Shown in pieces: positions 1 to 64,000 of a stretch of 64,000 bases of DNA. How positions within the stretch are numbered: the stretch's first letter is position 1; every line of letters begins with the position of its first letter. The stretch is from an uncultured Sulfurovum sp. Its GTDB lineage: Bacteria > Campylobacterota > Campylobacteria > Campylobacterales > Sulfurovaceae. Made by a program: the position numbers and the translations under genes. The notes under the pieces were generated by a model, which did not search any database, was not told where the DNA came from, and saw nothing but the letters and a program-made list of their open reading frames with translations. Where the stretch lies: assembly GCA_913055205.1 (NCBI GenBank), contig CAJXJN010000002.1, positions 32,028 to 96,027 of the forward strand, in the 5' to 3' direction.

Positions 1-1584
1 ATCTGTGAATACTGCACCATACAGATTACCCCACACAGGATAATCTGCCTCAAAAGAGAGATTTGCCATGCTCATCGCCCCCTGTATACTATACTCTGAA
101 GGAGAGATGATCACTCCCATCTCATTATACCCATAGGCACGATTGGAAAAGGATCCACCGGCAAAAAAGAGTTTTGATTCAGGAAGTTGCGCCGAAGTTC
201 CTTCTATGAAACCTGCTTTTCCTACTGCAGCAAGTGTCAGATCACCAAACGTATGAATGATCCTTCCCTCAAAAAGGGTTTTAATGTAATCACTCGCCTT
301 GTTATCATACGCTAAACCATACTCTAAATAAGCAGAAAGATAATAGCCGTATTTTGGATTAAGTTTAGAGTCCCTTTCATCATATATCATATGTATATAA
401 GGGTAAAAAAGTAAAAAAGTCCCTTCATTTATCGCATGGGACAGTGGATTGCCTTGCATATTGTCCAAAAGTGAAACATAAATACTTTCCAAAGCCAAAC
501 CGCTCCTCAAGATCAATTTCTTATCTGTGTAGGCTAAGAAAATTTTTCCATGGGTTTTCTCCTCCAGAAAGCCTTCAAATTCCAGATTTGAATACCCTGT
601 CTTTAAACCTAAATCAATATAGTAATCCAAGATATTAAAAAATGCCGGTTTGAAAAATTCCAGCTCTACCAGTTGTTCTTTACTTGACCAGGCAGCTTTT
701 GATTTAAATTTTTGGGCATTGCCTAAAAAATTCTTCTTAATATACTCTGCCTGTACACGTAGGCCTACAAAAGTATCATAGCCTGCACCCATACGGTAAT
801 AATGACTTTTCTCAATCTCGGAAACAGTAATATCCACAGGTACCACATTATAAAATTTTCGATCATATTTCACCAATATACTATCAAAAGCATCTAAACC
901 ATAAAGGGCATCATAGGTATCTTTAATCAGTTCTGTATTAAATTTTTCTCCCTTGGCAGCTCTCACTCTTGATCCAACGACCTCTTTATCAATACTCTTC
1001 AAACCTTTTACTGTAACATCACCAAAGGTACAAATACCGCCTTTCTTCAAGAGATATTTTAAATCTACTTTATGTTTATCAAGATCAACATAAGCCTTAG
1101 TATCAAGATCATAACTGCAATACCCGTCTTTAAGCAATGCCTGAATAATATTTTTTTTGATGTTCATAAAATCTTTGGCTCTGAATATCTCTCCACTCTT
1201 TACTGTCACCAAAGCGCTAAGATCATAGTCACTGCTGATAGTAATATCATTGATTTTTACAGGCAGATTCTCTTCGATCGTTACATCAACAGTGCTATGC
1301 GTCTCTTTGATGGTAAAACGGGCATCATAAAAACCTTCCGAGTCATAAAAACTTTTTAACGAAAGCTTTAACGTAGGGAGAAGTTTATCTTTTATTCTAG
1401 GTGTATCCTCTTTCCAAAATTCAAAAAAACTTTTGCGTTCAACCCCTAAAGCATCCTGTAAAACAGCTTCATCAAAATGTTTTTGTCCTGTAAAATGGAT
1501 GATATGCGTAGGAAGTTTCATATCCTCTGAAGCAAGCAGGGCAGTAAAGAATAATAATGTAACAAGTATCCATTTATAATGCAT
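1..1584 (-). CDS. TamA/BamA-family outer membrane protein (Omp85), C-terminus truncated by window edge
   Basis: Own translation from ATG at 1582-1584: MHYKWILVTLLFFTALLASEDMKLPTHIIHFTGQKHFDEAVLQDALGV...; POTRA-like N-terminus, then a beta-barrel with FAGGSFSNRAYGYNEMG motif. Absent from the ORF track because it runs off the window. Confidence 0.85.
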   Translation of the reverse strand, partial: MHYKWILVTLLFFTALLASEDMKLPTHIIHFTGQKHFDEAVLQDALGVERKSFFEFWKEDTPRIKDKLLPTLKLSLKSFYDSEGFYDARFTIKETHSTVDVTIEENLPVKINDITISSDYDLSALVTVKSGEIFRAKDFMNIKKNIIQALLKDGYCSYDLDTKAYVDLDKHKVDLKYLLKKGGICTFGDVTVKGLKSIDKEVVGSRVRAAKGEKFNTELIKDTYDALYGLDAFDSILVKYDRKFYNVVPVDITVSEIEKSHYYRMGAGYDTFVGLRVQAEYIKKNFLGNAQKFKSKAAWSSKEQLVELEFFKPAFFNILDYYIDLGLKTGYSNLEFEGFLEEKTHGKIFLAYTDKKLILRSGLALESIYVSLLDNMQGNPLSHAINEGTFLLFYPYIHMIYDERDSKLNPKYGYYLSAYLEYGLAYDNKASDYIKTLFEGRIIHTFGDLTLAAVGKAGFIEGTSAQLPESKLFFAGGSFSNRAYGYNEMGVIISPSEYSIQGAMSMANLSFEADYPVWGNLYGAVFTD

Positions 1585-1764
1585 AATAGAAAGTTCTCCA
1601 ATGGACCATTCTATCAAAAACTAACTAATATATCCATAGATTAAAATTTATTATGATATTGCCAAATCTTTGTATTACCTATGGGTAGTCCTACAGATTT
1701 CTTTACTCATATCTTCCCTCTTCCCGTTCTTTCAAAGTTTTAGGTATTCAGAGGTGCCCTTTGG

Positions 1765-2670
1765 TCAGTACGGCAATAATAGATCTTTTACACTCTGATG
1801 CGGATCTTTCCCCTCCTCTATCATTGCATAGACTTCAGATGCGATAGGAAGATAAATTTCTTTATCTTCTGCTATTTTATGTAAAGCTTTTGCTGTAGGA
1901 ACACCTTCTGCTACTTCTCCAAGCTCCTCGAGTATCTCCACTATACTTTGCCCTTTGGCCAGTCCTAACCCTACCCTATAGTTTCGTGAGAGTGTAGAAC
2001 TTGCCGTGAGGAAAAGGTCACCTGCACCACCCAAAGAGAGAAAAGTCTCTACTCTTGCTCCAAAATATTCTCCAAAACGTGACATCTCAACCAAACCTCT
2101 TGAGATCAGTGCCGCCCTGGCATTATTTCCAAGTCCCAATCCATCACAGACACCACCTGCTATGGCAATGACATTTTTGTATGCACCTGCAACCTCTGCC
2201 CCTACGACATCATCACTCACATACCCTTTGATAAAGTCAGGTAAAGCATCAGCATAGGTTTGAGCCAATTCGATATTGGTAGAACTTATCATCAGTGCCG
2301 TTGGAAGAGATTTCTGAACTTCAGCAGCAAAAGAGGGACCCGAAATAAATGCCAATCTTTCATTTGGAACAAATTTCCCATAGATCTCATTGAGAAATGC
2401 ACCGGTACTGGTCTCTATACCTTTTGCCGCTACAAGAATGTTCTGTCCATGATCTACAAAGTGTTCTTCCATCCACATTCTCACAAATTGCGCAGGGATA
2501 GCCATAATCAGGTACTTTCTGCTGAGTGCTTCTTCCAAAGAAACAAAATTCTCTATCTCTTTCACTGTACGGGAATAAATGACTACATCATTATTCTGAC
2601 TATAAGCATGATAAAGTGCCTGTCCCCATTTTCCTGCACCTATAATCGCTATTTTCATATCATTTTTCAT
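1765..2670 (-). CDS. gpsA: NAD(P)H-dependent glycerol-3-phosphate dehydrogenase
   Basis: N-terminal GAGKWGQAL Rossmann motif, AAKGIE, SGPSFAAEV, GLGLGNNARAALISRGLVEM motifs. Confidence 0.95.
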   Translation of the reverse strand: MKNDMKIAIIGAGKWGQALYHAYSQNNDVVIYSRTVKEIENFVSLEEALSRKYLIMAIPAQFVRMWMEEHFVDHGQNILVAAKGIETSTGAFLNEIYGKFVPNERLAFISGPSFAAEVQKSLPTALMISSTNIELAQTYADALPDFIKGYVSDDVVGAEVAGAYKNVIAIAGGVCDGLGLGNNARAALISRGLVEMSRFGEYFGARVETFLSLGGAGDLFLTASSTLSRNYRVGLGLAKGQSIVEILEELGEVAEGVPTAKALHKIAEDKEIYLPIASEVYAMIEEGKDPHQSVKDLLLPY

Positions 2671-3365
2671 ACTTCTTTCCTTCTGATCATTTCCTCAAAG
2701 TGTACCAAATCAAACTGCTTTCCGATACATACCAAAATATCACCACTGTCCAATTTATGAGATATACCACTGGTAATAAAAATGAAATGGCTGCTCAACT
2801 CTTTATCTATCATACCGATAAGCATGATCTCATACTTGGAAAAATCAACCTCTTCCACCATCATCCCATCCAAAAATGAATCCCGGGGTATCTCAATCTC
2901 TTTAAATGAAATATTATGGGTATTCAAAATAAATCCATCAAGCAATTGGGTTGTAACAGGTTTACGCAATAAATTGTGAATACGATTGGCAGTCACACGA
3001 TACAGATCTATGACCTTGGTTGCACCGGCCATATAGAGTTTTTCCGTTGTATGGATCGAATCAGACAATGCAATAATAGGAGAATCCGGAAAGAGATCAT
3101 GCAAGGTAAGGGTTAAATAGACATTCAGATGGATATCATCCATCACACAGATGAGATAATCCTCTTTCTCGATAAGCAGATTTTCCAGATTTTCATCTTT
3201 TGTGACATCCATCAGTATTACATCGGCAAAACCGTCCTCTTTTGCTTTCTTATAACGCATTCTGTCAGACTCTATAATAGTAATGAGAAACTGGTCTTTC
3301 TCCAATCCTTCACAGATCATTTTTCCCTGTTTGCCATACCCCAGCATAAATGCACGTTTTTTCAC
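2667..3365 (-). CDS. TrkA-N/TrkA-C (RCK) domain protein, soluble
   Basis: GYGKQGKMICEGLEKD Rossmann motif, no TM segments, similar to the C-terminal half of the adjacent channel; ATGA overlap with upstream gene. Confidence 0.8.
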   Translation of the reverse strand: MKKRAFMLGYGKQGKMICEGLEKDQFLITIIESDRMRYKKAKEDGFADVILMDVTKDENLENLLIEKEDYLICVMDDIHLNVYLTLTLHDLFPDSPIIALSDSIHTTEKLYMAGATKVIDLYRVTANRIHNLLRKPVTTQLLDGFILNTHNISFKEIEIPRDSFLDGMMVEEVDFSKYEIMLIGMIDKELSSHFIFITSGISHKLDSGDILVCIGKQFDLVHFEEMIRRKEV

Positions 3366-4909
3366 AGCAATCCCCTTTGATGGATCTCTTTAAAATCATC
3401 CACACTGATCTTTAATCCCATAATAACCATCACATCATTTTTTTCAAAGACCAAATCTTTGGAAGGATTAAAAATAAACTCTCCGTTATGCTCTCTTTTC
3501 AGTGCGATCAAGAGCAGTTTTTTCTCTTTTAAAGGAATATCCTCTATCCGTTTTCCTTCAAAACTGCTCCCTTCATACACCTTGACTTCATCAATATATG
3601 CCATACTTTTTCCAGTAAGGATCGCCTCCAAAGCATTATGCATGATCGGCTGGGTGATTGCAGTCATGAACATAACATTCGCAACATGTGCCGGTTTCAA
3701 GACATGATCTGCTCCGGCAAGCCGGTATTTCCTCTCCATGTTTTCATCGATTGCTTTTACAATGACAAGGATATCTTTGGAAAGGCTCTTTGCATTGAGT
3801 GTAATATAGATATTTTCAATATCACTTTGGGTAAGACAGAGTACCGTAATTTTGGAATACTTTATATTGAACTTGCTTAAGACATCATATCGGCTGGCAT
3901 CCTCTTCAATGGCATTGTATCCATCCTTAAGCGCTTGCTTTACTTTTTCAGGATCCTTCTCCAGGATGACATAAGGATACTCCGACTCCTGCTTCTGTCT
4001 TAAAAACATTTTTACCAGTTGTCCATATCCACAGAGGATTAAAAAAGACTCTTTTGTATTGATCTCCTCTATCACCCGATTATCTTTGAGCTCCGTCAAT
4101 TTTTCAGAAAATGCCGAAACGATGACCGAAGTGACAAACGAGATCATTGCAAGACCTGAAACAATGATCAGCATGGAAACTACCCGTCCCTGATGGGTTA
4201 CAGGAGAGATATCACCATACCCTACAGTTGAAATAGTCACCAATGCCCAGTAAATGGCATCAAACAAGGTATTGATATGAGGGTTGTATGTTTCCTCGAA
4301 CACATAAATAGCGATACCTGCCGTCATCACAATGAAAATGAGTAAAAAAAGTAAAGTCAACAGTTCAAAACGTTTATTGTTCAATACCTCTACGAACTGA
4401 TTGATGTTCTTGGTATAGCGAAGAAGCTTAAAGACACGAAAAAGTACAAAAATACGCAATACTCTCAGCGGTCGATAAGCAGGTAAAATAGCCAGAAGGT
4501 CTATGATGGCAGCCGGAGTGACCATATAGTGCAGCTTTTCGATGATAATCTTTTTAAGAGAGTGCCAAAGTGAAAACTTTTTTTGAAGGAAGAGTGCTTT
4601 TTCATAATCACTGACAATGACCTTATGCAGATCATTATGTACCCAGATACGAGCGATATATTCTATAAAAAAAATAAAGGAAACGATGTAGATGTCATAA
4701 AAATCCATCCATTCAGGTACAGGGTTTCTTACCCCATGGACCAAAATCCCTACCGAAGTAAGGATCAAAAAGATCATAAAGCTATCAAGATACTTTTTAT
4801 AAGGGTATTCAGGGTTTACTAAAATATCAGCAAAAAAAGTTTTTACTTTTTTGTATCTGTTAGAGCTATTGATAAAGAAAGCAAATCTTACTATTGTTTC
4901 TGATATCAC
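3362..4909 (-). CDS. 6-TM potassium channel with S4-like segment and C-terminal RCK domain
   Basis: Selectivity filter TISTVGYGD; S4-like RPLRVLRIFVLFRVFKLLR; C-terminal TrkA-N (LCGYGQLVKMFLRQ). Confidence 0.85.
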   Translation of the reverse strand: MISETIVRFAFFINSSNRYKKVKTFFADILVNPEYPYKKYLDSFMIFLILTSVGILVHGVRNPVPEWMDFYDIYIVSFIFFIEYIARIWVHNDLHKVIVSDYEKALFLQKKFSLWHSLKKIIIEKLHYMVTPAAIIDLLAILPAYRPLRVLRIFVLFRVFKLLRYTKNINQFVEVLNNKRFELLTLLFLLIFIVMTAGIAIYVFEETYNPHINTLFDAIYWALVTISTVGYGDISPVTHQGRVVSMLIIVSGLAMISFVTSVIVSAFSEKLTELKDNRVIEEINTKESFLILCGYGQLVKMFLRQKQESEYPYVILEKDPEKVKQALKDGYNAIEEDASRYDVLSKFNIKYSKITVLCLTQSDIENIYITLNAKSLSKDILVIVKAIDENMERKYRLAGADHVLKPAHVANVMFMTAITQPIMHNALEAILTGKSMAYIDEVKVYEGSSFEGKRIEDIPLKEKKLLLIALKREHNGEFIFNPSKDLVFEKNDVMVIMGLKISVDDFKEIHQRGLL

Positions 4910-4923
4910 AGCTCAATCTCCTG

Positions 4924-6354
4924 TTATGAAAGGCGTTGTTTAAGTAGCTCGTTTACCTTACCGGGGTTTGCAGATCCTTTACTGGCTTTCATCGTTTGTC
5001 CCACAAAGAACCCAAAAAGTTTGTCTTTACCGGACTTATACTGCTCTACTTTGTCCTGGTTCGCAGCTAAGATCTCATCAATGATGGCCAAAATAGCACC
5101 ATCATCACTTACTTGAGCGAGTCCAAGTTCATCAATGATCGCATCTATATCACGATCCTCATTCTCCATCATATAGTCAAGTACTTCTTTGGCACCCTTA
5201 CCTGAGACTGTATCGTCTGCTATTTTAGAAACAAGTTCACCTAAAGTTTTAGCATCAACAGGAGAGTTTTCTATCTCTAAACCTGCTTTGTTCAGACGTC
5301 CAAGAAGTTCTGAAGTCAACCATGTCACTGCTGTTTTTGCTACGGCTCCATGCTCTAACATCTCTTCAAAATAATACGCCATCTCTTTCGCTGATGTAAT
5401 TACAAGTGCATCATCTTTTTTAATACCAAGTTCTTCCACATAACGTTTCACTTTTGCATCCGGAAGTTCCGGTATTTTCTTTGCCTCTTCTATCATCTCA
5501 TCCGTTACAATAAGCGGACGCAGATCCGGATCCGGGAAATAACGATAATCAGCCGCTTCCTCTTTCCCTCTCATGGACCTGGTTACTCCCTGAGCTACGT
5601 CCCAAAGACGCGTCTCCTGATGTACTTCCTGCTCATAGACACCATCTTCATAAGCTTCTGTTTGTCTATGTACTTCATAAGCAATGGCAGCAGCCACAAA
5701 TCTAAAAGAGTTGATATTTTTGATCTCAACCCTTGTACCGAATGCCTCCTGCCCTTTTGGACGGATAGAGACATTCACATCACATCTGAACGATCCCTCT
5801 TGCATGTTCGCATCAGAGATATCGAGGTAACGTACCGTAGAGTGTAACTTTTTCAAGTATGCCACCGCTTCATCAGAACTTCTCATATCCGGCTCAGATA
5901 CGATCTCGAGCAGTGGTGTACCGGCACGATTCAAATCCACTTTGGAGTGGTTGCCCTCATGCATATTTTTCCCTGCATCTGCCTCAAGGTGTGCCTGTGT
6001 CATACCGATACGCTTTTGTGATCCGTCTTCAAGATCTATAAATACTTCACCTTTTTGTACAATAGCCTTTGTCAGCTGCGTGATCTGGTACGCCGAAGGA
6101 CTGTCAGGGTAGAAATAGGACTTTCTGTCAAAATGGGAAACATGATTTATATTTGCATTGATCGCATACCCAAATCTCATCGCTTTGATGGCTGCTTCTT
6201 TGTTTACAACCGGCAGTGCCCCGGGAAGAGCCAGACAAGTAGGACAGGTATTTTTATTTTGATGCTCTGCAAAAGAGGTAGGACAGGAGCAAAAGAGTTT
6301 TGTTTTAGTGTTAAGTTGAACATGAACTTCAAGACCGATGACGGTTTCAAACAT
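4924..6354 (-). CDS. gatB: Aspartyl/glutamyl-tRNA(Asn/Gln) amidotransferase subunit B
   Basis: [23 protein letters not shown] start, YRYFPDPDL motif. Confidence 0.97.
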
Positions 6355-6455
6355 AATGATTTTCCTTATAAATAGTGCATATTAAATTAAATAGATTATA
6401 GCGTTTTGGTCATTTGAGAGAGTTTATGAAAAGCCCATATATTCAGTACACAGGG

Positions 6456-6737
6456 TTATTCAGAGGATTCATTTTCTTTCTGCATGAGAAGTTTCTGAAG
6501 CAGTTTTGTCTGTTTCTTAAGTTCTTCATGGTTTTCTTTGTTGGTGATGATATGTTCAAGCACTAATACACCTAGCAAACCAGGCAATGCACCCAATACT
6601 GCAGAAATAACAGCAAAAAAGAAACTATTCTGATATGAAGCAAAAAAAGAAGTTACAGCGCCGATGAGCACAAAAGCCCAAGCAGCGCCTAAGAGAAAGT
6701 TAATTACAAAGCCCAGCGGCTTATCGTTTAATCTCAT
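6456..6737 (-). CDS. small integral membrane protein downstream of atpB
   Basis: 93 aa, two hydrophobic helices then charged coiled C-terminus; co-directional with atpB (11 nt gap). Confidence 0.65.
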   Translation of the reverse strand: MRLNDKPLGFVINFLLGAAWAFVLIGAVTSFFASYQNSFFFAVISAVLGALPGLLGVLVLEHIITNKENHEELKKQTKLLQKLLMQKENESSE

Positions 6738-6748
6738 TCGTGAGTCTG

Positions 6749-7468
6749 TTAAACAGCACCCATTGTATCGACAACAGGATTCGGTGCTTTTTCATGCTCC
6801 TCATCGATAGCTACAGCACCTGCAAGATAAACATAGATAAGAATCATAAATACAAACGTCTGCAACAATGCTGAGAATGTCAACAGAAGATAAGCAGGAA
6901 GTGGTGCAACGAAAGGTACCAGCATCAAAAGTACCCATAAGAACAGGTCATCACCCTTGATGTTACCAAAAAGTCTGAATGAAAGTGAAATGATCCTTGA
7001 AATATGTGAAACAATTTCAATAGGGAACATCAACGGCGCAAGCAGTTTTACCGGACCGGCAAAGTGTGCGAAGTAATGTACAACACCTTGTTTTTTGATA
7101 CCTTCATAGTTATAATAGAAAAACACCATAAGTGCCAACGGCAATGTTACGTTGATGTTTGAAGTAGGAGATTCAAACCCCGGGATAATACCGATAACAT
7201 TCGAAACAAAAACAAAGATCCCTACAGCTGCAACAAGCGGGAGATACTTTCTAGCCATCTCTTCGCCAATCACATCTTTACCCATGGCGATCACACCGCC
7301 AAGGTATGCCTCCATCACATTTTGTGTACCGTTCGGTACTGCTCTAAGACTCTTTGTAGCCATTTTTGCAATAGCAATTATAATGATCGCTACTAAGATC
7401 AAGTGTGCAACGATCATTGCCTGACCGTGACCGAAAATAGCACCTAGGTAAGTAAATACACCTTCCAT
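6749..7468 (-). CDS. atpB: F0F1 ATP synthase subunit A
   Basis: [17 protein letters not shown] and [19 protein letters not shown] motifs. Confidence 0.96.
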
Positions 7469-7539
7469 AAAACGTCCTCTTGTTAATATTTGGCTGTATT
7501 TTACAAAAAATGTACTAAAAACTCGGTTAATTATGGGGT

Positions 7540-8295
7540 TTAAATATCTATTTTTTCCTGTCCTATACGATAAAGTGCAAAATCATACTTCACAGGATCA
7601 TTCTTATCCCATTGTCTAAACCTGTCCGTTAATTCCAGAACCGCTTTCATATCATAACTTTTACGTTTGAGTAAACCCAACTTTCGTGACACAGCAAAGG
7701 TATGTGTATCCAGTGGCATCAACAGATCTTTTTTATCTATCCTTGTCCACAATCCCATATCAAGTTCATCTTTACGTATCATCCAGCGTAAGTACATCAT
7801 ATATCTCTTGTAGGTTCCTGCAGCATTTACCTTTTCAGGTACAGAGCCTGTGAGGAAGTTATATCCTCGTGTCGCATGAGGATAGACAGATTTTACTCTA
7901 TCTATGAAATGCCATAATCCATCTAGAATATGATGCTCTTTTTTATAGCCTTCATAAAATATATTTTCAATGCTGTCTATTTCTTTTAATCGTTTCAATG
8001 CGATGAATATTGCTATGACATCTTCAGGTTTTTGAAAACGGTAGTAATGTGAGGAGAGTCTATTCTTGATACGCTCTTCATCTTCATCCAACAAGGAGAA
8101 ATCCAGACTCTCTAAAAATTTTATGATCTGGCCTGCATTGCCATAAGCAAACAGTGCACAGATAAGCGCAATGGATTCATCTTGATATTTGGAAGCTATC
8201 AACAGCGGATCAGGTTTTTCATAGGAGAGTTCGGTAAGCGAATTTCGTCGACTCACTTCAGCATCAAGAAGCTGTTTGACTTCAGACAAACGCAT
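7540..8295 (-). CDS. TIGR02757 (DUF2400) family protein
   Basis: [31 protein letters not shown] and [14 protein letters not shown] motifs. Confidence 0.85.
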
Positions 8296-8308
8296 TTTTC
8301 ACCTCCCG

Positions 8309-8340
8309 TGTAGGTCGGGGTGCCCTCACCCCGACCTACA
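8309..8340. repeat. perfect palindromic REP-like element, 14-bp arms
   Basis: tgtaggtcggggtg-ccct-caccccgacctaca. Confidence 0.9.
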
Positions 8341-8342
8341 TG

Positions 8343-9065
8343 TTAAAATGTAAAATGTTCACCCAGATAATATTTTCTTACATTCTCATCATTTGCAATC
8401 TCATTGCTTTTTCCGCTTGCAAGCATCTCTCCGGAACGCATCACATAGGCTCGGTCACAAATACCCAGTGTTTCACGTACATTATGATCCGTAATAAGAA
8501 TACCCATATCCAGGTCTACAAGTTGTTTAATGATGTTCTGGATATCGATCACTGCGATAGGATCAACACCGGCAAAAGGTTCATCAAGCAATAAGAACTT
8601 TGGTTCACCTACCAATGCTCTGGCAATCTCTACCCTTCTTCTTTCTCCACCACTGAGACGTATCCCCTGACGGCTGCGGATAGGTTCAATGTTGAAAATC
8701 TCCAGCAGTTTTTCAATACGCGGCTGCATAATCTCTTCCGGCAAATTTAAAGCTTCGGCTGCAATAAGAAGATTCTCTTCCACTGTAAGGTCTTTAAATA
8801 TGCTTGATTCCTGAGGCAAGTATCCTATACCCAACTGTGCACGTTTGCTTAGAGGGAGTTCTGTAACATTCTCACCGTCTAAAAAAACTTCTCCGCTTGT
8901 GACTCCGGTTAAACCGCACACCATATAAAATGATGTTGTTTTTCCCGCACCGTTGGGTCCCAAAAGGCCGACGATCTCTTTACTCTTTACTTCAAGAGAG
9001 ATATCATGTACGATCTGTGTCTTTTTGATGGTTTTAGAGAGATGTTTGGCTTCAAGTGTGTGCAT
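8343..9065 (-). CDS. lptB: LPS export ABC transporter ATP-binding protein
   Basis: Walker A GPNGAGKTTSFYM, LSGGERRRVEIARAL signature, ITDHNVRETL. Confidence 0.95.
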   Translation of the reverse strand: MHTLEAKHLSKTIKKTQIVHDISLEVKSKEIVGLLGPNGAGKTTSFYMVCGLTGVTSGEVFLDGENVTELPLSKRAQLGIGYLPQESSIFKDLTVEENLLIAAEALNLPEEIMQPRIEKLLEIFNIEPIRSRQGIRLSGGERRRVEIARALVGEPKFLLLDEPFAGVDPIAVIDIQNIIKQLVDLDMGILITDHNVRETLGICDRAYVMRSGEMLASGKSNEIANDENVRKYYLGEHFTF

Positions 9066-9478
9066 TATGCTTCTATCCTATAGATTCTACTGTTTTCTTT
9101 GGGTTCGATCTCTATCGTGACAACATTATAGCCTACACCTTCTAAAAAGGCTTTAAGCGCATCAGATCCCCACTCTACCATATGCCACCCGTGTTTTTCA
9201 AACTCCTCAAAGAGTCCCATCTGCATAAATTCTTCATGATCCAAACGGTAAAGATCATAATGGTAAAGTCCCTCACCATAACAGTGCTGCAACGAAAAAG
9301 TAGGAGAAGTCACTTCACTCTCTATACCTTTTGCTTTCGCTATGGCTTGGGTCAGTGTTGTCTTTCCTGCAGCAAGATCGCCTCTAAGAAAGACAATAGC
9401 GTTGGCAGGAAGTGTTTCTTCCAGGTAACTGACTACTTTATCAAGTTCTGACAGTGATGCTGTTATCTCTTTAATCAT
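9065..9478 (-). CDS. tsaE: tRNA threonylcarbamoyladenosine biosynthesis ATPase
   Basis: RGDLAAGKTTLTQAIAK, SPTFSL, HYDLYRL, VEWG motifs. Confidence 0.93.
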   Translation of the reverse strand: MIKEITASLSELDKVVSYLEETLPANAIVFLRGDLAAGKTTLTQAIAKAKGIESEVTSPTFSLQHCYGEGLYHYDLYRLDHEEFMQMGLFEEFEKHGWHMVEWGSDALKAFLEGVGYNVVTIEIEPKENSRIYRIEA

Positions 9479-9500
9479 TTTGTTCCTACTTATGAATATC

Positions 9501-9534
9501 TGTAGGGGGTGTCCCTTGTGGGCACCCTACCCGA
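9501..9534. repeat. GTAGGGG-type REP-like intergenic element
   Basis: tgtagggggtgtcccttgtgggcaccctacccga. Confidence 0.7.
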
Positions 9535-10507
9535 GTTTTTGGCTTATTTCAGCCATTCTTTTCAAATGCTCTTCAGCCTTGCCGCTGTCAAGTCCACTCT
9601 CTGCGATTGCTATGGCTTCTTTTATATCTCTGACATTTCCGTCTACGAACAGTGCAAATGCCGCATTCAACACAACAATATCTCTTTTGGCACCACGCTC
9701 TTCTCCGGAAAAGATATCTCTGGTGATCTGCGCATTGAAAACAGCATCTCCGCCGAGTATTGCCTCTTTAGGTGCCTGTTTGAATCCAAAAGCTGCAGGG
9801 TTGATCTCGCCTTCAGAGATACGTCCTGATTCTACATAGGCAAAAGAGGTATTGCATGCCAGAGAGATCTCATCCATGCCATCATGACTGCTCACCACAT
9901 AAGCTCTTTTGGTATCAAGTTCAAGCAGTGCTTCTGCCATACGTTTGATATAGGAAGGGTCAAAGACACCCAAAAGGTATTTTTTTGCACCTGCAGGGTT
10001 GGTAAGCGGGCCCAATATGTTAAATATGGTTCTATGGTCGATAGACTTTCGTATCGGCATGATGTGTTTCATCGCAGGGTGATGGTTCATCGCAAAGATA
10101 AAACAAAAACCTGTCTCTTCAAGCATCTTTATTTGATTTTCAACAGAGAGATTGAGATTAATGCCTAATGCTTCAAGTACATCGGCCGAACCTGAATTGG
10201 AAGTAATACTTCTATTACCGTGTTTAGCCACTACACATCCAAGAGAAGCCAGCAAGAGTGAAACCGTTGTAGAGATATTAAAACTTCCGCTTTTGTCTCC
10301 GCCTGTACCCACAACATCTATGGCTTTTTCTCTCAATGTATCCGACAAAGGCAACTTTATTGAGTGTTCACGCATCACAGAAGCAGCAGCAGCGATATCT
10401 TCTGAAGTCTCACCTTTTTCATAAAGATCGATGAGAAATCGGCGTGCTTCAGCTTCGATCATTTCATGGTTGAACAGTTTTTCAAATTTTTGTTTTGTAT
10501 TCATCAT
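9527..10507 (-). CDS. trpD: Anthranilate phosphoribosyltransferase
   Basis: VGTGGDKSGSFNISTTVSLLLA, KHGNRSITSNSGSADVLEALG. Confidence 0.96.
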   Translation of the reverse strand: MMNTKQKFEKLFNHEMIEAEARRFLIDLYEKGETSEDIAAAASVMREHSIKLPLSDTLREKAIDVVGTGGDKSGSFNISTTVSLLLASLGCVVAKHGNRSITSNSGSADVLEALGINLNLSVENQIKMLEETGFCFIFAMNHHPAMKHIMPIRKSIDHRTIFNILGPLTNPAGAKKYLLGVFDPSYIKRMAEALLELDTKRAYVVSSHDGMDEISLACNTSFAYVESGRISEGEINPAAFGFKQAPKEAILGGDAVFNAQITRDIFSGEERGAKRDIVVLNAAFALFVDGNVRDIKEAIAIAESGLDSGKAEEHLKRMAEISQKLG

Positions 10508-10520
10508 TCTTTTCCATACT

Positions 10521-10548
10521 CCGGGAGGACACAGGGGTCCTCCCCTAC
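10521..10548. repeat. REP-like intergenic element (GGGAGGACACAGGGGTCCTCCCCTAC)
   Basis: imperfect palindrome, same family as 10611-10640 and 26485-26513. Confidence 0.75.
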
Positions 10549-10610
10549 AATAAACCGGGGTTCATCTAAAATCATATTTTAATATGAAATCATAACAATG
10601 TGCATTTCTC

Positions 10611-10640
10611 CGTAGGGGTGGACCCCTGTGTCCACCCGGA
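10611..10640. repeat. REP-like intergenic element, GTAGGGGTGGACCCCTGTGTCCACCCGGA
   Basis: imperfect palindrome. Confidence 0.8.
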
Positions 10641-10683
10641 AATCCGCATATTAATAAAATCCAACATTTCGATGTGAAACTGC

Positions 10684-10704
10684 GGGCAGATATAGAATCT
10701 GCCC
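10684..10704. repeat. inverted repeat just past the S4-protein stop codon
   Basis: gggcagat-ataga-atctgccc followed by ccctaca as in the REP family. Confidence 0.55.
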
Positions 10705-10705
10705 C

Positions 10706-10951
10706 CTACAATTCTTTCACATATTCTTCTTTTTGACTCTTAGGTATCGTCTTTGTGGTAGGGATCTGAAGTACCTCATAAGACTTGGGGCCTTTAAGGT
10801 ATTCTATCGTAACTCTATCTCCTACAGCAACATTCTTGGAGGCTTTTGCTTTCATGCCATTGACCAGGACAACACCGCTTTTAAGCATATCAGTAGCAAT
10901 GGTCCTGCGTTTTACTACATTCACTGCACTTAACCATTTATCTACCCTCAT
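10706..10951 (-). CDS. S4-domain RNA-binding protein (Hsp15-like)
   Basis: MRVDKWLSAVNVVKRRTIATDMLKSGVVLVNGMKAKAS. Confidence 0.9.
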   Translation of the reverse strand: MRVDKWLSAVNVVKRRTIATDMLKSGVVLVNGMKAKASKNVAVGDRVTIEYLKGPKSYEVLQIPTTKTIPKSQKEEYVKEL

Positions 10952-10960
10952 GACCCCATC

Positions 10961-11218
10961 CTATAGTTTAAATTCCTGCTCTGCATCTTTGGCAGCAGTA
11001 ATACCTTTAAGTGTAAGCTGCCCGTTTGACAGATACTGCTCTGCTTTCAACGCTTTAAACACCTGTTTTGCTTCTTTCATGTCATACATACCGGTATCTG
11101 CCAACATAAGCATTACATCATTCAGTGTCTCATCCGGCTGTTTTTTCAAAATACCCAGCAAAGTCACTTTTTTTATCATATCATCTTCGTTCATATTTAC
11201 TCCATAAATCGGGCGCAC
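10961..11218 (-). CDS. conserved hypothetical protein; true start may be the internal Met of MNEDD
   Basis: 85 aa ORF co-directional with neighbours. Confidence 0.6.
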   Translation of the reverse strand: MRPIYGVNMNEDDMIKKVTLLGILKKQPDETLNDVMLMLADTGMYDMKEAKQVFKALKAEQYLSNGQLTLKGITAAKDAEQEFKL

Positions 11219-11257
11219 ACGGGGTGCCCCGGGAGCACACAGGAGTGCTCCCCTACA
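11211..11257. repeat. compound REP-like element (two abutting units)
   Basis: cgggcgcacacggggtgccccgggagcacacaggagtgctcccctaca. Confidence 0.75.
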
Positions 11258-11264
11258 GTAATGC

Positions 11265-12458
11265 TTAATGCAGCTCTACGTTCAGTTTCACTTCTCTCGT
11301 ACTTCTTCTGGCAATAATCTCACCGGTTAAAGAGTTTTGTCTAAAGTGAATACCGTTGAGTCCCTGAAGCTCTTCCCCTTTAAAGGTTGTCTTATTGTCA
11401 AAGTGTGCTTCCGGATTTGCTGCTTTGATCTTCTCTAACTCTTCAGGAGCAACCTTGATCTTCGTACCTGCCAAAATCGTGACACCGGCATCTACGATAC
11501 ATGCATCTCCGAGAGGAAGGCCTGTGACCGAGTTTGCACCAAGCAGTGTATTTTCACCGATACTGATAGGGTTACCGTCCGTACCACTCAATACACCAAG
11601 AATACTCGCACCACCACCGACATCTGAACCGGCACCTACAATAGCAGAAGAGGAGATACGGCCTTCAACCATCACAGGCCCAAGTGTACCAGCATTGAAG
11701 TTGATGTATGATGCACCCGGCATTACTGTTGTACCCGCTGCAAGTTGTGCACCCATACGTACTTTAGATGCATCCAGGATACGTGTATTATCTGCAGGGA
11801 TCACATGTTGCAGGAATCTTGGGAATTTATCTACAGAGTCTACCGTTGGGTATGTACCGTTAAGTTTCATCTCGATCTCGTTCTCTCTCAGGTAGTCAAG
11901 TTCGTATGGTGTATTCCCAACCCAGGCAACGTTTGACAAGATACCAAATGCACCATTGAGATTTACTTTTCTTAATTCAGCTTTAGAGAGAGAAAGTGCA
12001 TAGAGTTTCAAGTAAACCGCTTCTACACTTTCAGGATTTGCATCTTCAAACAAAAATACAATTCTAAAGTCTTTACCGATGTCTTCCATCGCTGCAAGTG
12101 TTTTAACCACTTGTACATTTTTATGTGCATCACCTGTTGCTTCTTCAAGGTATGGTGCAAATGCCGCCATAGCATTTTCTACGAAGTTATCGTTGATCGT
12201 CGCTACAAATTCGGAACCTGAAAACTCTACATTACATTTTGCTTCCTGCAATGCTTTGATGAACACAGCAGCAGAACCAAAGTTCTCTTTCCAGTTGATG
12301 AGTCCGAAGTTTGCCTGAAGTACTTTCTCTGCGTTTTTCTGACCTCTGTCAACTCTGGCGATACCAAATGCCATAGGCTCTCTATATCCCTCTTGTGAAG
12401 TAACTTCTGCTACCAATTTTTTAAATGCGTCTGTTGATGTAACGGTTTCAATTGCCAT
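11265..12458 (-). CDS. dapD: 2,3,4,5-tetrahydropyridine-2,6-dicarboxylate N-succinyltransferase
   Basis: hexapeptide-repeat region GPVMVEGRISSSAIVGAGSDVGGGASILGVLSGTDGNPISIGENTLLGANSVTG. Confidence 0.93.
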   Translation of the reverse strand: MAIETVTSTDAFKKLVAEVTSQEGYREPMAFGIARVDRGQKNAEKVLQANFGLINWKENFGSAAVFIKALQEAKCNVEFSGSEFVATINDNFVENAMAAFAPYLEEATGDAHKNVQVVKTLAAMEDIGKDFRIVFLFEDANPESVEAVYLKLYALSLSKAELRKVNLNGAFGILSNVAWVGNTPYELDYLRENEIEMKLNGTYPTVDSVDKFPRFLQHVIPADNTRILDASKVRMGAQLAAGTTVMPGASYINFNAGTLGPVMVEGRISSSAIVGAGSDVGGGASILGVLSGTDGNPISIGENTLLGANSVTGLPLGDACIVDAGVTILAGTKIKVAPEELEKIKAANPEAHFDNKTTFKGEELQGLNGIHFRQNSLTGEIIARRSTREVKLNVELH

Positions 12459-12526
12459 TGAATTCTCCTAATAAATAATTGAAGTGATTATACTTGATTT
12501 TATTTAAAATAGTGTAAAATCCCACC

Positions 12527-12691
12527 ATGAAACACTTACGAGGCTATACCAGACGCTACTTTTCATTAGCAATCATTGCGATGTACTCAACACTTTACAA
12601 GTTGTGTACCATGGACAGTAACTTTCAGTACCATAAATATGCCTTTAAAATAGAAGAATACAAAACTTCTCCTCCTGCACAAACTGCTTAA
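12527..12691 (+). CDS. possible 54-aa small protein or leader peptide upstream of btuB
   Basis: ATG...TAA: MKHLRGYTRRYFSLAIIAMYSTLYKLCTMDSNFQYHKYAFKIEEYKTSPPAQTA; below the track's length cut-off, divergent from dapD. Confidence 0.4.
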   Translation: MKHLRGYTRRYFSLAIIAMYSTLYKLCTMDSNFQYHKYAFKIEEYKTSPPAQTA

Positions 12692-12718
12692 CACAACTTT
12701 TACACACGAACACATCAT

Positions 12719-12774
12719 AGGTTTGGTTCAACTAAACATTATTATTTTGCAAAACGTTTGCCATAACCAAACCT
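12719..12774 (+). promoter_or_regulatory. candidate alternative-pairing leader element of the cobalamin operon
   Basis: 10-bp perfect inverted repeat aggtttggtt(12719-12728)/aaccaaacct(12765-12774); nested gcaaa-acg-tttgc (12749-12761); competing 5' hairpin gtttggt-tca-actaaac (12721-12737). Confidence 0.5.
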
Positions 12775-12800
12775 GCAGCAATATTATTTAAGGAAAACAC

Positions 12801-14633
12801 ATGACAATAAAATCACTAAGCATCATAGCATCAACCCTGCTACTCACTACAAATATTCATGCGGATGAAACTCTGGAAGATATCATTATCACTTCTGCAA
12901 CCAAATCAGAACAGAAGATCAAAGATGTTACATCTAACGTAAACGTTATCACAGCCCAAGAGATAGAAGAGAGAGGTTTTACAACGGTTACTGAAGCATT
13001 GAATTCTCTACCGGGTGTCTCTTTTACAAGTAATGGTGGATTAGGTCAAAACACTTCTGTCACATTAAGAGGCATGGACTCACAAAGAACACTTGTACTT
13101 ATAGATGGCATCCGCTATAACGATATCACGTCACTCAGTGGTGCTCCATTTGCTCATCTTATGATCGATGACATAAAACAGATCGAAGTAGTTAAAGGAG
13201 CCCAATCCGGTATCTGGGGAGCCGATGCAAGTGCCGGTGTCATCAATATTATCACTAAAAAACCTGAAAGCGGTATTCATGGTTCTGTTCATGCAGAGAA
13301 AGGTAGTTTCAACACCAACAAATATGGTGCCACTCTCTCTTCTAAAACAGAAAATTACTACTTTAAAGCAAGTCACAATGTGATAGAAACAGATGGATTT
13401 ACTGCACAGGCACCCGAAGGAGAAGATATAGACCAGTTTGAAGATGATGCTTATAAAAATAAAACAACCTCTTTACAATTTGGCTTCAATATAAATGAAA
13501 CGAACAAAATAGATCTTTCCCATACTATCATTGATGCAACCAATCAATATGATCCTTACGGAGATCCGGATGGTTTTTCAAGCAGTACAACAGATGATAC
13601 ATTCTCCTCGATCAACTTTCACCATATTGATAGTTTTAATGAACTGGATATCTATGCAAAAAGATCAATATTTGATAGAGAATATGTTTCTCCCTATGGA
13701 ACTTCACCTTTTGACGGTGAGGTAAGGGAGTATGGATTTAAATCCAAAGTTCCATATCTTACAGAAGACTTTGTTGTCTGGGGTGCAGACTACAAAAGTT
13801 TTGAACACAAAAATGATATTGATGAGAAGTTCAACAATAAAGGAATCTTTCTTACGAACAGTAACGTTTTCAAAGGATTCATGGGTGGGAAAACCATACT
13901 CACGGAATCATTACGTTATGACAACTACAGTACTTTTGATAACAAATTGACAGGTAAAATAGGCCTTAAACATATTCATGAAAAAATTGAAGGACTTACC
14001 ACATCTCTAAACTATGGTACTGCCTATAATGTTCCGACTCTTTATCAACTCTATTCTCCATATGGCAGTCCGCTGCTTGATCCGGAAGAGACCAGATCAT
14101 TTGATATCACAGTAGAGTATAAAGCGTTTAAAGTAACCTATTTTGATACGAAAATTGATGATATGATCGATTTTGATATGAGTACCTATACCTATGGGAA
14201 TTTAGCCGGTACTTCAAAAATAAACGGCCTTGAGACTTCTTACCAAAAAGAAGTATTTGAAAATGTACTACTCTCGATCAACTATACTCATCTTTTCCAG
14301 GCAGAAGATCAAGATGGGGAAGATCTGAAAAGAAGAGCAAAAGAGAATTTAAAAATTGCTGTGGATTACTATGGTATAGAAAAACTTCACTTAGGTGTAG
14401 CTGCTGAGTATGTCGGTTCAAGAACCGATATAAAATATAATCCGGACTATACTACATCAGATATTGAGACAGGTAAATATACCATGATCGATTTCACTGC
14501 GAACTATGACATTGCAAAAGAGATACAAGTCTATGGTAAAATAGAAAACCTGACAGATAAATATTACCAAACAGTCTATGGTTATGCTACAAGTCCAAGA
14601 GCATTTTCTTTAGGTTTGAAAGCCAGTTTTTAA
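12801..14633 (+). CDS. btuB: TonB-dependent cobalamin receptor
   Basis: Signal peptide, plug domain EQKIKDVTSNVNVITAQEIEERGFTTVTEALNSLPGVS, C-terminal barrel strand ending F; first gene of a B12 operon. Confidence 0.88.
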   Translation: MTIKSLSIIASTLLLTTNIHADETLEDIIITSATKSEQKIKDVTSNVNVITAQEIEERGFTTVTEALNSLPGVSFTSNGGLGQNTSVTLRGMDSQRTLVLIDGIRYNDITSLSGAPFAHLMIDDIKQIEVVKGAQSGIWGADASAGVINIITKKPESGIHGSVHAEKGSFNTNKYGATLSSKTENYYFKASHNVIETDGFTAQAPEGEDIDQFEDDAYKNKTTSLQFGFNINETNKIDLSHTIIDATNQYDPYGDPDGFSSSTTDDTFSSINFHHIDSFNELDIYAKRSIFDREYVSPYGTSPFDGEVREYGFKSKVPYLTEDFVVWGADYKSFEHKNDIDEKFNNKGIFLTNSNVFKGFMGGKTILTESLRYDNYSTFDNKLTGKIGLKHIHEKIEGLTTSLNYGTAYNVPTLYQLYSPYGSPLLDPEETRSFDITVEYKAFKVTYFDTKIDDMIDFDMSTYTYGNLAGTSKINGLETSYQKEVFENVLLSINYTHLFQAEDQDGEDLKRRAKENLKIAVDYYGIEKLHLGVAAEYVGSRTDIKYNPDYTTSDIETGKYTMIDFTANYDIAKEIQVYGKIENLTDKYYQTVYGYATSPRAFSLGLKASF

Positions 14634-14664
14634 TAGAAGAATACAAAGGGAGGGGTGACAGAAT

Positions 14665-15486
14665 ATGAAAATCATTTTATTTTTAATTTTGACTGTTTAC
14701 TGTACTGCAGCACAACGTATCGTCACCCTTTCGCCTGCGATCAATGAGATCGTCTATGCTTTAGGTGCAGGAGATGATGTAGTGGGAAATACACAGTATT
14801 GTACTTACCCTGAAGATTCACTCTCGGTTACTAAAGTAGGAGGCTACTTCAACCCAAACCTTGAAAAAATCCTCTCTTTGCAACCAAGCATCGTCATTAT
14901 GCAGCAAAACAATTTCAAACTTGGCAAACAGCTTAACAAACTGGGTATTAAAACCAAGATTGTAAAAATAGACAGACTTCACAATATAAAAAGCTCCATC
15001 CTGGAGCTTGGACTGCTGTTGAACAAAGAGAGTAAGGCCAAAAGTATTGTAGAAGATATAGATAAACATTTAGATGCCATAAAAGGCATTATATCTGATC
15101 AAAAAATTCTTATTGTGATTGGACATAATACCTCTTTGGTGAAACAAATTTTTGTCGTAGGGCAAAACCTCTATCTTGATGATATCATCAATGCAAGCGG
15201 TAACCAAAATGCCTTACAGTCCAAAAGAGAAGGACAACCTATACTGAATCAGGAAAACATCATTGCGACAAATCCTGATATTGTCATTCTCCTGTCACCA
15301 TTCATCAAAGAGAAAGGTTTAAGCCCAAAAGAGCTGATAGCCCCATGGATGAGCCTCCCTGTCAACGCAAGCAAGAAAGAGCATATCTATATCATAGATA
15401 AAAAGTACGCCGGCGTACCCAGTGACAGGCTGGTTCTGTTCCTGGAAGATTTCAGAAAGATACTATATGCTTCTAAAAATCACTGA
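14665..15486 (+). CDS. btuF: cobalamin ABC transporter substrate-binding protein
   Basis: RIVTLSPAINEIVYALGAGDDVVGNTQYCTYPE...KVGGYFNPNLEKILSLQPSIVI. Confidence 0.88.
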   Translation: MKIILFLILTVYCTAAQRIVTLSPAINEIVYALGAGDDVVGNTQYCTYPEDSLSVTKVGGYFNPNLEKILSLQPSIVIMQQNNFKLGKQLNKLGIKTKIVKIDRLHNIKSSILELGLLLNKESKAKSIVEDIDKHLDAIKGIISDQKILIVIGHNTSLVKQIFVVGQNLYLDDIINASGNQNALQSKREGQPILNQENIIATNPDIVILLSPFIKEKGLSPKELIAPWMSLPVNASKKEHIYIIDKKYAGVPSDRLVLFLEDFRKILYASKNH

Positions 15487-16165
15487 TTTCAGCAATCAAA
15501 TCTTGACTCAAATCACTTTTGAACTCAAGAGCGGTCAGAACCTTATTATCCTTGGTTCGAACGGTGTAGGAAAAACCACCTTGGCTAAAGTACTTTGCGG
15601 CATCACACCTAGCGGCAATGTCCGTATAGGCAACCTTGATCCCTCAAAGATCTTTGGAGAAAAAAGAGCCAAACTCATTAACTATATTCCTCCAAAACTG
15701 GAGATATTTGATGAATTCATGCGTGTCGGAGAATTTTTGGAATTGGGCTGTTTCAACCATGCTATCACTATAGATAAAGCATTGGAAATACTGGGGATAA
15801 CACATTTAAAAGAAAAAACATGCCGTTCACTCAGCAGCGGAGAATCTCAACTCCTGCTTATTGCAAGCAGTCTTTTACACTCTGCGAACTATACCATTTT
15901 TGATGAGCCCACAGCCAATCTTGATCCAAAAAAAATACAAATGCTTTTTTCACATTTTAAAGAGAGTCACTTTTTACAGAGCAAGATCATTATTACCCAT
16001 AATCTCGACTTTGCCTATAAACTTGGGTTCGACATTCTTTTTTTAGAAGATAAAAGAGTGAAATTCCATGGTGCATCAAAAGATTTCTTTACCCAGGAGA
16101 ATTTAAATAAGCTCTATGACAAAAGTGTAGGGAAAATAGAGAACAATATCGTGGTGAATTTATGA
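15467..16165 (+). CDS. btuD: cobalamin ABC transporter ATP-binding protein (start set to MLLKITDF, overlapping btuF)
   Basis: Walker A GSNGVGKTTLAK, LSSGESQLLLIASSL, FDEPTANLDP. Confidence 0.88.
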   Translation: MLLKITDFSNQILTQITFELKSGQNLIILGSNGVGKTTLAKVLCGITPSGNVRIGNLDPSKIFGEKRAKLINYIPPKLEIFDEFMRVGEFLELGCFNHAITIDKALEILGITHLKEKTCRSLSSGESQLLLIASSLLHSANYTIFDEPTANLDPKKIQMLFSHFKESHFLQSKIIITHNLDFAYKLGFDILFLEDKRVKFHGASKDFFTQENLNKLYDKSVGKIENNIVVNL

Positions 16166-17097
16166 AAACATCTATACTTTTACTTGCCTTCATTGTACTC
16201 ATCGTCGCACCATTTACAGGACAGATACCTATAAGCCCCGCTAAACTGTTCGATCATTCGACCATGGATCATCAAATATTTTTTGATATTCGTCTGCCGC
16301 GTATGCTTTTAGCTTTTTTTGTAGGCGGCATATTGGCTTTGGGCGGACTGATCTTCCAAACCGTATTTAGAAACCCTATGAGTACTCCTTTCACCCTTGG
16401 AGTTGCCAGTGGGGCAACACTGTTCACTGCTATCGCTATTGTTTTAGGTTTCGGTGGTACAAGTTCTCTCTTTGCCTTTGTCGGAGCGATGCTGACCGTT
16501 ATCATTCTCTTTATGGTAGCCAGTCGGTTTAAAACATACGACTCCTCCTCACTGCTTCTTGTAGGGATCGCCCTTTCATTTTTCTATGCTGCTGCATTGA
16601 TGGTCATGTTTTACATCAGTAACTTGCAGGAGAGTTATGAGATCATGCGTTTTACTATGGGAAGTTTAGATATCGTAGGCTTTGAAAATATCTATCTGTT
16701 GGTCTTGACCTCTCTTTTTTTACTGAGTCTTATACAGTATTACCGTTATGAACTGCGGCTTCTGCTTACCTCTTATGAGTTTGCATATCTCAAAGGAGTG
16801 AATGTTAAAAAGCTTAACTATATTCTGCTTTTTACTGTCTCTTTAGCTGTAGGGGTGGCAGTGAGTCTTACAGGACCCATTGGTTTTGTAGGGCTGATCA
16901 TCCCCCATATACTCAAAAGTATTTATGCTGAAAGTGCTGATAAGCTCATCGTTCCTATCTTCTTTTACGGTGGAGTATTTTTAGTACTCTGTGACCTTGT
17001 AGGTAGAAATCTCGGAACCGTTACTGATGTACCTATTGGAGTAGTTACCTCATTTTTGGGAGCTCCATTCTTCATCTATCTTCTTATCAAGAGGTAA
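16162..17097 (+). CDS. btuC: FecCD/BtuC-type permease
   Basis: RLPRMLLAFFVGGILALGGLIFQTVFRNPMSTPFTLGVASGA; TGPIGFVGLIIPHI. Confidence 0.92.
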   Translation: MKTSILLLAFIVLIVAPFTGQIPISPAKLFDHSTMDHQIFFDIRLPRMLLAFFVGGILALGGLIFQTVFRNPMSTPFTLGVASGATLFTAIAIVLGFGGTSSLFAFVGAMLTVIILFMVASRFKTYDSSSLLLVGIALSFFYAAALMVMFYISNLQESYEIMRFTMGSLDIVGFENIYLLVLTSLFLLSLIQYYRYELRLLLTSYEFAYLKGVNVKKLNYILLFTVSLAVGVAVSLTGPIGFVGLIIPHILKSIYAESADKLIVPIFFYGGVFLVLCDLVGRNLGTVTDVPIGVVTSFLGAPFFIYLLIKR

Positions 17098-17100
17098 ACT

Positions 17101-17889
17101 GTGGGAATTAAAACGACGATAAAGAACAGTGAACTACCCGAACCATATCAGCACTATACACTGATACCCACAACTGACGGTGTCATGGCATCCGTCTATC
17201 TGCTTGGCAGCGATCATGTCTTGAAACTCTTTGAAAAAGAGACTCCCTCAAGGGTGGTGGAGAATGAGACAGCACTCCTGGAAAAGCTTCGGCATTTATC
17301 TGTGCCAAAGGTGATAGAGCATTTTCAGATCAATCGTCATGAAGTGCTGATCTATACCCAGATAGAGGGAAAAAGTGTCAAAAACCCAAATATCCGGCAG
17401 ATCAAAGAGATCGGTAATTTTTTAAAAGAGTTTCATTGCATAAGCAAAAGGATCAGCTCCTCCAATGAGAGGTTGTTTGAAAGAGAGAGACTCCGACAAC
17501 TCATCGAGCATACAGAAAACATCACCCTGAAAAAGTATTTCAGTACCATAAAATGCGAACCTGAAGATCATGGAGTGATACATGGCGACCTCTTTGTTGA
17601 CAATGCAAAATTTATGGGGAATAGACTCTCAGGTATCTATGATTTCAGCGATGCCTGTAATGGAGATTTCTATTTTGAACTTGCTGTTACAGCACTCTCC
17701 TGGTGCTATGACAAAGAGACGCCAAACTATGAAAAGATCAACACCCTGCTCAAAAGCTATCAAGCCGATATATCACTCTGTGATTTTAATGAATATATCA
17801 GATATGCCTTACTATACTACGCTACAACACGGTATATCAACAAACTCGACTACCAGCAACTACTAAAGAAATTGGAGAAACTTTCATGA
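17101..17889 (+). CDS. APH-fold kinase, ThrB2 (homoserine kinase II)-like; candidate L-threonine/amino-alcohol kinase
   Basis: HGDLFVDNAKFMGNRLSGIYDFSDACNGDFYFELAVTALSWCYD; GTG start, inside B12 operon. Confidence 0.75.
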   Translation: MGIKTTIKNSELPEPYQHYTLIPTTDGVMASVYLLGSDHVLKLFEKETPSRVVENETALLEKLRHLSVPKVIEHFQINRHEVLIYTQIEGKSVKNPNIRQIKEIGNFLKEFHCISKRISSSNERLFERERLRQLIEHTENITLKKYFSTIKCEPEDHGVIHGDLFVDNAKFMGNRLSGIYDFSDACNGDFYFELAVTALSWCYDKETPNYEKINTLLKSYQADISLCDFNEYIRYALLYYATTRYINKLDYQQLLKKLEKLS

Positions 17890-18947
17890 TAAAAACGATA
17901 ATCGGGAAACCGGATTTTGTAGAATCCCTACGGGGGAGAAAAGCTACATTCATGCTGGCACTAAGTAACACGGGAACAGCAAACATAGAAGGTATCACCC
18001 AGGCAGGTATCCCGGGTATGATACACCTCACCCCTACACTTGACTCCGAGTTTGTATGCACAGGTGAAGTCCGAAGCCTGGACAACATCGCTGAGACCCC
18101 CAAAGGGGTACCAACCCCTGCCCTCATTACCAGAGGGGTTCACCTGTTAAGTCCGTATTATGCTATAGAACTACTCGATCTTGGTCTGGAAGTCGTACCG
18201 AAAGTAAGCTACTTTAAGCAGCACACGTTCAACATAACACCCAGTAGTTCCATTGACAAGGGAGCAGGTATTGATGCAGAGGCTCTTTTTCAGAAAGGGG
18301 TAACTTTTGGGCAGAGTTATGAGTGCCACAGTGATTATGTCATCTTAGGGGAGTCTGTACCAAGCGGAACCACCACAGCAACAGCCACAGCCTTGGCTTT
18401 GGGCTATGATGCAAAAGAGTTGTTCAGCAGCAGTTTCAAAAATGTACCCCATAGCATAAGAGAGAAAACCATAGAGTCAGCACTTGAAAATATTAGTGAC
18501 AAAAATGATCTGTTCGATGTTTTGGGCTCGGTATCAGACAATATGCTCATCTTCAATGCAGGGTTTATCCTGGGATTGAACAATCGTCTCAAAGTTGTTT
18601 TAGCCGGGGGGACACAGATGGCATGCGTACTGCTTATTATCAATCGTATTGCAGAGTATATGGGTGGGAACATTGAAACTTCAAACCTGGCTCTATGTAC
18701 AACAAAATGGGTAGCCCAGGATGAGTATAGTGATATAAAGGCACTTTTAGAGATGTTGAGTTTCCCTATTCACACCTACTATGTGGATTTTGACTTCTCT
18801 CTGAGCCGACACCCTGCTCTGAAACTCTACGATGAAGGTGAAGCCAAAGAGGGTGTCGGAGCCGGTGGAGCTTTGATGTATGGCGTTTTAAACGGTCTAA
18901 GCAAAGAAGAGATTACCAGACAAGTGGAATATTTTTTACAGTCATGA
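17886..18947 (+). CDS. cobT: nicotinate mononucleotide-dependent phosphoribosyltransferase, TIGR00303-type CobT
   Basis: ALSNTGTANIEGITQAGIPGMIHLTPTLDSEF, YVILGESVPSGTTTATATALALGYDA. Confidence 0.85.
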   Translation: MIKTIIGKPDFVESLRGRKATFMLALSNTGTANIEGITQAGIPGMIHLTPTLDSEFVCTGEVRSLDNIAETPKGVPTPALITRGVHLLSPYYAIELLDLGLEVVPKVSYFKQHTFNITPSSSIDKGAGIDAEALFQKGVTFGQSYECHSDYVILGESVPSGTTTATATALALGYDAKELFSSSFKNVPHSIREKTIESALENISDKNDLFDVLGSVSDNMLIFNAGFILGLNNRLKVVLAGGTQMACVLLIINRIAEYMGGNIETSNLALCTTKWVAQDEYSDIKALLEMLSFPIHTYYVDFDFSLSRHPALKLYDEGEAKEGVGAGGALMYGVLNGLSKEEITRQVEYFLQS

Positions 18948-19435
18948 AAATACTATACTACGGTGGGCAGAAATCAGGCAAAAGTCGACTGGCAGAAGCA
19001 AAGACATTGGCACTTGCAAAAACTAAACCTTATTATATTGCCACCTATGACAACAGTTATCATGATACGGAGATGAAAGTGCGTATAGAGAAGCATCAGA
19101 GTCAAAGGGAGGAGCAGTTCATCAGCATAGAAGAGCCCTTTCATTTAACCAAAGTGATCCAACCGGATGAAAGCTATCTGGTTGATTGTATCTCTATGTG
19201 GATCCTCAATACTTTAGAAGAGCCGGAAGAGACCGTTTTTACGCAAATAGAAGCCATTTGTGCTATAGATGCAAATATCATTTTTGTACTTAACGATGTG
19301 AGTTCAGGAGTCATTCCTATAGATAAAGAGAGTCGCAGATATATTGACAGGTCCGGTATTGCGGGTCAGAAGCTGGCTGCGTTATGTGATGAAGTCTATG
19401 AAGTGAAACTTGGTTTGGAGACTCGTCTTAAATGA
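18944..19435 (+). CDS. cobU: adenosylcobinamide kinase/guanylyltransferase
   Basis: YYGGQKSGKSRLAEAKTLALAKTKPYYIATYDN. Confidence 0.88.
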   Translation: MKILYYGGQKSGKSRLAEAKTLALAKTKPYYIATYDNSYHDTEMKVRIEKHQSQREEQFISIEEPFHLTKVIQPDESYLVDCISMWILNTLEEPEETVFTQIEAICAIDANIIFVLNDVSSGVIPIDKESRRYIDRSGIAGQKLAALCDEVYEVKLGLETRLK

Positions 19436-20439
19436 AAGCCTATCAGCACGGCGGAGATGTAACAGCGTTTGCAAAATCGCTTGGTTGCAGCACAGGTGAA
19501 GTGATAGATCTCTCCTCCAATATCAACCATATCAAACCTGACATTAGTGTGGACTTCAACCGTCTGGATATATCTGCATATCCAAACTACGACGAACTCT
19601 ACGCCTGCATAGCCGATCTCTACAATGTGAAGCCTGAGCAGATAGAGCTTTTCAATGGCGGGAGTTCTGCCATATTTACACTCTTTTGCAAGTTTGGCTT
19701 AAAACACTGTACCATCTACAGTCCTGCTTATCTGGAGTATAAAAAGGCTTCGGTGCTTTTTGGTTATGATACTGACCTGATCGATAGATTTGAAAACATA
19801 CACCGGGATGTCAAAGAGAGATCATTGGTCATTTTTGTCAACCCCTCTACCCCGGACGGAGCATTTTACAGCATTGATACACTGATGCAAAAATGGATAG
19901 AGAAAGATTGTACGGTTCTCATAGATGAGTCTTTTTTGGATTTTACTGATTTTGAGTCGGCTGCCAGGTACATAGAGAGCTACGATAAACTCTATATACT
20001 GAAATCTATGACCAAGTTTTACAGTGCTGCCGGTATAAGGGTGGGAACGGTTATTTCCAACACTCAAAACATTGAAAAACTGAAAAAGAGTGAACCGCTA
20101 TGGAAGATCTCCCAGTTTGACAGTCACTACCTGCAAGAGGTTTTAAAAGATAGATATTTTGCTCAAACCTCCAAAGTGATAAACCAGAAAAACAGAACCT
20201 ACCTTATGCAGATACTTCAAAACTCAAAATATATACAAAAAATATACCCTTCAAATGCAAATTATGTTTTGGTAAAACTAAATCACTTGACAGCTCAAAA
20301 ATTTCAAGCCATTTTAAAGCCATATAAGATCATGATACGAGACTGCTCGAACTTTGACGGCCTTGATGAACAACATGTACGCATCGCTGTAAAAAGCAGA
20401 AGTGATCTGGACACATTAAAAAAGGCTCTTTATGCATAA
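19432..20439 (+). CDS. cobD: threonine-phosphate decarboxylase-like PLP aminotransferase-fold protein (CobD/CobC-like)
   Basis: HGGDVTAFAKSLGCSTGEVIDLSSNINHIKP, KSMTKFYSAAGIRVG. Confidence 0.85.
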   Translation: MKAYQHGGDVTAFAKSLGCSTGEVIDLSSNINHIKPDISVDFNRLDISAYPNYDELYACIADLYNVKPEQIELFNGGSSAIFTLFCKFGLKHCTIYSPAYLEYKKASVLFGYDTDLIDRFENIHRDVKERSLVIFVNPSTPDGAFYSIDTLMQKWIEKDCTVLIDESFLDFTDFESAARYIESYDKLYILKSMTKFYSAAGIRVGTVISNTQNIEKLKKSEPLWKISQFDSHYLQEVLKDRYFAQTSKVINQKNRTYLMQILQNSKYIQKIYPSNANYVLVKLNHLTAQKFQAILKPYKIMIRDCSNFDGLDEQHVRIAVKSRSDLDTLKKALYA

Positions 20440-21772
20440 TATCTCCATCTTTGGAACAAGCTCTGATGCAGGCAAATCCACCCTTACCTTTGTCATAGCG
20501 AAGATACTGCAAGACTTAGGCTACACTGTTGCACCTTTCAAAGCCCAAAATGTATCAAACAATGCACAAGTAGCCGATGATGGGTCAGAAATAGCTGTAG
20601 CCCAGCACTTTCAGGCAGAGGTGCTTGGTGTATCCACCTCTTACCACAACAACCCCGTTTTGTTAAAATCCGGACGTAAGAGTTCTGCTTCACTCATAAT
20701 CAACGGTAAAGTGGCAGCAGATAAAGATATACGGGAGTATTACCGTGACCTGGACAGCCTGAAACCTGCGGTCAAGTCTGCCTTTGCCTACCTGGACAGC
20801 AGATATGACTGTGTCGTAGCAGAGGGAGCCGGAAGTCCTGTCGAGTTGAACCTTATGGACAAAGACCTCTCCAACATTTACATTGCAACAGAGTTCAACA
20901 CCAAGATCATCCTCGTAGCAGACATAGAAAAGGGTGGTGTTTTCGCCTCTGTTTATGGCGTGTACCACCTCCTGCCAAAACCGTTACGGGACAATGTCAT
21001 CGGTGTCATCATCAACAAATTCAGAGGAGACTTGAGCCTCTTTGACAAAGGGATAGAGATCCTGGAAAAAAAGTTTGGCATACCTGTACTTGCCGTCCTG
21101 CCCTACAAGCCTTTCAACCTTGGTTTTGAAGACTCACAAAGTCTCATGAACTACCAACAGAACAAGCACGACACCAAAAAACACATAGCCGTCATAGCCT
21201 ACCCTACTATGAGCAACTACAACGACTTGGAGCCTCTTATAGCGGATGAGAACATCTCTCTTGAATTCATTAGGTCCAATGCTGATCTGGACAAATATGA
21301 CCAGATCATACTTCCCGGCTCCAAGCTGGTCATGCAGGATCTGGAATGGCTTAAAGCGTGTGGTTTATTTGTACAACTGCAAAAGACCAAAACCCATATC
21401 TTGGGGATCTGCGGCGGCTATGAGATGATGTTCAAAGAGCTCAGAGACAATAAGGCTGTAGAGAGTCCGGAGCCTCAAACCATAGAGGGTTTAGGCTTTA
21501 TAGATGATGTCATCCTTTTTCAAAAAGAAAAAGTTCTCAGGCGTGGGGAGTATGAGATATTCGGACAAAAGGTAAACGGTTTTGAGATACACCACGGTAT
21601 CTCTGAAAAATACCCTCTCTTTTATGAGAAAGAGACTATAAAAGGTACATTTGTCCATGGACTCTTTGATGATGAGAAATTTAAAAAATATAAGCAAAAA
21701 ACCATAGATGATTTTGTAGAAAGTATGAAAAAGAGATTGGATATAGAGAGGATACTCAAGCATGTACTTTGA
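20432..21772 (+). CDS. cobQ: cobyric acid synthase
   Basis: FGTSSDAGKSTLTFVIAKILQDLGYTVAPFKAQNVSNNAQV; GICGGYEMMF; EIHHGIS. Confidence 0.95.
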   Translation: MHNISIFGTSSDAGKSTLTFVIAKILQDLGYTVAPFKAQNVSNNAQVADDGSEIAVAQHFQAEVLGVSTSYHNNPVLLKSGRKSSASLIINGKVAADKDIREYYRDLDSLKPAVKSAFAYLDSRYDCVVAEGAGSPVELNLMDKDLSNIYIATEFNTKIILVADIEKGGVFASVYGVYHLLPKPLRDNVIGVIINKFRGDLSLFDKGIEILEKKFGIPVLAVLPYKPFNLGFEDSQSLMNYQQNKHDTKKHIAVIAYPTMSNYNDLEPLIADENISLEFIRSNADLDKYDQIILPGSKLVMQDLEWLKACGLFVQLQKTKTHILGICGGYEMMFKELRDNKAVESPEPQTIEGLGFIDDVILFQKEKVLRRGEYEIFGQKVNGFEIHHGISEKYPLFYEKETIKGTFVHGLFDDEKFKKYKQKTIDDFVESMKKRLDIERILKHVL

Positions 21773-22649
21773 AATAACTTTCATCGCCTACATCATCGAC
21801 AGATGCTTTGGAGAATTTGGCTTCATGAGACACCCTGTAGTGTTGATGGGGGATTATATTAAGTGGTTTGAGGGGAGATATTATCGTAATACAGTTTTGA
21901 GAGGGGCATTGCTTACATTCTCTCTTGTCTCTATCGTATTCATAATTTCGTATGGTGTTCAATATTTATTGTCGGGGTGGGGGCACTCCGACCTACAGGT
22001 TATTATTTTGGGAATCATTGCGTCAACGACCATCGCCTCAAAAATGCTCTATGATAGCGTAAAAGAGATCATCATCCACCCCCAGAACATCAAATACCTG
22101 GTAAGCAGGGATACGAATGAGCTAAGCCAAAGCGATATCAACAAGGCTGCCATAGAGACTTATGCAGAAAATCTTAGCGATGGAGTGATAGCCCCTCTCT
22201 TTTACCTGGTACTTTTTGGACCCGGTGGTGCTTTTGTCTACAAAGCCATCAATACCCTGGACTCCATGGTAGGCTACAGAAACAGGAAGTATGAGAAGTT
22301 TGGAAAATTTTCTGCAAAGTTGGATGATACAGCAAACTACATCCCCTCACGTATCACTGCCCTGCTCATAGCCGTGCTAAGGGGAAGCAAAAAGGCTCTA
22401 TTCCATTTTTACAGTTATGGGAAAAAACATGAAAGTCCCAATGCAGGACATCCCATCTCTGCTATGGCACTGGCACTTGGCATCAAACTGGGCGGAGACA
22501 CTTCCTACTTTGGAAAAATGAAGTCCAAACCCTGTTTTGGGGCAGGCAACGGGAAGATCGGAACAGAAGATATTGAAAATGCTTTATCCTTACAGCTTAG
22601 GTTGGATATATTTATCTTTATATTATTAGGACTGGGAGTCATACTGTGA
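21762..22649 (+). CDS. cbiB: adenosylcobinamide-phosphate synthase
   Basis: AAIETYAENLSDGVIAPLFYLVLFGPGGAFVYKAINTLDSMVGYRN. Confidence 0.93.
   Translation: MYFEITFIAYIIDRCFGEFGFMRHPVVLMGDYIKWFEGRYYRNTVLRGALLTFSLVSIVFIISYGVQYLLSGWGHSDLQVIILGIIASTTIASKMLYDSVKEIIIHPQNIKYLVSRDTNELSQSDINKAAIETYAENLSDGVIAPLFYLVLFGPGGAFVYKAINTLDSMVGYRNRKYEKFGKFSAKLDDTANYIPSRITALLIAVLRGSKKALFHFYSYGKKHESPNAGHPISAMALALGIKLGGDTSYFGKMKSKPCFGAGNGKIGTEDIENALSLQLRLDIFIFILLGLGVIL
21972..22003. repeat. REP-like element inside cbiB CDS
   Basis: ttgtcggggtgggggcactccgacctacaggt resembles the 8309-8340 palindrome; encodes YLLSGWGHSDLQV. Confidence 0.65.
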
Positions 22650-23392
22650 AATCACTCTATTTGGGTTTAAAATTTGCATTTTCCTACTTTAGTATCATCC
22701 CCGTAAAGTTCAATGAACATGATGACTTAAGTTCCAAAGATGTACTGGGCTCAATGCTTCTCTTCCTCCCCCTTGTGGGATTTGTTCTGGGTACACTCAC
22801 TGTTGGACTCTTTCACCTGTTGGAACCTCTCTCCTGGTATGGAGCACTGTTCTCTGCAGTGGTCTATATGATGCTCTATGGTTTTTTGCATACCGAGGCT
22901 GTCATGGATGTGGCAGATGCCATCTATGCCTCACACTCCGGCAAAGATGCTTATGATATCATCAAAGAGCCTACTGTAGGTGCCATGGGTATATTGTGGA
23001 CTGTAGGATCTGTACTTTTAAAGATCTCCGGCATTACTTTTTTACTGATGCATCATCTTTTTGCCCCATTCATTGCTATACTCATAGTCAGTCGTTTAGG
23101 ACTTTTGATACTTTTTTATACACAAACATTCAGATCGACATTTGCAACACAACTCAAAGCATCACTTACCAGAAACTATCTCTTGAGTGCATTGATACTT
23201 TTTAGCATAATCGGGCTTTTTCTTGCAGGGGTATATTTTTTCACCATTCTACTTGCAGGACTGCTGTCTACCTATCTCATCGCTACATTCATTAAATCCA
23301 AAATAGGTTTCATGAATGGTGATGTCCTAGGTGCAACTCTGGAGAACGTTGAGATTCTCCTCGTTATGATGGTGGCTTTACTGTGGCTATAA
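22646..23392 (+). CDS. cobS: adenosylcobinamide-GDP ribazoletransferase
   Basis: FSYFSIIPVKFNEHDDLSSKDVLGSMLLFLPLVGFVLG; GFLHTEAVMDVADAIYAS. Confidence 0.92.
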   Translation: MKSLYLGLKFAFSYFSIIPVKFNEHDDLSSKDVLGSMLLFLPLVGFVLGTLTVGLFHLLEPLSWYGALFSAVVYMMLYGFLHTEAVMDVADAIYASHSGKDAYDIIKEPTVGAMGILWTVGSVLLKISGITFLLMHHLFAPFIAILIVSRLGLLILFYTQTFRSTFATQLKASLTRNYLLSALILFSIIGLFLAGVYFFTILLAGLLSTYLIATFIKSKIGFMNGDVLGATLENVEILLVMMVALLWL

Positions 23393-23892
23393 CACTGCTC
23401 AGGCATGCTGCTTTGCCCAAAGAACAACAAGGGTGTTACCTTGGCTGGAGTGATATCGGCATAGATGAGGATCTCTTTGATGAAAAGAAGGCAGCCCGAC
23501 TGAGAACAAACTCTTTTGCTCTTGTATTTTCTTCAGATCTGAAGCGATGCAGACAGACACTTGAAAAATTAGAAAAAGATTTTACTATAGACAGTCGTCT
23601 GCGTGAAGTCAGGTTCAAGGCCCATATAGAAGGAAAACGATTTAACGATATTGAAAAACTGGAAAGTTACGATACCAAACACCTGGAGTCTCAAAGTAGT
23701 TGGCATAGCTATATCTGCCAAGAATCGGAAGAGGCATTCCGTTTACGATTGGAGGAGTTTCTCGCTTCACTTCCGGCAGACAAAGAGATACTCATCTGCT
23801 CACATGCAGGAAGTATCAGGATGATGATGGAAATACTGCAGCAACCTAACGTGACATTGGACTATTTGGAGTACAGAACATACACGTTATAA
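23383..23892 (+). CDS. cobC: alpha-ribazole phosphatase-like histidine phosphatase (GTG start)
   Basis: LLRHAALPKEQQGCYLGWSDIGI; SSDLKRCRQTLEKL; ICSHAGSIRMMME. Confidence 0.85.
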   Translation: MAITLLRHAALPKEQQGCYLGWSDIGIDEDLFDEKKAARLRTNSFALVFSSDLKRCRQTLEKLEKDFTIDSRLREVRFKAHIEGKRFNDIEKLESYDTKHLESQSSWHSYICQESEEAFRLRLEEFLASLPADKEILICSHAGSIRMMMEILQQPNVTLDYLEYRTYTL

Positions 23893-24004
23893 CTCACCTT
23901 ATGAGTATCAGGAGCAGGTCTATGATCTGCATTTTTTGCTTATCGCTGTTGAGATGATCTTGATCGTTCTTTGAATCTCCGGGTTCCGGGCGGACAATAC
24001 GATT

Positions 24005-24499
24005 CTAATCATGATAATCTATCATACCATAGTCATCAGTATCATAACGGTCCCGGTATCTGTCTCTTTCTCTCACATAATCACGGATATCACCCTCGAC
24101 ATAAACAGGTGTCCCCACACTTGCCCAACGGTACATCTTTTGTGCAAAGCCGTTCTTCAGCCGGATACAGCCATGTGAAGCAGGCCTGTCCGGCACATAT
24201 CCCAAATGCATGGCAATGCCGCTGTTGGTCAGTCTCATCATATAATTCATCTTTGCGCCGCCGTTGGGTTTGGGCCAGAGATTGGACTTGTGATAACGTT
24301 TCTTCTGAATGATACTGAATTCACCGTTGGGTGTCTCTCTGCCGAACTTACCCGAAGAGATACGCCCCTCAAAAACGATATACCCGTCTTCTATCGCATA
24401 CGCTCTCTGCTCCGAAAGATCCACCACGACCTCTTTATAGGCAAAAAGTGTTGACGATGTCATCAATATCATAAAGATCATGATTAAAGTTCTTGTCAT
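24005..24499 (-). CDS. L,D-transpeptidase (YkuD) family protein
   Basis: MHLGYVPDRPASHGCIRL catalytic motif. Confidence 0.92.
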   Translation of the reverse strand: MTRTLIMIFMILMTSSTLFAYKEVVVDLSEQRAYAIEDGYIVFEGRISSGKFGRETPNGEFSIIQKKRYHKSNLWPKPNGGAKMNYMMRLTNSGIAMHLGYVPDRPASHGCIRLKNGFAQKMYRWASVGTPVYVEGDIRDYVRERDRYRDRYDTDDYGMIDYHD

Positions 24500-24550
24500 T
24501 TCATTCTCTTTTTTACAGGATTATAATATTCTATTGTGAAATATTCGTGA

Positions 24551-24575
24551 ACCTCCCGCAGGGGTGCTCCCCTAC
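24551..24575. repeat. REP-like intergenic element
   Basis: acctcccgcaggggtgctcccctac. Confidence 0.7.
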
Positions 24576-24609
24576 AATAACAATGCGGATCCCGCAACGA
24601 TCATGCGGA

Positions 24610-25641
24610 TCAACACTTCCTTTTCTGTCTTTTGATCATTGCCCCGAGAAAGAGATAGAAAAGTACAACATTGAGCAAAAAGAGGATCAGGAGTAAACCC
24701 TCATCTATATTTTTATCCAGTTGCAATCCGGTTAAAGAGTAGATCATTTGTACTAGGCCAAAAAAAAGTACCGTTTTTCGTGTATCTTCTGCAAAAAAAT
24801 GTCTAAGAATGTGGTGTATGTGGCATCTGTCCGGAGAAAACATTGAGCGTCCATTCAACTTGCGGCGTGTCATTACGACCAGTGTATCCAGTATAGGGAT
24901 CGCTGCTATAAAGAGAATACTGACCGTAGGAAGATATGCCAAAGACTTGATCGCCAGCATAGAGATCACAAACCCCAGTGTTAAAGAACCGCTGTCTCCC
25001 ATAAAGATCGAAGCAGGATGCCAGTTAAACATAAGAAATGCCAAAAGTGCTGAAATGAATACCGCAGATATCACCATAATGAAAAGATCATCATGGAGAT
25101 AACCTACTCCAAAAAAAATGCTCAGTATCACGATACTGATCGTCGCGGCAAGTCCATCGAGTCCATCTATCAGATTGAGTGCATTGGTAAATCCAACCAC
25201 TGCAAAGATCGTAAAAGGCAGTGCGAACCATCCCAAAGAGAGTTCAAAACCAAAAAAGGTCCCCAGATCACGGATGATGATATGATCAAAGGAAAGGAAT
25301 ACGGTACTAAGAATGATCACAAAAAACTTGGCATTGGGAGAAGCATCATGATGGTCATCCAGTACACCGACTATAAAGACCAAAAGGATTGCTGTACAGG
25401 TCCATGCATAAGAGAGTATAAGATCAAAATGAAAAAAAGGAACAGTAAAAGCAATGGCAAGGTAAAATCCTATACCTGCTCCTCTTGCCGTATGTTCCGT
25501 ATGGGAACTCCTGCCATTGGGAATGTCGATCAGCCCCCATTGTGATGCATTGTTTCGAATCATATTGATCAGTAGCAATGAGAGCAAAAAGATCATACTG
25601 CATTCTAAGAACAATTGCATGTCAATCTCTATCCTGATCAA
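24610..25641 (-). CDS. MraY/WecA-family undecaprenyl-phosphate glycosylphosphotransferase
   Basis: DIPNGRSSHTEHTARGAGIGFYLA, VVGFTNALNLIDGLDGLAA, FMGDSGSLTLGF. Confidence 0.93.
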   Translation of the reverse strand: MIRIEIDMQLFLECSMIFLLSLLLINMIRNNASQWGLIDIPNGRSSHTEHTARGAGIGFYLAIAFTVPFFHFDLILSYAWTCTAILLVFIVGVLDDHHDASPNAKFFVIILSTVFLSFDHIIIRDLGTFFGFELSLGWFALPFTIFAVVGFTNALNLIDGLDGLAATISIVILSIFFGVGYLHDDLFIMVISAVFISALLAFLMFNWHPASIFMGDSGSLTLGFVISMLAIKSLAYLPTVSILFIAAIPILDTLVVMTRRKLNGRSMFSPDRCHIHHILRHFFAEDTRKTVLFFGLVQMIYSLTGLQLDKNIDEGLLLILFLLNVVLFYLFLGAMIKRQKRKC

Positions 25642-26369
25642 TCTGTCAGATACTTGACTGACGCATACGTTCCTATCAGCTTTGAAATCGGATCCAATAC
25701 AGACATGACGTCATTTGATGCTACTTTAAACGTTTTCCATTTATTTGGCTGAACATAAATAATATCATTAGGCTTGATCACCATATTTGAAAGACTCATA
25801 CTGTTAAAACTCGTCATATCCACTTTTCTCATCGTCATTTGATTTTGTGCATTATGACTGATCACAATAATATTGTTACGAACAGCAGAGTTGGTAAAAT
25901 CCCCTGCAAAAGCAACTGCTTCGATGATCGTCAACTTCTCTTTGTCCAGCTTCACTACACCCGGTTTTTTCACTTCACCCAATACATAGATACGTTTGTT
26001 GATTACTTCAAGGTTTAGTGTAGGGTCTGTCAAATACATTTTGTATTTTCGTTCAAGAAGTTTTGCTGCTTGTGTTTGAGTGAGACCTGACAGTTTTACT
26101 CTATGGATCAATGGTAAAGAGATATACCCTCTGCTGTCTACCAAAATTCCTTTTTCTGTCATGCTTGTAGGTGCCAATTCCGGATACTTATAGACATTGA
26201 TCGCCAACCTGTCATGTGGAAGGATCTTATACTCGATCTTCTGATGTGGAACCGCTTTCTCTACTGCAGGTTCCTCTTGTGTTTGAAACAACTGATAGTC
26301 TGATTTACTGGCACATCCGCTTAAGAGGAATAATACCCCTGTCCATAGCATTATTTTCGTTCTTAACAT
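25638..26369 (-). CDS. polysaccharide export outer membrane protein (Wza-like lipoprotein)
   Basis: lipobox LLSGC, YKILPHDRLAINVYKYPEL, YVLGEVKKPGVV. Confidence 0.93.
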   Translation of the reverse strand: MLRTKIMLWTGVLFLLSGCASKSDYQLFQTQEEPAVEKAVPHQKIEYKILPHDRLAINVYKYPELAPTSMTEKGILVDSRGYISLPLIHRVKLSGLTQTQAAKLLERKYKMYLTDPTLNLEVINKRIYVLGEVKKPGVVKLDKEKLTIIEAVAFAGDFTNSAVRNNIIVISHNAQNQMTMRKVDMTSFNSMSLSNMVIKPNDIIYVQPNKWKTFKVASNDVMSVLDPISKLIGTYASVKYLTD

Positions 26370-26484
26370 TTCATCTCCCTTGTCCCTGATTTGTTCTTTA
26401 TATTATATCCCATCTTTATTAAAACACCCGGATAGATGTCTCATTGAATTTGATATTTCGGGTTCCATAATTGACATTCCGATT

Positions 26485-26513
26485 TCCGGGTGGACACAAG
26501 GGTCCACCCCTAC
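26485..26513. repeat. REP-like intergenic element
   Basis: ccgggtggacacaagggtccacccctac. Confidence 0.8.
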
Positions 26514-26540
26514 GGGAAGGTTTTACATTGTTTGTTTGAT

Positions 26541-26570
26541 TGTAGGGGAGCACCCCCGTGTGCTCCCGCG
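26541..26570. repeat. REP-like intergenic element
   Basis: tgtaggggagcacccccgtgtgctcccgcg. Confidence 0.8.
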
Positions 26571-26613
26571 GGTTTCATATTAAAATATGGGACCCACATT
26601 ATTATTGCAGGTT

Positions 26614-27345
26614 TCACATATCATTCAGAATTTTGTTGTGTTTGAATATCCCGCTGTAAGCCTCTGAACAAAAGATTTCAGAAAGTGTATCCAGATGCCT
26701 CTTATGGTGCACATCAGAGCCTAAAAAGTCGATCATCCCCTCTTTGCTCAAAAGATCGGCATGGATCTTTGCCCCTTTCCCGTAATACCCTCCAAATGAG
26801 TTCAGATTCACCTGGAACAGCACACCCAGGTCTTTAAAGCGTTTGAACTCTTTTACCGGATCTTTAATGTAACGATACCGTTCCGGATGTGCCATAAGCG
26901 GTGTATAACCTGCAGCTGAGATCTCAAAGATCATCTCTTCAAGCTGTATAGGTTTGGAGATATAGGAGGTCTCAAACAGAAGATACCCTCCCTTAGCGCT
27001 CAAGATCTCCCCCTTATGGAGAAGATCATAAAAACCGTCATCCAGATAATACTCGGCCGCAGCCTCTATCTCTATGGCAAGACCTTCTTCTTTTGAAGCT
27101 TTACGCAAAGCCTGCAAGCCATCCCTGATAATCACCGGAGTGTTACGATACGCATCTGCCATGATATGCGGTGTAGTGATCACCTTCTCATAGCCCAAGT
27201 CCTCCATCCCTTTGAGAAGCATCAGACTCTCCTCCATACTTTTGGAGCCGTCATCGATCCCCGGTATCAGATGAGAATGCAGATCGACCTTCAGCAGAGG
27301 TCCTCTTTTCTCCTTTTTTCTCTTTTTAAAAAGAGAAAAAATCAT
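26614..27345 (-). CDS. CpsB/YwqE-type PHP-domain tyrosine-protein phosphatase
   Basis: VDLHSHLIPGIDDGSKSMEESL, MAHPERY, GSDVHH. Confidence 0.92.
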   Translation of the reverse strand: MIFSLFKKRKKEKRGPLLKVDLHSHLIPGIDDGSKSMEESLMLLKGMEDLGYEKVITTPHIMADAYRNTPVIIRDGLQALRKASKEEGLAIEIEAAAEYYLDDGFYDLLHKGEILSAKGGYLLFETSYISKPIQLEEMIFEISAAGYTPLMAHPERYRYIKDPVKEFKRFKDLGVLFQVNLNSFGGYYGKGAKIHADLLSKEGMIDFLGSDVHHKRHLDTLSEIFCSEAYSGIFKHNKILNDM

Positions 27346-29678
27346 TTTTGATCTTCCTCGTAGTAACCATAGCCGTAACCGTAGCCGTAACCGTAACCGT
27401 AGCCGTAACCATTTTTACCCATTTTGACATCATTCAGCAAAATACCGAAACCGCTGATCTCCTCTTTGGAGAGTTTTTCTATATTACGTAAAAAATCTTT
27501 TTTTGAATAGTCTGCTCTCAATACATAAATACTGGTATCTGCAAAATGCATCAGCGTTCTTGCATCTGTCACCAGGCCGATCGGCGGGGTATCCAGGATG
27601 ATCACATCATACACTTCTCTTAACTTTTCCAGTACCTTTTCCATCAGTTCACTCTGTATCAGTTCACTCGGATTCGGCGGCACCGGTCCCGAAGCGATGA
27701 TATCCAGATTTTCATACTCGGTATGCTGGATCACATCCCCCAAACCTGTACGTCCTGACAACAAGGTACTCATACCTTTTGTATTTTGGAGTCCGAATTT
27801 CTGATGCAAAGTCGGTTTTCGCATATCAAGGTTCAGTATGATGGTTTTCTTTTCTGCCATACTCATGATCCCACCCAGGTTAATACAGATCGTTGTCTTC
27901 CCTTCACCACCAATGGTCGAAGTGATCGCGATCACATGGGCACTCTTGCCTTTTGCCATGAACTGCAGGTTGGTCCTGAGGTTTCTGAAAGATTCTGCTA
28001 TGGCGGACTTCGGGGACAAAAAGACTTTGATCTTCTCCTGACCCTCTTTGATATTCGGGATCAGACCAAGCAGAGGGACATGGGTTCCCTGCACAACATC
28101 CTCTTCGGTTTTGATGCGGTCATCCAAAAATGCCCTCAGAAAAGCCAGTGCGATCCCAAGGATCAACCCCAGGATCAATCCTACCAATACGATCAGTTTT
28201 CTCTTAGGCTTGATCGGAATTTCAGGGGTAAGCGCTCTGTCGATGATTCTGTTCTTACTGACCGTAGAAGCTTTGATGATCGCTGTTTCAGAGCGTTTCT
28301 CCAGCAAATAAGAGTAGATCTTCTCATTGACTGCAAATTTACGCTGCAGCTGACCGTACATTCGCTCATCTGCAGGAAGCTTGTTCAGAAGTTTCTGCTG
28401 ATGGGCGATCGATTTTTCGATCAGAACTTTTCTCTCAGTGATACTTTTTTTCAAATTTTTGATCGTGACCACAATGATCTTCTTGAGCTGTATGATCTTC
28501 TTTCTGAGTTTAGCCACTTCCGGGTACATCTCTGTATAGTCTTCACGCAGGATCTTCTTTTTGATGATGGCATCCTGAAGATCTTTGATCTTCTGTGAGA
28601 GAGAGGACTGTTCCATATCGAGTCCCCCGATGGAGATCGTCTCAAGGTTCTTACCTGACTTCACCTGCTTATAAAGGGTGTTTAACATCTCTTGTTTAAT
28701 GGATATTCCTGCAAGCTGCGTTTCATATTCACTCATCTGCCGGATGATATTTTCTGCTTTGGAGCTTAGACTTACGGTATTGGACGTTTTCTTGAACTCT
28801 TCAAGTTTAATGGCGGAGCTTTTAAGATTTTCCGTGATCAGTTTCAACTGTTTATCTATAAAATCGAGTTTACGTGTTGCTTCTTTGGTTTTTTTCTCTA
28901 TATTCTGCTCTATGTAAGCCGCAGAGAGCGCATTGGCAAACTCCTGTGCACGCAGGGCAACATTGTCCTCATAGGAGATCTCCAGGATGGTCGAGTATTT
29001 GGATGTCTGGTTCACGCTGACCCCTTTTTGGACCAGACTTGCCACCTTCGCAGGATCGATGATCACAAAACGGTACTCGGCATCCGCCGTTTTCTTTGTT
29101 CTGACGATATTCAGATGAAAATGCTCCGTCACGATCTCTTTTCCGTAAAAGTGTATTTTATCATAGCTCCAGACGGTACCGTCATCTGCTTTGGCTTCCT
29201 TCACTACCAGACGGTAACGTTTTTCATCCACCGGAATGAAGTCAAACGAGACCCCATACCCTTTCAGCATTCCCACTTCAAAGGGAGCATCCTTGTAGAG
29301 TTCGATCTCTTTAAATTTTCTGGTCGTATAATACTTATGGGAAAAATCTACTTTTTTCAGTGCCTTTTCGGTCAAAAATCTCGATTTTATGATCTCTTTT
29401 TCGGTATCCGCATTCATCGTCCCGGGGTCCATCGCCATCGCCAACATATCCTGTGAGCGGTATCCACGTTGTCCCAGACCTACCTCAACAGTGGCAGAAG
29501 CCCTGTAGACATTAGGTTTAAAATAGGCATAAAAACTACTGGCAAGTGTAAATAAAACGACTAAAGAGAGGATCATATACCGATACCGGTAAATGGTCCT
29601 AAAGACCTCTTTAATATCTATTTCATCTTCATCTGTCTGTATGTTATGTGTATTCATTTTTTTCCTTGGAAATGCCAT
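27342..29678 (-). CDS. Wzc-type polysaccharide co-polymerase / tyrosine autokinase with YG-repeat tail
   Basis: Wzz domain; ITSTIGGEGKTTICINLGGIMS; VIILDTPPIGLVTDA; C-term GYGYGYGYGYGYGYGYYEEDQK. Confidence 0.95.
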   Translation of the reverse strand: MAFPRKKMNTHNIQTDEDEIDIKEVFRTIYRYRYMILSLVVLFTLASSFYAYFKPNVYRASATVEVGLGQRGYRSQDMLAMAMDPGTMNADTEKEIIKSRFLTEKALKKVDFSHKYYTTRKFKEIELYKDAPFEVGMLKGYGVSFDFIPVDEKRYRLVVKEAKADDGTVWSYDKIHFYGKEIVTEHFHLNIVRTKKTADAEYRFVIIDPAKVASLVQKGVSVNQTSKYSTILEISYEDNVALRAQEFANALSAAYIEQNIEKKTKEATRKLDFIDKQLKLITENLKSSAIKLEEFKKTSNTVSLSSKAENIIRQMSEYETQLAGISIKQEMLNTLYKQVKSGKNLETISIGGLDMEQSSLSQKIKDLQDAIIKKKILREDYTEMYPEVAKLRKKIIQLKKIIVVTIKNLKKSITERKVLIEKSIAHQQKLLNKLPADERMYGQLQRKFAVNEKIYSYLLEKRSETAIIKASTVSKNRIIDRALTPEIPIKPKRKLIVLVGLILGLILGIALAFLRAFLDDRIKTEEDVVQGTHVPLLGLIPNIKEGQEKIKVFLSPKSAIAESFRNLRTNLQFMAKGKSAHVIAITSTIGGEGKTTICINLGGIMSMAEKKTIILNLDMRKPTLHQKFGLQNTKGMSTLLSGRTGLGDVIQHTEYENLDIIASGPVPPNPSELIQSELMEKVLEKLREVYDVIILDTPPIGLVTDARTLMHFADTSIYVLRADYSKKDFLRNIEKLSKEEISGFGILLNDVKMGKNGYGYGYGYGYGYGYGYYEEDQK
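27363..27413. repeat. hexanucleotide tandem repeat encoding the Tyr-Gly tail of Wzc
   Basis: gtaaccatagccgtaaccgtagccgtaaccgtaaccgtagccgtaacca. Confidence 0.9.
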
Positions 29679-29777
29679 TCTAAAATTATGGTGTATTATA
29701 TCAAAAAAGTTTTATTTAAGGTTGGCAGAGAGAAAAGGAAGCCTGATCCCTCCTCTGTGCTTCCCGGGGAGAGAAGA

Positions 29778-30437
29778 CTAAAAGTTGTAGATCATACCAG
29801 CGGTCACGGCATCCATACTGAGTTCAGTATAGCTTGCCTGATCATAAGAGTAAAGTCGAGAATTGATATCTCCGTCAAGCATCAAACTCGTATAGTCAAC
29901 AAAGAGTGAAAGATCTTCTGTCATCATATAACTTAGACCAAAGCCCCACTGAAATCCACTCTCATCCAAAATGCCGACACCCGGTGTTGCAGCCATTGTA
30001 CCACTCTCTTCACCATCAACCTGAACCAAACCATATCCTAAAAGGCCATAAACCTCAAATGCCTCAGTTACAGGGTACTGCGGTTTTAAGAAAAGACTGT
30101 AGCTTGTAACATCAGCATAATCTTCATAAGAGACACTTTTAGAGATACGCCCTTCTACAGCAAGGTATTCATTGAACTCATAACCAAGTACAGCAGTGAC
30201 ATTCACTGTCTCATCTTGAGTTTTGGAAGTATCATCCCACCATCCGGAGTCAGTTGAGTATGTTCTGTTATACGCAACTCCTATCCCTGCATAGATCCCG
30301 CTTAATTCCGGTTCATCTATCACTATCGGTACAACTACTGCCGGTTCTACCTCTTTTGTTTTTGCCATATCTCCACCGGCAAACACCAAACTGCTCATTA
30401 CCACTACAGAACTTACTGCAAGTACTACCTTTTTCAT
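29778..30437 (-). CDS. OmpA-type beta-barrel outer membrane protein
   Basis: signal peptide, GIYAGIGVAYNRTYS, terminal aromatic GMIYNF. Confidence 0.8.
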   Translation of the reverse strand: MKKVVLAVSSVVVMSSLVFAGGDMAKTKEVEPAVVVPIVIDEPELSGIYAGIGVAYNRTYSTDSGWWDDTSKTQDETVNVTAVLGYEFNEYLAVEGRISKSVSYEDYADVTSYSLFLKPQYPVTEAFEVYGLLGYGLVQVDGEESGTMAATPGVGILDESGFQWGFGLSYMMTEDLSLFVDYTSLMLDGDINSRLYSYDQASYTELSMDAVTAGMIYNF

Positions 30438-30568
30438 AATATCCCCTTGTCTTTTATATTGTGCACTATTGTAACATTTTTATCTTAAATAATATTAGAA
30501 AAGAGGAATAATCTCATTCTCAACGATCAACTTCTGAACCTGATACTTCTCACTTAGAACGAAATCAC

Positions 30569-30674
30569 GCTATAATAATCTATGTCAAATACTGAACGAT
30601 CCACTATCACCTATTCACTATCACCGGAATTGATCTCAGAGGAGATCAGGTTCCTCATCGCCTGCTATCACTAA
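30569..30674 (+). pseudogene. truncated upstream duplicate of promoter plus N-terminus of the downstream nucleotidyltransferase gene
   Basis: gctataat...ATG at 30582: MSNTERSTITYSLSPELISEEIRFLIACYH* vs MPNSQLSTIHYPLSQEPISMEIRFLLACCQ at 30710. Confidence 0.75.
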
Positions 30675-30752
30675 TCCTATCACTATCACTATCTTGCTAT
30701 AATACCCCCATGCCAAATAGTCAACTATCCACTATCCACTATCCACTATCAC
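30600..30752. repeat. CCACTAT/CACTATC tandem hexa-/heptamer arrays (three clusters: 30600-30625, 30665-30694, 30722-30752)
   Basis: e.g. ccactatccactatccactatcac. Confidence 0.85.
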
Positions 30753-32050
30753 AGGAACCGATCTCGATGGAGATTCGGTTCCTCCTCGCCTGCTGCCAGA
30801 CAGATCCATCTGTAGATGACATAGAGTTCATCCGGACTTACCTCTCAACACCTTCACTATCACTTCTGGCACTAAATGCCGATACCCCCATCGTTAAAAC
30901 GAAAGAGGGGTGCTCCACTATCACTACCACGGCGTCCCGCCATGGCGTTCTACCACTAGTCTACAAAACCCTGAAAAACCTCCAACCCGTCATCTCCAAC
31001 CCGATCGAAGATCCAGATACCGGATCCACAGATTCACAAACCGACAACACTATCACTATCCACCATCACTATCACTCCTTGGTAACTGAGCTAAAAGCAC
31101 ATTACCAAGCAATTGCCCACCGCAATATGTTAATGTCAGCAGAATTAATAAAAATCCTAAACCTGCTCAGAGAGAACCATATTGAAGCCCTGGCATTCAA
31201 AGGCCCTACCCTGGCACAGATAGCTTATGGGAATATTACACTGCGGCAGTTTGGTGATCTGGATATTTTGGTGGATGAAAAGGATGCATACAAAGCTGGG
31301 AAACTTATGTCCAAAAATGGTCATACAAGTATTTTTCCGCTAAATATACTTTCAAATAAGATTTGTCTACATACTGCAAAAGAATTTAGCTTCATAAGTG
31401 TACCAGGCAGTGTTCACACCGAATTGCATTGGCGGTTGTTCGAGAAGAAGTACAACATTTCCCTGTTCTCCTATGCCGTAGAGCAAAAATGCCAGTCTGT
31501 CAGAATCAATGGTCAAGAGATAAGCACCCTGCAAAATGAACTGCTGCTGGTCTATCTCTGCCTGCACGGTGCCAAACATGCCTTCGAGCGCATTGAGTGG
31601 ATCTGCGATATCGACCGCCTCATCCGTGTCAGCGAAGTGGACTGGGGCTCTGCCGTCTCCCTCGCGGAACAGTCCCATTCAAAGCGTTCGTTCTATCTGG
31701 GGCTTTCGCTGGTGCACGCTCTCTTTCATACGACCCTCCCCGCAACCCTCATGCCATCGATACAGAACGAAGCAATCCAGACTCTGCACACCATGACCCT
31801 GGCACAGATGACGAACAAAAAAGCGGAGAGAAGCGATTTCGAGAAGAACAGAGAAACCTTCGCGTATCAGTCCAAGCTCTTTGATACCAAATGCGATATG
31901 CTCCGTTTTCGGCTCTCCACGTTTTTCAAGATCTCCACCAATGACTGCCAAACCTTCAAATTACCTAAACAATTAAAGCTTCTTTACCTCATACTCCGAC
32001 CGATCAGACTTGCAAGCAGTTACATCGATCGCCTTTTTCATAGCACTTAA
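30710..32050 (+). CDS. nucleotidyltransferase-family protein (NTP_transf_5-like); start could be 30710 or internal Met at 30767
   Basis: LAFKGPTLAQIAYGNITLRQFGDLDILVDEKD; LHWRLFEK. Confidence 0.8.
   Translation: MPNSQLSTIHYPLSQEPISMEIRFLLACCQTDPSVDDIEFIRTYLSTPSLSLLALNADTPIVKTKEGCSTITTTASRHGVLPLVYKTLKNLQPVISNPIEDPDTGSTDSQTDNTITIHHHYHSLVTELKAHYQAIAHRNMLMSAELIKILNLLRENHIEALAFKGPTLAQIAYGNITLRQFGDLDILVDEKDAYKAGKLMSKNGHTSIFPLNILSNKICLHTAKEFSFISVPGSVHTELHWRLFEKKYNISLFSYAVEQKCQSVRINGQEISTLQNELLLVYLCLHGAKHAFERIEWICDIDRLIRVSEVDWGSAVSLAEQSHSKRSFYLGLSLVHALFHTTLPATLMPSIQNEAIQTLHTMTLAQMTNKKAERSDFEKNRETFAYQSKLFDTKCDMLRFRLSTFFKISTNDCQTFKLPKQLKLLYLILRPIRLASSYIDRLFHST
31045..31077. repeat. CACTATC-type array inside nucleotidyltransferase CDS
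   Basis: caacactatcactatccaccatcactatcactc encoding NTITIHHHYHS. Confidence 0.8.
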
Positions 32051-32087
32051 CAATTTACATGTTATCATCACAACACACTATTACTCT

Positions 32088-32834
32088 TTATCGACGAAAA
32101 AACTGTGGTACTTTCGAGACATTCTTTACAAATAGACTACCTATATGCCCTACTCCATTATTCTTCATAGCTTTGAGGTCTTCTCTGCTTTTCTGTATAA
32201 GGTTTTTCAGACTTTTATTGCTCGCTCCCCCTATACGCATCTTCACTAAAACTTCAGGGATGTAATGTGTACTGATCTTCTCCCATCCCAAAAATCGCAA
32301 AATACTGTCATAGTCTGCTGCTATTTTAAAACTTATATCAAAAGCCCCATACTTTTCATACACTTCACGTTTCACATAGAATGTAGGGTGTGGCGGCATC
32401 CAGCCCCTTTTTAGTTTTTTATAGGTAAACTGTCCACTTTTCCAGTAACGAACTACTTTACTGGTATCTTCCTTGGTTACATACGTCAGATCACCATAAA
32501 TACTCTCTGTACCATTGGTTTTAAAAGCTTCAGCTATCTTGACCACGACATTTTCATCTTCAAAGAGGTCATCAGAATGCAAAAACCCGACCACCTCACC
32601 CGTCGCTAATGCTACCCCTTTGTTCAACCCATCATAAATACCCTTATCCGGCTCAGAGACAAATGTTGTTATTTTATCAGCATATCTTTGTATGATATCC
32701 ACCGTACCATCAGTTGAAGCACCATCAACTACAATGTATTCAATGTTGTCATAGGTTTGTGAAAGAACAGACTCTATCGCTTCAGATATGGTTTCTTTAT
32801 TGTTGTATACAGATGTTATGATGGATATTTTCAT
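32088..32834 (-). CDS. glycosyltransferase family 2
   Basis: MKISIITSVYNNKETISEAIESVLSQTYDNIEYIVVDGASTDGT. Confidence 0.93.
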   Translation of the reverse strand: MKISIITSVYNNKETISEAIESVLSQTYDNIEYIVVDGASTDGTVDIIQRYADKITTFVSEPDKGIYDGLNKGVALATGEVVGFLHSDDLFEDENVVVKIAEAFKTNGTESIYGDLTYVTKEDTSKVVRYWKSGQFTYKKLKRGWMPPHPTFYVKREVYEKYGAFDISFKIAADYDSILRFLGWEKISTHYIPEVLVKMRIGGASNKSLKNLIQKSREDLKAMKNNGVGHIGSLFVKNVSKVPQFFRR

Positions 32835-33379
32835 GCGATAACTCTTTTTCTCTTTTTAATAGCTGGATTGCCTTGATAAATACTATAAGCCTCAAGATCT
32901 TTGGTTGCAGTCGAGCCAACAGCAAGCACACTGTGGCTGCGGCAGATTACGCCGGGGCAGATAGTCGCTTTGGCACCTATCCACACACCATCTTCCAATA
33001 TGATCTCACCTAGTATCAGATCAAACGATTCTTTTTTATAGTCATGACTGCCCGTCAAAAGATATGCTCCTTGAGACAGTACAACATTATTCCCTATCTT
33101 TATCATTGTCAGATTGTCAATCCAAACACCCTCACCTATCCAGACATGAGAAGCGATCTCTAAGAACCAAGGATACTTAATATTGACATCAGGCTTGATA
33201 ACCACACCTTTTCCAACCCTTGCACCGAATACTTGCAATAACTTTACCTTAACAGCTGAAGGAAACGGAAACAAGGTTTTAAAAATAAGTATATTAATGA
33301 AATACCAAAGTATCTTCTTTACGGTATTCCCAGGATTATACCAGTTGTTGTTGTATTTACTTAAATCAACGTACAGCAT
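32831..33379 (-). CDS. WcaF-type left-handed beta-helix acetyltransferase
   Basis: KPDVNIKYPWFLEIASHVWIGEGVWIDNL; GVWIGAKATICPGV. Confidence 0.9.
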   Translation of the reverse strand: MLYVDLSKYNNNWYNPGNTVKKILWYFINILIFKTLFPFPSAVKVKLLQVFGARVGKGVVIKPDVNIKYPWFLEIASHVWIGEGVWIDNLTMIKIGNNVVLSQGAYLLTGSHDYKKESFDLILGEIILEDGVWIGAKATICPGVICRSHSVLAVGSTATKDLEAYSIYQGNPAIKKRKRVIA

Positions 33380-34280
33380 CTATATCTATTCCAAAGTTAT
33401 CTTTTATAACGCAACGCAATGACTTACCTTCATCCTTAGCTATCTTTTGTATTTGATAGATCTTGGCATCTACTAAAAAACGATACCAAAGACCTTGCAA
33501 AAAATGCCAAATAAAACCTTGTTTACCATCTAGAAATCCTAATTTAAAAAAGTAACGCCAATGAAAGTAGAGGATAGGACGGACAAAAAGTGGGAGAGAA
33601 GCATAGCGAATTTTTAGCCATCGCTTTCTCTGTGCTTGGGTACCGAAAAAACTAGGGTGAATCTCATTAATATCTTTCAATTTATAAAGAATATTTAAAA
33701 TATCCACTGCCTCTTTAATAGAATATTCATTATGTTTTGCTGTCCAAACCGTTAGGTTTTGCTTATTATCATCTACAAGATCATGTTTAAGCGTTACTGT
33801 TTTTCCATGGCTCAGTTTAATATGCTCATCCATCAACTTTTCTTCACACATACCAGTATTTACACGCCATATACGCAAAAGAAAAGTCGGATAATAACCT
33901 CCATGCTTTATCCATTTTCCCATAAAATAAACTCTTCTCTTAATATAAACTCCGGTAACCTCTTTAGAAAATTTTTTCAAATTTGCATTAATTTCCTCAG
34001 CCAAATCATCTCTTATATATTCATCCGCATCCATTCTCATTATCCAAGGGGTCTTGAAATCAATATTATTTAATCCCCAATTAAATTTTTTCGCATAACT
34101 ATTTTCCCAGGCAACATCAAATACCGTTGCACCTAACTCTTGAGCAATCTGTTTGGTTTTATCTGTAGAAAATGAATCTAGAACATAAATATGTTTTGTG
34201 ATTTTTTTCAAACTCTCAATACAACGTTTAATATGAATTTCTTCATTATATGCCGGAATTACAACTGAAATTTCGTTCAT
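33366..34280 (-). CDS. glycosyltransferase family 2
   Basis: MNEISVVIPAYNEEIHIKRCIESLKKITKHIYVLDSFSTDKT. Confidence 0.92.
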   Translation of the reverse strand: MNEISVVIPAYNEEIHIKRCIESLKKITKHIYVLDSFSTDKTKQIAQELGATVFDVAWENSYAKKFNWGLNNIDFKTPWIMRMDADEYIRDDLAEEINANLKKFSKEVTGVYIKRRVYFMGKWIKHGGYYPTFLLRIWRVNTGMCEEKLMDEHIKLSHGKTVTLKHDLVDDNKQNLTVWTAKHNEYSIKEAVDILNILYKLKDINEIHPSFFGTQAQRKRWLKIRYASLPLFVRPILYFHWRYFFKLGFLDGKQGFIWHFLQGLWYRFLVDAKIYQIQKIAKDEGKSLRCVIKDNFGIDIDAVR

Positions 34281-35146
34281 TCAACATCCTTCTTTAGATC
34301 ATAAATATACTCTTGTAAAGAATTTTCCCAGTTTTGCATCACATTTAAATCCAATAAGTTTAATTTTTTGTTTATTGAAGACTCATTGTATGATACAGGA
34401 GCTGTCCGCTGAAACATCCCAACTGGAGCAATCTTAACCTTGCAAGGAAGCTCAAACAGTTCAATAATCTTCTTTACATAATCGTATCTGGAAATATTCT
34501 CTGCATTATCAACACAGTTATAAAGACCGTACTGCTTCGATGTCAAAAGTACCATTATTTGATTGACTAGGTTGTTTATATACGTTGGATTTCCTATTTG
34601 TGTATTATCTGAATAAATTACACTTTTATCTTTTGCCTCCAGATACCGCTTATAAACAAAATTCTTTTGATGGGTTTTATCACCTCCAAATAACCAACCT
34701 GTTCTGATAATAATGTACTTACTTAAATGATTTTGAACAATTTTTTCAGCCTCATATTTTGATTTATGGTGTACTGTTGTAGGATTTACTGCATCAAATT
34801 CCGTATAAGGTGTATCTTTTTCTTTACCATATATTCCTGTACTGGAAAGATATACAAATAAAACATCATTCTCTATGGCATAATTCACAAGGTTCTGTGT
34901 TCCTATCACATTAACCAAGTAGGCTTTATCAGACTCTATTTCACATGCTTCCACATTTGTATATGCTGCTGTATGAATGATAATATCAGGCTTTTCAGAT
35001 CTTAATACATTTTGAACTTTTTTATGATCTGTAATATTGAGTTCACTGCTTGCGTAACCAACTATATTATCATATGGTAATAACTTTAATAAGCTTGAGC
35101 CCAACATACCGCTTACACCGGTAATTAAAACTTTTTCACCATTCAT
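34277..35146 (-). CDS. NAD-dependent sugar reductase (RmlD-like SDR)
   Basis: LITGVSGMLGSSLLKLL; IIHTAAYTNVEACE; YLSSTGIYG. Confidence 0.88.
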   Translation of the reverse strand: MNGEKVLITGVSGMLGSSLLKLLPYDNIVGYASSELNITDHKKVQNVLRSEKPDIIIHTAAYTNVEACEIESDKAYLVNVIGTQNLVNYAIENDVLFVYLSSTGIYGKEKDTPYTEFDAVNPTTVHHKSKYEAEKIVQNHLSKYIIIRTGWLFGGDKTHQKNFVYKRYLEAKDKSVIYSDNTQIGNPTYINNLVNQIMVLLTSKQYGLYNCVDNAENISRYDYVKKIIELFELPCKVKIAPVGMFQRTAPVSYNESSINKKLNLLDLNVMQNWENSLQEYIYDLKKDVE

Positions 35147-35546
35147 ACTTTATCTCCTCAAGAAGACAGTTCTCTGATTCAGAAGGATCATGCTCAATAT
35201 TTGCTATATTCAAGACTAGATTTAACTCATTTGAGACACCTTTAAATGCAACCCAAAGTCCACTGGGAACTGTGAGCCGTTGATAATTGCTTTGAGAGAG
35301 TGTAATATCTTTAAACTCACCAGTTTCATCATTAAAAATAACGAATTTTACTGCACCGACAGGAACGATCAGATTTAAGATCATTTTTGTATGTTTTTTC
35401 CAACCTTTAATCTCATCAAAATTTACTGTCGTGAAATAGGCTTCACCAAAACCATTAAAACTATCATCACTTTTTTTGAGAGCATGATAGAGATCTCCTT
35501 TGGGGTTAGTAATCTGCTTTAAAAGGGATAGTCTTATATCGTCCAT
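35136..35546 (-). CDS. RmlC-like cupin (dTDP-4-dehydrorhamnose 3,5-epimerase-related)
   Basis: NFDEIKGWKKHTKMILNLIVPVGAVKFVIFND; LTVPSGLWVAFKG. Confidence 0.75.
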   Translation of the reverse strand: MDDIRLSLLKQITNPKGDLYHALKKSDDSFNGFGEAYFTTVNFDEIKGWKKHTKMILNLIVPVGAVKFVIFNDETGEFKDITLSQSNYQRLTVPSGLWVAFKGVSNELNLVLNIANIEHDPSESENCLLEEIKYEW

Positions 35547-36634
35547 AACAAGTCTCTATTTTTTGCAAGTAGTTCATACTCTTCTATTTGATTATTCGTA
35601 AACAGATGCATATCTTTATTTTCTTTGTAAAAACCATAATACCATTCACTTGTAAACCTAATTGTGTCTTTGTACTCCAAGTTTGCTTGCCACTTTAGAT
35701 AGAAAAGAGCTTTGTCACAGTTTAGTTTGAGTAGTCCAGCTTCATGGAAAGGAATATTGTCCGTAACAGTAAAGGCATCATTTACATTGTCATAATGCCA
35801 GTATTTACTTAGATCTTCAAGCAGTTGTTTTACAGTATGGTTCTGTTCTGCACGTGGACCAAAGTTGAATGCCTCACCATGTAGAGAGTGATCAATATAC
35901 AGGTTTGCACCGAGGTCTAAGTAGCCACTTAATGGTTCTAATACATGTTGCCAAGGTCGTGTAGCTCCAGGACTTCTAATCTCAACCGTCTCTCCTTTGC
36001 TCCATGCTTCCATACAATCAACAACAATTCTGTCTTGTGCCCAATCACCACCACCAATCACATTCCCGGCTCTTCCGATCGCAAGTCTGATATTGCTATT
36101 TCGGTCTTTAAAAAATGAGTGATAATAGGATTTAATTATTAATTCTGCTGCCCCTTTAGAGCCACTATATATATCTTTCCCACCCATTTTATCATCTTCT
36201 TTATAGCCCCAAACTTGTTCAACATTATCATATGCTTTATCACTTGTAATAATAACTGCTGTACACAGATGATTTGAAACTTTTAATGCCTCAAGAATAT
36301 TCGTAGTCCCCATAACATTTGATGAGATTGTCTCTATAGGATCACTATATGAAGTAGAAACGATAGGTTGTGCTGCCAAATGAAAAAGGAATTCTGGTTT
36401 TTCATTGGCAATAATCTCAATCATTTTGGAGAGATCTCTGATGTCTTCTTGATAATGAACAATTCTGTTTTCAAGTTGAAGCTCTTCAAACATAGAGGGT
36501 TTCGTTGGTATATCTTTAGATATGCCTACAACTTGTGCTCCAAGCTTTAGAAGCCATGTCGTCAACCAAGTTCCTTTAAACCCTGTATGTCCTGTCACAA
36601 GTACTTTTTTACCAGTATATATATTATTGAACAT
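35534..36634 (-). CDS. rfbG: CDP-glucose 4,6-dehydratase (ORF extends to 36685; start placed at MFNNIYTGKK)
   Basis: KKVLVTGHTGFKGTWLTTWLLKLGAQVVGIS; GRAGNVIGGGDWAQDRIVVD. Confidence 0.93.
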   Translation of the reverse strand: MFNNIYTGKKVLVTGHTGFKGTWLTTWLLKLGAQVVGISKDIPTKPSMFEELQLENRIVHYQEDIRDLSKMIEIIANEKPEFLFHLAAQPIVSTSYSDPIETISSNVMGTTNILEALKVSNHLCTAVIITSDKAYDNVEQVWGYKEDDKMGGKDIYSGSKGAAELIIKSYYHSFFKDRNSNIRLAIGRAGNVIGGGDWAQDRIVVDCMEAWSKGETVEIRSPGATRPWQHVLEPLSGYLDLGANLYIDHSLHGEAFNFGPRAEQNHTVKQLLEDLSKYWHYDNVNDAFTVTDNIPFHEAGLLKLNCDKALFYLKWQANLEYKDTIRFTSEWYYGFYKENKDMHLFTNNQIEEYELLAKNRDLLWTI

Positions 36635-36635
36635 G

Positions 36636-37415
36636 CTATTCACTCCATACTTTCCATTTAGCATTATTGGATTGCCAAAGTTCATTCAATTTGATTTTAT
36701 CTCGAAGGGTATCCATTGGTTTCCAAAACCCTTCATGCTTAAATGTAAATATTTCACCATCTTTTGCAAGGTTCTGAAGCGGAGCTTGTTCAAAAACAGT
36801 ACTATCACCTTCTGTAATATAATTAAATACTTTTGCTTCACATACAAAGAATCCAGCATTAATCCAACCCCCATCACCTTTTGGTTTTTCTAAAAAGCTT
36901 GATACATTGCCATTTTCTTCAATGTTTAGAGCACCAAAACGCCCTTCAGGCTGTGCTGATGTCATGGTCATTGCTTTTCCATGTAACTTATGAAACTTTA
37001 CCAATTCTTCAATGTTAATATCACTCACACCATCACCATACGTCAGCATAAATGTCTCATCACCAATAAAATCTTGAGCACGCTTGATACGTCCACCTGT
37101 CATACTATCTAGACCTGTATCTAAAAGTGTAATTTTCCAAGGTTCACTCGAGTTGTTCAGTACTTCCATTTTTCCATTGGTTATATCTAACGTCACATCA
37201 CTTTGATGAAGAAAGTAATTTGCAAAATATTCTTTAATATAGTACCCTTTATATCCAAGTAATATCACAAACTCATTATATCCATAGTGAGAATATAGTT
37301 TCATGATATGCCATAAGATAGGTTTTCCCCCTATCTCTACCATTGGTTTTGGTTTGATATCGGTCTCTTCACTTAGTCTTGTTCCAAAACCACCTGCCAA
37401 TAATACTACTTTCAT
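36636..37415 (-). CDS. rfbF: glucose-1-phosphate cytidylyltransferase
   Basis: LAGGFGTRLSEETDIKPKPMVEIGGKPILWHIMKLYSHYG. Confidence 0.96.
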   Translation of the reverse strand: MKVVLLAGGFGTRLSEETDIKPKPMVEIGGKPILWHIMKLYSHYGYNEFVILLGYKGYYIKEYFANYFLHQSDVTLDITNGKMEVLNNSSEPWKITLLDTGLDSMTGGRIKRAQDFIGDETFMLTYGDGVSDINIEELVKFHKLHGKAMTMTSAQPEGRFGALNIEENGNVSSFLEKPKGDGGWINAGFFVCEAKVFNYITEGDSTVFEQAPLQNLAKDGEIFTFKHEGFWKPMDTLRDKIKLNELWQSNNAKWKVWSE

Positions 37416-38614
37416 TTTCCACCTTCTTTTTTTGATTTGTTCTTTCGATTTTTCATAACTATGTCCTCAAAAACTTCTTTAAATTGTAATGCAATATTTT
37501 TCCAATCATATTTCTGTGCTAGTTTTCTAGAGTTTACTTGCATCTTCTCCTTATCTTTAGTTAGCATTTCTAAAATTGCGCTAGTTGTTTCATCAACACT
37601 ATTATCAACCCACTTACCACAATCAGCCTCTTCGACTTCGGACCATGGTGTATTTTTACTTGCAACTATAGGTGTGCCGGCTGCCAAGCTTTCAACATAA
37701 ACATTACCGAAGTTTTCATTATGTGAAGGCAATACAAACAAATCAGCATTAGCTAAAAAGTCTATCTTCTCTTGTCCATTAATAGCACCTGTTAAAAAGA
37801 CTTTATCTACCAACCCAAGTTCTTTAATCTGTTGTAAGAGGTTATCTTCTTCATCCTCGTTTTGTCCAGCTATAAAAAGCTTAGCTTTTGGATATTGCTC
37901 TAGAACTATAACAAATGAGTCAATGAGTATATCAAAACCTTTTTTCTTTTGCAGTCGTCCCATCGAAACAATGATCTTCTCCACCTCTATCTCTTTTTTA
38001 GCAAATTTAGTCATAAACTCTTGTTTTTGAAATACAGAAAACTCTTGAAAAAGATCATACTCTATACCATTAGAAATTATCTCTACTTTACTATTAGGAA
38101 AGATTGCTTGAATTTCATTTTTTTCTTGCTCAGCTGTAGCGTGCCAAACTATATTATAAGCAAAAGGTTTTATAAACCACTCCAACCATTTTTGTTTAGA
38201 ACTACTACCGTTCTCTAAACACCAAGCACCTAATGATCCTCTAGGTGAAAGTAAAATTGGTTTTTTATATAATCGTGCAAAAAATAGAGATATTGGAATT
38301 GGTGTATTAAATATCCCTTGAATATGAACCACATCAGCAATTTTTATATCTTTCCAAACGTTTAGATACAACTGTAATGAAAACTTATCTACTTTTGTTT
38401 CATCATAATACTTGACATAGAAATTATCCTCAAATTTTTTCCATTTATTCGTTTCGACATCTAACTTTGAAGTCATATTTGTATTGGTTGTCGATACATA
38501 GATTTCCATGTCATCAAGCTTTGCCAATGCATAACAGGTATGTAAAGTTGAAAAGATCGGACCACCATAAACAGTGGCTGGATAAAAGGACGGAATAATC
38601 AAACTTAGTTTCAT
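37412..38614 (-). CDS. glycosyltransferase family 4
   Basis: SLIIPSFYPATVYGGPIFSTLHTCYAL; LPSHNENFGNVYVESLAAGTPIV. Confidence 0.92.
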   Translation of the reverse strand: MKLSLIIPSFYPATVYGGPIFSTLHTCYALAKLDDMEIYVSTTNTNMTSKLDVETNKWKKFEDNFYVKYYDETKVDKFSLQLYLNVWKDIKIADVVHIQGIFNTPIPISLFFARLYKKPILLSPRGSLGAWCLENGSSSKQKWLEWFIKPFAYNIVWHATAEQEKNEIQAIFPNSKVEIISNGIEYDLFQEFSVFQKQEFMTKFAKKEIEVEKIIVSMGRLQKKKGFDILIDSFVIVLEQYPKAKLFIAGQNEDEEDNLLQQIKELGLVDKVFLTGAINGQEKIDFLANADLFVLPSHNENFGNVYVESLAAGTPIVASKNTPWSEVEEADCGKWVDNSVDETTSAILEMLTKDKEKMQVNSRKLAQKYDWKNIALQFKEVFEDIVMKNRKNKSKKEGGK

Positions 38615-40044
38615 CTAATCCCCTTTTTTAGAACATATGTGGAAACAAAAAGCTTTGACATAAATAATTTTTTCATAATCAAAAGCATGATGAAAGCAAT
38701 TAAAACTCCACCAAAGAGTTTATCGTTTCTGATTTCAAAAGGATAAGCCACCAATAAAATAGCAGTGATCATTGAATATGCCAAAAGTGTATTTTTAACA
38801 TTTTTCATTAGATATCTATAGATAAATCCGTAAAAAAGACCCATAATAAAAAGTGGAAAGTACATAAAGTATGGACCAAAATCAATATAGCTTTCTCCAA
38901 AATAACCTATTCCAATAGATGTTCCTTCATCCAATGCAGCATAGTTGTGTCCTGTATATTTACGAGTTCTAAGCGAATCGTCTAGTCTGGGTTTATCAGG
39001 GAAAAGTATTCTTGGCATTAAAACATGTTTTATACTACCAAGCCAAAGTTGACCATATTCATAATCCCTGTTTCTTGGAACATAATCAATTACTTCTCCA
39101 AAAATATCAACATATGCCAGTCTGTATGCTAAAGCATTTGCAGCAATTCCAAACTTATTCATATCTATTTGATTAATATTATCAAATAATATTTGGATTT
39201 GTTCCGAAAGGTCAACAGTAATAACCTGTGTCTTTTCTCCTTTATTGATAGCATGTCTATAGTCTGTTTTAATAGCAGTCCATGTCAAACCCATAATTAT
39301 CACCATTGCAAATATAGGAGTTATGAATTTTAAACCTCGAAGTGAAACTTTATGATTAATAGTAAAATACGCTAAAAACAGCAACATATACGGCAGTTTG
39401 AATGTTGAAAAAAATCCGGACATACCAAATATCGTTTCTGCAAGTACTACCCATATCAAAATTTTATATCTTTTTTGGATCAGACTAACCAGAAAAATAA
39501 AATAGATCAGTACTATTTTGAAACTTAAAAAACCTACAATAATTTGAGATAACCCGGGAACAACAAATAAAATACCTTTCAAAAAAATATAAATAAGAAA
39601 AAATACAATATAGACATTAAATAATTTTCTTAAGGAATACCTCTTTGCTAGCGTTACAATGTTGGAAAAATCGATTGGTTTCAGTTTTCTTAGTACAAGA
39701 TGTACTCCCAAAGAAATACTTAGTAATCCCAAAAGAGACAAATAGATAGCTTGTTCAGACGAATTTGAAAAAGCTATATCTTGAATGGGTAGACCAAGTA
39801 AATTTGCATGAAAAATTTTCATACTTATTTGAATCCAATGATAAAAAATGACAAACGCAAGAATAGGAGGTTCGTTAATTCTCCATACCAACTTAAGTGA
39901 AACAAGAATAGTAATAAGTGCCAGAAATATCAAAAGACCATTCACAGAGGCAAGTCCCAATAATATAGCAATCAAAAAGTATATAAGACTGAACTTTGAC
40001 GATGGTTTGAAAAATTTTTTTCTATATGGTGGATTCAAATACAT
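38611..40044 (-). CDS. O-antigen polymerase-like multi-spanning membrane protein (Wzy candidate)
   Basis: ~10-12 hydrophobic segments, large periplasmic loop; position in locus. Confidence 0.7.
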   Translation of the reverse strand: MYLNPPYRKKFFKPSSKFSLIYFLIAILLGLASVNGLLIFLALITILVSLKLVWRINEPPILAFVIFYHWIQISMKIFHANLLGLPIQDIAFSNSSEQAIYLSLLGLLSISLGVHLVLRKLKPIDFSNIVTLAKRYSLRKLFNVYIVFFLIYIFLKGILFVVPGLSQIIVGFLSFKIVLIYFIFLVSLIQKRYKILIWVVLAETIFGMSGFFSTFKLPYMLLFLAYFTINHKVSLRGLKFITPIFAMVIIMGLTWTAIKTDYRHAINKGEKTQVITVDLSEQIQILFDNINQIDMNKFGIAANALAYRLAYVDIFGEVIDYVPRNRDYEYGQLWLGSIKHVLMPRILFPDKPRLDDSLRTRKYTGHNYAALDEGTSIGIGYFGESYIDFGPYFMYFPLFIMGLFYGFIYRYLMKNVKNTLLAYSMITAILLVAYPFEIRNDKLFGGVLIAFIMLLIMKKLFMSKLFVSTYVLKKGIR

Positions 40045-41179
40045 TTAACCATCTTTCACTAAATTTGTCTATCTGAAGTTTTTTTAAAGAAATTGATGCA
40101 TTTTCTCCCATTACACTACATTCATTCTGATTGACGTGAAAATATTCAATTGCCTTTTCCAATTCGACAGCTGTTTTTTCCTTACAAATATAACCATCGT
40201 TCTTATCATCAATAATCTCCGGCAAGCCACCTACATTAAATATAATAGACGGAATCACATGCTTTTTAGCATCTATCAAAACATTTGCCAGAGGTTCATC
40301 ATATACTGATGGGCAGACATGAAGACTTGATCTCATATATAACTCATCTACATTAGAGACATAGCCTAAAAACTGTATTTTTTCAGTAAGTTTTTCTTTC
40401 GTTATAAGAGCCACCTGTTCTTGTGAAAATAGATCCTTTTTGTCTATTTTTCCCGCTATTAGAAAATTAATATCTTCATATTTTTTACAAAGGGATATTG
40501 CAGCTTCTATTAAAAGATCAACTCCTTTATGTTTGGCTATTTGTCCGACATATAAAACTGTAAAAACATCTGTTTGTTTCTTTTCATGTTGAGTAGGTAG
40601 ATTATCAGTCTTCTTTCTATCATGTGGTCTACTGTAAATAACTTCTGTTTTTGATTTATCTGCTCCTGATACATGTACCTGATGTTCAATAAATTTTGAA
40701 ACACATATGATCTTAGATACTTTTTTAACAATATAGCCCCACAATTTTCTATAAAGAATATTGTGTAATACCGGAGAATCTCCTATTCTATAAATAATTG
40801 GTTTTTGTATAAAAAACAATAACGGGAAAAAATTTAAAAAATATTCTGGTTTAGACGTATATATATGTGTTGGTTTGAATTTATAATAAATTCTTAGTAA
40901 TTGATATGAACCACCTATTATTTCCATAATTTTAACTATCCATTCTATTAGATTCATATTTTTTCTTAACATAAAGTGATATGGAACAGATTTATAAGTA
41001 ATGGACTTATCTTTTAGATAAGGAACAATTGTTCTTGCGCCTCTTTTTCCATCGATCAAAAATAAAATTTCTATATCATCGTATTCTGATAGCGCACTAA
41101 AAACATCAATATTTGCTTTTTCAGAACCATATAAGAATGGAGATCCAAACAATATTATGATTCTAATTTTTTGTTTCAT
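40022..41179 (-). CDS. glycosyltransferase family 4
   Basis: LYVGQIAKHKGVDLLIEAA; ICPSVYDEPLANVLIDA-like motif. Confidence 0.88.
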   Translation of the reverse strand: MKQKIRIIILFGSPFLYGSEKANIDVFSALSEYDDIEILFLIDGKRGARTIVPYLKDKSITYKSVPYHFMLRKNMNLIEWIVKIMEIIGGSYQLLRIYYKFKPTHIYTSKPEYFLNFFPLLFFIQKPIIYRIGDSPVLHNILYRKLWGYIVKKVSKIICVSKFIEHQVHVSGADKSKTEVIYSRPHDRKKTDNLPTQHEKKQTDVFTVLYVGQIAKHKGVDLLIEAAISLCKKYEDINFLIAGKIDKKDLFSQEQVALITKEKLTEKIQFLGYVSNVDELYMRSSLHVCPSVYDEPLANVLIDAKKHVIPSIIFNVGGLPEIIDDKNDGYICKEKTAVELEKAIEYFHVNQNECSVMGENASISLKKLQIDKFSERWLNVFESTI

Positions 41180-42347
41180 ATGACTTTACTTTCAAGCTAT
41201 TTATAGCTTCAATTAAATTATTTGTTGCATATTCCATAGAATACACTCTATTTTTTCCCTGAATATTACTTTCAACACTATTTGAATTAAAGTTTTTAAT
41301 AAAATTTTTAATTTTTTTTGCCAAGTCAACAGGATTACAACATTCAAATACATCCCCAGTTAAACCTTTGTCAATCAAATCTGGAGCACATCCAACTTGA
41401 TCAGAAACTATTGCTGGTGTTAATGTTGCAAAAGATTCATTAACTACTAACCCCCATGTTTCACCAGTATCAGATGGTAAAATTAATAAATCAGCCAATG
41501 AATAATATAAAGGGAGTTCTGTTTGATTTTTAAAACCAAGAAAATGTATTTTTAGTTTACTATTTCCTTCTGCATATGTTTTCAATTCATTTTCTAATTC
41601 ACCACTTCCAATGAGGATTAATTCTACTTGTATATTTTGCTTAGTTAATATGTTCATAGCCTGTAAAATATCTAATGGTCTTTTTTTTTCAATTAGTTTA
41701 CCAACAAATAATAGTATATATGAATCTTTATCAATACCAATATTTTGTCTGATTAATGTAATGTTAGTATTACGAGACTTTACATAGAAAAAATTCTGAT
41801 CTATAAAATGTGGACAAAAATGTATTTTATCATCATTTACACCATAATATTTTAAATATTTCCTATTATTTTTTCCAACATATAAAATTATATCAAAGAC
41901 TCTTAGCATCATGGTGTATATAAATTTTTTTATTATTTTTTTTATAATTGGTAGATTAGAAGAAAGCTGAGAATCGCCCCTTACCATAATAGGAGTTTTA
42001 TAAATCTTACAAGCTAAAATAGTTTGCCAAAATCCTTTCAAATACCATCCAAGAACAAGAACGGCATCAAATTTCCCTTCCTTTATATGTATATATATGT
42101 CTGGTATATCACATCCTTTAAAGCTGTTGACACTTGGATTTTTAGAAACATTATTTAAAAAAATATATTTATATCCATCTAAAAGATCTATATCCCAATC
42201 ATGTGAAATTCCAAATTCACCATTTAATTTTTCATCTTTACTTTCTTGATGCATATAAAAAACATGTAAATCAACATAATCCGACATATATTTAAACCAA
42301 GGTGAATAATACTGAATAGGATGACTTGTTACAATAGCTAATTTCAT
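41163..42347 (-). CDS. glycosyltransferase family 4
   Basis: LLFVGKLIEKKRPLDILQAM; LPSDTGETWGLVVNESFA. Confidence 0.9.
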   Translation of the reverse strand: MKLAIVTSHPIQYYSPWFKYMSDYVDLHVFYMHQESKDEKLNGEFGISHDWDIDLLDGYKYIFLNNVSKNPSVNSFKGCDIPDIYIHIKEGKFDAVLVLGWYLKGFWQTILACKIYKTPIMVRGDSQLSSNLPIIKKIIKKFIYTMMLRVFDIILYVGKNNRKYLKYYGVNDDKIHFCPHFIDQNFFYVKSRNTNITLIRQNIGIDKDSYILLFVGKLIEKKRPLDILQAMNILTKQNIQVELILIGSGELENELKTYAEGNSKLKIHFLGFKNQTELPLYYSLADLLILPSDTGETWGLVVNESFATLTPAIVSDQVGCAPDLIDKGLTGDVFECCNPVDLAKKIKNFIKNFNSNSVESNIQGKNRVYSMEYATNNLIEAINSLKVKSYETKN

Positions 42348-43321
42348 TTTTTTTCTACTCCAAACCCATTAAATTTTAACATAAACGGTAAATATCTATT
42401 AATTATTTCAATACTCACAAAGATGAAAACAATAGTCAAAATTCGATCCAATCTATACGGTAAATGTCCTATTGTCGCTAAAATAAATGGTGCATAAATT
42501 GTATGCGTTGCTAGGATTATCAGGCTGTTTTTCCCTAAATAAGAGAAAATTGCTTTTACATATTTTAACTGTTGAAATAATTTAGCCAATAATATACTGG
42601 AAACAATACCTGCAAAAGCTGCCAAAAATACATACATTATGTTTCCATAATTACTTTCCAGCATATCTAATTTTGAGTTATTTAATGAAAAATAGAACAA
42701 AGTAGTTGAGCTTATGAAAAAATAGATGATCAGAGTCTTAGTATTACCTATAGTCTCCAATACACCATATCTTTTAACCAACCATCCTGCTGAGAAAAAT
42801 GATAATGCAATTAATGCAATATGAATATTATAAAAAATCTCTACATGCCAGAAATATGCATTTAAAAAACCTACAATAGCCAATGCTGACACTAACCCTA
42901 CAATAACTTCCAATCTATGCTTACTGAAACGTACTATCTGTGAAAATATTATCTCCGTACTAAATAGAGCTGTTAAAAACCACAATGGTACATTTATGCT
43001 ATCCATCCCCATCAAAAATCTAACATAATCAAATGTATCTACGATATTTTTTAAATCATAGATACTACGAAGCAGTAAAGCTAAAAACGTAAATATAATA
43101 AAAGGCCAAACTAGGGTTGAGAACTTTGAAATAACTATAGTTTTAAAATCAGATGCATATTTTTTTTCGTTAAATAGATATCCTGAAATAAAAAAGAATA
43201 AAGGCATATGAAATGAAAAGATGAGAATAGATAATTTTAAAGGAATGGTCATATGACCAATTACCACTAATAGTATACCTATCCCTTTTGCTTGATCAAT
43301 CCAGTTTATTCTATTTATCAT
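42344..43321 (-). CDS. acyltransferase family 3 (OafA/WcjE-like)
   Basis: INWIDQAKGIGILLVVIGHM; FSFHMPLFFFISGYLF. Confidence 0.92.
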   Translation of the reverse strand: MINRINWIDQAKGIGILLVVIGHMTIPLKLSILIFSFHMPLFFFISGYLFNEKKYASDFKTIVISKFSTLVWPFIIFTFLALLLRSIYDLKNIVDTFDYVRFLMGMDSINVPLWFLTALFSTEIIFSQIVRFSKHRLEVIVGLVSALAIVGFLNAYFWHVEIFYNIHIALIALSFFSAGWLVKRYGVLETIGNTKTLIIYFFISSTTLFYFSLNNSKLDMLESNYGNIMYVFLAAFAGIVSSILLAKLFQQLKYVKAIFSYLGKNSLIILATHTIYAPFILATIGHLPYRLDRILTIVFIFVSIEIINRYLPFMLKFNGFGVEKK

Positions 43322-43332
43322 TATTAGTATAC

Positions 43333-44352
43333 CTATATTCTTTTATTTCTAATATATGTGAAAAATGCATTAGTAACCTCTTCATCTATATCTGATTTTT
43401 TTTTGACAAACTCCCAATTATTATCTTTTTTTAAATAATAACCATCAGAATTAATTAAAGTATATGGACCAAAATGCATTCCTTGAAATTCAATTAGATA
43501 ATATCTATAACCATCAAAACAAATATCAAAACCCATCATTGGTTCATTAAACTTTTCGAATAATTCTTTTGCATAATCTAATAAATGATCTTCTACTTTT
43601 ACAAATGCAAAGTTGCCACTTCCACTTGCTTTAAAATCCCCTTCTTTAACATAACGTTTAAGAACATAATATTTTTCACCAAATACAAGTACCTTGTAAT
43701 CATAAGTAAGATTAGGTATGAATTCCTGTAGTATAAAACGTTTAAAATAGTCAAAATAATCTCCAGGGTTTAACTTATTTTTTTGCTGTAGGATATATTT
43801 TTTAATAGGTTTTGCAATAGCACTTTTTATTGTTCGTACATATCCCTTATGGATCAGACAATCATCTTCTGTTGAGAAATCAACAATTTCTTTTTTTGTA
43901 CCAACAAGACTAACCCCCCCACTACCAAAACCATCCAAAGCTTTTATCACAATAGGAAATTTCAAATCTGCATCTTTCATCTCTTTATAATGTCCAAAAT
44001 ATGAGACCTTAAGGGATTTAATACCCAGAATTTTTTTATGTAACTCTTGATAACCTTTATTCTCATGTGATTTAAATACATTAATAGATGGTATTAATAT
44101 ATTTCCTTTTTGCATTAAATAGAGTAAAACATCTTCAATGTATTCTTTATATTCTGATTGTTGAGAACTTGTATATATAACAATAGAATTTTCAATATCA
44201 ATACTAGTATTAACTATCTTATTAAATGTCACATGTTCAACAGGATAGAGCTTCTCAAGTTTTGAAATTATTTTGAAAATGTCTAAACTTTCCCAAGGAT
44301 ATAATTTCTGCCCATAAAAATTTTGTGAATCCGTTATCAAGTAAATTTTCAT
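43333..44352 (-). CDS. ATP-grasp domain protein
   Basis: FPIVIKALDGFGSGGVSLVGTKKEI; MMGFDICFDGYRYYLIEFQGMHFG. Confidence 0.8.
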   Translation of the reverse strand: MKIYLITDSQNFYGQKLYPWESLDIFKIISKLEKLYPVEHVTFNKIVNTSIDIENSIVIYTSSQQSEYKEYIEDVLLYLMQKGNILIPSINVFKSHENKGYQELHKKILGIKSLKVSYFGHYKEMKDADLKFPIVIKALDGFGSGGVSLVGTKKEIVDFSTEDDCLIHKGYVRTIKSAIAKPIKKYILQQKNKLNPGDYFDYFKRFILQEFIPNLTYDYKVLVFGEKYYVLKRYVKEGDFKASGSGNFAFVKVEDHLLDYAKELFEKFNEPMMGFDICFDGYRYYLIEFQGMHFGPYTLINSDGYYLKKDNNWEFVKKKSDIDEEVTNAFFTYIRNKRI

Positions 44353-45839
44353 TATTGGTCCTTATTGTTTGTTAACATTAAAATTTTAAACAGTACTGTC
44401 TTGCCCGGTAAATAGGAAACAATCGTATATAAGCTTTTAGAAAAAAACACTCGCAAGACTCCAAGATACAAAATAGAAAAAAGTAGACTATAGAGTATTA
44501 ATCGAATAATTTTACTATCTAAGGCTTCCATTTCCAAAGAAACTACATTTTCTAAAAATATACCTGAAAATGCCAAAGCAAGCAGTGGTGGAAAAATTGC
44601 AAAGTAAACTGACTTAACTTCTAGGACTTTCAGATAAATACTTACACTGATTAAAAATAATGTTGCTCCAAACAATAATAATACCTGTGCATGTAAATAA
44701 CCCAACACTCCATTAGGTAATACCAAAAGTAAAAGTAAAACAGTTCCTATCAACATTGAAGAATCATAATATGTACACAATTTTTCCTGATGAGAAGAAA
44801 GCAATAAAGAATAAAGAACATGGTTTATAGCATTTAAAGCCATAATGATGGCAGCCGGTGCAAGATATGGTATAACTTCTAACCATTTATCTCCATACAA
44901 AATGAGAACAAGCTCACTGCTCATAGTAAAAACCACATAGGCTATAGGTACAATGATCCAAACAACAAAAAGAATTATTAATCCTCCTATGCGCCTAAAC
45001 TGATCGGTATAAGGTTCTACTTTTGTTAAAATCGGATATATAGAAAAAGTTAATTGCAAGGCAAATTTATTGACTAACAAAGTAGCTAAACCTATTGCTC
45101 TATTGTAGAATCCAAGTTGTGCATAACCCAATATTGCAACAAAAAGACTATTTTCTATTAAGGGCTTTCCTGTTGTCATAAGACCGCTGATAATTCTTTT
45201 TTTTGAAAAATTAATCGTTTTTTTATACTCTGACAGTTTCCATTCCCAGGTTGGACGCCATTTCTGTATAATTAACATCTCATAAATGAAAGGTACGTTA
45301 GACATAAATCCAGGAATAATCAAGGCATATATTCCTGCGCCGGCATAGGCCAAACCTATAGCTAAAGCGGAACCTATTAACAAACCGATACCATGAAGGA
45401 TACGCATACGCTTCCAATCCAATTCGCGCTGTAATTCCATTCGTCGGATTTCAGAAAACAGTTCGAGAAAAAAAACTATGGATAATACATGCAAATAGAC
45501 TGCTACAGTGTCATAAAAATGAAAAAACTCCATCAAAAAAGCTATCAGGTTAGTAAAAATAAACATAAATATTTGCAGGAAAAAACCAAAAGTAAAATGG
45601 TACTGATAATTTACCTTTGAGTCATCTCTAACTTGTAAAACATGTTGAATAAAAGTATTGAATGAAAACACATGAATAAAACCAATTATGCTGGTTACCA
45701 ATGCAAATTCACCGTACGAGCTCGGCACGATCATTCTGACGAGAATGATCATGACCAAAAATTGTAAAACATCGCGGAAAAGGTTGAAACCTGTATTCCA
45801 CAAAACTGACGATTTCGCTTTGCTGCCTAATGAACTCAT
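44352..45839 (-). CDS. oligosaccharide flippase (Wzx/WzxC-like)
   Basis: GSKAKSSVLWNTGFNLFRDVLQFLVMIILVRMIVPSSYGEFAL; multi-TM. Confidence 0.88.
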   Translation of the reverse strand: MSSLGSKAKSSVLWNTGFNLFRDVLQFLVMIILVRMIVPSSYGEFALVTSIIGFIHVFSFNTFIQHVLQVRDDSKVNYQYHFTFGFFLQIFMFIFTNLIAFLMEFFHFYDTVAVYLHVLSIVFFLELFSEIRRMELQRELDWKRMRILHGIGLLIGSALAIGLAYAGAGIYALIIPGFMSNVPFIYEMLIIQKWRPTWEWKLSEYKKTINFSKKRIISGLMTTGKPLIENSLFVAILGYAQLGFYNRAIGLATLLVNKFALQLTFSIYPILTKVEPYTDQFRRIGGLIILFVVWIIVPIAYVVFTMSSELVLILYGDKWLEVIPYLAPAAIIMALNAINHVLYSLLLSSHQEKLCTYYDSSMLIGTVLLLLLVLPNGVLGYLHAQVLLLFGATLFLISVSIYLKVLEVKSVYFAIFPPLLALAFSGIFLENVVSLEMEALDSKIIRLILYSLLFSILYLGVLRVFFSKSLYTIVSYLPGKTVLFKILMLTNNKDQ

Positions 45840-46975
45840 ACGTTATTTTCACCTATTTGCAACAAGTTTTCAACAGACTCAATGACAGTTTTTGAAGATA
45901 TGGACTTCATACATTGATTATCGGTACATGTTTCTGTAAAACATACTGAACATTCAATGTCATTATCTCTCAATACAATGTTCCCTTCTGGAGGAAACCA
46001 CTTATTTGGATAATCTCTTGCACTAAAAACAGCTACAATAGGCGTTTCAACAGCATAAGAAAGGTGCATAGGACCAGTATCATTGGACAAAGTCAATTTG
46101 CAATACCTAAGCATTTCTGCACTTTGCATAGGCGTCAACATTCCTGTAAAATCATAGGTATTTGTTATATCTAATAATTGTTCGGCAAGAGCTTGATCTT
46201 CTTTACCACCGATTATAATTATATTAAAATCTTTTTTAGAAAAGTACAATGCAACTTCTTTAAAATACTCTATAGGCCATCGATTCGAATGACGTTTTGC
46301 ACCCACTACAAAAGCTATATTTTTATGTTTATCAGTAAGATTATTTTGCTTCATTAAGTCAGTTACAGAATGAATATCTTTTTCTGTAATATTTAAAGGA
46401 AACTCTTGATTATAGTTTGTCAAATCGTTTTTTTCTAAAATATCCAATAATCTTTTTCTTTCATCTTTAAAAGTAAAATATTTTTCTTGCTGTTTTTTAA
46501 ATAATCTGGTTGCACCAATTTCCCAGCCAAAAGCATGCTGAATTTTAAATATAAACCTGGCTATGACCATATTTCTAATTTGAGATATAAATGTGGCTTG
46601 ATCCTGCGGAAGTTCAATAAAAAGATCATAATTTTTTTCTTTTATTTTCTTGGCCAGAACTTGTTTATCTACCCCCAAATAATTTATAAACTCATTGACC
46701 AATGACCTATCAATGATATTTTCTATAGATACAAGCGTTGTTCCACCACTATTAGTCATAATATCAATCTCGGCATCAGGAAAGTCTTTCCGCACACTGT
46801 TAATAGCAGGGAGTGCACAAATAGTATCTCCAAATGAACCATTTCTAAATATAAGTATTTTCTTGATTGCACTCTTTTTATTTACTTGTACTTTTTGAAA
46901 TAGCAACTGCTGCAATAAAGATAATAATCCGTTTAAAAAGTTATAGTGAGCTTGAACTGTTTTTATTTTTAGCAT
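45836..46975 (-). CDS. glycosyltransferase family 9 (heptosyltransferase-like)
   Basis: ILIFRNGSFGDTICALPAINSVRKDFPDAEI; LTLSNDTGPMHLSYAVETPIVAVF. Confidence 0.9.
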   Translation of the reverse strand: MLKIKTVQAHYNFLNGLLSLLQQLLFQKVQVNKKSAIKKILIFRNGSFGDTICALPAINSVRKDFPDAEIDIMTNSGGTTLVSIENIIDRSLVNEFINYLGVDKQVLAKKIKEKNYDLFIELPQDQATFISQIRNMVIARFIFKIQHAFGWEIGATRLFKKQQEKYFTFKDERKRLLDILEKNDLTNYNQEFPLNITEKDIHSVTDLMKQNNLTDKHKNIAFVVGAKRHSNRWPIEYFKEVALYFSKKDFNIIIIGGKEDQALAEQLLDITNTYDFTGMLTPMQSAEMLRYCKLTLSNDTGPMHLSYAVETPIVAVFSARDYPNKWFPPEGNIVLRDNDIECSVCFTETCTDNQCMKSISSKTVIESVENLLQIGENNV

Positions 46976-48723
46976 TATTCTTCTACACCAAACTTATTCA
47001 AAACCAATAATGCCCATACTCTTGACCAATGCAATTGCTTATTCAAAAACTTATCTTTTACATCCGCAGGCAACTCAAACTTGTTTATATTTTTTCTGAA
47101 CCATGATTCAAAAGGCAAAGTGAAGCCCATCTTTGGTCTATCTATCACCTCACTAGGCAACAATGATCTTGTTGCATCCGCTAAAATGATCTTGTTGATA
47201 TTAGTATCATACTTCTCTTCCGGTTTAATTTTAAGTACGTAATCAACCAGCTCTTTATCTAAAAATGGCACCCTGATTTCCAGTGAATTCGCCATTCCGA
47301 AGACATCTGTATCTCTTAAAAGCTGGTTTTTCATATACATATTTAGCTCAAAGAACGAGACCTTGTCATCAATCACTTTGATATATGATGAGTTATACTC
47401 TTCCCATAGCTTTACTATTGTTTTATACACGAGATCCCTATCAACTGCTAAGATGTCTGCGATCTCTGTTGGCGTAAATACACCCCTTGTCGGAAGATAA
47501 GTTGCCAAATCATTTTCAATTTGCAATAACTCCAGTTTTTTGTACTTATGAGACATTTGCAGCATCTGAATAATAAAATAAGGTATTTTAGAAAGAAAAT
47601 CCAGCTTTTTGGCATTTTTAAAAGAGGGATAACCATAAAATATCTCATCTCCACCAACACCGGACAGTACTGTTTTAAGACCGCTCTCTCTCGCTGCTTT
47701 TGAAACAAAAAAAGTGTTTAAACCATCTATACTTGGTTGGTCTAAGGAATCTATAAAGTCATCGATAGATTCTAAAAACAGTTTTTCATCGATCAGGTGT
47801 TTGGTGTGATTTGTCTTATATCTGTCAACAACCAGATCTTGATAATACTCTTCCGACAGATCCTTTTCTTCAAAAACCAAAGAGAGTGTCTGCAAGTTCT
47901 CTTTATATTGTGCAGCAATAGCCGTAATAGCCGAAGAATCCAAACCTCCGGATAAGAAAGTACCGATCGGTGCATCACTAACTAAATGCCTTCTAATACT
48001 TTCATGCAAGAGAGTATTAACATCTTTTACAATTTCAGTATACGGTTTTATAATTTTTGGTTCATATTTATATTCATCAAATTTTGTAGTTTTAAGGATA
48101 CCATTTGAATAATATGCATAATTACCTGCAGGAAACATAAATATATTTTCATAAATAGTGATAGGTTCAGGTACTGAGCCTAAAAGCAAAAAAAGTATTT
48201 TTGCATCAAGGTTGATTTTACTTGAGAAGTCTTTTAGTGCTTTTATTTCTGATGAGAAAGCAAAGTTGTCATCATCATTAAAATAGTAAAGCGGCTTAAT
48301 ACCACTTCTATCACGTGCTAAAAAAACATCCCCATTTGATTTATTGTAAATAGCAAAAGCGAACATGCCATTAAGTTTATTAACTATTTTCTCTTTATAC
48401 TCAATGTATCCATTTAAAATTACTTCTGTATCTGAATGAGAATGAAAAACATACCCCTTCTTCTCTAATACTTTTTTTATCTCTTCAAAATTATATATTT
48501 CTCCATTGAAAACAAGAACATAATTTCCATTCTCACTTATCATCGGCTGATGACCATGGTTTGAAAGGTCTAAAATTGAGAGTCTTGTGTGTCCAAAAGC
48601 AAGGTTATTGTTAAAATACACTCCATTATCATCAGGTCCACGGTGATCCATTAACAATAATGATTTTTGAAACTTGTTTCTATCAATAGATTTATTGACT
48701 ATTTGACCTAAAATTCCACACAT
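46975..48723 (-). CDS. asnB: asparagine synthase (glutamine-hydrolysing)
   Basis: MCGILGQIV, DHRGPDDNG, GTFLSGGLDSSAITAIAA. Confidence 0.95.
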   Translation of the reverse strand: MCGILGQIVNKSIDRNKFQKSLLLMDHRGPDDNGVYFNNNLAFGHTRLSILDLSNHGHQPMISENGNYVLVFNGEIYNFEEIKKVLEKKGYVFHSHSDTEVILNGYIEYKEKIVNKLNGMFAFAIYNKSNGDVFLARDRSGIKPLYYFNDDDNFAFSSEIKALKDFSSKINLDAKILFLLLGSVPEPITIYENIFMFPAGNYAYYSNGILKTTKFDEYKYEPKIIKPYTEIVKDVNTLLHESIRRHLVSDAPIGTFLSGGLDSSAITAIAAQYKENLQTLSLVFEEKDLSEEYYQDLVVDRYKTNHTKHLIDEKLFLESIDDFIDSLDQPSIDGLNTFFVSKAARESGLKTVLSGVGGDEIFYGYPSFKNAKKLDFLSKIPYFIIQMLQMSHKYKKLELLQIENDLATYLPTRGVFTPTEIADILAVDRDLVYKTIVKLWEEYNSSYIKVIDDKVSFFELNMYMKNQLLRDTDVFGMANSLEIRVPFLDKELVDYVLKIKPEEKYDTNINKIILADATRSLLPSEVIDRPKMGFTLPFESWFRKNINKFELPADVKDKFLNKQLHWSRVWALLVLNKFGVEE

Positions 48724-48746
48724 TATTTAAACCTTTTCCAATATCA

Positions 48747-49319
48747 TCAATTAACCCTAAATGCATCATCAATCGCTTGGCAAATTGTATGTCCAAACAA
48801 AATATGCATCTCTTGAATCCGTGGAGTATTATCACTCGGAACTATTAAGTTTAAATCACATACTTCATTCATGTATCCGCCTGTTCGACCACTAAATCCT
48901 AAAGTAAAACACTCCATATTTTTAGCCAATTTTAATGCATTCATCACATTAGCACTGTTTCCACTTGTACTAATACCAATAAGCATATCCCCTTTATTTG
49001 CCAATGCTTCAAATTGTCGATCAAATACTCGATCATACCCATAATCATTTCCAATAGCTGTTAAAACTGAGGTATCTGTTGTTAAAGCAATGGCAGGTAA
49101 ACCTTTTCTTTCAACTTTATATCTTCCTGTTAATTCTGCTGCTATATGCTGCGCATCAGCAGCACTTCCACCATTTCCACATAATAATATCTTATTACCA
49201 TTTTTTAAAGTTTCTATAGCTATTTGTGCAGATTTTTCCAAATCACTAATCATTGTTTGCATTACTTTTTGCATTGTTTCCAAATGAAGCTGAAACTCTT
49301 TATTGATCATATCCTGCAT
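48747..49319 (-). CDS. gmhA: D-sedoheptulose 7-phosphate isomerase
   Basis: [37 protein letters not shown]. Confidence 0.94.
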
Positions 49320-50746
49320 TTATCAGCCTTTTTTATTTTTTGTATTGTCTGTGTTGTACTTTTACCATCGACAAATGTCACTAGTTTAACTTCATTAACT
49401 ATATCACTTCCTACAATCTTTTTACCTTCATAATCTGCACCCTTAACCAAGATATCAGGCTTAATTAAAGAAATCAGATTATAAGGGGTATCCTCTTCAA
49501 ATATCACCACATAATCTACACTTTCCAATGCTGCCAAAACAAATGCCCTATCCTCTTGGGTATTAATAGGTCTATCCTCTCCCTTAAGACGCTTAACACT
49601 TGCATCACTATTAAGACCTAAAATTAATATATCTCCAAATGATTTGGCTATATCCAAATAAGATACATGACCTCGATGCAGAATATCAAAACACCCATTG
49701 GTAAAAACTATTTTTTTATGCTGCTTTTTGAATCTTTCAACAGTATAACTAATCTCATTCCAAGATTTAATATGAGAGTCTATACTACTTTTTTTATGCA
49801 AACTAGATTTATATTCTTCTATTTCTTCTATAGTAGCAGTTGCACTACCCAATTTTCCTACTACCACACTAGCTGCTAAATTAGCAAATTCAACCGCTTT
49901 CTCTATATTAATATCTTGAGCTAAACAAAATCCAAGTGATGATAATACTGTATCACCCGCACCTGTTACATCATAAACTTCTCTAGCTACAGTAGGACGT
50001 TTAATTAATTGATCTTTATAGATAGCAATTCCATCTTGACTTAATGTAATCATAGAAATTTGTAAAGATCCAGTTTGTTTTAATAACTGCAAAGCCTCGA
50101 TCAAAGAATCATCATCTACAATATCAATTCCTGTAGCAATACTTGCTTCTTTTTTATTGGGAGTTAATAAATAGGCATTTTCATATTTACTGTAATCCGT
50201 TCCTTTTGGATCTACTAATACTTTTTTATTATGCTTATTGGCACTTTGAATTATTGCTTTACATACATTTTTAGTCAAAACGCCTTTACCATAATCAGAC
50301 AATAATACAAGATCATAGTCTTGTACTTTTTCTTCAAAAAGCTTAATCAAATATTCTTCACTTTGAGTATCTATAGCATTTTTTGTTTCATGATCATATC
50401 GTACTACTTGCGCTTTGGCTGCCATAATACGACTTTTTTTAGATGTTTTTCGTTCATTTTGAGTAACTAAAAAATGTTCTACACTGATAGTATTTAACAT
50501 ATCAATTAACTCTTTAGCTACCAAATCATTACCAATTACACTCATTACGGCAACATTTGATCCTAAAGCTTTCAGATTATTAACAACATTACCTGCACCA
50601 CCCAAGACTGTTGTTTCTTTTTCAATATCTACTACTTGAACAGGTGCTTCAGGCGATATACGATCACATTGACCCCACAAATAATGATCTATCATTAAAT
50701 CACCAATGACCAAGATATTCGTATTATGTGAAAATTGATTATGCAT
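49307..50746 (-). CDS. hldE: bifunctional heptose-7-P kinase / heptose-1-P adenylyltransferase
   Basis: [49 protein letters not shown]. Confidence 0.95.
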
Positions 50747-51755
50747 TTTTTACTTCTAACTCATAAAGCCGTTTAATTTCAGGAATATAAGCTTTTATAC
50801 CATCCTCCATCTCATAATTTGGTATATAACCTATATATTGCTTAGTCTCCTCAATATTAGCTTCAGTATGAAACTGATATTGGCCTATAAAGGGGTTTGG
50901 GATATATTCTGTTCCATAATCCGTACCTAACTCTTTTTGTAAAATATCCGCTATATCTTGAAAACTTCGTGCTTTTCCTGTCCCTACATTATAAATTCCA
51001 CTTTTTTTGGGGCTACATGCTTTAATATTGGCTTGAATCACATCTTCAATATAAATAAAATCTCTTAAAATCTTATCACTACCTTCAAAAAGTTTGGGTG
51101 TATTACCTGCAAGAATTTGATGCCCAAACTGTACAACGGTTGAAGCAGTTTTGTTTTTATAAAATTCTCTTGCACCATATACATTAAAATATCGCAATCC
51201 AACAATAGAAATATCCAAATCCTGCTTTAAATATTTTCTAGTAATATTATCCATCATTAATTTAGAAAAACCATAGACATTTCCTGGGTTTTCACACCCC
51301 ACAGTTTGAGGACTGGGTGCATCACCATATGTTGCTGCACTACTAGCGTAAATCATATTTGCTTTATGCTTAATTGCAATTTTAAGTAAATCTTCATATG
51401 CATTTACATTCGTTTGGATCATTAAGTCTTGTTCTTTTACGGTAGTATCTGAAATTGCTGCTTGATGAAAAATATAATCAAATTGATAATCTTCTTCTAA
51501 TGATTTCAACACAACTTTATCATTGATATCACCACTAATTACCACGCCGTTAAATCCAAGAAGATTTTTATAATGTCCGAAACTCATTAAATTACCATTA
51601 CTAAAAGTTTCTTCATTCCTAAATTTATCTAAAACAATTATTTTACATTTTGGATAATTATTTTGAAAATAAAAAGCTAAATTACTTCCTATAAAACCAG
51701 CACCTCCTGTAATGAGTACAGTTTTATGCTTAAAATCTATATCTGTATATTTCAA
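50739..51755 (-). CDS. hldD: ADP-L-glycero-D-manno-heptose 6-epimerase
   Basis: VLITGGAGFIGSNLAFYFQ; LRYFNVYGAREFYKNKTASTV. Confidence 0.92.
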   Translation of the reverse strand: MKYTDIDFKHKTVLITGGAGFIGSNLAFYFQNNYPKCKIIVLDKFRNEETFSNGNLMSFGHYKNLLGFNGVVISGDINDKVVLKSLEEDYQFDYIFHQAAISDTTVKEQDLMIQTNVNAYEDLLKIAIKHKANMIYASSAATYGDAPSPQTVGCENPGNVYGFSKLMMDNITRKYLKQDLDISIVGLRYFNVYGAREFYKNKTASTVVQFGHQILAGNTPKLFEGSDKILRDFIYIEDVIQANIKACSPKKSGIYNVGTGKARSFQDIADILQKELGTDYGTEYIPNPFIGQYQFHTEANIEETKQYIGYIPNYEMEDGIKAYIPEIKRLYELEVKNA

Positions 51756-52264
51756 AATAAATCCTTTAACTCTTTTAAATTTTGTATTATTTTAACATTA
51801 AACTTATTTTCATTAATTAAATGTCCTGTTGTAACCAAAAATAGATTATGCACACCTGCCTTTATGCCTGTCTCTATATCACTATTTTTATCTCCAATCA
51901 AAATTGAATTTTCTAAATCCAAATCAAACTCTTTTTTTGCATCAAGTATCATTTTTGGTTTTGGTTTTCGACATTTACATTTTTCTTCAGGAGTATGTGG
52001 ACAAAAATATACCTCAGCTATTTGTATATCCATTTTATTAAACTCATGAATCATCCATCTATTCAATGCTATAAAATCGTCTATTGTATAAAAGCCACGA
52101 TTAATGCCTGATTGATTTGTAATAATAAAAAGTAAATATCCTTTTTTTTGAAAGTACTTCAACGTTGGGAACACTCCATCAATAAATTCAAAATCATTTA
52201 TTCTATATAAATATTCTTTTTCTTTATTTATAACTCCATCTCTATCTAAAAATATTGCTTTCAT
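51752..52264 (-). CDS. gmhB: D-glycero-D-manno-heptose 1,7-bisphosphate phosphatase
   Basis: KAIFLDRDGVINKEKEYLYRINDFEFIDGVF; CPHTPEEKCKCRKPKPKM. Confidence 0.93.
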   Translation of the reverse strand: MKAIFLDRDGVINKEKEYLYRINDFEFIDGVFPTLKYFQKKGYLLFIITNQSGINRGFYTIDDFIALNRWMIHEFNKMDIQIAEVYFCPHTPEEKCKCRKPKPKMILDAKKEFDLDLENSILIGDKNSDIETGIKAGVHNLFLVTTGHLINENKFNVKIIQNLKELKDLF

Positions 52265-52267
52265 CTA

Positions 52268-53326
52268 CTAATTCTTAATATTATAAAATTCTTTAAACCA
52301 CAATACAAACTTACTAATACCATCAGCTAAATTTGTATTTGGTTTATAATCAAACTTATTAATTAATCCATTAACATCTGCATAAGTAGAAACCACATCT
52401 CCATCCTGCATTGGCAACATCTCTTTCTCTGCAACTTTACCTAACGTGTTTTCTATAGTTTCTATGAATTCCATCAAAGCAATCGGAGCATTATTTCCAA
52501 TATTATAGACCCGGTAAGGGACAGATGAACACTCCGGTGTAGGATTTTCAGCATCCCAATTAGGATTAGGATTTGCCGGGTTATCAATTACTTTTATAAT
52601 ACCATCAACAATATCGTCAACATAAGTAAAATCTCGGCTCATCTTTCCATGATTAAACACTTTGATAGGTCTGTCATTTAAAATGGCATCTGTAAAAAGC
52701 ATAGGTGCCATATCTGGTCTCCCCCATGGTCCATAAACTGTAAAAAAACGTAAACCAGTAACTTGTAACCCATAGAGATGTGCATAAGTATGTGCCATCA
52801 TTTCATTTGATTTTTTTGTAGCTGCATATAGGCTTACTGGATGATCTGTATGATCAGAAGTTTTAAAAGGTTGTGACTTATTGAGTCCATATACCGATGA
52901 ACTTGAAGCATAAGAAAGATTTTTTACATCATGATGACGACACCCCTCAAGAATATTCATAAAACCTACAATGTTACTGTCTATATATGTATGAGGATTA
53001 TCAATAGAGTAACGAACCCCTGCCTGTGCTGCCAAATGCATAACCGCATCAAACTTTTCTTCTTTAAAAAGTTTTTCCATTCCTCTACGGTTTGAAAGAT
53101 CAAGTTTTATAAACTTATGTTTTGGATATAAAATCGATGTGGTAAACCCATTATCTACAATTGCCTCTTTTTCTACACCAAGTTCTCTAAGACGACCATA
53201 TTTTAAATTTACATCATAATAATCATTAATATTATCTAACCCCACAACTTCATCACCACGTTCTAGTAACTTTTTTGCTAAATGAAAACCTATAAACCCT
53301 GCTGTTCCTGTTACTAAGATCTTCAC
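52268..53326 (-). CDS. UDP-glucuronate 4-epimerase-type NAD-dependent epimerase
   Basis: KILVTGTAGFIGFHLAKKLLERGDEVVGLDNINDYYDVNLKYGRL. Confidence 0.93.
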   Translation of the reverse strand: MKILVTGTAGFIGFHLAKKLLERGDEVVGLDNINDYYDVNLKYGRLRELGVEKEAIVDNGFTTSILYPKHKFIKLDLSNRRGMEKLFKEEKFDAVMHLAAQAGVRYSIDNPHTYIDSNIVGFMNILEGCRHHDVKNLSYASSSSVYGLNKSQPFKTSDHTDHPVSLYAATKKSNEMMAHTYAHLYGLQVTGLRFFTVYGPWGRPDMAPMLFTDAILNDRPIKVFNHGKMSRDFTYVDDIVDGIIKVIDNPANPNPNWDAENPTPECSSVPYRVYNIGNNAPIALMEFIETIENTLGKVAEKEMLPMQDGDVVSTYADVNGLINKFDYKPNTNLADGISKFVLWFKEFYNIKN

Positions 53327-54541
53327 CTAATCACTCCCAAACAAATCACGAGTATAAACTTTTTCTTCTACATCTTTGAGATCTTCTGAAAGTCTATTTG
53401 CTACAATAACATCTGATATCTTTTTAAACTCATCCAAGTCTTTGATTACTCTTGAGTGAAAAAACTCTTCTTCATATAGTACAGGTTCATATACAACAAC
53501 TTCAATCCCTTTAGCTTTAAGACGTTTCATAACCCCCTGAATAGCTGAACTTCTAAAGTTGTCTGATCCACTTTTCATAACAAGTCTATAAATTCCCACT
53601 ACTTGGGAATTTAGTTTTGAGTTTTTAGTTTTTAGTTTTGAGTTATTTTGATCGTTGAGCATTTTGACAACACTATCTGCAATGAAGTCTTTACGGGTAG
53701 TGTTCGCTTCAACAATCGCCTGGATCATCTTGCTTGGAACATCCTTGTAGTTTGCCAGAAGTTGCTTTGTATCTTTTGGCAAACAGTAGCCACCATAGCC
53801 AAACGAAGGATTATTGTAGTGTGTACCAATGCGAGGGTCTAAGCCTACACCATCGATGATCTCTTTGGTGTTGAGTCCATGAGTCTGTGCATAAGTGTCT
53901 AATTCGTTAAAATAAGCAACACGCATTGCTAAGTAAGTGTTAGCAAAGAGTTTAATGGCTTCTGCCTCTGTTGAATCGGTAAACAGTACAGAAATATCTT
54001 CTTTGATAGCACCTTCCTTAAGAAGGTTGGCAAAAATTTCTGCACGTTCACTCTTTTCACCTACGATGATGCGTGAAGGATGCAAGTTGTCATAAAGAGC
54101 AGAACCTTCCCGTAAAAACTCTGGAGAGAAGATGATATTCTCCGTGTTGAACTCTTGTTTAACTCGTTCTACATAACCTACAGGAATAGTAGACTTTATG
54201 ACCATAACAGCATCAGGATTGTATTCCAACACATCTGCAATGACATATTCTATACTCTTAGTGTTAAAATAGTTAGTCTCTGGATCATAGTCAGTCGGTG
54301 TCGCGATGATAACAAAGTCTGCATCTCTATACGCTTCCGCTTTATCTAAAGTCGCTTTGAAATTTAGATCAGTACGCAAAAGATACTCTTCTATCTCTTT
54401 ATCTTCAATAGGTGACTTCTTAGCATTGATCATTTCAACCTTCTCAGGGATGATATCAAGTGCTACAACTTCATTGTTTTGTGCTAAAAGAATACCGTTG
54501 GATAGACCAACGTAACCTGTACCTGCTATTGCTATTTTCAT
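53327..54541 (-). CDS. ugd: UDP-glucose 6-dehydrogenase carrying an in-frame repeat-encoded insertion
   Basis: [36 protein letters not shown]; insertion [15 protein letters not shown] before [17 protein letters not shown]. Confidence 0.95.
53605..53650. repeat. GTTTTGA/GTTTTTA heptamer array in ugd
   Basis: gttttga gttttta gttttta gttttga gttattt. Confidence 0.9.
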
Positions 54542-54584
54542 TTAATTCCTTTGGAATTCGTAATTTGTTGTTGTATAATGTTCA

Positions 54585-55835
54585 TTAACTATTTCCCTTG
54601 TACCAATCATACATACGCATTATACCTTCTTCAAGATCTATCTTATGATGCCAACCTAAAGAATGAAGCTTAGAAACATCCGTAAGCTTCTTCATCGTAC
54701 CGTCCGGTTTGTCGGTGTTGAAGTAAAGCTCGCCCTTAAAACAAATAAGATCTTTTATCATGTAGGCTAGCTCCTTTATACTAACATCTACTCCAGTTCC
54801 AATATTTATATGGGTGTTTCGGATCTCATTTGTTAATGTTGAATGCTTAATGTTGAATTTTGAATTATCTTTTTCACTATTGATGACATCAGAGAAGTCT
54901 CTGTTTTCCATGAGGAATACGCAGGCATCGGCCATATCGTGGCTCCATAAAAATTCGCGGCGTGGCTTACCGGAACCCCAAATTTCTATTGAAATTTGGG
55001 GTTGTGATAGTGGATTGTGATAGTGGATAGCAATTCCATACTTTTCAAGTACTCCAATGATCTCTTCTTTCGAAGATGATCCGTCGATGCCTTCGATGGG
55101 GAGTTTGTTAAGATCTTTTCTGATGGCATCCCAGTTGTTCTCTTCTAATACTTTTCCCAGGTGGATCTTTCTGATGAGTGCCGGAAGTACATGTGATTTT
55201 TCCAGGTCAAAGTTGTCATTGGGACCGTAGAGGTTTGTTGGCATCACTGAGATGTAGTTGGTGCCGTACTGCAGGTTGTAACTTTCACACATCTTGATAC
55301 CTGCGATTTTTGCTATGGCATAAGGTTCATTGGTGTATTCGAGTGTATCTGTAAGCAGGCAGTCCTCTGGCATAGGTTGTGGCGCATTCTTTGGGTAAAT
55401 ACAGGTAGATCCCAGGAACATCAGTTTTTTGACATTGTTCTTATAGCTTTGGTGGATAATGTTGTTCTGTATCTGCAAGTTCTCATAGATGAAGTCCGCA
55501 CGGTAGGTGTTGTTCGCCACAATACCACCTACTTTTGCTGCAGCTAGAAATACGAACTCTGGAAGCTCTGATTTGAAAAACTCATCTGTAGCTGTTGCAT
55601 CTAATAAGTCTAGTTTAACATATTTGACGGGGTTCGTATTTAATGTTGAATGTTTAATGTTTAATTTTGAATTGTTTGGGATGCGCTTATGGTAGTTTGC
55701 TACTATGTTTGTGTAGCCTTTTTCCAACAAGTTTTGAATAATAGCAGAGCCTACAAGACCTGTACCACCCGCTACAAAAATCTTTGAAGATTTTTGTAAT
55801 GGTGAATGTTTAATGTTTAATTTTGAATTATCCAT
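54585..55835 (-). CDS. fcl: GDP-L-fucose synthase with repeat-encoded insertions
   Basis: KIFVAGGTGLVGSAIIQNLLEKGYTNIV; FLGSTCIYPKNAPQPMPED; peptides NSKLNIKHSPL, NSKLNIKHSTL, NSKFNIKHSTL. Confidence 0.95.
   Translation of the reverse strand: MDNSKLNIKHSPLQKSSKIFVAGGTGLVGSAIIQNLLEKGYTNIVANYHKRIPNNSKLNIKHSTLNTNPVKYVKLDLLDATATDEFFKSELPEFVFLAAAKVGGIVANNTYRADFIYENLQIQNNIIHQSYKNNVKKLMFLGSTCIYPKNAPQPMPEDCLLTDTLEYTNEPYAIAKIAGIKMCESYNLQYGTNYISVMPTNLYGPNDNFDLEKSHVLPALIRKIHLGKVLEENNWDAIRKDLNKLPIEGIDGSSSKEEIIGVLEKYGIAIHYHNPLSQPQISIEIWGSGKPRREFLWSHDMADACVFLMENRDFSDVINSEKDNSKFNIKHSTLTNEIRNTHINIGTGVDVSIKELAYMIKDLICFKGELYFNTDKPDGTMKKLTDVSKLHSLGWHHKIDLEEGIMRMYDWYKGNS
54831..54867. repeat. heptamer array in fcl
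   Basis: gttaatg ttgaatg cttaatg ttgaatt ttgaatt. Confidence 0.9.
54976..55030. repeat. perfect 11-bp-arm hairpin followed by GTGATAG-type array inside fcl
   Basis: ccccaaatttc-tatt-gaaatttgggg then ttgtgatagtggattgtgatagtggatag. Confidence 0.9.
55636..55676. repeat. heptamer array in fcl
   Basis: gtattta atgttga atgttta atgttta attttga att. Confidence 0.9.
55803..55831. repeat. heptamer array encoding the Fcl N-terminal extension; left flank of four-helix-bundle cassette B
   Basis: tgaatgtttaatgtttaattttgaattat. Confidence 0.9.
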
Positions 55836-55836
55836 A

Positions 55837-56211
55837 TTAATTATTACCTTGTGAACTTTTTACTATTGAAGTTAACAACTTCACTATTTCATCTATTTCG
55901 TTTACCAATGTTCGAACATGCACATCATGTTTATTAAGATAATCCGTTTTTATCAATAGATTGATCCAGTATTTGCTTTCTCTGGCTTCTTTGCTCGCTA
56001 TTGCCATTTTAGCTATGAAGTCAGCTTTACTTTGACCTGCTTGTGCTTCATTAATATTAGCACCAATGGAAGTACCGCTTCTTAGCAGTTGCTTAGATAA
56101 TATATATTCTTTCTTTTCATCACACAGATACTTATAGAGTTTCACAACCCTAATAGCAAATTCAAGCGATTTATCTAAAATAACATTATCTTTCACTTCC
56201 CCTCCATTCAA
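55837..56211 (-). CDS. four-helix-bundle protein (S23/IVP, Avd-like), cassette B; start may be GTG at 56196
   Basis: KSLEFAIRVVKLYKYLCDEKKEYILSKQLLRSGTSIGANINEAQAGQSKADFIAKMAIASKEARESKYWINLL. Confidence 0.92.
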   Translation of the reverse strand: MNGGEVKDNVILDKSLEFAIRVVKLYKYLCDEKKEYILSKQLLRSGTSIGANINEAQAGQSKADFIAKMAIASKEARESKYWINLLIKTDYLNKHDVHVRTLVNEIDEIVKLLTSIVKSSQGNN

Positions 56212-56236
56212 AATTTAAAATTTAAAATTCAACATT
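56206..56236. repeat. heptamer array, right flank of cassette B (inverted relative to left flank)
   Basis: attcaaaatttaaaatttaaaattcaacatt. Confidence 0.9.
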
Positions 56237-56245
56237 GATCATGCA

Positions 56246-57397
56246 CTACTCGAAGTAATTCATGATGGTGTAGCCACCTTCTTTGAGATACTGGTCTTTT
56301 GTCATAAGATGAAGGTCAGACTGCATCATGTCGTTCACAAGTTCTTCAAGCTGATACTCTCTGCTCCAGCCAAGTTTGGTCTCTGCTTTGGTCGGGTCAC
56401 CTAAAAGAAGATCAACCTCTGTAGGTCTGAAGTATTTGGGATCAACAGCAACCACTTCTTTTCCAATTAGATCAGTGATAGTGGAGAGTGATAGTGACAG
56501 GGAATGAATACGGTCTTCATCGATGGATTTGACAATACCTACTTCATCAACACCTTCCCCTTTGAATTCAAGCTCGATCCCTGCATAAGCAAATGCCATT
56601 CTTACAAAATCACGTACTGTGGTTGTCTGTCCTGTAGCAATGACCCAGTCTTCGGGTTCCTCTGCCTGCAGGATGAGCCACATCATTTTAACATAGTCTT
56701 TTGCATGGCCCCAGTCGCGTTTTGCATTGAGGTTACCCAGATAGAGCTTGTCCTGAAGTCCCAAAGCGATCTTGGAAGCTGCACGCGTGATCTTTCTGGT
56801 TACAAAGGTTTCACCTCTTACCGGTGATTCGTGGTTGAACAAAATACCATTACAGGCGAACATGCCGTAGGCTTCTCTATAGTTAATCGTGATCCAATAG
56901 GCATACATCTTTGCTACAGCATAAGGAGAACGCGGATAGAACGGTGTTGTTTCAGATTGAGGTGTCTCCTGTACTTTCCCGTAGAGCTCAGAGGTGGAAG
57001 CCTGATAAATACGTGTCTTTTTTGTAAGCCCCAGAAGTTTAACTGCTTCAAGGATACGAAGTGTTCCTGTACCGTCAGCATTGGCAACATACTCCGGTGT
57101 TTCAAAAGAGACAGCAACATGGCTCATGGCTGCCAGATTGTAGATCTCATCCGGTTGCACCTCCTGGATAATACGGGTCAGGTTCATAGAGTCTGTCATG
57201 TCTCCATAATGGAGGATGAAATTCCTGTTCTCTACATGCGGATCCTGGTAGAGATGGTCGATACGGTCCGTGTTAAAAAGAGATGCACGACGTTTAATAC
57301 CGTGAACGATGTAGCCTTTCTTTAATAAAAATTCAGCCAAATAACTTCCGTCCTGGCCGGTTATCCCAGTTATCAGTGCTACTTTTTGCTTTGCCAT
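56246..57397 (-). CDS. gmd: GDP-mannose 4,6-dehydratase
   Basis: [44 protein letters not shown]. Confidence 0.97.
56473..56500. repeat. GTGATAG-type array in gmd
   Basis: cagtgatagtggagagtgatagtgacag, encodes [10 protein letters not shown]. Confidence 0.7.
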
Positions 57398-57417
57398 TTT
57401 ATTTCCTTTTTATTTGT

Positions 57418-57444
57418 GTTACGTGCTACGGATTACGTGTTACG
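57418..57444. repeat. left inverted repeat (GTGTTAC heptamers) of four-helix-bundle cassette A
   Basis: gttacgtgctacggattacgtgttacg. Confidence 0.9.
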
Positions 57445-57788
57445 ATTTTTTCTCTTATTGATTTCTGTAGATTTGACAACATAGAGAGTATATGATCTGA
57501 CTCTTCTATCCATCTTTTTCCTTCTTGTTTATCTATATAATCTATATCCATTCCAATGTATGTTTGTGTAGCGAATTCAGCTGCTGAACCTTTTGCAATA
57601 TCAAGAAATCGAGCCTGTTCTTTAAAAGATTCTTTTTCCATTCCTTCAGCAATATTACTGGGGATAGAAAGCCCTGCACGGGTGATTTGATCTTTAAACC
57701 CAAAGTCTTTACACTCTTTAAAAGCTTTATAGACATTAGCAGAGAGTCTAGCACTCTTCTTCCACACATCCAATTTTTCACATTTCAT
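57426..57788 (-). CDS. four-helix-bundle protein (S23/IVP, Avd-like), cassette A
   Basis: MKCEKLDVWKKSARLSANVYKAFKECKDFGFKDQITRAGLSIPSNIAEGMEKESFKEQARFLDIAKGSAAE. Confidence 0.95.
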   Translation of the reverse strand: MKCEKLDVWKKSARLSANVYKAFKECKDFGFKDQITRAGLSIPSNIAEGMEKESFKEQARFLDIAKGSAAEFATQTYIGMDIDYIDKQEGKRWIEESDHILSMLSNLQKSIREKIVTRNP

Positions 57789-57800
57789 TTAATACCTTTT

Positions 57801-57827
57801 CGTAACACATAACACGTAGCACTTAAC
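57801..57827. repeat. right inverted repeat of cassette A
   Basis: cgtaacacataacacgtagcacttaac; reverse complement matches 57418-57444 at 23 of 27 positions. Confidence 0.9.
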
Positions 57828-57883
57828 TCTACTCTCTCTGAAAATCATCAGAGAATCTGACGATATCATCCTCCCCCTCTATC

Positions 57884-57911
57884 ACTATCACACGTCACTA
57901 TCACTATTTTG
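57884..57911. repeat. CACTATC-type array overlapping the NUDIX gene 3' end
   Basis: tatcactatcacacgtcactatcactat. Confidence 0.85.
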
Positions 57912-58391
57912 TGGGACCTTTCCCTTCTCTTTTGTAAAATAGTCTTTTACATAGGCATGTACTTCATCACTCTGCATCAGCTCTTCAAGATCGAACCATC
58001 GGTAATCATCATGCTGATCCCTAGGCAGATCCTCAAGATCTGATACTTCTATCTCATACCCAAGATTAAGATAATGGGTCGAAACAGTCTCAAAAATACT
58101 ATCGTCATAGAGATGCTCGAAAACACCGATGAACTTTGGATTATTATCAATAATTATACCTAATTCTAGCTTGCTGATACGTTTGATGGCATCCTTGATG
58201 CGCTCGTTTTTAAATACTCTACCACCCAGTGTAAAATAATATCCTTGAGCAGGTTTATTGACTCTTTTTCCGAGTAATACCTTACCTTTTTGTTTAACAA
58301 TAAGATCAACTGAGACAAGTGGTGTGTTCTCAATAAGCGTTTTAAAAAGATCTCCCTCTATATAGCCCGGATTAGTTTCTTTCAAAGTCAT
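57888..58391 (-). CDS. GDP-mannose mannosyl hydrolase-type NUDIX protein
   Basis: PLVSVDLIVKQKGKVLLGKRVNKPAQGYYFTLGGRVFKNERIKDAIKRISKLELG. Confidence 0.9.
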   Translation of the reverse strand: MTLKETNPGYIEGDLFKTLIENTPLVSVDLIVKQKGKVLLGKRVNKPAQGYYFTLGGRVFKNERIKDAIKRISKLELGIIIDNNPKFIGVFEHLYDDSIFETVSTHYLNLGYEIEVSDLEDLPRDQHDDYRWFDLEELMQSDEVHAYVKDYFTKEKGKVPQNSDSDV

Positions 58392-59901
58392 CCTCTACAC
58401 GAATGATGTCATCTTCCCCGACATATTCACCCACCTGTGCTTCGATCATCACAAGAGGGATCTTCCCTATATTTTCAAGGCGGTGGACTTCACCCATAGA
58501 GATATAGGTTGATTCGTTTGCTCTTACAGGATACTCATCTGCTCCTCTTGTGACCAATGCTGTCCCACTGACCACAACCCAGTGCTCAGAACGGTGATGG
58601 TGCTTTTGTAAAGAGAGACGTTTACCGGGTTTAACAACGATACGCTTTACTTTATAGCCCTCTGACTCATCCAGTATGGTATAGGTACCCCATGGTCTGT
58701 GTGCCGTAACATGAATGTTTGGCAGTTCAGATTTTTTCTCTTTGAGTCTTTTGACTACCTCTTTAATCTTTTGACTGCTCCCTTTTTTAGAAACCAAAAG
58801 TGCATCTGCCGTATCAATGATAATAAGGTCATCTACGTCTATCATAGCAACTTGTTTCTCAGAGAGGATCAAGTTGTTATTCGAATTTTGAATGATTAAT
58901 GCTGAATTTTGAATTGAAGTTGTAGCATTGCCATTGTTATCATGAGGTAATTCTTCGTAAAGTGCATCGAAGCTTCCAAGATCGCTCCAGTCAATATCTG
59001 AGGGAACGACCTTTACCTTGTCGCTTTTTTCCATGACGGCATAGTCTATGGATTCTTCCGGAATCTCTGCCATCGATGAGTGATCGATTCGGAGCAATTC
59101 CGGAGTGTTGAGTGTTGAGTTTTGTCCTCGTTCCTGTGGGATTGTCGCTTCGCTCAGACGGGTTTTGAGTTTTTCTATCGCTTTTTTTGAAGCTTCATAG
59201 ATCTCAGGTGCATATTTTTCTAATTCTTCCAAAAACACGCCTGCTTTGAAGCAGAACATTCCGGAGTTCCAGAAGAATTTAGTGATAGTGGATTGTGATA
59301 GTGATTGATCCTCTTGGTTCTTATGAATATATTGCTGTGCCGTTTGAAGATCAGGCTTTTCATGAAAATGAATAACATCCATCCCACAATCACTATCACT
59401 CTCAACTATCACTGAAGCAATCGCTTCAATATATCCAAAGCCTGTTTCAGCAAATTGTGGAGTGATGCCAAAAGTCACAAGATTACACTCTTCTGCAAGA
59501 TTCTTTGCTTTTTCTACGGCTTCCAGATAGGCTTCTTCATCTTTAATGAGATGATCGGAAGGAGTGACAAGAACGATCTCTTCCGGATCGAGGGCAAGAC
59601 AGGCAAGAGCAATAGCAGGTGCAGTATTTCTGCCTACAGGCTCTAAAAGATATTGTGTTGGGTGTTGGGTGTTGGGTGTTGAGTTATGCGTAAGCTCTTC
59701 GAGCTGATCTACTGCTAAAAAATACTGTTCTGCATTTGAGACAATAAACTGCGAATCACAGGATTTTTGGTTTCTTGCTACAGTCTTTTGAAAAAGAGAC
59801 TCACCCTCAAAGAGTTTTACGAACTGCTTCGGCATAAGCGTACGGCTGAGCGGCCATAAACGCGTACCTGAGCCTCCGCATAATATAATATTCGTCATCA
59901 A
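58372..59901 (-). CDS. manC: mannose-1-phosphate guanylyltransferase/mannose-6-phosphate isomerase with several repeat-encoded insertions
   Basis: NIILCGGSGTRLWPLSRTLMPKQFVKLF; FWNSGMFCFKAGVFLEE; RPWGTYTILDESEGYKVKRIVVKPGKRLSLQKHHHRSEHW. Confidence 0.96.
   Translation of the reverse strand: MMTNIILCGGSGTRLWPLSRTLMPKQFVKLFEGESLFQKTVARNQKSCDSQFIVSNAEQYFLAVDQLEELTHNSTPNTQHPTQYLLEPVGRNTAPAIALACLALDPEEIVLVTPSDHLIKDEEAYLEAVEKAKNLAEECNLVTFGITPQFAETGFGYIEAIASVIVESDSDCGMDVIHFHEKPDLQTAQQYIHKNQEDQSLSQSTITKFFWNSGMFCFKAGVFLEELEKYAPEIYEASKKAIEKLKTRLSEATIPQERGQNSTLNTPELLRIDHSSMAEIPEESIDYAVMEKSDKVKVVPSDIDWSDLGSFDALYEELPHDNNGNATTSIQNSALIIQNSNNNLILSEKQVAMIDVDDLIIIDTADALLVSKKGSSQKIKEVVKRLKEKKSELPNIHVTAHRPWGTYTILDESEGYKVKRIVVKPGKRLSLQKHHHRSEHWVVVSGTALVTRGADEYPVRANESTYISMGEVHRLENIGKIPLVMIEAQVGEYVGEDDIIRVEDDFERN
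58881..58917. repeat. heptamer array in manC
   Basis: cgaattt tgaatga ttaatgc tgaattt tgaattg; encodes SIQNSALIIQNSN. Confidence 0.88.
59104..59154. repeat. GTGTTGA array plus 32-nt dispersed core in manC
   Basis: agtgttgagtgttgagtttt + tgtcctcgttcctgtgggattgtcgcttcgct. Confidence 0.9.
59281..59308. repeat. GTGATAG-type array in manC
   Basis: agtgatagtggattgtgatagtgattga. Confidence 0.85.
59387..59413. repeat. inverted CACTATC-type array in manC
   Basis: caatcactatcactctcaactatcact. Confidence 0.85.
59654..59688. repeat. GTGTTGG heptamer array in manC
   Basis: tgtgttgggtgttgggtgttgggtgttgagttatg. Confidence 0.92.
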
Positions 59902-60114
59902 TTCTCCCCCCCCTATTTACCGTAGACCATCGATTTCCAAAAGAAAACCAACGATTTCCAGACAGATCCCCATTTATATACCCTACACTCATATATTCTT
60001 GACATTCTACCATAGAGATCATTGATATTATCCACTCTTATGCCTCTTTTATGATCAACTCACATTTGCTTCCCATTTTTATGTCAGATATGAGATACCC
60101 GTTCTTGCATTCCC

Positions 60115-61467
60115 CTACAATCTCCACGTAGGAGACTCAACGATCCCTTTAATATCTATGAGTACCGGCTCACCTGTACTGATACCTTCATATGCACTGC
60201 GTTCCAACGCTTTAAACTCCTTATGCCCTACAGCGACAATGACTGCATCGTACTTTTTATCTGCTTTAAAAGGATCCGTTATGAACGTGAAGTTCTTCTG
60301 ATCTACATCTTTCTCATCAATCCATGGTTCATAAGCATCAACGTTACAACCATAGTCAGCCAGTTCATCGATGATGTCGAACACTTTGGAGTTACGAATG
60401 TCCGGACAGTCCTCTTTGAACGTCAAACCCATCACAAGTACATTAGAATCTTTGATCTTCTTGTCATGTGAGATCATCTCTTTGATAGCACGTTCGGCTA
60501 TGTACTTACTCATACCATTGTTGATCTGACGAGCACCTAAAATAAGGTTTGGTTTGTAGCCAAGCTCCTGTGCTTTGTGTGTAAGATAGTAAGGGTCCAC
60601 GCCTATGCAGTGGCCGCCTACCAGGCCGGGAGTCAGCTTGATGAAGTTCCATTTTGTTGCGGCAGCATCTATGACCTCCGTAGTATCTATGCCCATCGTG
60701 TCAAAAATAAGAGCAAGTTCATTGATGAGTGCGATGTTAACGTCACGTTGAGTATTTTCAATAACCTTGGAAGCCTCTGCTACTTTGATAGAAGAAGCCA
60801 GATGCGTACCGGCAGTGATGATACTCGCATAAAGATCATCCACTATAGTAGCAATTTCGGGAGTTGAACCGGCCGTAACTTTTAAGATCTTAGTTACTGT
60901 ATGCTCTTTGTCACCCGGGTTGATACGCTCAGGAGAATATCCGCAGAAGAAACCTTTGGTTTCTTCCCGTGTTGAGTGTTGAGTGTTGAGTGTTGAATTA
61001 TTGTCTGAAGAGATATATTTGAGGCCGGAGACTTTTTCAAGGACAGGAACACAGACCTCTTCAGTCACACCAGGATAGACCGTAGATTCGTAGATGACAA
61101 TGTCACCCTCTTTCAGCACTTTTCCCACCGACTCAGAAGATTTAATAAGCGGAGTAAGGTCAGGACGGTTGGAACTGTCTATAGGTGTTGGAACCGTAAC
61201 AATGTAGATATTGCAATCGGCGATATCTTCTAAGTTGCAAGAGAACTTCATGCCGTTATCGATAGCCTCTTTCATCTGAGCTTCGTCCAGTTCAAGAGTA
61301 CGATCATAAGCATTATTCAGTTCATCTATACGCCACTGCGCAATGTCAAAACCTACCACCTCATACTTCTCACTGAAAGCATGCGCCAGAGGCAGACCTA
61401 CGTAACCGAGTCCGATGATCGCTAATTTTGGATTTTGAATTTTGAATTTTGAATTAGTTTTACTCAT
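60115..61467 (-). CDS. UDP-N-acetylhexosamine 6-dehydrogenase (TviB/WbpO-like) with repeat-encoded insertion
   Basis: LAIIGLGYVGLPLAHAFSEKYEVVGFDI; GLVGGHCIGVDPYYLTHKAQELGY. Confidence 0.94.
   Translation of the reverse strand: MSKTNSKFKIQNPKLAIIGLGYVGLPLAHAFSEKYEVVGFDIAQWRIDELNNAYDRTLELDEAQMKEAIDNGMKFSCNLEDIADCNIYIVTVPTPIDSSNRPDLTPLIKSSESVGKVLKEGDIVIYESTVYPGVTEEVCVPVLEKVSGLKYISSDNNSTLNTQHSTREETKGFFCGYSPERINPGDKEHTVTKILKVTAGSTPEIATIVDDLYASIITAGTHLASSIKVAEASKVIENTQRDVNIALINELALIFDTMGIDTTEVIDAAATKWNFIKLTPGLVGGHCIGVDPYYLTHKAQELGYKPNLILGARQINNGMSKYIAERAIKEMISHDKKIKDSNVLVMGLTFKEDCPDIRNSKVFDIIDELADYGCNVDAYEPWIDEKDVDQKNFTFITDPFKADKKYDAVIVAVGHKEFKALERSAYEGISTGEPVLIDIKGIVESPTWRL
60969..61003. repeat. 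GTGTTGA heptamer array in the dehydrogenase gene
   Basis: gtgttga gtgttga gtgttga gtgttga attattg. Confidence 0.93.
61422..61456. repeat. GAATTTT heptamer array encoding the dehydrogenase N-terminus; left flank of remnant C
   Basis: gaattttgaattttgaatt; encodes NSKFKIQNPK. Confidence 0.9.
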
Positions 61468-61470
61468 TTT

Positions 61471-61569
61471 TTATTTCTGTCCTGCGTTGTTTTCATGATA
61501 CTTAGATAAATTGACGATCCGAACAGCAAAATCAAATGATTTACCTACGGTATGATTTTCTGTTTTCAT
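61471..61569 (-). pseudogene. internally deleted four-helix-bundle gene remnant (cassette C)
   Basis: MKTENHTVGKSFDFAVRIVNLSKYHENNAGQK* aligns with N-terminus of 55837-56211 (VKDNVILDKSLEFAIRVVKLYKYLCDEKKEY). Confidence 0.75.
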
Positions 61570-61579
61570 CAATCCCCCC

Positions 61580-61606
61580 AATTTAAAATTTAAAATTAAT
61601 TTAATG
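61580..61606. repeat. heptamer array, right flank of remnant C
   Basis: aatttaaaatttaaaattaatttaatg; shares aatttaaaatttaaaatt with 56206-56236. Confidence 0.9.
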
Positions 61607-61704
61607 ATTATATCGAAAAGAGTTAAGAGCAGCTTTGCAACAATGCTATGTACTATGTGGGTAAACTTTGACATAGTCCTTTGGGACTTGTCAAGTCTCC
61701 TGTG

Positions 61705-62604
61705 TTAGTTTTGGCTCAATTCATAAAAGTGGTTGGTTGCTTTGACGAAGCCGTCTACTGAACCGCAGTCAAAACGTGTACCTTTAAATTTATAGGCAAT
61801 GACTCTGCCCTGTTTGGCTTGTTCGAGAAGGGCATCGGTGATCTGGATCTCTCCGCCTTTTCCCGGTTTGGTCTCTCTGAGGATATCGAAGATATCCGGT
61901 GTAAGGATGTAGCGTCCGATGATCGCCATGTTGGTAGGGGCATCTTTGGGATCCGGTTTTTCCACCATGTCGGTTACCCGATAGGTATCATCCGTGCCAT
62001 CTACCAGATTTCCTGCAATGATACCGTATTTGTCAGTCTGATCCATAGGGACCTCTTCGATGGCTACCACTGAACATTGGTACTTTTCATAGACTTCGAT
62101 CATTTGGGATAAGATACCTTTGGCATCCGTCATTGGTAATTGTCCCCGTTCCTGAGGGATTGTCGCTTTGCTTGGATGGTTATTGGTTATTGGTAGGTTG
62201 TTGGTGCAGAGGTCATCTGCCAATACAACCGCAAAAGGTTCATTTCCTATGAGTGTTTCACCGGTGAGGATAGCATGCCCCAATCCCTTCATCTCTATTT
62301 GTCTGGTGTAAGAGAAGGTACATTGGCTGATGAGAGAACGAATCTCATCAAGAAGAGACTCCTTGGAAGCTCCCTTGATCTGATGTTCAAGCTCATAGGA
62401 GATATCGAAATGATCTTCTATGGCACGTTTACCACGACCCGTAACGATCGCCATAGTGTGGATACCCGCCTCCAGAGCTTCCTCCACGCCATACTGAATA
62501 AGCGGTTTGGTCAAGATAGGCAGCATCTCTTTGGGCGTCGCTTTGGTTGCAGGAAGGAAACGTGTCCCGTAGCCGGCAGCGGGGAATAAACATTTGTTGA
62601 TCAT
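61705..62604 (-). CDS. galU: UTP--glucose-1-phosphate uridylyltransferase with repeat-encoded insertion
   Basis: KCLFPAAGYGTRFLPATKATPKEMLPI; insertion NNLPITNNHPSKATIPQERGQLPMTD after VVLADDLCT. Confidence 0.96.
   Translation of the reverse strand: MINKCLFPAAGYGTRFLPATKATPKEMLPILTKPLIQYGVEEALEAGIHTMAIVTGRGKRAIEDHFDISYELEHQIKGASKESLLDEIRSLISQCTFSYTRQIEMKGLGHAILTGETLIGNEPFAVVLADDLCTNNLPITNNHPSKATIPQERGQLPMTDAKGILSQMIEVYEKYQCSVVAIEEVPMDQTDKYGIIAGNLVDGTDDTYRVTDMVEKPDPKDAPTNMAIIGRYILTPDIFDILRETKPGKGGEIQITDALLEQAKQGRVIAYKFKGTRFDCGSVDGFVKATNHFYELSQN
62132..62213. repeat. 32-nt dispersed core plus GGTTATT-type heptamers in galU
   Basis: tgtccccgttcctgagggattgtcgctttgct (62141-62172), then ggttattggttattggtaggttgttggt. 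Confidence 0.88.
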
Positions 62605-62607
62605 ATA

Positions 62608-62712
62608 AAAATCCTTTGGATCCAGTGTTAAGTATATAGCGAGAAGTAGGTAGTTTTTTATCTCATTGCTTGCTAAGTATTGATGCGATTATAGCTGAAA
62701 ATCCTTTGGATC
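62608..62712. repeat. 15-bp direct repeat aaaatcctttggatc (62608-62622 and 62698-62712) bracketing ~75 bp in the galU-galE gap
   Basis: exact match. Confidence 0.85.
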
Positions 62713-62756
62713 TAAAAGTGTTGAGTGTTATTACGAAAGAGCTCAAGTGCGTATGA

Positions 62757-63782
62757 TCATTTTAACCTTTTTTCCCACGCTAAAGTGGTTTGACAGATCA
62801 CTTCCAGGTCATCATACTTTGGTTCCCAGTTCATAGCATTTTTGATCTTTGTATTGTCAGAAATGAGGATAGCCGGGTCACCTGCACGTCGTTCTTTTAT
62901 CTCGACAGTAAAATCAACACTGCTTACCTTTTTCATGGTATCGATCACCTCTTTGACAGAGAAACCCCGACTGTACCCTACGTTGAATACATCACTTTCA
63001 TGATCTTCAAGATAATCCAATGCTTCAATATGTGCCTGTGCCAGGTCTACCACATGGATATAATCACGAATACCTGTACCGTCCGGAGTAGGATAATCCT
63101 CTCCGAAGATATACATCTTCTCACGTTTCCCCGTCGCTGCTTCTGCCGCTACTTTAATAAGAAGTGTGGCATTTTCGGTAGACTGTCCGATACGACCATC
63201 CGGATCAGATCCTGCTACGTTAAAATAGCGTAATGCTGCATATTTGAATGCGGGGTATGCACATGCCGTATCTTGAAGGATACGCTCACTCATCAGTTTA
63301 CTCATACCGTAAGGGTTGATAGGCTCGGTCGGATCACTCTCTTTAAGCCCTGTTTCCAAGTTGACAAGAGCAGGGTCAGGTTCTCCATAGGTTGCAGCCG
63401 TAGAAGAGAAGATGAATTTTTTCACATCATTCTGCGTGGCACATTTTATGAGATTGGCTGTATTGGCTGTATTGTTAAGATAGTATTTGAGTGGATTTTC
63501 TACACTTTCCGGTACTACGAGAGAAGCAGCAAAATGGATAATGGCATCAAAATGATCTTCAGTCATGATCACTTCAATTTTATCGAAACAAGAAAGATCT
63601 TCCTCGATAAAATTCAGGGTTTTACTGTTTTCATTTGCAATGACGGTAAGTGCATCGATCGTTTCCTGAAATCCTGTTACAAGATTATCAAGAACAGTGA
63701 TCTCATGTTCACTGTTCTCAAGCAATAATTTTACCACATGGCTACCGATATATCCTGCTCCACCTGTTACTAATATCTTCAA
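62757..63782 (-). CDS. galE: UDP-glucose 4-epimerase
   Basis: KILVTGGAGYIGSHVVKLLLENSEHEITVLDNL; YGMSKLMSERIL; NYPTPDGTGIRDYIHVVDLA-like motif. Confidence 0.97.
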   Translation of the reverse strand: MKILVTGGAGYIGSHVVKLLLENSEHEITVLDNLVTGFQETIDALTVIANENSKTLNFIEEDLSCFDKIEVIMTEDHFDAIIHFAASLVVPESVENPLKYYLNNTANTANLIKCATQNDVKKFIFSSTAATYGEPDPALVNLETGLKESDPTEPINPYGMSKLMSERILQDTACAYPAFKYAALRYFNVAGSDPDGRIGQSTENATLLIKVAAEAATGKREKMYIFGEDYPTPDGTGIRDYIHVVDLAQAHIEALDYLEDHESDVFNVGYSRGFSVKEVIDTMKKVSSVDFTVEIKERRAGDPAILISDNTKIKNAMNWEPKYDDLEVICQTTLAWEKRLK

Positions 63783-63857
63783 ATTTTTTCCTCTCTATAT
63801 ATATATTGATTGCATTATATCGAATAAGGAGTTAGAGTTCAGAGTTGCTTGGCAACA

Positions 63858-64000
63858 GTGTTGAGCGTTGAGCGTTGAGTGTTGAGCATTGAGTAATGTT
63901 GAATATTGAATATTGAATGTTAAATGTTAAATGTTAAATGTTATATGTTATATGTTATATGTTATATGTTATATGTTATATGTTATATGTTATATGTTAT
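63858..64000. repeat. long heptanucleotide tandem array with stepwise unit drift, continuing past window edge
   Basis: gtgttga gcgttga gcgttga gtgttga gcattga gtaatgt tgaatat tgaatat tgaatgt (taaatgt)x3 (tatatgt)x8 tat. Confidence 0.97.

Follow-up and report, generated by a model that had tools for sequence, protein, structure and literature searches.

Cassette A of an uncultured Sulfurovum sp. looks like a member of a widespread mobile element made of a four-helix-bundle gene between inverted heptamer arrays

Cassette A lies in the window, the 64-kb stretch of DNA analysed here, and carries a single gene, which encodes a four-helix-bundle (4HB) protein. In our main reading, to which we give a probability of about 0.7, it is an autonomous copy of a small mobile element in which two inverted arrays of a 7-bp unit enclose one 4HB gene. 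Matched arms, a heptamer for each gene lineage, presence and absence of cassettes, cross-phylum transfer and dispersed copies without 4HB are all shown by sequence comparison. Mobility in evolution is well supported; no movement was observed.

Cassette A and the heptamer arrays of the window

The sequence-only reading had matched positions 57418–57444 with the reverse complement of 57801–57827 at 23 of 27 positions. The count was reproduced, and an inverted-repeat search recovered 28 nt at 86% identity, while 20,000 random pairs of comparable spacing reached at most 17/27. An exhaustive scan of the window for inverted 27-mers (threshold at least 22/27, spacing 250–500 nt) returned only two sites, cassette A and a pair flanking a second 4HB gene (about 55798–55829 and 56205–56236). 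Although the match stands, the ends are not a unique terminal repeat. They are degenerate tandem arrays of the 7-bp unit CGTAACA, inverted around the 4HB gene. The right arm, on the 5′ side of the gene (57800–57827), is the inverted array CGTAACA CATAACA CGTAGCA CTTAAC. The left arm, on the 3′ side (57418–57445), is C-type on the sense strand and encodes the last residues of the protein (..VTRNP*), as had been noticed.

The 4HB gene (57426–57788, minus strand, 120 aa) is the sole ORF of the cassette. It belongs to PF05635 (E-value 7e-33 in a Pfam search; also TIGR02436 and NF008912), and its protein matches 4HB/IVP models only. Cassette A encodes no transposase, nuclease or reverse transcriptase. 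PADLOC and PHROGs searches with the protein gave no match, phage records gave none either, and no Rfam family was matched around the cassette. Its site is between gmd and NUDIX/manC, not within a 23S rRNA gene. From comparison with three other loci (L009, L011 and L020), the fragment between cassette A and the next array (57828–57878) resembles the 3′ end of manC and is a putative trace of a rearrangement of the gmd/manC junction.

Cassette B lies between fcl and gmd. Its gene (55837–56211, minus strand) encodes the second 4HB protein, of 124 aa. The left arm (55797–55829), a heptamer array of the TTTAATG/TTTGAAT type, extends into the 5′ end of fcl, and the right arm (56205–56236) is an inverted ATTTAAA/ATTCAAC array. 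Solo arrays are found in frame within genes at 53610–53646 (gene 53327–54541), 55639–55673 (fcl; heptamer family of cassette B), 56472–56500 (a loop of gmd; CACTATC family) and 60967–60999 (gene 60115–61467). Within manC, in-frame solo arrays occupy 58883–58915 (a heptamer like that of cassette B), 59102–59125 (AACACTC family) and 59653–59688 (site 1; CAACACC). Two CACTATC arrays of the same gene, at 59387–59416 (site 2) and 59278–59307 (site 3), are inverted partners separated by about 79 nt of native manC. Further solo arrays lie at 30720–30752 and 57875–57906 (both CACTATC family, the second adjoining the NUDIX gene) and at 63856–63887. A TTTTGAA array (61424–61457) is the G-type partner of an ATTTAAA array (61579–61600). 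The latter adjoins a possible remnant of a third 4HB gene (61471–61674, minus strand), for which no Pfam match was found and whose residues ..SFDFAVRIVNLSKY.. resemble, by eye, a 4HB N-terminus.

Twelve arrays of the window have period 7, against 0–3 for each of the periods 5, 6 and 8–10. Ordinary local slippage was ruled out, as identical units are dispersed and also occur in matched inverted pairs. Arrays within genes are mostly C-type on the sense strand, an excess that is expected because G-type units (TGA, TAG) give in-frame stops. The manC sites 2 and 3 appear to be filled or empty together (co-presence judged by eye from the alignment), and in several species (L083, L086) they hold inverted arrays of one family with about 75–79 nt of native gene between them. 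A long ATGTTAT array (63894–64000) ends with the window, which is the end of contig C2; contigs C3, C13 and C31 of the same genome also end in long heptamer arrays (L004, L153, L163). Arrays therefore interrupt the assembly, and their true number is higher than counted. Another dispersed repeat, of 29 nt (CCTCGTTCCTGTGGGATTGTCGCTTCGCT), encodes ATIPQERGQ in frame in manC (59126–59154), where it adjoins a heptamer array, and in galU (62144–62172), and has another copy near the start of gmd in L008. It is a separate small repeat family.

Heptamer arms and the 4HB protein across genomes

Five PF05635 genes were counted in the genome that contains the window (G000; 1.66 Mb, 47 contigs, 86% complete). 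Every one is flanked by inverted heptamer arrays, and no two share a unit (CGTAACA in cassette A, ATTTAAA/ATTCAAC in cassette B, and CACTATC, CTGCTAC and ACTCATT at L001, L004 and L005, respectively). Among 70 distinct 4HB genes drawn from the genus, named genomes and plasmids, 84% had inverted-repeat or heptad flanks on both sides, compared with 6% of 400 control ORFs from the same loci; about 16% were without clear arrays. Period 7 was present in both flanks of 64% of the 4HB genes, periods 6 and 8 in 3%, and periods 5 and 9 in none. Beyond Campylobacterota, at least seven further phyla have the arrangement, which covers Cyanobacteriota, Pseudomonadota (Azospirillum, Caedibacter), Spirochaetota, Bacteroidota, Bacillota, Chloroflexota and a Victivallaceae contig. 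This generality rests on plasmid records and a scan of named genomes. Arrays were not seen around L255, a Gemmatimonadota gene, or L239, a gene from Pseudanabaena.

The two arms of a cassette match each other: the match score was 17.2 for a cassette's own pair and 6.6 across cassettes, with a permutation maximum of 8.9. The more alike two 4HB proteins are, the more alike are their heptamers (Mantel rho 0.22, p≤0.001). Where consecutive arrays lie no more than 700 bp apart, they run G-type then C-type in 64 cases and the reverse in 19, and since this order is identical on both strands, it represents a fixed polarity of the array pair. In random samples of genus genomes, array density was 0.68 per 10 kb with at least two 4HB genes and 0.13 with none; phylogeny, MAG quality and local clustering all confound this contrast. 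Two arrays at contig ends, which may belong to one cassette, account for part of the match between dispersed arrays and resident cassettes. Directly outside arrays, small perfect hairpins were seen at L168, L172, L198, L199, L203 and L210; some hairpins next to arrays carry a ribosome-binding-like GGAG or AAGG in the loop, immediately 5′ of a start codon.

These figures bear on the possibility that the arrays came first. Heptamer arrays would then have spread alone, by slippage and template switching or by an unknown host process, and 4HB genes would be passengers between two arrays. Solo arrays are indeed common, and some inverted pairs have unlike arms. Moreover, manC orthologues carry in-frame arrays at common surface-loop sites with heptamers that differ between species, so that arrays can turn over without an enclosed 4HB gene. 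However, the two arms within a cassette agree with each other and vary in step with its protein, array polarity is fixed, the association with 4HB genes is strong and genomes without 4HB have few arrays. We consider this explanation unlikely, slightly less so than those discussed below.

The cassette A protein, modelled with AlphaFold2 from an alignment (pLDDT 93.9), matches the structures 2GSC and 2RLD, and its closest solved structure is XCC0516 of Xanthomonas. Against the DGR protein Avd, the model scored TM 0.74–0.82 to chains of 4DWL and 8UB7. Six residues are invariant (Q34, R37, S41, N45, E48 and E71) and include the published motif GxxRxxxSxxxNxxE (PMC3936711). They would be the obvious candidates for binding. 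Two sequence types can be distinguished, ..RAGLSIPSNIAEG.. in cassette A and ..RSGTSIGANINEA.. in cassette B, which are about 27% identical and both have heptamer arms. The predicted RNA fold of the cassette has a terminal stem (z −3.2). Forty-two cassettes are co-oriented with both neighbours and none is opposite to both; this bias is less marked in cyanobacterial plasmids, which include several antisense cassettes.

Movement through RNA has to be weighed here. The 4HB protein would assist, in the manner of Avd, a reverse transcriptase that is provided in trans and writes copies of the hairpin RNA into new sites. Homology between PF05635 proteins and DGR Avd (PMC10053308) agrees with the fold similarity, and both the RNA stem and the sense orientation relative to operons fit such a route. 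Nevertheless, no RVT_1 reverse transcriptase was matched in the incomplete genome G000, nor in two genomes rich in 4HB matches, G002 with eleven and the complete G016 with nine, and the antisense cassettes of cyanobacteria do not agree with it. We see only a slim chance that this is how the cassettes move.

Presence, absence and transfer of cassettes

Cassette A occurs at the gmd/manC junction of five genomes and is absent in many; in cassette-free relatives, gmd is directly followed by manC or NUDIX. The sequence-only reading had described a minimal mobile cassette at the gmd–NUDIX junction, to be abandoned if the unit were always present there with flanks diverging at the neutral rate. That was not the case: there are empty sites, and divergence is discordant, nucleotide identity to G022 being 88.6% for the cassette and 74.5% for the adjacent gmd. 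The description as a mobile cassette is thus supported by presence and absence at junctions, copies elsewhere and divergence discordant with the neighbours. As to the site, the cassette does lie at gmd–NUDIX in this genome, but comparison of relatives suggests gmd/manC as the ancestral position. A close relative of cassette A was found at a gmd/fcl junction (L066). The mraY/murD junction and the 3′ end of hemE are occupied by different cassettes, with different heptamers, in some genomes and empty in others. Inverted pairs without 4HB also exist (L176, L188), in two cases inside murD (L183 and L187). The gmd of L032 (G046) contains about 950 bp of extra in-frame sequence that matches LAGLIDADG_3 and, weakly, intein splicing, probably an intein in the GDP-mannose dehydratase.

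A Victivallaceae MAG (L082) has two cassette-A-like copies beside folB, with a GC content of 0.35 in the cassettes against 0.50 in their flanks. The Victivallaceae cassette is 89% identical to cassette A at the amino acid level, while the protein flanking it has no match above 37% identity in 150 Campylobacterota genomes. From this sequence comparison we conclude that one cassette has crossed between phyla. The second 4HB gene of that locus (L082 positions 1747–2031, upstream of folB) is degraded and has its own array at 1691–1720.

Exact reciprocal filled and empty sites were found in Nostoc plasmids (L228 versus L235 and L236). The empty site reads ..TTTAGGTTCTAGGTTATGC.. and the filled site ..TTTAGGTTCTA-[AATCAGGAG..4HB..CTTCTGGAT]-TCTAGTTATGC... 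A 270-bp nested hairpin of the AGTCAGG family without 4HB is present in L236 and missing from L228 and L235. A 4HB-less element of the same family, of about 170 bp, interrupts the 4HB gene of L242 and is present at 101 places in 43 plasmid records. In L243, the 4HB gene is internally deleted with both arms kept, and terminal inverted repeats are common to 4HB-bearing and 4HB-less copies of this Nostoc family. No further clean array indels were found in the 99% identical part of a 50-kb comparison of two Nostoc plasmids. Target-site duplication, which the sequence-only reading had thought worth looking for, does not appear as a general feature: flanking direct repeats averaged 4.22 nt in 36 cassettes and 4.08 nt in shuffled pairs, in a test for which array ends are hard to place, and a likely target repeat of 4–5 bp (TTCTA) was seen at one Nostoc site only. 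Many plasmid 4HB cassettes are located inside defence operons (L231, L233, L238, L247, L248, L249, L251, L252, L253 and L254), including cas6-cas4, cas10-cmr3, cas1-cas2, type I RM, DISARM/BREX and DUF1156-Swt1 HEPN. Such operons are abundant on plasmids, and no enrichment is implied.

A non-mobile operon gene, vertically inherited and with inverted arms that regulate or process the polycistronic mRNA, would explain the sense direction of cassettes inside operons and their recurrence at the same junctions in several species, but it is already disfavoured by the empty junctions of many relatives and is further contradicted by the occurrence of one family at several sites and in a second phylum, by multicopy 4HB-less forms and by the discordant divergence, so that we regard it as very improbable.

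A possible mechanism and its relation to known systems

If cassette A is an autonomous mobile element, it may act as follows. The element would be transcribed from the host operon, and pairing between the arms would fold the transcript into a long stem that holds the 4HB gene in its loop, the layout of 23S rRNA intervening sequences. By inference, the encoded protein, with its Avd-like ring-forming fold, may bind the stem of its cognate heptamer, either as RNA or as single-stranded DNA. Bound protein might then allow the element, together with 4HB-less relatives of the same heptamer, to be copied or moved to new sites, with cutting and joining probably left to host enzymes. The in-frame arrays in genes could be small derivatives tolerated in surface loops. 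More tentatively, at somewhat below even odds, these elements would constitute a class of their own, in which a non-catalytic 4HB ring protein is the sole gene product and recognises the array ends by a 7-nt code specific to its own element, movement relies on host enzymes or a hairpin intermediate, and heptamer repeats and 23S rRNA intervening sequences across bacteria have a common source.

The nearest known relatives of the cassettes are the 23S rRNA intervening sequences with an S23p ORF of Leptospira and Coxiella (PMC4990558). In Coxiella, a terminal stem of 28 bp encloses the S23p gene in its loop, with GACAGAT heptamers directly upstream of the ORF (PMC4990558). The cassettes share with the intervening sequences the protein family, its placement in a loop closed by a terminal inverted-repeat stem (about 26 bp here) and a size of about 0.4 kb. 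Unlike intervening sequences, the cassettes occur genome-wide in operons and genes and not in rRNA; heptamer arrays form both arms, with a unit that differs per gene lineage, and 4HB-less copies are dispersed.

Heptameric repeats have been described in Xanthomonas, with 183–186 GGGAATC arrays and 70–75 convergent pairs but no assigned mechanism (PMC4692102), and TAACTGA heptamers have been discussed without mechanism in Beggiatoaceae and others (PMC4679880). Like these and the cyanobacterial STRR, the arrays reported here are tandem 7-bp units, dispersed and degenerate, and the convergent GGGAATC pairs have the same polarity as ours. For the published repeats no associated gene or mechanism has been reported, whereas here a 4HB gene has matching inverted ends and is the probable autonomous partner of the heptamer repeats. 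We found no description of a general link between heptamer arrays and 4HB genes in the open-access literature; subscription papers and preprints were outside the scope of our search, and a prior description is not excluded.

As in MITEs and other non-autonomous elements, the 4HB-less copies are short, multicopy and inverted at their ends, and arise by internal deletion (L243, L244). They differ from MITEs in that the autonomous partner has no transposase, tandem arrays form the ends and target sites are not generally duplicated. The 4HB protein has the fold of DGR Avd, but no RVT_1 reverse transcriptase, as a DGR would have, was found in the 86% complete G000. Rickettsia palindromic elements are short repeats that are likewise inserted in frame inside protein genes; to our knowledge, they are not heptameric and have no associated gene.

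The same arrangement, with a different seven-letter word for each gene, recurs across many phyla, which is why cassette A looks like a member of a widespread mobile element. If this is true, PF05635 genes inside cas loci (PMC3936711) would be explained as insertions and not as parts of those systems. The matched pair of protein and heptamer in each lineage offers a ready-made specificity experiment. Three puzzles, namely the function of the S23p/four-helix-bundle proteins, the origin of heptamer repeats in Xanthomonas, cyanobacteria and Beggiatoaceae, and the way in which 23S rRNA intervening sequences entered rRNA, would merge into a single testable question.

Follow-up and report, generated by a model that had tools for sequence, protein, structure and literature searches.

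The repeats of REPIN/RAYT systems often form inverted pairs and are tied to one protein family, the transposase-like RAYTs, and the foldback (FB) transposons of eukaryotes carry long terminal inverted repeats made of short tandem repeats. A published precedent for the arrays described here is the set of heptamers beside the 23S IVS of Coxiella burnetii, an insertion called selfish that combines an S23p ORF with terminal inverted repeats, is processed by RNase III, and carries two to three GACAGAT heptamers, varying between strains, before the ORF (PMC4990558). Over-represented heptamers include GGGAATC in Xanthomonas and GGGGATT in Nostoc (PMC4692102); TAACTGA is on record for Beggiatoaceae and other bacteria, and in Beggiatoaceae a regulatory or structural role has been proposed for it (PMC4679880). 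A term search of these last two papers found no link to S23. REPINs are small dispersed repeats (PMC3116915), and the S23 fold is pentameric in the solved relative XCC0516. Neither dispersed heptamers linked to S23 genes outside rRNA nor a general inverted-array architecture there was found in the literature searched, which mostly excludes subscription papers.

The window, the whole stretch of 64,000 nucleotides analysed here, ends in a heptamer array that, read in register from 63857, begins irregularly (GTGTTGA, two GCGTTGA, GTGTTGA, GCATTGA, GTAATGT) and proceeds through two TGAATAT, one TGAATGT and three TAAATGT to eight TATATGT and a partial unit (Table 1), confirming the unit order and the stepwise single-base changes described in the initial annotation. 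Ten runs of period 7 are present in the window, against a single run of period 6, a single run of period 9 and no run of period 5 or 8, and third-order Markov shuffles yield no run of periods 5 to 9 at threshold; the perfect TATATGT run is far beyond chance. Besides one 9-bp run, the only notable non-heptamer array is a GTAACC/GTAGCC hexamer run at 27363-27410. Folding of the terminal array as a single strand gives no signal (z -1.0), and no inverted partner lies nearby.

Table 1. Repeat arrays, S23/IVP genes and flanking genes of the window (positions in window coordinates) and of contig C35
Feature	Position	Strand	Remarks
Solo ACTATCC array	30721-30750	+	
Solo AGTTTTG array in nucleotide-sugar dehydrogenase gene	53610-53644	+	13-residue insert
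Solo array in GDP-fucose synthase gene	54835-54866	+	NSKFNIKHSTL
Solo TTGAATG/TTTAATG array in GDP-fucose synthase gene	55639-55673	+	NSKLNIKHSTLNTN
Element 1, left inverted arm	55798-55829	+	GTGAATG TTTAATG TTTAATT TTGAATT
S23/IVP gene no. 1	55837-56211	-	PF05635, E 1.5e-27
Element 1, right inverted arm	56206-56236	-	TTGAATT TTAAATT TTAAATT on minus strand
Element 2, left arm	57418-57445	+	degenerate CGTAACA-type heptamers, overlaps 3' end of gene
S23/IVP gene no. 2	57426-57788	-	PF05635, E 7e-33
Element 2, right arm	57790-57818	-	inverted CGTAACA-type heptamers
Solo GTGTTGA-type array in mannose-1-P guanylyltransferase-like gene	59103-59124	+	same gene as array at 59655
Solo GTGTTGG x3.9 in mannose-1-P guanylyltransferase-like gene	59655-59681	+	NSTPNTQHPT
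Solo GTGTTGA x4 in dehydrogenase gene	60969-60996	+	in-frame insert NSTLNTQHSTR
Truncated element, left arm AATTTTG x4	61424-61455	+	in frame at N-terminus of 60115-61467 dehydrogenase gene
S23/IVP gene remnant of internally truncated element	61456-61579	-	reads MKTENHTVGKSFDFAVRIVNLSKYH...; on visual comparison like gene no. 1 at its N-terminus
Truncated element, right inverted arm	61580-61597	-	
galE-like epimerase gene, left of terminal array	62757-63782	-	orthologue anchors empty site in G023
Terminal array, left irregular part	63857-63893	+	GTGTTGA/GCGTTGA/GCATTGA units; period-7 run
Terminal array, graded middle	63895-63943	+	TTGAATA x2, TTGAATG, TTAAATG x3; 1 substitution per step
Terminal array, perfect TATATGT run	63938-64000	+	63 bp, up to contig end; resumes as C35:1-55
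S23 four-helix-bundle gene past terminal array	C35:1506-1868		~1.5 kb away

Base 64000 also closes contig C2, which is 96027 bp long. Perfect heptamer runs, some 55-68 bp in length, terminate 12 of the 78 contig ends examined, with no other basic period at any of them, so that long arrays evidently break the assembly, and they account for many contig breaks in this short-read assembly of the source genome. Contigs C3, C6, C13, C31, C34 and C39 likewise end in perfect 55-bp heptamer runs, a tail length that reflects an assembler loop (probably k=55), and the length of the array is therefore a lower bound. Contig C35 opens with exactly 55 bp of the TATATGT run, followed by unique DNA; because a genome-wide pattern search finds TATATGT runs only at these two contig ends, and because both flanks lie no more than about 20 bp apart in the relative G023, C2 and C35 very probably adjoin. 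The one-sided gradient outlasts this join, since on the C35 side the homogeneous run directly abuts unique DNA, beyond which come two tRNA-Asn genes and then a gene for S23. This last supports the hunch of the initial annotation about a four-helix-bundle gene just past the edge; for a reverse transcriptase, the other candidate named there, the genome (86% complete) gave no RVT_1 match. The two tRNA-Asn genes, about 210 bp past the array (L010:263-442), are in tandem with a 90-bp period and 87% alike, and a 32-bp tandem duplication (GTTCATGGGTACC...CACCCCTACA) lies toward the other end of C35 (L010:11698-11761).

Between its galE-side and C35-side flanks, the G023 site lacks a long array and holds GGTTAAT GGTTGTT, roughly two units of imperfect repeat; the right-flank motif occurs nowhere else in the sampled DNA. 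Judged from this sequence comparison, the array appears to be an expansion or insertion in the source genome. As in simple-sequence repeats, its short tandem units thus differ in number between related genomes (the array in G000, about two units in G023); as in mobile elements, presence and absence alternate at orthologous sites of close relatives, both here and at the gmd-fcl junction. An S23 gene occupies that junction in G000, G001, G020, G016, G009 and G002 and is missing from it in G014, G027, G028, G029, G039, G042 and G047, and among these genomes, 82-93% identical in Gmd, each either has a single S23 type, out of three or more that occur there, or lacks the gene, which is mobile-element behaviour.

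The genome encodes five PF05635 (23S_rRNA_IVP/S23p four-helix-bundle) genes, two of them in the window, and none within the terminal array itself. A complete element consists of one such gene, whose product of ~120 aa is an Avd-like four-helix bundle, with an array on either side, the two inverted relative to each other; their unit, mostly of 7 bp and sometimes of 8 or 9, is element-specific and matches on both sides. Full elements resemble 23S IVSs in having terminal inverted repeats round the ORF; they are located between and beside protein genes, not in 23S rRNA, and so are no 23S IVSs proper. As RNA, the arms of the C24 element can pair, with a strong signal (z -5.6), and element 1 folds no better than its shuffles (z -0.9).

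Several other arrays of the window lie inside genes, read on the strand without stop codons, and comparison with solved structures and orthologues identifies them as inserts. Among 14 aligned sequences of the dehydrogenase encoded at 60115-61467, the repeat insert is found in G000 and absent in 11, with different repeat-like inserts in G016 and G010. The region 53327-63782 is a nucleotide-sugar cluster (gmd, fcl-like, guanylyltransferase, dehydrogenases, galE) rich in such in-frame heptamer inserts. Units are common to the terminal array and the scattered ones, as first proposed (TTGAATG/TTTAATG at 55639 and 55798, GTGTTGA at 60969), but the suggestion that the terminal array is their source or hub is not supported: it contains neither TACCTGC/GCAGGTA, the commonest long unit with nine locations, nor any of the AACGCTT arrays. 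The nine GCAGGTA/TACCTGC arrays (L012, L022, L098, L100, L106, L108, L125, L128 and L132) have differing unique flanks, and one abuts an S23 gene (C31).

The same architecture extends across bacteria. In relatives, PF05635 genes over the family cut-off mostly have mirror-image heptamer arms with a locus-specific unit; the weak matches L060-L062, under the cut-off and without arrays, were excluded. A scan of named genomes covered 80 loci and 160 flanks from Bacteroidota, Clostridia, spirochaetes, Geobacter, Nitrospirales, CPR and others, in which 64 flanks exceed the threshold at period 7, 14 at period 8 and four at period 9, with none at periods 4-6 or 10-12. When each upstream flank is aligned to a reverse-complemented downstream flank, the median score is 21 within a locus and 10 between loci (galE control, at most 15; direct orientation, 10), and at about 20 of 111 loci the two flanks score no higher than the controls. 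Most of the S23 copies read on cyanobacterial plasmids share the inverted-array layout, and the arms of a Pseudanabaena copy are direct, not inverted. Cyanobacterial plasmids also place an S23 gene, together with its heptamer arrays, between cas6 and cas4 (L251:1-1841, L252:1-1849), which may be relevant to the published occurrence of S23 genes in cas loci (PMC3936711). Repeats of 9 bp form both arms at L193 and the downstream arm at L148, where the upstream arm has 7-bp units. Repeat period clusters on the S23 protein tree, requiring eight changes vs 12.5 when shuffled (0/200), on a short protein that resolves weakly. Across 60 genomes, S23 and array counts correlate (rho 0.71, or 0.83 in good genomes, shared ancestry uncorrected); G007, G023 and G025, which are 80, 58 and 85% complete, contain several arrays and no detected S23 gene. 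Two Trichormus plasmid loci compared for a change in array length are identical and hence uninformative on it, and a search for phage carriage of the S23 gene gave no match. The predicted S23 fold matches 2gsc and 2rld, and DGR Avd more weakly; the loci yielded neither a target-site duplication nor an excision product, the ends of the elements being blurred by the arrays.

A first alternative to a mobile element is an ordinary microsatellite, lengthened by slippage alone, with heptamers simply being the favoured long simple-sequence repeat of bacteria. Growth by tandem duplication, as put forward in the initial annotation, is indeed supported, since two units take turns along several long arms, as is usual after slippage or unequal duplication; these alternations and block-wise unit patterns, the seed-like pair GGTTAAT GGTTGTT in G023 and the over-representation of heptameric repeats on record (PMC4692102) all agree with such an origin, and slippage probably explains how arrays lengthen. 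As the whole account, slippage is nevertheless unlikely, because it leaves unexplained the near-exclusive choice of period 7 over 4-6, the inverted, locus-specific pairs round one protein family, the recurrence of the GCAGGTA unit at several unrelated places, and the correlation between arrays and S23 genes.

Directional templated addition, in which a reverse transcriptase or telomerase-like activity would extend one end and so create the gradient, is improbable. It would suit the monotone ladder, which copy-error growth coupled to one end reproduces in 82-92% of toy simulations (interior growth, <1%), as well as the likeness of the S23 fold to DGR Avd, the partner of a reverse transcriptase (PMC10053308). 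Even under end growth, however, ladders are rare once mutation acts on all units, as they are in every such model; the genome, as noted, yields no RVT_1 match; and besides the multi-unit alternations, the 21 long arms beside S23 genes have no consistent polarity, the more homogeneous end being distal in six and proximal in eight. The terminal array does show a ladder, but because it was chosen for its graded look, its polarity is no more than suggestive of growth from one end, which a single selected array hardly separates from other modes. The view that the arrays are host regulatory or structural repeats, serving translation control or as recombination hot spots on which S23 genes merely landed, has in its favour the position between galE and two tRNA-Asn genes and the heptamers directly upstream of start codons described by MacGregor in 2015 (PMC4679880), but is very improbable, as insertion into an existing array would give direct rather than inverted arms, and arrays also occur within ORFs and at a variety of sites that have no position in common.

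The terminal array is, in our judgement, probably an arm left on its own and since expanded, from a family of tiny selfish mobile elements of the S23/IVS type, an assignment based on its unit type and genome context. In such a family, the S23 pentamer may recognise the arms as DNA or as an RNA hairpin, and host replication or repair would move the element, perhaps guided by S23 bound to hairpin arms, while template switching from one arm to the other would keep the two matched. Loss of the S23 gene would leave solo arms, which replication slippage could then lengthen; successive expansion of mutated units, each time of the newest variant, would yield the ladder TTGAATA > TTGAATG > TTAAATG > TATATGT. 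Paired arms in transcripts could allow RNase III to excise the element, as in 23S IVSs, making an insertion tolerable, and within genes only the stop-free strand would survive. Architecture, polymorphism and association are observed here, and that S23 is the mover is inferred; no nuclease or transposase motif is known in the protein, which could be a passenger in the movement.

By this reading the terminal array is an ordinary-looking member, and the family is the interesting part, joining two loose ends: heptamers long noted without an origin, and the S23/IVS protein, familiar for decades with no function assigned to it. It is possible, though somewhat less likely than not, that S23/IVP genes form the core of bacteria-wide transposase-less elements, whose pentamer sets the period (7, 8 or 9 bp) and drives the birth, pairing and spread of arms, many unexplained heptamers of cyanobacteria, Xanthomonas and others then being their debris. 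If S23 makes or moves arrays, it would represent a mobile element without a recognised transposase and a new route for short in-frame inserts into proteins. Flavobacterium, Geobacter and Nostoc are among the culturable bacteria that carry S23 genes.

Among known systems, the arrays share with published bacterial heptamers 7-bp units, intergenic as well as in-ORF positions, patchy occurrence across phyla and some inversion, and differ in that the unit is locus-specific and paired round an S23 gene. With REPINs/RAYT they have in common small dispersed repeats and one associated protein family, although no catalytic motif is known for S23 and REPs do not consist of heptamers in tandem. Any likeness to Foldback elements would be by way of working only, hosts, proteins and sizes being different. 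DGR Avd has the same four-helix-bundle fold (Foldseek probability 1.00, TM ~0.8) at 14-16% identity and Foldseek E-values >0.03, and neither a reverse transcriptase nor TR/VR accompanies S23 here. The Coxiella 23S IVS shares the PF05635 family, terminal inverted repeats and heptamers; unlike it, the elements described here are intergenic or lie near or in protein genes, with tandem-array arms on both sides and solo arrays dispersed genome-wide.
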